Below are positions 1 through 14,070 of a stretch of 14,070 nt of DNA, one piece after another. A program made the position numbers and the translations under genes. The notes beneath the pieces were generated by a model that saw nothing but the letters and a program-made list of their open reading frames with translations, did not search any database and had not been told where the DNA came from. How positions within the stretch are numbered: position 1 is the stretch's first letter; each line of letters begins with the position of its first letter. Origin of the DNA: an uncultured Ruminococcus sp. (lineage in GTDB: Bacteria > Bacillota > Clostridia > Oscillospirales > Ruminococcaceae). The DNA lies in the NCBI GenBank assembly GCA_946183385.1, contig CAMHBN010000021.1:1-14070 (forward strand), written 5' to 3'.

Positions 1-161
1 TTGACGGGTGGGTCGATACGTCGGATATGTCGCTTCACTTATACAAGGACGAGGAATCGCAGGGGCTCACGGGCTTGGCATTTTTCGACGGCTGCTATAT
101 AATGAGATCAGGCAATAATACATTCTCAAAACTTACAGAAGAGGAGCTTGAAGCGCTATGA
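1..161 (+). CDS. C-terminal end of a sensor/lipoprotein-family protein (left-truncated by window edge)
   Basis: Reading in the frame that ends at the TGA at 159-161 gives 52 residues that closely match the C-termini of the three complete family members to the right. The shared landmarks are W-V-D-T-S-D-M-S (compare W-Y-D-L-S-D-M-S), F-D-G-C-Y-I and the final LTEEELEAL. The stop overlaps the next start as ATGA. It sits directly before a lipoprotein, just as the 1909-3327 protein sits before the 3324 lipoprotein. That suggests it is the membrane-anchored sensor/anti-sigma member of a previous cassette copy, but its N-terminus is outside the window, so it could equally be another lipoprotein. 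Function unknown. Confidence 0.85.
   Translation, partial: DGWVDTSDMSLHLYKDEESQGLTGLAFFDGCYIMRSGNNTFSKLTEEELEAL
142..157 (+). promoter_or_regulatory. Ribosome binding site embedded in the upstream gene's TEEEL codons
   Basis: AGGAG at 142-146 lies 11 bases before the ATG at 158. It is made by the Glu-Glu-Leu codons of the upstream protein's terminal motif. The same motif, at the same 11-base distance, precedes the starts at 3324 and 4451, which supports these starts and suggests translational coupling. Confidence 0.6.
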
Positions 162-1270
162 AAAAAATGATATTATCACTTGTAATCGCTGCGGTGACGC
201 TGTGCTCGTGCGGAGTTAACGTTGTGGACGGTGAAAAAGAAGCAAAAGAGGCAAAATGGGTCGATTTGCTAAGCAATTTCAACGAAAAAGGCAGGATATA
301 CGGAGAAGCTCCCAAAAAGTATATTGATTACGATACAATGAAGATTGTTCCGCTGTGTGCCAAGCCGAATTGTACTCATACCACAAGCGACTGCATAGGA
401 CACATCATCGGAGATACGCCAATACTCACCGACGATTATATCTATTATTTCAGCTCTGTTGAAGGCGTGAATGAATTAAAGAACGGAGAAAGAGAATTCT
501 ACATCAATTCCAAGCTCTGCCGTGTTTCACTTGATTCCTCCGAAACTGAAACCGTAGTCGAATTTCACGATTGTGCTCCGGCAGATTATGACGGCGTATT
601 GCTTTATGATGACAAGATTTACTTCACAGGCGATGACCTTAATCCCACCGATGACGGCTACGGAAATATAGTTTCACAAAATGTGGGAGGAGAGCATTAT
701 ATTTGCAGCATTGACCTCAAAACAAAGGAATACATAAATTACGGAACAGTGTACAGCGGAGAGGGATACTCCGACGATAGCCACGCGAATATCTGCGGAT
801 TCATAAATTCAAAGATTCTGATAAACTACCAGTGTCGTCCCGACATGACTGAAATAGACGAAAGCAAGCCATGGCGGGGACAGACCATGCTCATGTTTGA
901 ATTCGACCCTAAAACGAATGAGATAACCGAATCAGACATACCGACACGCCCTATCTCCACGAATACAAAAACGCAGACAGTCATCTATTGGGACGATGAA
1001 GCAAAGAAAACTGTTCTGATTATCGGAAACGAAAGAAGAGAGCTTGATATTGATGTCGGTACGTATGCGACAGTTTTCAATAACAAGCTGTTTGTCAGAG
1101 ATACAGGAAAGTGGTATGACCTTTCGGATATGTCAGAGCACGATATGGGTGAATACGATGAAAACGGACTATGGGTAGTTGGCGATTATTACGACGGCTG
1201 TTATATTCTCACCACTTATTTCAAAAACGTAAAACTCACAGAGAACGAGCTGCTCGCTCTCAGTAACTGA
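158..1270 (+). CDS. Lipoprotein of a CCHC-motif sensor-like family (copy A)
   Basis: 370 residues. The N-terminus is a lipoprotein signal peptide: M-K-K, a hydrophobic stretch (residues 4-15) and a lipobox L15-C16-S17-C18, so the mature protein is probably lipid-anchored outside the membrane. The C-x4-C-x-H-x4-C motif is at C67, C72, H74, C79, directly after an acidic-aromatic Y-D-T-M segment. Downstream are short repeated strand-like blocks (D-D-Y-I-Y-Y-F, I-Y-F-T-G-D-D, C-S-I-D-L-K-T) that resemble beta-propeller blades, and a conserved E-F-H-D-C. It starts inside the stop of the upstream gene (ATGA). It is paralogous to 3324-4454 along its whole length; their first 24 coding bases are identical. 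Similar motif-bearing proteins are, from memory, common and uncharacterised in gut Clostridia. It ends its operon: no overlapping gene follows. The ligand is unknown; the motif could bind zinc or form disulfides. Confidence 0.88.
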   Translation: MKKMILSLVIAAVTLCSCGVNVVDGEKEAKEAKWVDLLSNFNEKGRIYGEAPKKYIDYDTMKIVPLCAKPNCTHTTSDCIGHIIGDTPILTDDYIYYFSSVEGVNELKNGEREFYINSKLCRVSLDSSETETVVEFHDCAPADYDGVLLYDDKIYFTGDDLNPTDDGYGNIVSQNVGGEHYICSIDLKTKEYINYGTVYSGEGYSDDSHANICGFINSKILINYQCRPDMTEIDESKPWRGQTMLMFEFDPKTNEITESDIPTRPISTNTKTQTVIYWDDEAKKTVLIIGNERRELDIDVGTYATVFNNKLFVRDTGKWYDLSDMSEHDMGEYDENGLWVVGDYYDGCYILTTYFKNVKLTENELLALSN

Positions 1271-1272
1271 GC

Positions 1273-1322
1273 GTCACAGCTCCGACCAAAAACGCTATTA
1301 TATAAGCGGAACAGTTTCCGCT
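1273..1322 (+). promoter_or_regulatory. Intergenic region before the sigma operon: candidate promoter and small hairpin
   Basis: This 78-base gap separates the two cassettes. GTCACA (1273-1278), a 17-base spacer and TATTAT (1296-1301) resemble a weak housekeeping promoter. Next is a perfect 7-bp inverted repeat, AGCGGAA (1305-1311) and TTCCGCT (1316-1322) with a 4-base loop. There is no T-run after it, so it is at best a weak terminator for the upstream operon. It also contains GGAAC (1308-1312), the classical -35 core of ECF-sigma promoters, so autoregulation by the following sigma gene is possible. All assignments are by eye. Confidence 0.35.
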
Positions 1323-1348
1323 CGAATCCATAACACGGGAGAAACAAA

Positions 1349-1906
1349 ATGACAGGAAATGAACTGAGAGAGCTCATCAGCACATCTCCGACAGGCTGGC
1401 AGCGTACATTTTACGACGAGTACAAAAACTACGTCTACACTGTCGTATTCAACCGCCTGCGATGTATCGCGAACATCGAGGACATCGAGGAATGCGTCAG
1501 CGACGTCTTTGCGGACATTTTTATGCAGACCGAAAGGCTGCTGAGAATGGACGAGCTCGTCGGTATCGTGGGACTTATCGCCAAGCGCAAGGCGATTGGC
1601 TACTACCGCAGGCTGTCCGAGAAATACGGGCGCGCAGACCTCATAGACGCGCTGACGTCCGACGAGGATATGGTCGCGGACATCGAGAGATACGAGCGCA
1701 GCAGAGCTCTGCTGCGGCTGGTGAATGAGCTCGGCGAGCCCGACTCGCAGATAATACTTCTGAGCTATTACTATGGTCTGACCTCGCAGCAGATAGGCGA
1801 GAAATTGCAGATGAAGGCGGCTGCTGTCCGCAAGAGAGCAAGCCGCGCGATAAAGAAGCTGGGGGAAAAGCTGTCCGAGGTCGGACTTGACGAAAGGGAG
1901 TGGTAG
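1349..1906 (+). CDS. ECF-type RNA polymerase sigma factor
   Basis: 185 residues, the usual size of an ECF (group 4) sigma-70 factor, with only regions 2 and 4. Region 2 (about 20-95) contains F-Y-D-E-Y-K-N-Y-V-Y and an acidic I-E-D-I-E-E-C-V-S-D-V-F segment typical of the -10-recognising helix start. Region 4 (about 125-180) has D-S-Q-I-I-L-L-S-Y-Y-Y-G-L-T-S-Q-Q-I-G-E and A-V-R-K-R-A-S-R-A as its helix-turn-helix. The ATG has a good SD (GGGAG, 1337-1341, 7 bases away). The gene overlaps or abuts the next one, which encodes a membrane protein with a cytoplasmic N-terminus. This is the standard sigma/anti-sigma arrangement, so its activity is probably controlled by that partner. Target promoters are unknown; its own operon is the first candidate. 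Confidence 0.9.
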   Translation: MTGNELRELISTSPTGWQRTFYDEYKNYVYTVVFNRLRCIANIEDIEECVSDVFADIFMQTERLLRMDELVGIVGLIAKRKAIGYYRRLSEKYGRADLIDALTSDEDMVADIERYERSRALLRLVNELGEPDSQIILLSYYYGLTSQQIGEKLQMKAAAVRKRASRAIKKLGEKLSEVGLDEREW

Positions 1907-1908
1907 GA

Positions 1909-3327
1909 ATGATGAAAAATGATGTTTTTGAATTGTTCGAGCAGGCGGACGACGAGCTCCTTTCGGCGCTCACGCAGAGCTGCGAGCCGCTCGACAATGA
2001 CGCAGACAAGCGCATTTTTGCGCGTATACAGGAGAAATGCAAAGTGTCCTTCGCCGCACCTGACGAGGGATACGAGGACGTTGTAGAAGGAGTTGAAGTA
2101 ATCGTGAATAAACCATGGAAAAAGGTTCTTACTATCGCGGCAACACTGGTGGTGCTTGTCGGAGGTGTGGCAGGCGGAGCAGCTCTGCTGAATACGGTGA
2201 ACAGGCATTCACCGACGAGCATTATCGCAGATGAGGACAAGGTGACAGTTTTTTCAAACGGTCGCGGAAGCGATTACGAAAAGGGTATGCTATTCCACAA
2301 AACGGGATTGTACGGCAGCACCGTCGAATACTTCCTCGACTACGAAACTATGAAGGAAACGCCGATATGTGCAATGCCCAACTGCACGCACACGAACTCA
2401 AGCTGTCTCGCAACGCAAATGGGAGTAAACCCCGTCATTTACAATGACTATATCTACTATTTCAAGAGCTCATACAACTACAAGGACGTTCCCGAGGGAC
2501 ACCAGTTCTATATGAACAGCAAGCTGTACAAGGCAAGCCTTGATACATCGGAGACGCAGGTCGTGGTCGAATTCACCGACTGTATCCCCGACGACTGGAA
2601 CAGCGATTTTGTGCTCATCGGGAGTACGCTGTGGTTCGTAGGCGATGACAAGAATATGAAGGGTGATGACTACAGTAGGGAAATGCACTACCTGCCCTCG
2701 TCTGACACCGCGGGAGCGCACTTTATGTGCAGTATCGACCTTGATACGGGCAAGTACACCAACCACGGCGAGATATGCGAGGAGTGCAGAGCGTCGGAAT
2801 ACTGGGAGCAGTGCAACGGCGCGCATATCAAAGGCGTATACAACGGAAAGATACAGATATCGCTCCAGTACGGCATTGCTGACGCAAGTACAGATAGCAT
2901 TGATGATGTGGAGGAAAAGTATAGAACGCAAGACCCCGACGAGCGCATTTCGTTCTCGACTTATGAGTACGATACCAAAACTGGCGAGTGCGTAAAAACC
3001 GACAGGAGATTCGCTATCAATGCTACGGAGGACACCTTTGTCGGCTGTGATTACAATGCAGACGATGATGAACTGTATGTAACACACAACGGCGAAGAGC
3101 GCGTCTATGGTGAAACCGCAAATGTGTTTATCGTCGGAGATAAGCTCTTTATGTGCAGTGGCGAAGAGAATAAATGGATAGATATGAATGACTGGTCTGA
3201 GCACAAGCTGCCCGACGAATTAGGCGAATTTGTATTGCAGGTCGGATACTACAAGGACAGCTATATCTTCCTTAATTCGCAGTTTCAGGCATTCAAATAC
3301 ACCGAAGAGGAGCTGAGAGCGCTATGA
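1909..3327 (+). CDS. Probable transmembrane anti-sigma factor fused to a CCHC-family outer sensor domain
   Basis: 472 residues from the chosen ATG. Residues 1-70 are polar and acidic with no signal peptide (D-D-E-L-L-S-A-L pattern), as in Clostridial anti-sigma factors. Residues 73-94 form a single membrane helix after a positive K-P-W-K-K flank, giving an N-in/C-out topology. The outer part (about 105-472) is homologous to the neighbouring lipoproteins, with C154, C159, H161 and C166 forming C-x4-C-x-H-x4-C. It then has the Y-I-Y-Y-F, F-V-G-D-D, C-S-I-D-L and terminal Y-T-E-E-E-L blocks. I chose ATG 1909 because AGGGAG (1895-1900) sits 8 bases ahead; a GTG at 1900 would lie inside that SD. 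Position after the sigma gene suggests it binds and restrains that factor and releases it on a surface signal. That role is inferred; no known anti-sigma domain is clearly recognised. Confidence 0.8.
   Translation: MMKNDVFELFEQADDELLSALTQSCEPLDNDADKRIFARIQEKCKVSFAAPDEGYEDVVEGVEVIVNKPWKKVLTIAATLVVLVGGVAGGAALLNTVNRHSPTSIIADEDKVTVFSNGRGSDYEKGMLFHKTGLYGSTVEYFLDYETMKETPICAMPNCTHTNSSCLATQMGVNPVIYNDYIYYFKSSYNYKDVPEGHQFYMNSKLYKASLDTSETQVVVEFTDCIPDDWNSDFVLIGSTLWFVGDDKNMKGDDYSREMHYLPSSDTAGAHFMCSIDLDTGKYTNHGEICEECRASEYWEQCNGAHIKGVYNGKIQISLQYGIADASTDSIDDVEEKYRTQDPDERISFSTYEYDTKTGECVKTDRRFAINATEDTFVGCDYNADDDELYVTHNGEERVYGETANVFIVGDKLFMCSGEENKWIDMNDWSEHKLPDELGEFVLQVGYYKDSYIFLNSQFQAFKYTEEELRAL
3308..3323 (+). 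promoter_or_regulatory. Ribosome binding site embedded in TEEEL codons before the second lipoprotein
   Basis: AGGAG at 3308-3312 is 11 bases before the ATG at 3324 and is encoded by the terminal Glu-Glu-Leu codons of the sensor gene. Its geometry is identical to the sites before 158 and 4451. Confidence 0.6.
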
Positions 3328-4454
3328 AAAAAATGATATTATCACTTATAATTGCAGCGGTAACGCTGTGCTCGTGCGGAGTGAATGTCGTGAACGAAAA
3401 CAAGAGCGAGAGCAAGCCTGTTTTTATCAGATACGACCACAACGCATACGATAACGGGTATATCTACCACTATGATGATATGTATGGAAGTATGAGCGAT
3501 TTTGTTGACTTTGATACCCTTGAGTATTCGCCGCTTTGTGCGGTTCCGAACTGCAATCATAACACTTCATCGTGTTCAGCGCGTGAAATAGGCAGCTGTC
3601 CGCTGCTCTACAATGACTATATCTACTATTTTGTGTCAAACAGCGAAATCAACGAAACGAAAGACAACAGGGAATTCATAATGAACGCAAAGCTGATGAA
3701 GATGAAGCTCAAATCATCAGAAACGCAGAAAGTCGCAGAATTCCACGACTGTATTCCTGATACACATGACGGATTCGTAGTTAAGGACGACGTGTTATAC
3801 TTCCAAGCTGATGACATGAATCCGCAGCAAGACGGGTATGGCAATTTTGTTTATTCAGAAGGCGGCGGAACTCACTTCCTGTGCTCCATTGATTTAAACA
3901 GCGGTAAGTATACCAATTACGGAAGCATCTATGACGGTGACAAACAATATGAAGCGGCTAATACATCAAGCAGTGCGAGGTTAATGGGAATTCGCGGCGA
4001 TAACATTTACATTGATTACAGCTTTATGAAGGAGGAAGTTCCCGAAGAAAAATACATGAAGGAAGGCTTCCTTCTGTCGAAATGCTTTAGCCATGTTATC
4101 ATGACGTTTGATATTAATAATAAAACATTCACTGAAACTCAATACCCGAATATTTCATATGTTGATGACGATTATCTTGCATACTACAATGAAAGCGATA
4201 ATTCGGTGATTATTGAATGCGATAATGAAGAAAAAGTTATCCCCGACACCTACACAAGTTTTTATGGTCTGATCCTTGACAATAAATTCTGGAGCTATCC
4301 TGATGAAAACATATGGTATGACCTCAGCGATATGTCAAAGCACGGAAAAGGTCATGACGGAGATATTCTGGGTTATTACAACGGAAAGTATATCGTTAAA
4401 ACTATAGGAATGAATTTCAAGGCTTTAACAGAAGAGGAGCTGAAATCACAATGA
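3324..4454 (+). CDS. Lipoprotein of the CCHC-motif sensor-like family (copy B)
   Basis: 376 residues. Signal peptide M-K-K-M-I-L-S-L-I-I-A-A-V-T with lipobox L15-C16-S17-C18, nearly identical to copy A at 158. C72, C77, H79 and C84 give the C-x4-C-x-H-x4-C motif. Other shared blocks are Y-N-D-Y-I-Y-Y-F, E-F-H-D-C-I-P, H-F-L-C-S-I-D-L and the ending L-T-E-E-E-L-K-S-Q. It overlaps the sensor gene and the ATPase gene, each as ATGA. It is visibly more AT-rich than the sigma and ABC genes around it. The protein probably sits on the outer membrane face beside the homologous domain of the anti-sigma protein. It may act as co-sensor, as a competing ligand binder, or as the receptor of the ABC transporter. 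No function is established. Confidence 0.88.
   Translation: MKKMILSLIIAAVTLCSCGVNVVNENKSESKPVFIRYDHNAYDNGYIYHYDDMYGSMSDFVDFDTLEYSPLCAVPNCNHNTSSCSAREIGSCPLLYNDYIYYFVSNSEINETKDNREFIMNAKLMKMKLKSSETQKVAEFHDCIPDTHDGFVVKDDVLYFQADDMNPQQDGYGNFVYSEGGGTHFLCSIDLNSGKYTNYGSIYDGDKQYEAANTSSSARLMGIRGDNIYIDYSFMKEEVPEEKYMKEGFLLSKCFSHVIMTFDINNKTFTETQYPNISYVDDDYLAYYNESDNSVIIECDNEEKVIPDTYTSFYGLILDNKFWSYPDENIWYDLSDMSKHGKGHDGDILGYYNGKYIVKTIGMNFKALTEEELKSQ
4435..4450 (+). promoter_or_regulatory. Ribosome binding site embedded in TEEEL codons before the ABC ATPase
   Basis: AGGAG at 4435-4439 is 11 bases before ATG 4451, again inside the Glu-Glu-Leu codons of the lipoprotein's C-terminus. Third instance of the same arrangement. 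Confidence 0.6.
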
Positions 4455-5188
4455 ACAAACTCGAACTGCAAAAGATAAACAAGCACTACGGAAAAAAGCA
4501 CGCACTGTGCGATTTCTCGTACTCTTTCACCAACGGGATATACGGTCTGCTCGGACCGAATGGCGCAGGCAAATCCACGCTGATGAATATGATAACGGAC
4601 AACCTCCTCCCCGACCCCGACGGCGGAAAGATACTGTGGAACGGCGAGGAAACACGCCTGCTCAAAGACAGCTTCCGCAGCCGACTCGGCTTCATGCCGC
4701 AGCAGCAGAACCTCTACGAGAGCATGACAGCGTACACGTTTCTGAGCTACATCGCCTCGCTGAAATGCCTCGACCGCAAGTCCGCGGAAGACGAAATACC
4801 GCGCATGATCTCGCGCGTGGAGCTCACCGAGAGCGCGGACAAAAAAATGGGCGGCTTCTCGGGCGGAATGAAGCAGAGAGTGCTTATCGCAGCGGCAATG
4901 CTCGGCGACCCCGACCTCCTCATTCTCGACGAGCCGACCGCTGGTCTCGACCCGAAGCAACGCGTCATCATACGCAACATGGTGTCCGACCTCGGGCAGG
5001 AAAAAATCATCATCATCTCGACGCACATCGTCTCCGACATCGAAACGATAGCGAAGGAAATCCTCTTCATCAAGGAGGGACACCTCATCGACAGCGGTAC
5101 TATCCCCGCACTCGTCGAGAATGTCACGGACGCCGAAAAATCACTTGAAAACCTGTATATGCAGTACTACGGCGAGGTGCAGAAATGA
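4451..5188 (+). CDS. ABC transporter ATP-binding protein
   Basis: 245 residues, one complete ABC ATPase domain. Walker A G-P-N-G-A-G-K-S-T at 35-43, Q-loop near Q84, signature F-S-G-G-M-K-Q at 136-142, Walker B L-L-I-L-D-E-P at 156-162, D-loop G-L-D at 165-167 and switch His192 (S-T-H). It looks like the CcmA/NatA/drug-export type that pairs with ABC-2 permeases, and the next gene is such a permease, starting inside its stop codon. It should power export or a mechanical step at the membrane. The substrate cannot be told from sequence. Cotranscription with the sigma, anti-sigma and lipoprotein genes is indicated by ATGA overlaps at both ends. Confidence 0.93.
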   Translation: MNKLELQKINKHYGKKHALCDFSYSFTNGIYGLLGPNGAGKSTLMNMITDNLLPDPDGGKILWNGEETRLLKDSFRSRLGFMPQQQNLYESMTAYTFLSYIASLKCLDRKSAEDEIPRMISRVELTESADKKMGGFSGGMKQRVLIAAAMLGDPDLLILDEPTAGLDPKQRVIIRNMVSDLGQEKIIIISTHIVSDIETIAKEILFIKEGHLIDSGTIPALVENVTDAEKSLENLYMQYYGEVQK

Positions 5189-7386
5189 GGCTTATCATCA
5201 CCGAGCTGAAAAAGCTTTTCAGCCGAGAAATTTTCGTACTAATGCTCGCTGCGGTGTTCATTCTGAATGCGTATCTGCTGTTCAGGACTGCGAGCTCGGG
5301 CGAGGCTACGGTCTCGGATTATCGCGCTGTCTACTCCGCGATAGAGGGTATGCCCGACGACGAAAAGCTCGCGTGGCTGGACGCGCGGCTGCAGGAATAC
5401 TCGGGACAGCACAGGTACGATTTCGACGTTCTGCACGAGCTCCGCGAGGAGTGCGACGGCGTCGTGAACTATCAGGACTTCCTCGAAAGCATACGCGCGC
5501 AGGCGGACTCTATGACGGCAGTTTCCATCTTCGCAAAGCCCGATACGTTCAACTACCGCAGCATACTGAAAACGCCTCCTGCCTATGAGAATGTACAGGA
5601 CGTAGTGCCGGTTTTCGACGTATCGAAGGGCTTGACACTTGCGACTGACAACAGCTTCACGGACATTCTCTGCGGCTTCATACTGCTTTTTTCGGTGCTG
5701 TCGATCATGCTGTACGACCGCGAGCAGGGCATGAGCGGACTGCTCTTCTCGATGAGGCGCGGACGCGGCTACCTGATAATGACGAAGCTCGCAGCGCTCG
5801 CGATAACACTGCTCGGAGCGGTGCTGCTCATATACATCGAGAACCTCATCATCGGGGGCATACTCTACGGGCTCGGCGACCTTATGCGCCCGATACAGTC
5901 GGTGAGCGGCTTCATCGGCTGCAATCTGCGAATAAATGTATGGGAGTACCTGATACTGTACGTTCTGTTCAAATTCATCGCTTTTTTCTGTATCGGAGCT
6001 GTGCTCTCGCTTATCGCTGTCAACACGAGAAACACCGTCAGCTTTTACGGTATATCGGCGGCTGTCATCATCGTTGAGGGAGTGCTGTATGTGCTTATCC
6101 ATCCGCTTTCGATATACAGCATTTTCCGCTATATCAACCTCATCGCGTTCACGAAGGTCAACGAGGTCTTCTGCAACTACAAAAACATCAACTTCTTCGA
6201 GCAGCCCGTCCCGCTCGTACCGACAGCTCTCTCTGCACTGATAATAATCACGGCGACCTGCTGCTTCCTTTCCTCGTATCACTACTCGAAAAAGCGCAAC
6301 CTCGAATTTCGCAGACTCGGCTTCAAGCGCGGTCTCGGCAGAGGTAAGCGCGTTCATTCGCAGCTGTGGTACACGCTGTACAAGTCGCTGATATTGCAGA
6401 AGGGAGCGCTCGTTATCTCCGTATTCATAGTTGTATCGGTGTTTATGTCGCAGACCTTCTACAAGAAATACGACCAGGCGGACGTTTACTACGAATACTA
6501 CACCGAGAAAGCCGAGGGACGTATCACCGCAGAAACTCTCGACTTTTTCGAGAGTGAAAAGGAGCGGTTTGAAGACTTGCAGACACAGCTTGACGAGCTC
6601 CGGCAAAATGAGCCTTCCAACTATACCGCGCAAAACGAGCTGAGTAAGCAGCTTGCACCGACTATGGGCTTCAATCCCGCATACGAGCGATTGCAGCAGA
6701 TAAAGGACATTGACGGCGCATATATGTTCTATGATACGGGCTACAAGCGAGCGCTCGGGAAGGCGGGCTACGACGACGATATGAAGTACGCGCTCGCGGC
6801 GATGTTCCTTCTTCTGTTCCTTGTCTCGCCGCTCATCGCGAACGACAACAAGTACAGGATGAGCTTCATCATAAGCTCCACGGCTTCGGGAAAGCAGAGC
6901 TATATCCGCCGCAATCTGCTCACGGCGGCGCTGTACGGTCTGCTCGCGGCACTGATATGGATACTCCCCTACTCCGTCACAATTTCGCAGTATTACGGTA
7001 ACGGACGACTGCTCGGCTCGCTGAAAAGCATCACCGATTTCGCAGACTTCCCGCTTAATATGAAGCTGTGGCAGTATGTGCTGCTCGTTGCGGCACTCCG
7101 CATATTGTTCGTCATCGTATCCGCACTTGTAATGCTGTGGGTGTCGTCGCGGTGCAGGAACACGACCTCCGCCGTGCTCATCAATTTCGCTGTATTTGTT
7201 CTCCCTATAATCGTGTATCTGCTTGGCGCAAAGGTAATGGTCAACATCGGATTCTGTCCGCTGCTCAGCGTGAATGTAGTTCTCAACAGCTTCTCATTCC
7301 TCCATATTTCGATTGTTATAATCGGTATCGCAGTGCCGGCTGCACGCCCGATTTTAAGTATGCTAAAGCGAAAAATAGCAAACTAA
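5185..7386 (+). CDS. ABC-2-type permease with two homologous halves
   Basis: 733 residues, about twice a simple ABC-2 permease. Helix 1 (about 15-34) is followed by a ~120-residue outer domain and then five helices up to ~366. A positive linker (about 367-395) follows. The pattern then repeats: helix at ~402-422, an outer domain rich in Glu/Gln/Tyr, and five more helices to the end. Halves align: W-E-Y-L-I-L-Y with W-Q-Y-V-L-L-V, and N-T-R-N-T-V-S with R-C-R-N-T-T-S. So one chain probably supplies the whole membrane part, served by two copies of the preceding ATPase. The SD GAGGTG (5174-5179) lies 5 bases before the ATG. It is the last gene of the operon, with a hairpin terminator 31 bases after the stop. 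Substrate unknown. Confidence 0.85.
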   Translation: MRLIITELKKLFSREIFVLMLAAVFILNAYLLFRTASSGEATVSDYRAVYSAIEGMPDDEKLAWLDARLQEYSGQHRYDFDVLHELREECDGVVNYQDFLESIRAQADSMTAVSIFAKPDTFNYRSILKTPPAYENVQDVVPVFDVSKGLTLATDNSFTDILCGFILLFSVLSIMLYDREQGMSGLLFSMRRGRGYLIMTKLAALAITLLGAVLLIYIENLIIGGILYGLGDLMRPIQSVSGFIGCNLRINVWEYLILYVLFKFIAFFCIGAVLSLIAVNTRNTVSFYGISAAVIIVEGVLYVLIHPLSIYSIFRYINLIAFTKVNEVFCNYKNINFFEQPVPLVPTALSALIIITATCCFLSSYHYSKKRNLEFRRLGFKRGLGRGKRVHSQLWYTLYKSLILQKGALVISVFIVVSVFMSQTFYKKYDQADVYYEYYTEKAEGRITAETLDFFESEKERFEDLQTQLDELRQNEPSNYTAQNELSKQLAPTMGFNPAYERLQQIKDIDGAYMFYDTGYKRALGKAGYDDDMKYALAAMFLLLFLVSPLIANDNKYRMSFIISSTASGKQSYIRRNLLTAALYGLLAALIWILPYSVTISQYYGNGRLLGSLKSITDFADFPLNMKLWQYVLLVAALRILFVIVSALVMLWVSSRCRNTTSAVLINFAVFVLPIIVYLLGAKVMVNIGFCPLLSVNVVLNSFSFLHISIVIIGIAVPAARPILSMLKRKIAN

Positions 7387-7416
7387 TTGCTCATATCGCC
7401 GACAACTGCAAATAAT

Positions 7417-7442
7417 AAGCGGTACTCATAAGAGTACCGCTT
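7417..7442 (+). terminator. Bidirectional hairpin terminator between convergent operons
   Basis: Perfect 11-bp stem, AAGCGGTACTC and GAGTACCGCTT, with loop ATAA, continuing into a TTTTATA stretch on the plus strand and TTATTATTT on the minus strand. It lies between the end of the permease at 7386 and the stop of the convergent minus-strand permease at 7472, so it can end both transcripts. Confidence 0.85.
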
Positions 7443-7471
7443 TTATATGTTACAAGTATATATCCGTTTCC

Positions 7472-9517
7472 TTATTTTCTTTCTTTGATGATACCTTTAC
7501 TGCAAAAGTAGGTCACAAGGAAGTATCCGCCGTAGATAAGGAGGAGCATTGAAGCCGTCAAGCCTACCGAGCTCGCTATGCTGTTCGTGCCGAATACTTG
7601 CAGGAAGAATATAAGGAATTTCATTCCGAATACAGAGTGTATCGCCGCAAGCACGAGAGGAAGCAGGAAGAATATGCCTGTCTGACGTAAGAGCGAGCGT
7701 GAGATGTCGCGCTCGTCTGCGCCTATCTTGCGGAGCATCTCGTATCTGCCTATACTGTCTACGCTGTCCGAGAGCTCCTTCAGAGCGAGGATAGCTCCGC
7801 ACGCGATGAGGAATACCATTCCTACGTACAGACCGAGGAAGGCTACTATCGCGCCGAGACCGACTGCGGCTTCCTTTATCTCGAGCTTTGTCGTCCACCC
7901 GTAGCCTTGGATATGGTCGTTTTCAGAGTTTTCAGTAGCTGAAATATTGCGCATTACCATGTCGAAATCGTCGTGAACCTTCTGCTCGGTGGCTTCCTTG
8001 TCGTCGGAGCTGTAATCTCCGATAAAGTATTCGGTATCGGGAGTTTCGCCGCTGACAATGCTGTCGGGGACTACTATCAAGCCCGCGTTGATGTGCTCTG
8101 TCGAGATGTCGATGAAGCCGTCCTGACAGTCAGCGTATTTAGACTTCAATATGTGTCCGAAGATCGTGCGCTCGCTGCCGACCGACAGTGATTTATTGCG
8201 GAGGTTGGTCATTGAGGTGTAGTTGCACAGCATGATGAATTCGTCGTCATCCATGCTGAGCTTTTCCCTTCCGTAGAGCTCCATCAGCGAGTTGTAGTCG
8301 CTCAGGCGGATAAGCTGCTCGGGTGTGTCGTATTGCAGAAAGGCATACTGCGCCTTTGCGTCCTCGAACGCTTCGCCAAGTGAATCCGCAAAAAGAAACT
8401 CCGGGTCGGTGTAAGTCGTGAAATTGACGTAGTCGGAAAAGTCCTCTGTTATGTCGTAGCCGTTTTCGGTGCAGAGCTCGGTAATATCACTGTACTTGCT
8501 CTCCACACTTGTATCGTAGCCAATGACGAGCTCGAAGTCTACGGGACATAGCTCGTTGAGGTTCCTGTTCATCGAATTACGTATCGAAAACGCCGACGAG
8601 AGAGTGCATATCGTGATAAACAGCATAAGACAGATAACAGTCATTGAAAACACCATCGTGTTGACCTTGCTGCTGAGCTGACGGAAGGTGAAGCTGTTAA
8701 GTCCGCTGAAATAGGTGTTCTTCATGCTCATAAGCACACGCAGGAGCATTCCCGATACCGACCAGAATATGAGGAAGGTCGCGGCACAGCCGGCAATAAA
8801 TATTGCAATGGCGCTGTTGCGCTCTATCTTGACCGAACGCCAGCCAACCTGATAGTAAAGGAAGCCCAGCAGAGCTGCCGCGAGTATGAAAACTATCACG
8901 CAGAGCACGGGATTCTTCAGCTTTATCTGCTCCGAACGCTTGCCCGACTGCATGAGGTTTATCAGCTTCATTCGCGTGACAACAAAGCTGTTGAACACCA
9001 TTACCACGAGGTACATCACAGCAAAGTAGACTACAGTTTTTACCATTGCTCCGCCCGATACCGTGAACTTGTACGACGTCATATCCGCCTCGAACATATT
9101 CGCGACAAGTGCGCTCGTAAGCTGTGAAAGTCCGATACCGATGACAAGTCCCACGAAAAGTGAGCCGACGCCTATTATGAGGGTTTCGAGCAGGAGTATC
9201 GCCGATATCTTTCGCTTGCTCATTCCAAGCGTCATATACAGTGCAAATTCGCGGTTGCGGCGCTTCATCAGGAAGCGGCTCGCGTATACTATCAGCAGAC
9301 CGAGAACTCCCGCAACGAATACGCTCGTACCCGATATCAGCGTTTCGAGGAGGCGTATCATCTCGTACTGTGAATCGGACATTTCAAGCATTGCCGCCTG
9401 TCCGCCTATCGCGTTGAACACGTAGAACACGGACACGCCTATAATAAGCGTAAAGAAGTATATAGCATAGTCCCGCATACTTCTGCGGATATTGCTGAGA
9501 GAAAGCTTAAAGAGCAT
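7472..9517 (-). CDS. Bce-type ABC transporter permease (FtsX family)
   Basis: 681 residues. It starts with the typical [11 protein letters not shown] then helix 1 (about 17-37). Further helices are at ~58-78, 108-130, 155-180, 203-222, 236-260 and 285-310. A large outer domain of roughly 240 residues follows (about 315-555), then three C-terminal helices. Ten helices with the big outer domain between helices 7 and 8 is the BceB/VraG hallmark. The first FtsX segment has R-E-F-A-L-Y-M-T-L-G-M-S-K-R-K. Family members sense peptide antibiotics such as bacitracin or lantibiotics, signal through the kinase and free the cell-wall target. The start overlaps the ATPase end by 11 bases; its SD is the GGGAGGTGA sequence (plus-strand 9526-9534). 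The peptide recognised cannot be predicted. Confidence 0.9.
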   Translation of the reverse strand: MLFKLSLSNIRRSMRDYAIYFFTLIIGVSVFYVFNAIGGQAAMLEMSDSQYEMIRLLETLISGTSVFVAGVLGLLIVYASRFLMKRRNREFALYMTLGMSKRKISAILLLETLIIGVGSLFVGLVIGIGLSQLTSALVANMFEADMTSYKFTVSGGAMVKTVVYFAVMYLVVMVFNSFVVTRMKLINLMQSGKRSEQIKLKNPVLCVIVFILAAALLGFLYYQVGWRSVKIERNSAIAIFIAGCAATFLIFWSVSGMLLRVLMSMKNTYFSGLNSFTFRQLSSKVNTMVFSMTVICLMLFITICTLSSAFSIRNSMNRNLNELCPVDFELVIGYDTSVESKYSDITELCTENGYDITEDFSDYVNFTTYTDPEFLFADSLGEAFEDAKAQYAFLQYDTPEQLIRLSDYNSLMELYGREKLSMDDDEFIMLCNYTSMTNLRNKSLSVGSERTIFGHILKSKYADCQDGFIDISTEHINAGLIVVPDSIVSGETPDTEYFIGDYSSDDKEATEQKVHDDFDMVMRNISATENSENDHIQGYGWTTKLEIKEAAVGLGAIVAFLGLYVGMVFLIACGAILALKELSDSVDSIGRYEMLRKIGADERDISRSLLRQTGIFFLLPLVLAAIHSVFGMKFLIFFLQVFGTNSIASSVGLTASMLLLIYGGYFLVTYFCSKGIIKERK

Positions 9518-10271
9518 CGCTCATGTCACCTCCCAGCAGAGTCACAACGTCGATTATCCTGTCGAAGAACTGCTTGCGGGTGTTGTCTCCGCGGCTGAGT
9601 TCGCTGAATATTTTGCCGTCCTTGATGAAGATGATACGGCTCGCGTAGCTTGCGGTGAAGCTGTCGTGAGTTACCATCATTATTGTAGCTCCACACTCTC
9701 TGTTGAGGTAGCGGAAGCGCTCGAGCAGGAGCTTTGCCGATTTTGAGTCAAGCGCGCCTGTGGGCTCGTCCGCGAGCACGAGCTTGGGACTTGTAACTAT
9801 TGCGCGTGCCGAGGCTACACGCTGTTTTTGTCCGCCCGACATCTGGTACGGGTACTTGCTCAGCACATCTTTGATGTCGAGCTGTTCGGATACCTTCTTT
9901 ACTGCGGCGTCTATCTCATTTGCCGACTGTTTCTGTATCGACAAGGCAAGAGCGATGTTCTCATAAGCTGTCAGCGTGTCGAGGAGGTTGAAGTCCTGAA
10001 AGATGAAGCCGAGATTGTCACGGCGGAATTTGTTCAGCGCCTTGCCCTTGAGCGCGGTCACGTCTGTGCCTTCAAGGAAGATGTGTCCCGCTGTAACGCG
10101 GTCTATGGTGGATATGCAGTTGAGGAGAGTGGTCTTGCCGCTTCCCGAGGCTCCCATTATAGCGACGAACTCTCCCTTGTCCACTGAGAATGAGATATCG
10201 TCAATCGCCTTTGTGAGGCTCGACTTGCTCCCGTAGTATTTTTCTATCTGCTGTATTTTGAGTAATTCCAT
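9507..10271 (-). CDS. Bce-type ABC transporter ATP-binding protein
   Basis: 254 residues from the chosen start. Walker [10 protein letters not shown] at 40-48, Q92 in the Q-loop, signature S-G-G-Q-K-Q-R at 145-151, Walker B L-V-L-A-D-E-P at 164-170 and switch His202. D-E-P-T-G-A-L-D is typical of the MacB/LolD/BceA class that works with FtsX permeases, and the next gene is one. The reading frame is open to an ATG at 10301. I prefer the one at 10271 because AAAGGAG is 9 bases ahead of it, while the upstream ATG lies inside the candidate -10 box. The gene is separated from the kinase gene by ~100 bases holding an operator, so it can be induced apart from the regulator genes. Confidence 0.92.
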
Positions 10272-10296
10272 TGTCAACAGCTCCTTTCTGTATACT

Positions 10297-10302
10297 ATCA
10301 TA
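10297..10302 (-). promoter_or_regulatory. Candidate -10 box of the ATPase-permease promoter
   Basis: On the minus strand this reads TATGAT. No good -35 hexamer is seen 17 bases upstream, which fits a promoter that needs an activator. The operator at 10344-10361 would be centred about 60 bases ahead of the start site. Chosen by eye. Confidence 0.45.
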
Positions 10303-10334
10303 CAGCATTTCCGCGTGCGCGTCGCTGTTTTAAT

Positions 10335-10361
10335 CTTACAGTACCTTACAATTTTGTAAGG
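10335..10361 (-). promoter_or_regulatory. Bce-type response-regulator operator
   Basis: 10344-10361 reads CCTTACAATTTTGTAAGG, an 8-2-8 perfect inverted repeat. It contains TTACA-ATTT-TGTAA (10346-10359), an exact match to the TNACA-N4-TGTAA consensus known for BceR-like regulators. A further half-site CTTACA lies exactly 10 bases away (10335-10340), one helical turn from the copy at 10345, on the side nearer the ATPase gene. It stands six bases after the kinase stop and ahead of the ATPase gene, as in known Bce modules. Confidence 0.8.
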
Positions 10362-10367
10362 TCGGAG

Positions 10368-11363
10368 CTACTCAAATTTGTAGAGCTCGTTCTTGCCGAA
10401 GGTTATGGATATCTCGGTAAATTCACCCTGTACGGAGCTCGCTTCAACTGTGTGCCCGAGCCTGTCACACAGCTTCTTGACGATATACAATCCCATGCCC
10501 GTGGATTTGTTATGCGTGCGCCCGTTCTCGCCAGTAAACGATTTCTCGAAGATTTGCGGAAGGTCACTTTCGGGTATTCCAATACCATTGTCGCGGAAGT
10601 GCAGAACTGTCCTGTCCGGGAAGTCCTCCCCTGTCACGATTATTTCTGTCGCGCCGTACTTCAGGCTGTTGCTCATAAGCTGTCCGAGTATAAACGAGAG
10701 CCATTTGCCGTCGGTCATAACTTCGGCTTCGAGGTCGGACGTACTGAGGGATATCCCGCGCTCTTGGAGCTCCTCACGATTCCTGACTGCAATCTCCCCG
10801 AATGTGCGTTTGAGGGATACGGGCTTAATAATGTAGTCCTTCTCTGCGCTTCCGCTGCGGGCGTAATAGAGGACATTCTCGATATACTCGTCGATACGCC
10901 TGAGCTGCTCATTATAGCGCGTATTTCCGTCGTTGTGACACATAAGCTGCAAGCCCGCCACGGGAAGCTTTATCTCGTGGACCCACAGCTCGATGTATTC
11001 GCGGAAATCCGAGCTCTCTCGGCGGTACTCGGCGATGTGCTCGCACATAGACTTGTCAGCCTCGCGTATGGCTTCGTAAAGAATGTGTCCATCGAGGAAT
11101 TCGGGCTCATCCAGCATCTCGGACAACAGGTACTTCTTATCGAGCTGAGAGAGGTCGGACACAAGCTTGTCATAGTAGCTTCTCTTGCGCAGGAAAGCCC
11201 ACAGTTCGGCAGCAACAGCTCCGAGTAGCACAAGTATGCTCACGATGATTACTGCTTCTGCGGGGACATGGAAAGCGAAAAGGAAAATGAGCACAAGTAC
11301 CCAAGTTATCGCATATATCAGGTAGGCTGTCAGCCTGTCGCGCATGAATTCAGTCAGTCTCAT
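10368..11363 (-). CDS. Intramembrane-sensing histidine kinase, BceS-like
   Basis: 331 residues. Two helices (about 12-32 and 36-56) are joined by only a few residues, so there is no real outer sensor domain, as in BceS-type kinases that take their signal from the transporter. The phosphoacceptor is His129 in W-V-H-E-I-K-L-P-V-A. The ATPase region follows: N-box at N232 (S-N-S-L-K-Y-G-A), G1 D-N-G-I-G-I-P at 258-264 and G2 G-M-G-L-Y-I-V at 289-295. The start overlaps the response-regulator stop as ATGA, so the two are translationally coupled. It should phosphorylate that regulator when the neighbouring permease meets its peptide. Confidence 0.93.
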   Translation of the reverse strand: MRLTEFMRDRLTAYLIYAITWVLVLIFLFAFHVPAEAVIIVSILVLLGAVAAELWAFLRKRSYYDKLVSDLSQLDKKYLLSEMLDEPEFLDGHILYEAIREADKSMCEHIAEYRRESSDFREYIELWVHEIKLPVAGLQLMCHNDGNTRYNEQLRRIDEYIENVLYYARSGSAEKDYIIKPVSLKRTFGEIAVRNREELQERGISLSTSDLEAEVMTDGKWLSFILGQLMSNSLKYGATEIIVTGEDFPDRTVLHFRDNGIGIPESDLPQIFEKSFTGENGRTHNKSTGMGLYIVKKLCDRLGHTVEASSVQGEFTEISITFGKNELYKFE

Positions 11364-12022
11364 TTAAGTATATACCCCTGCTTCTTACGTGTTTCTATCG
11401 CGTCGGGATAGCCGAGCTCCGCAAGCTTTCCGCGCAGGCGGCTGATATTGACAGACAATGCATTGTCGTTCACAAATTCGTCGTTGTCCCACAGAGCTGT
11501 CATCAACTCATCGCGGGTCACTATCTCGCCCATACGGTCGAGCAGGAGTTGAAATATTATCATTTCATTTTTTGTGAGTATCAGCTCTGTGCCATTACGT
11601 ACAAGACTGCCCTTTACCGTGCTGACCTCGGCTTCGTGGTACTTCTGCACTGTTGCGTTCTTTGCTGAGCGTTTCAGCACTGCCGAGATACGAAGCAGCA
11701 GGATAGTCGGATTATAGGGCTTTGTGATATAATCGTCCGCACCGTAGCTTATGGACAGCACTTCGTCGATCTCATTGGTGCGGCTGGTCAGCATTATGAC
11801 AGGAGTTTCGCTTCTCCTGCGGAATTCCTGCAAAAGCGTTTCGCCGTTGACATTCGGAAGATTGATATCAAGCAGTATCAGGTCGGCGTCGGCGTCTTTC
11901 ATCTGCTCCGATACATTATCATAGTTCGTTACACAAACCGTTTCATAGCCTGCATTTTGAAGCAATACCGCCAGTTCATCACGCAGGGCGCTTTCATCTT
12001 CTATTATTATGATTTTTTTCAT
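11360..12022 (-). CDS. OmpR-family response regulator, BceR-like
   Basis: 220 residues. The receiver domain (1-118) has acidic pair E8/D9, phosphoacceptor D52 (L-L-D-I-N-L-P), T79 in L-T-S and K101 in T-K-P-Y. The C-terminal winged helix (about 128-220) has L-T-K-N-E-M, the recognition region N-A-L-S-V-N-I-S-R-L-R-G-K-L and the final hairpin K-K-Q-G-Y-I-L-K. It probably binds the inverted repeat at 10344-10361 to switch on the ATPase-permease genes. The SD is AGGAG, 9 bases before the ATG. No copy of the operator is seen before this gene, so autoregulation is not indicated. Confidence 0.94.
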   Translation of the reverse strand: MKKIIIIEDESALRDELAVLLQNAGYETVCVTNYDNVSEQMKDADADLILLDINLPNVNGETLLQEFRRRSETPVIMLTSRTNEIDEVLSISYGADDYITKPYNPTILLLRISAVLKRSAKNATVQKYHEAEVSTVKGSLVRNGTELILTKNEMIIFQLLLDRMGEIVTRDELMTALWDNDEFVNDNALSVNISRLRGKLAELGYPDAIETRKKQGYILK

Positions 12023-12055
12023 TTACCGTTGCTCCTGTTCTGAAAGGATATTATT

Positions 12056-12084
12056 ATCATATCATATATCAGGGTATAAATCAA
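12056..12084 (-). promoter_or_regulatory. Housekeeping-type promoter of the response-regulator/kinase genes
   Basis: On the minus strand, TTGATT (12084-12079), a 17-base spacer and TATGAT (12061-12056) in an AT-rich setting. The start site would be near 12049, about 27 bases before the ATG. This suits constant low expression of the two-component genes. Confidence 0.65.
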
Positions 12085-12104
12085 GTTTCAAATCGCATAA
12101 AAAC

Positions 12105-12138
12105 AAAACAGCGGCACTCTGTTGAGTGCCGCTGTTTT
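12105..12138 (-). terminator. Hairpin terminator after the solute-binding protein gene
   Basis: Perfect 15-bp stem AAAACAGCGGCACTC / GAGTGCCGCTGTTTT with loop TGTT. On the minus strand the stem is followed by GTTTTTATG. It starts 7 bases after the stop of the minus-strand gene at 12146, upstream of the response-regulator promoter, and so isolates the two units. Confidence 0.85.
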
Positions 12139-12145
12139 ATGCTTA

Positions 12146-13246
12146 TTACATCTGTTCGCTTATCCATATATTTGCGCGGTTCTGTATTACATCTACGGTC
12201 GTGTCGATATCCTGCTCGCCTTTCAGGTACGCGAGCACCTCGTACTCGACTATGTTGAAGAGCTCGCGGTCAGTGCCTGCTCCCCAGCGGTCTATGGAGC
12301 TGACATAGTCGTCCATGAAGTCGATATCGGCTTGCGTGAGGTTGTCCTTGCAGACCTTGTTCTGCACCGACAGGGTATAGTTCACGTTATCGTAGTAGCC
12401 GCTCATAAAGCGCTCCGCCGTCGTTTTGCGGGCGGCGTTGTTTATCGGGAAGCCGCTCAGTATCGTCCATGTTTTGGCGGGCTGACCGTTCTCATGGTCG
12501 GTGTACTCGTTGGCTTGTGCGAAGTTTTCAAGCTGAAACTCCTCAAGGTAGAATTCGCGAATGAACTTCCAAGCCGCCTCCTGCTTGTCTTCGGAGATAT
12601 TGGCGCGAATGGAGATATCGCCGAAACCACCGCCTCCGTTAAGGTATGCTCCTCTGCCGTCGGAGGTCGGGAAGCCGACGAGGGTCATCTCGCCGTCGCG
12701 GATATGCGGGTAACCGACGGTGTTGTTTGCATAGTCCACGTCCTCGTAAATTGCGCCGTTGTAGCCCCATATCCTGTACAGCTCGACGAGGTTCGGTCTG
12801 GATTGGTCATAGGCGCCTTCCAGCTTCTGACCCATATTGCTCTCGAAGCCCTTGCAGAATTCGAGCATTTTGCGGAAGTCGGGGTGGTCGAAGTGGGTCT
12901 CGAATTTGTCGTAGTCGATGAACGCGGAGGTGTTAGCCCTCAGCACATCGTAGTAGATGTACTCGGCGGTTAGGCTGTGATTCACCATTGAGCCCGCGGG
13001 CATTGCATTCCAGCGGTCAACGAACTCGTCAATTGTCCAGTTCTGCTTAGTGCCAACGTATTCGGACTTGCCTATCATCGTGTTCACGATATAATAGGTC
13101 GGAATAGAGTAGAGCCTGCCCTCGTATTCGCAGAGGTCGAGGATATGGCTGTTGAGGGTGTCGCGGTTGACCTCGGGGTCGTCCTCCATGAATTTGTACA
13201 GGTCGGCGAAGGCGCCCTTGCGCTTGAATATCTCAAACTTTGCGGG
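12146..13246 (-). CDS. Extracellular solute-binding protein of an ABC importer, C-terminal part (5'-truncated)
   Basis: About 365 residues of a family-1 solute-binding protein, normally ~430-550 residues with a lipoprotein signal. Visible family traits are the N-terminal-lobe segment G-A-F-A-D-L-Y-K-F-M-E-D-D-P-E-V, Y-S-I-P-T-Y-Y, W-T-I-D-E-F-V-D-R-W-N, G-G-G-G-F-G-D-I-S-I and the helix A-A-W-K-F-I-R-E-F-Y. An internal ATG at 13189 exists, but homologous-looking sequence continues for ~18 codons upstream, so that is not the real start. The signal peptide and first lobe are missing. Similarity stops at about 13240-13250, where a plus-strand leuD fragment begins. No importer permease genes are adjacent. 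The ligand is probably a sugar, but unproven. Confidence 0.75.
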   Translation of the reverse strand, partial: PAKFEIFKRKGAFADLYKFMEDDPEVNRDTLNSHILDLCEYEGRLYSIPTYYIVNTMIGKSEYVGTKQNWTIDEFVDRWNAMPAGSMVNHSLTAEYIYYDVLRANTSAFIDYDKFETHFDHPDFRKMLEFCKGFESNMGQKLEGAYDQSRPNLVELYRIWGYNGAIYEDVDYANNTVGYPHIRDGEMTLVGFPTSDGRGAYLNGGGGFGDISIRANISEDKQEAAWKFIREFYLEEFQLENFAQANEYTDHENGQPAKTWTILSGFPINNAARKTTAERFMSGYYDNVNYTLSVQNKVCKDNLTQADIDFMDDYVSSIDRWGAGTDRELFNIVEYEVLAYLKGEQDIDTTVDVIQNRANIWISEQM

Positions 13247-13247
13247 A

Positions 13248-13385
13248 TTGCAGAAAGAATTTTTCGAGATTAACGGTTATAAAAAGTACTGCCTTGAAAA
13301 TGCGCTTGACGATATAGACTATCTCTTGGAGAATAAATCTAAGATTGAAAAGTACGAACAAGAAAATAGGTTTGACATGCGATGA
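13248..13385 (+). pseudogene. leuD: C-terminal fragment of 3-isopropylmalate dehydratase small subunit
   Basis: The last 45 codons match the LeuD C-terminus. F-F-E-I-N-G-Y-K-K-Y-C-L-E-N-A-L-D-D-I-D-Y-L-L and I-E-K-Y-E align with E. coli LeuD (recalled) F-T-I-D-A-F-R-R-H-C-M-M-N-G-L-D-S-I-G and I-A-A-Y-E. The rest of the ~165-200 residue protein is absent: upstream sequence is antisense solute-binding protein. LeuD is the swivel subunit of isopropylmalate isomerase in leucine synthesis, and this piece alone cannot work. The reading frame stays open to an ATG at 13152, which is incidental. The stop overlaps the next start as ATGA, an intact leu operon junction. Confidence 0.7.
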
Positions 13386-14070
13386 AGCAGAACATACATC
13401 CGTTCATCGAAATCATGGATACTACTTTGCGTGATGGAGAACAGACGCAAAATGTATCGTTTGTGCCACATGAGAAACTGGCTATAGCCCGACTTCTTTT
13501 GCAAAGTCTGAATGTTGACAGAATTGAAGTTGCCTCAGCCCGGATTTCCGAAGGCGAAAAAGAAGCTGTCTCGCTCATATGCCGATGGGCATCAGACAAT
13601 GGCCTTTTAGACCGCGTCGAAGTACTGGGTTTTGTGGACGGAACGCAGTCTGTCGACTGGTTAAAGGAGTGTGGCTGCAAGAATCTCAATCTGCTTTGCA
13701 AAGGTTCTCTCACTCATTGCCTTTACCAACTGAAAAAACAGCCCGAAGAACATATTGACGACATTTTAAAAACAATAGAATACGCTGACAAATCGGGCAT
13801 TAATGTCAATGTTTACCTTGAAGACTGGAGCAACGGCATGAAAGAATCGACGGAGTATGTCTATCAGTTGATGGACTCGCTTCAAGCGACACCGGTCAAA
13901 AGGTTTATGCTTCCTGACACGCTCGGAATACTAAATCCGTTGAATGTCATCGAATATATGCGCAAGATGGTGAAGCGTTACCCAAGACGTCATTTCGATT
14001 TTCATGCACATAATGATTACGACCTCGCCATTTCCAACGTCCTGGCAGCAGTTCTCAGCGGTTGTCAAGG
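13382..14070 (+). CDS. 2-isopropylmalate synthase / HMGL-like family enzyme, N-terminal part (runs off right edge)
   Basis: The first 229 residues of a ~500-residue enzyme. The barrel motif D-T-T-L-R-D-G-E-Q is at 13-21, and the metal-binding H-A-H-N-D is at 208-212 (H208, H210). R-I-E-V-A-S-A-R, G-F-V-D-G and M-L-P-D-T-L-G-I-L lie between. The family joins acetyl-CoA to a 2-keto acid; isopropylmalate synthase is the best guess because leuD precedes it, but citramalate or homocitrate synthase activity is possible. From memory it most resembles the second LeuA-type gene that follows leuD in Bacteroidota. The start at 13382 gives the 4-base overlap with leuD; its SD is weak. Composition is more AT-rich than the sigma and ABC genes of the left part. 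Confidence 0.85.
   Translation, partial: MKQNIHPFIEIMDTTLRDGEQTQNVSFVPHEKLAIARLLLQSLNVDRIEVASARISEGEKEAVSLICRWASDNGLLDRVEVLGFVDGTQSVDWLKECGCKNLNLLCKGSLTHCLYQLKKQPEEHIDDILKTIEYADKSGINVNVYLEDWSNGMKESTEYVYQLMDSLQATPVKRFMLPDTLGILNPLNVIEYMRKMVKRYPRRHFDFHAHNDYDLAISNVLAAVLSGCQ

Follow-up and report, generated by a model that had tools for sequence, protein, structure and literature searches.

A putative ECF sigma factor sensor whose outer beta-propeller was probably captured from the lipoproteins of an ABC transporter operon in Ruminococcus

Why would the extracellular part of a sigma factor sensor resemble the lipoproteins encoded beside it, in an operon that also carries an ABC transporter? This question is raised by a stretch of 14,070 nucleotides (the window) from an uncultured Ruminococcus sp. 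(GCA_946183385.1), which corresponds to contig C21 and starts at its base 1. The genes of the locus are real and tightly packed, with overlaps of 4 nt at 158-161, 3324-3327, 4451-4454 and 5185-5188, and 2 nt separate the sigma and sensor genes, given a sensor start at the ATG at 1909 (Table 1). The initial annotation, made from the window's letters, described a sigma gene followed by a one-helix anti-sigma-like sensor, lipoproteins that share one fold with the sensor's outer domain, and an ATPase and permease with overlapping junctions, and this description holds. The sensor is homologous to both lip1 and lip2 (phmmer 9.6e-50 with lip1 and 5.9e-53 with lip2 as the query). As regards an ABC-2 type transporter, the ATPase is clear (PF00005); for the large membrane permease, neither Pfam nor NCBIfam gave a family over cut-off, and a sequence search at E<=1 gave no relative of solved structure.

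Table 1. Features of the locus (window coordinates)
Feature	Position	Strand	Basis
C-terminal end of a gene of the propeller family, truncated where the contig begins	3..161	+	translation and family comparison; closest to lipoprotein P0088
Propeller lipoprotein lip1, motif CAKPNCTHTTSDC	158..1270	+	sequence comparison, tree
Promoter-like GTCACA-N14-CG	1273..1294	+	pattern search; ends 54 nt upstream of the sigma ATG
ECF sigma factor	1349..1906	+	TIGR02937, PF08281
Sensor head, anti-sigma-like, with single membrane helix (residues 1-110)	1909..2238	+	member of a genus-wide family
Sensor outer domain, predicted beta-propeller, motif CAMPNCTHTNSSC	2239..3327	+	model; nested among lipoproteins in trees
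Propeller lipoprotein lip2, motif CAVPNCNHNTSSC	3324..4454	+	sequence comparison, tree
ABC ATPase	4451..5188	+	PF00005
Membrane permease, 733 aa	5185..7386	+	open reading frame

The sigma factor matches TIGR02937 with 57.5 bits (cut-off 42.9) and also PF08281; it is assigned to the ECF class, which has regions 2 and 4 only and about 190 aa, by the superfamily model over its cut-off. PF04542 (region 2) found no match in it; of the 23 sigma family members scanned, 17 gave a match at E<=0.001. An R. albus member is listed for the group ECF262 in a table of PMC8999054.

The head and membrane helix of the sensor, residues 1 to about 110, are a member of a paralogous family that spans the genus and whose outer domains differ. 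At the examined loci a sigma gene lies directly upstream of 87 of the 88 distinct heads, with gaps of -35 to +17 nt, and the one exception is a shortened copy of the head found in the window; 60 further places of this family were taken from the best of the matches listed, with weak-scoring heads under-sampled. Distances among sigma factors and among heads are correlated (r=0.774, n=87; maximum of 2,000 shuffles 0.160), within genomes as well (0.697 over 120 pairs; shuffles up to 0.558), and they remain so when the five most divergent sigma factors are removed (r=0.766, n=82; within genomes 0.649, shuffles up to 0.600), but co-duplication of neighbouring genes alone also yields such correlations. 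Given the outer domain, the partial correlations in the three largest outer-domain clusters were 0.54, 0.89 and -0.22. No Pfam or NCBIfam family, curated anti-sigma domains included, exceeded its cut-off in the sensor, and no Pfam family was matched by more than two of 25 heads at E<=0.1. One of these heads matched DUF4179 at 0.023; this family was over cut-off in none of 40 genus genomes and below it in 10. We infer that the head is a cytoplasmic anti-sigma domain that binds its sigma factor.

The outer domain of the sensor is modelled as a beta-propeller and is assigned to that fold. Residues C154, C159, H161 and C166 are invariant in all 78 aligned proteins, which were chosen from 112 database and four locus proteins. 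In the tree, the 17 rows of sensor outer domains cluster together (SH-aLRT 99), with lipoproteins branching around them. In a second tree, which left out L040 and the order-level rows, the lipoprotein of locus G228, encoded directly 5' of its ATPase, falls in the wider sensor-holding clade (100). Head and propeller are combined in 15 database proteins, one of them identical to that of R. flavefaciens MC2020. Between the window and MC2020, the sigma factors are 57.3% and the heads 56% identical, against 89% for the outer domains, 93.5% for the ATPases and 77.7% for the permeases, while MC2020 and P0104 share 98% in the head and 64% in the outer domain. By these comparisons, sigma factor and head have had a history separate from that of the outer domain. 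Since the outer domains form one clade nested among lipoproteins, they were probably captured from a lipoprotein, and the source was probably the one encoded directly 5' of the ATPase gene; capture in place is supported by one locus, that of G228, and in the window lip2 stands between sensor and ATPase. The signal peptide of lip1 is nearly identical to that of lip2, and its mature part belongs to a different clade.

The transporter genes have a much wider distribution than the sensor. In all 14 genus loci counted, a propeller gene precedes the ATPase gene; the count leaves out L109 and L110 (permease fragments only), and L107 and L108 hold the two halves of one permease. The module of propeller lipoprotein, ATPase and permease of about 730 aa is widespread, and is present across the order, where 20 of the 24 places with a permease match outside the window were examined. 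Sigma factor and sensor lie within the module in two of the 14 loci, and sigma factor and propeller sensor occur together in two of 125 genus genomes. By the test of co-conservation proposed in the initial annotation, the five genes are not a conserved unit, while lipoprotein and ABC genes do co-occur widely. The five-gene set brings together, in one lineage, two modules that are older: the genus-wide sigma/head family and lipoprotein-ATPase-permease. MC2020 has the window's order of sigma, sensor, ATPase and permease with no lipoprotein between sensor and ATPase; the position of lip2 was seen only in the window contig.

The explanation that we regard as somewhat probable is that an anti-sigma sensor with a captured domain switches on an immunity- or export-like operon through release of an ECF sigma factor. 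It builds on what the sequences show: which genes are present, how sigma genes and heads are paired, where the outer domain falls within the lipoproteins, its history apart from sigma factor and head, and the linkage of lipoprotein and ABC genes. The cytoplasmic head of the one-helix anti-sigma factor would hold the sigma factor until an extracellular ligand meets the outer propeller, itself captured from a lipoprotein of the sensor's own transporter operon. The free sigma factor would then transcribe the operon of sigma, sensor, lipoprotein, ATPase and permease, so that the pair would control both itself and the exporter. At the cell surface, the lipoproteins would bind ligands of that class, and the ABC transporter would remove or export it, in a direction that is presumed. 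The boldest candidate for the ligand is a bacteriocin-like small protein. In an extension that we consider improbable, these sensors would be toxin detectors built from the cell's own immunity proteins: the sigma/head cassette would have replaced a lipoprotein signal peptide in place, an incoming toxin would lead to more immunity lipoproteins and ABC transporter, and reshuffling of heads and outer domains would give new specificities with the same output. The sequence of the locus illustrates how a sigma-factor sensor can arise when a ready-made outer domain of the output operon is grafted onto a stock head, and suggests that a cell may detect an outside agent with a copy of the protein that deals with it.

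For autoregulation, the promoter-like element upstream of the sigma gene has the same pattern at the same distance in MC2020, but as single-site evidence it is weak, since matches to it also fall within genes, at 6976, 7512 and 9541. It is absent from 77 of 87 upstream regions, and nine promoter patterns were tried, all picked after inspection of the same sequences.

At other loci of the genus, many of the lipoprotein genes are preceded by one that encodes a small secreted protein, a predicted beta-sandwich. Among 19 matches below E 1e-14, 18 stand directly upstream of a propeller lipoprotein on the same strand (gaps 28-341 nt). Distances of small proteins and lipoproteins are correlated (r=0.804, n=18; reached in 0 of 5000 permutations), also within genomes (0.565; 17 of 5000), with signal peptides removed by an alignment-based cut; cruder removal gave r=0.760 overall and 0.546 (44 of 5000) within genomes. 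The small proteins have a conserved signal peptide and a variable mature part, L100 holds an alternating tandem array, and AgrB was found by Pfam at L039, with AgrB-like genes at four more loci. All these observations favour a specific form of the preferred explanation, which we hold as a tentative possibility: the small proteins would be bacteriocin-like toxins, neutralised by the paired lipoprotein and expelled by the transporter, and the sensor would detect the toxins of rivals through its immunity-derived domain. Against it, nine small proteins scanned matched no bacteriocin family of Pfam or NCBIfam (PF09683 in 0 of 9), no small-protein match at E<=0.001 was found in the window's genome or in MC2020, no small gene accompanies 21 of the 39 propeller genes that are not sensors (four of the 21 lie no more than 160 nt from the end of a contig), and co-duplication would give the same correlation. 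The small-protein model is all-beta, and lactococcin 972 is absent among the matches listed; in its available passages, a rumen bacteriocin survey mentions lactococcin 972-like peptides a single time and has no mention of MC2020 (PMC13289728).

The same neighbourhoods allow other readings. A module for a nutrient, metal or cell-envelope compound, in which the C-C-H-C motif would be a metal site and the small proteins would be encoded nearby by chance, is doubtful; it would account for the invariant residues and for an order-wide module in which the small gene was not detected by profile at the order-level loci examined, but small genes are rarely found apart from a lipoprotein (1 of 19 strong matches). 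The small proteins could also be signals or structural surface proteins that the module secretes, displays or recycles, with the sensor reporting on the process. Their signal peptides and the Agr-type genes present nearby in five loci agree with this, but proteins with a Sec-type signal peptide need no dedicated exporter, and in the window and MC2020 the module lacks the small gene; we consider this reading unlikely. The fusion of two unrelated operons in a metagenome-assembled genome that is fragmentary (334 contigs, 75% complete) is extremely improbable: head and propeller recur together in databases, and an artefactual joining of sigma, sensor, ATPase and permease is refuted by the same order in the independent record of MC2020.

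As in pairs of an ECF sigma factor and a single-helix anti-sigma factor, the sigma gene is directly followed by that of a one-helix protein, and sigma factor and head co-vary; in contrast to them, the head matches no curated anti-sigma family and is one of a large set of paralogues whose outer domains are exchangeable, and the sensor's outer domain is common to the operon's own lipoproteins. RsgI-type sensors of cellulosome producers are also one-helix anti-sigma factors with an outer sensing part and several paralogues per genome, but pair with sigma-I and not with ECF sigma factors, and a dedicated RsgI suite of receptors is described as used only by the Acetivibrio-type among these producers (PMC11557425). 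Pfam scans of the window sensor and the heads gave no RsgI domain, and sigma-I is absent among the best 25 of 67 families matched by the window sigma factor. In the lactococcin 972-like locus scbABC of streptococcin B, the bacteriocin is a beta-sandwich protein that presumably leaves the cell by the Sec route; the genes next to it are predicted to serve immunity and transport, and competence (peptide) signalling controls the locus (PMC11796350). Compared with lactococcin 972-like loci, the small proteins of the window's relatives lack PF09683, and a propeller lipoprotein is present. LanI is a lipoprotein. Lantibiotic self-immunity by LanI and LanFEG resembles the module in joining an immunity lipoprotein to an ABC transporter (PMC4828448), but the window has a propeller lipoprotein and one large permease, and no lantibiotic family of Pfam or NCBIfam was over cut-off in six scanned genes. 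EUBREC_1955 (PDB 3s25) is a 7-bladed propeller-like protein, and fold alone gives no function for the window's propeller. In the literature searched, which covered few subscription journals, no description was found of a genus-wide ECF sigma/head family with exchangeable outer domains, nor of a module of small secreted protein, propeller lipoprotein and ABC transporter, Agr-linked in places. Parts of both are present in the cultured strain MC2020, which makes them testable.

The clipped gene at the contig start had been taken for the tail of a second, duplicated cassette. The analysis does not support such a duplication, and the gene looks like another lipoprotein: of 136 family members, it comes closest to lipoprotein P0088 (88% over 51 aa), followed by the second propeller of P0098 (55%) and the MC2020 lipoprotein (54%), and these three form one common clade in the tree. 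As P0098 is a double-propeller sensor, a sensor is a less likely alternative when judged by the tail alone. On a small contig of the same genome, C205, a lipoprotein of the P0088 clade (61% to P0088) runs off the right end, and a sigma-head pair lies on the opposite strand.

The genes on which the finding is based proved to be real by gene calls, by Pfam and NCBIfam domain scans and by translation, and the most likely reading of them is that the lipoprotein/ABC operon would be switched on by an anti-sigma sensor carrying a domain captured from a lipoprotein. No publication describing this composition was found by title and abstract, within a partial coverage of the literature. The sigma factor matches the ECF superfamily model above its cut-off (57.5 against 42.9 bits), and its region 2 is divergent, PF04542 missing the window sigma and matching 17 of 23 scanned members of its family. 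No Pfam family over the cut-off was found for sensor, lipoproteins or permease.

Features of the window and the basis of their assignment
Feature	Position	Strand	Basis
Clipped gene	3-161		
lip1, propeller lipoprotein	158-1270		
GTCACA-N13-17-CG	1273-1294		ends 54 nt before sigma ATG
Sigma factor	1349-1906	+	ECF superfamily model
Sensor	1909-3327	+	
lip2, propeller lipoprotein	3324-4454		
ABC ATPase	4451-5188		
Permease	5185-7386		
Four-gene set: FtsX-type permease (681 aa), ABC ATPase, histidine kinase, response regulator	7472-12022	-	Pfam domains
Resembles ~750-aa solute-binding-domain protein	12146-13189		by eye only; no Pfam hit
HMGL-type gene start (citramalate/isopropylmalate synthase-like)	13382-14068	+	domain scans

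The sensor's head, its first ~110 residues, belongs to a family present in at least 54 of 60 genomes of the genus, Ruminococcus, with a highest count of at least 28 members in one genome. Among the fetched loci, a sigma gene lies directly upstream of 87 of the 88 distinct heads, the exception (locus L027) being a shortened version of the head in the window. Sigma and head distances are correlated (r=0.774, 87 pairs; maximum of 2,000 shuffles 0.160), also within genomes (0.697, 120 pairs; shuffle maximum 0.558); against this, correlations of this kind also arise by co-duplication. When the five pairs having the most divergent sigmas are left out, the values are 0.766 (n=82) and, within genomes, 0.649 (98 pairs; shuffle maximum 0.600). 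The outer domains of 86 heads form 11 single-linkage clusters at E<1e-5 (sizes 44, 20, 10, four of 2 and four of 1), and in the three largest the partial correlation of sigma and head given the outer domain is 0.54, 0.89 and -0.22. There is good support for a partnership of sigma and head. The propeller cluster consists of the window's genome and Ruminococcus flavefaciens MC2020 only.

The outer domains of the sensors (17 tree rows: the window, MC2020 and database proteins P0091-P0105, of which P0095 equals that of MC2020) form one group with an SH-aLRT of 99, nested among lipoproteins, the nearest being P0106/P0107. In a second tree, the lipoprotein directly before its ATPase in genome G228 falls in the larger clade to which the sensors belong (support 100), and the remaining ATPase-proximal lipoproteins are scattered; both trees were quick ones with midpoint roots. 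Taken together, the nesting and the placement at this one locus make it probable that a head replaced a lipoprotein signal peptide in place. In P0098, a single head is followed by two propellers. Identity between the window and MC2020 is 57.3% for sigma, 93.5% for the ATPase and 77.7% for the permease; within the sensor it is 56% for the cytoplasmic head and 89% for the outer domain, whereas MC2020 and P0104 give the opposite pattern (head 98%, outer domain 64%). Between the window and MC2020, sigma and head have changed jointly and apart from the outer domain.

The initial annotation had placed a second, duplicated cassette upstream, and none was seen. The window begins at base 1 of contig C21 of a fragmentary genome, and the clipped gene is closest to lipoprotein P0088 (88%, 51 residues), followed by the second propeller of P0098 (55%) and an MC2020 lipoprotein (54%), these three belonging to one lipoprotein clade in the tree. 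Judged by sequence, the apparent duplication is a junction common to lip1 and lip2: their first 75 nt, covering start and signal peptide, are alike at 65 of 75 positions, the next two 75-nt blocks, compared without gaps, at 29 and 30, and their mature parts fall in separate clades. Gene order in MC2020 (lipoprotein, sigma, sensor, ATPase, permease) differs from that of the window. One caution comes from another contig of this genome, C205 (G000:C205, locus L041 1-4270). Its right end falls inside a lipoprotein whose best match is also P0088 (61%, over a different part of the gene). It also encodes a 747-aa protein and, on the minus strand, opposite to the lipoprotein, a sigma-head pair with the outer domain cut off; C205 might adjoin the window on the left.

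Promoter-like patterns were picked after inspecting the upstream regions. GTCACA-N13-17-CG precedes 10 of the 87 sigma genes, compared with a mean of 0.18 and a maximum of 2 in 200 resampled sets, and lies at the same distance from the sigma ATG in MC2020 as in the window, where three more plus-strand sites, inside genes, and one minus-strand site occur. The stricter GTCA-N16-20-CGAG is found in 15 of 87 sigma upstream regions (resampled maximum 2), those of the window and MC2020 not among them. These patterns point to several types of ECF promoter under autoregulation, and for the window they are a weak indication. Other promoter-like patterns shared by the upstream regions of paralogous sigma genes are TGAAAGC (38 of 87; at most 5 in resampled sets) and TGTTACGTTT (6 of 87, five of them in outer-domain cluster 1; at most 1 in resampled sets).

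Directly upstream of many propeller lipoproteins elsewhere lies a gene for a ~120-residue protein in which the signal peptide is conserved, the mature part varies and one His is nearly invariant; nine such proteins scanned gave no Pfam or NCBIfam family over the cut-off. Among 125 genus genomes, 18 of 19 matches below 1e-14 are directly upstream of a lipoprotein, the sole exception being on G029:C3. A wider tally, spanning 55 genomes, takes in many weak matches that cover just the signal peptide. Of the 39 non-sensor propeller genes in the 22 stretches fetched from the genus, 18 have this neighbour, and one named Oscillospiraceae genome carries small protein and lipoprotein under close locus tags (Q4F95_02175 and Q4F95_02180). 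Small-protein and lipoprotein distances correlate at 0.804 (n=18, 0/5000 permutations) and within genomes at 0.565 (17/5000 permutations), as co-duplication would also yield. In the structure model the mature part is all-beta (block pLDDT 88-97), with no clear solved match among those listed. AgrB adjoins the module of lipoprotein, ATPase and permease in locus L039 (Pfam, E 7.8e-34), and AgrB-like genes in four more loci were recognised with a profile derived from the five themselves. No small-protein match at E<=0.001 was obtained in the window's genome or in MC2020, and there the module stands without this partner. A bold proposal is that the ligand of the sensor might be a toxin-like small protein, with no direct support in either sensor-carrying genome.

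Locus L100 (1-9545, G267:C71) has an alternating series of four genes for small secreted proteins and four for lipoproteins, followed by ATPase and permease; the signal peptides are nearly identical and the mature parts divergent. P0123, of the same small-protein family, is named in its record as from Holdemanella sp., outside the genus, which suggests horizontal spread or a mislabelled record.

In the window, the four-gene set, which resembles a Bce-type antimicrobial-peptide module, stands tail to tail with the sigma/sensor/lipoprotein/ABC genes; the best NCBIfam match of its kinase is SapS, below cut-off, and no such set is listed beside the corresponding MC2020 genes. Both sensor-carrying genomes have a ~750-aa protein near propeller lipoproteins (L031 5742-8036, L041 1074-3317), with a solute-binding domain (PF01547) that is over the cut-off only in L031. 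At two further loci, in another bacterial family (L087 11506-13394, L088 11405-13371), kinase- and response-regulator-like genes, read from the sequence, adjoin the lipoprotein/ABC module.
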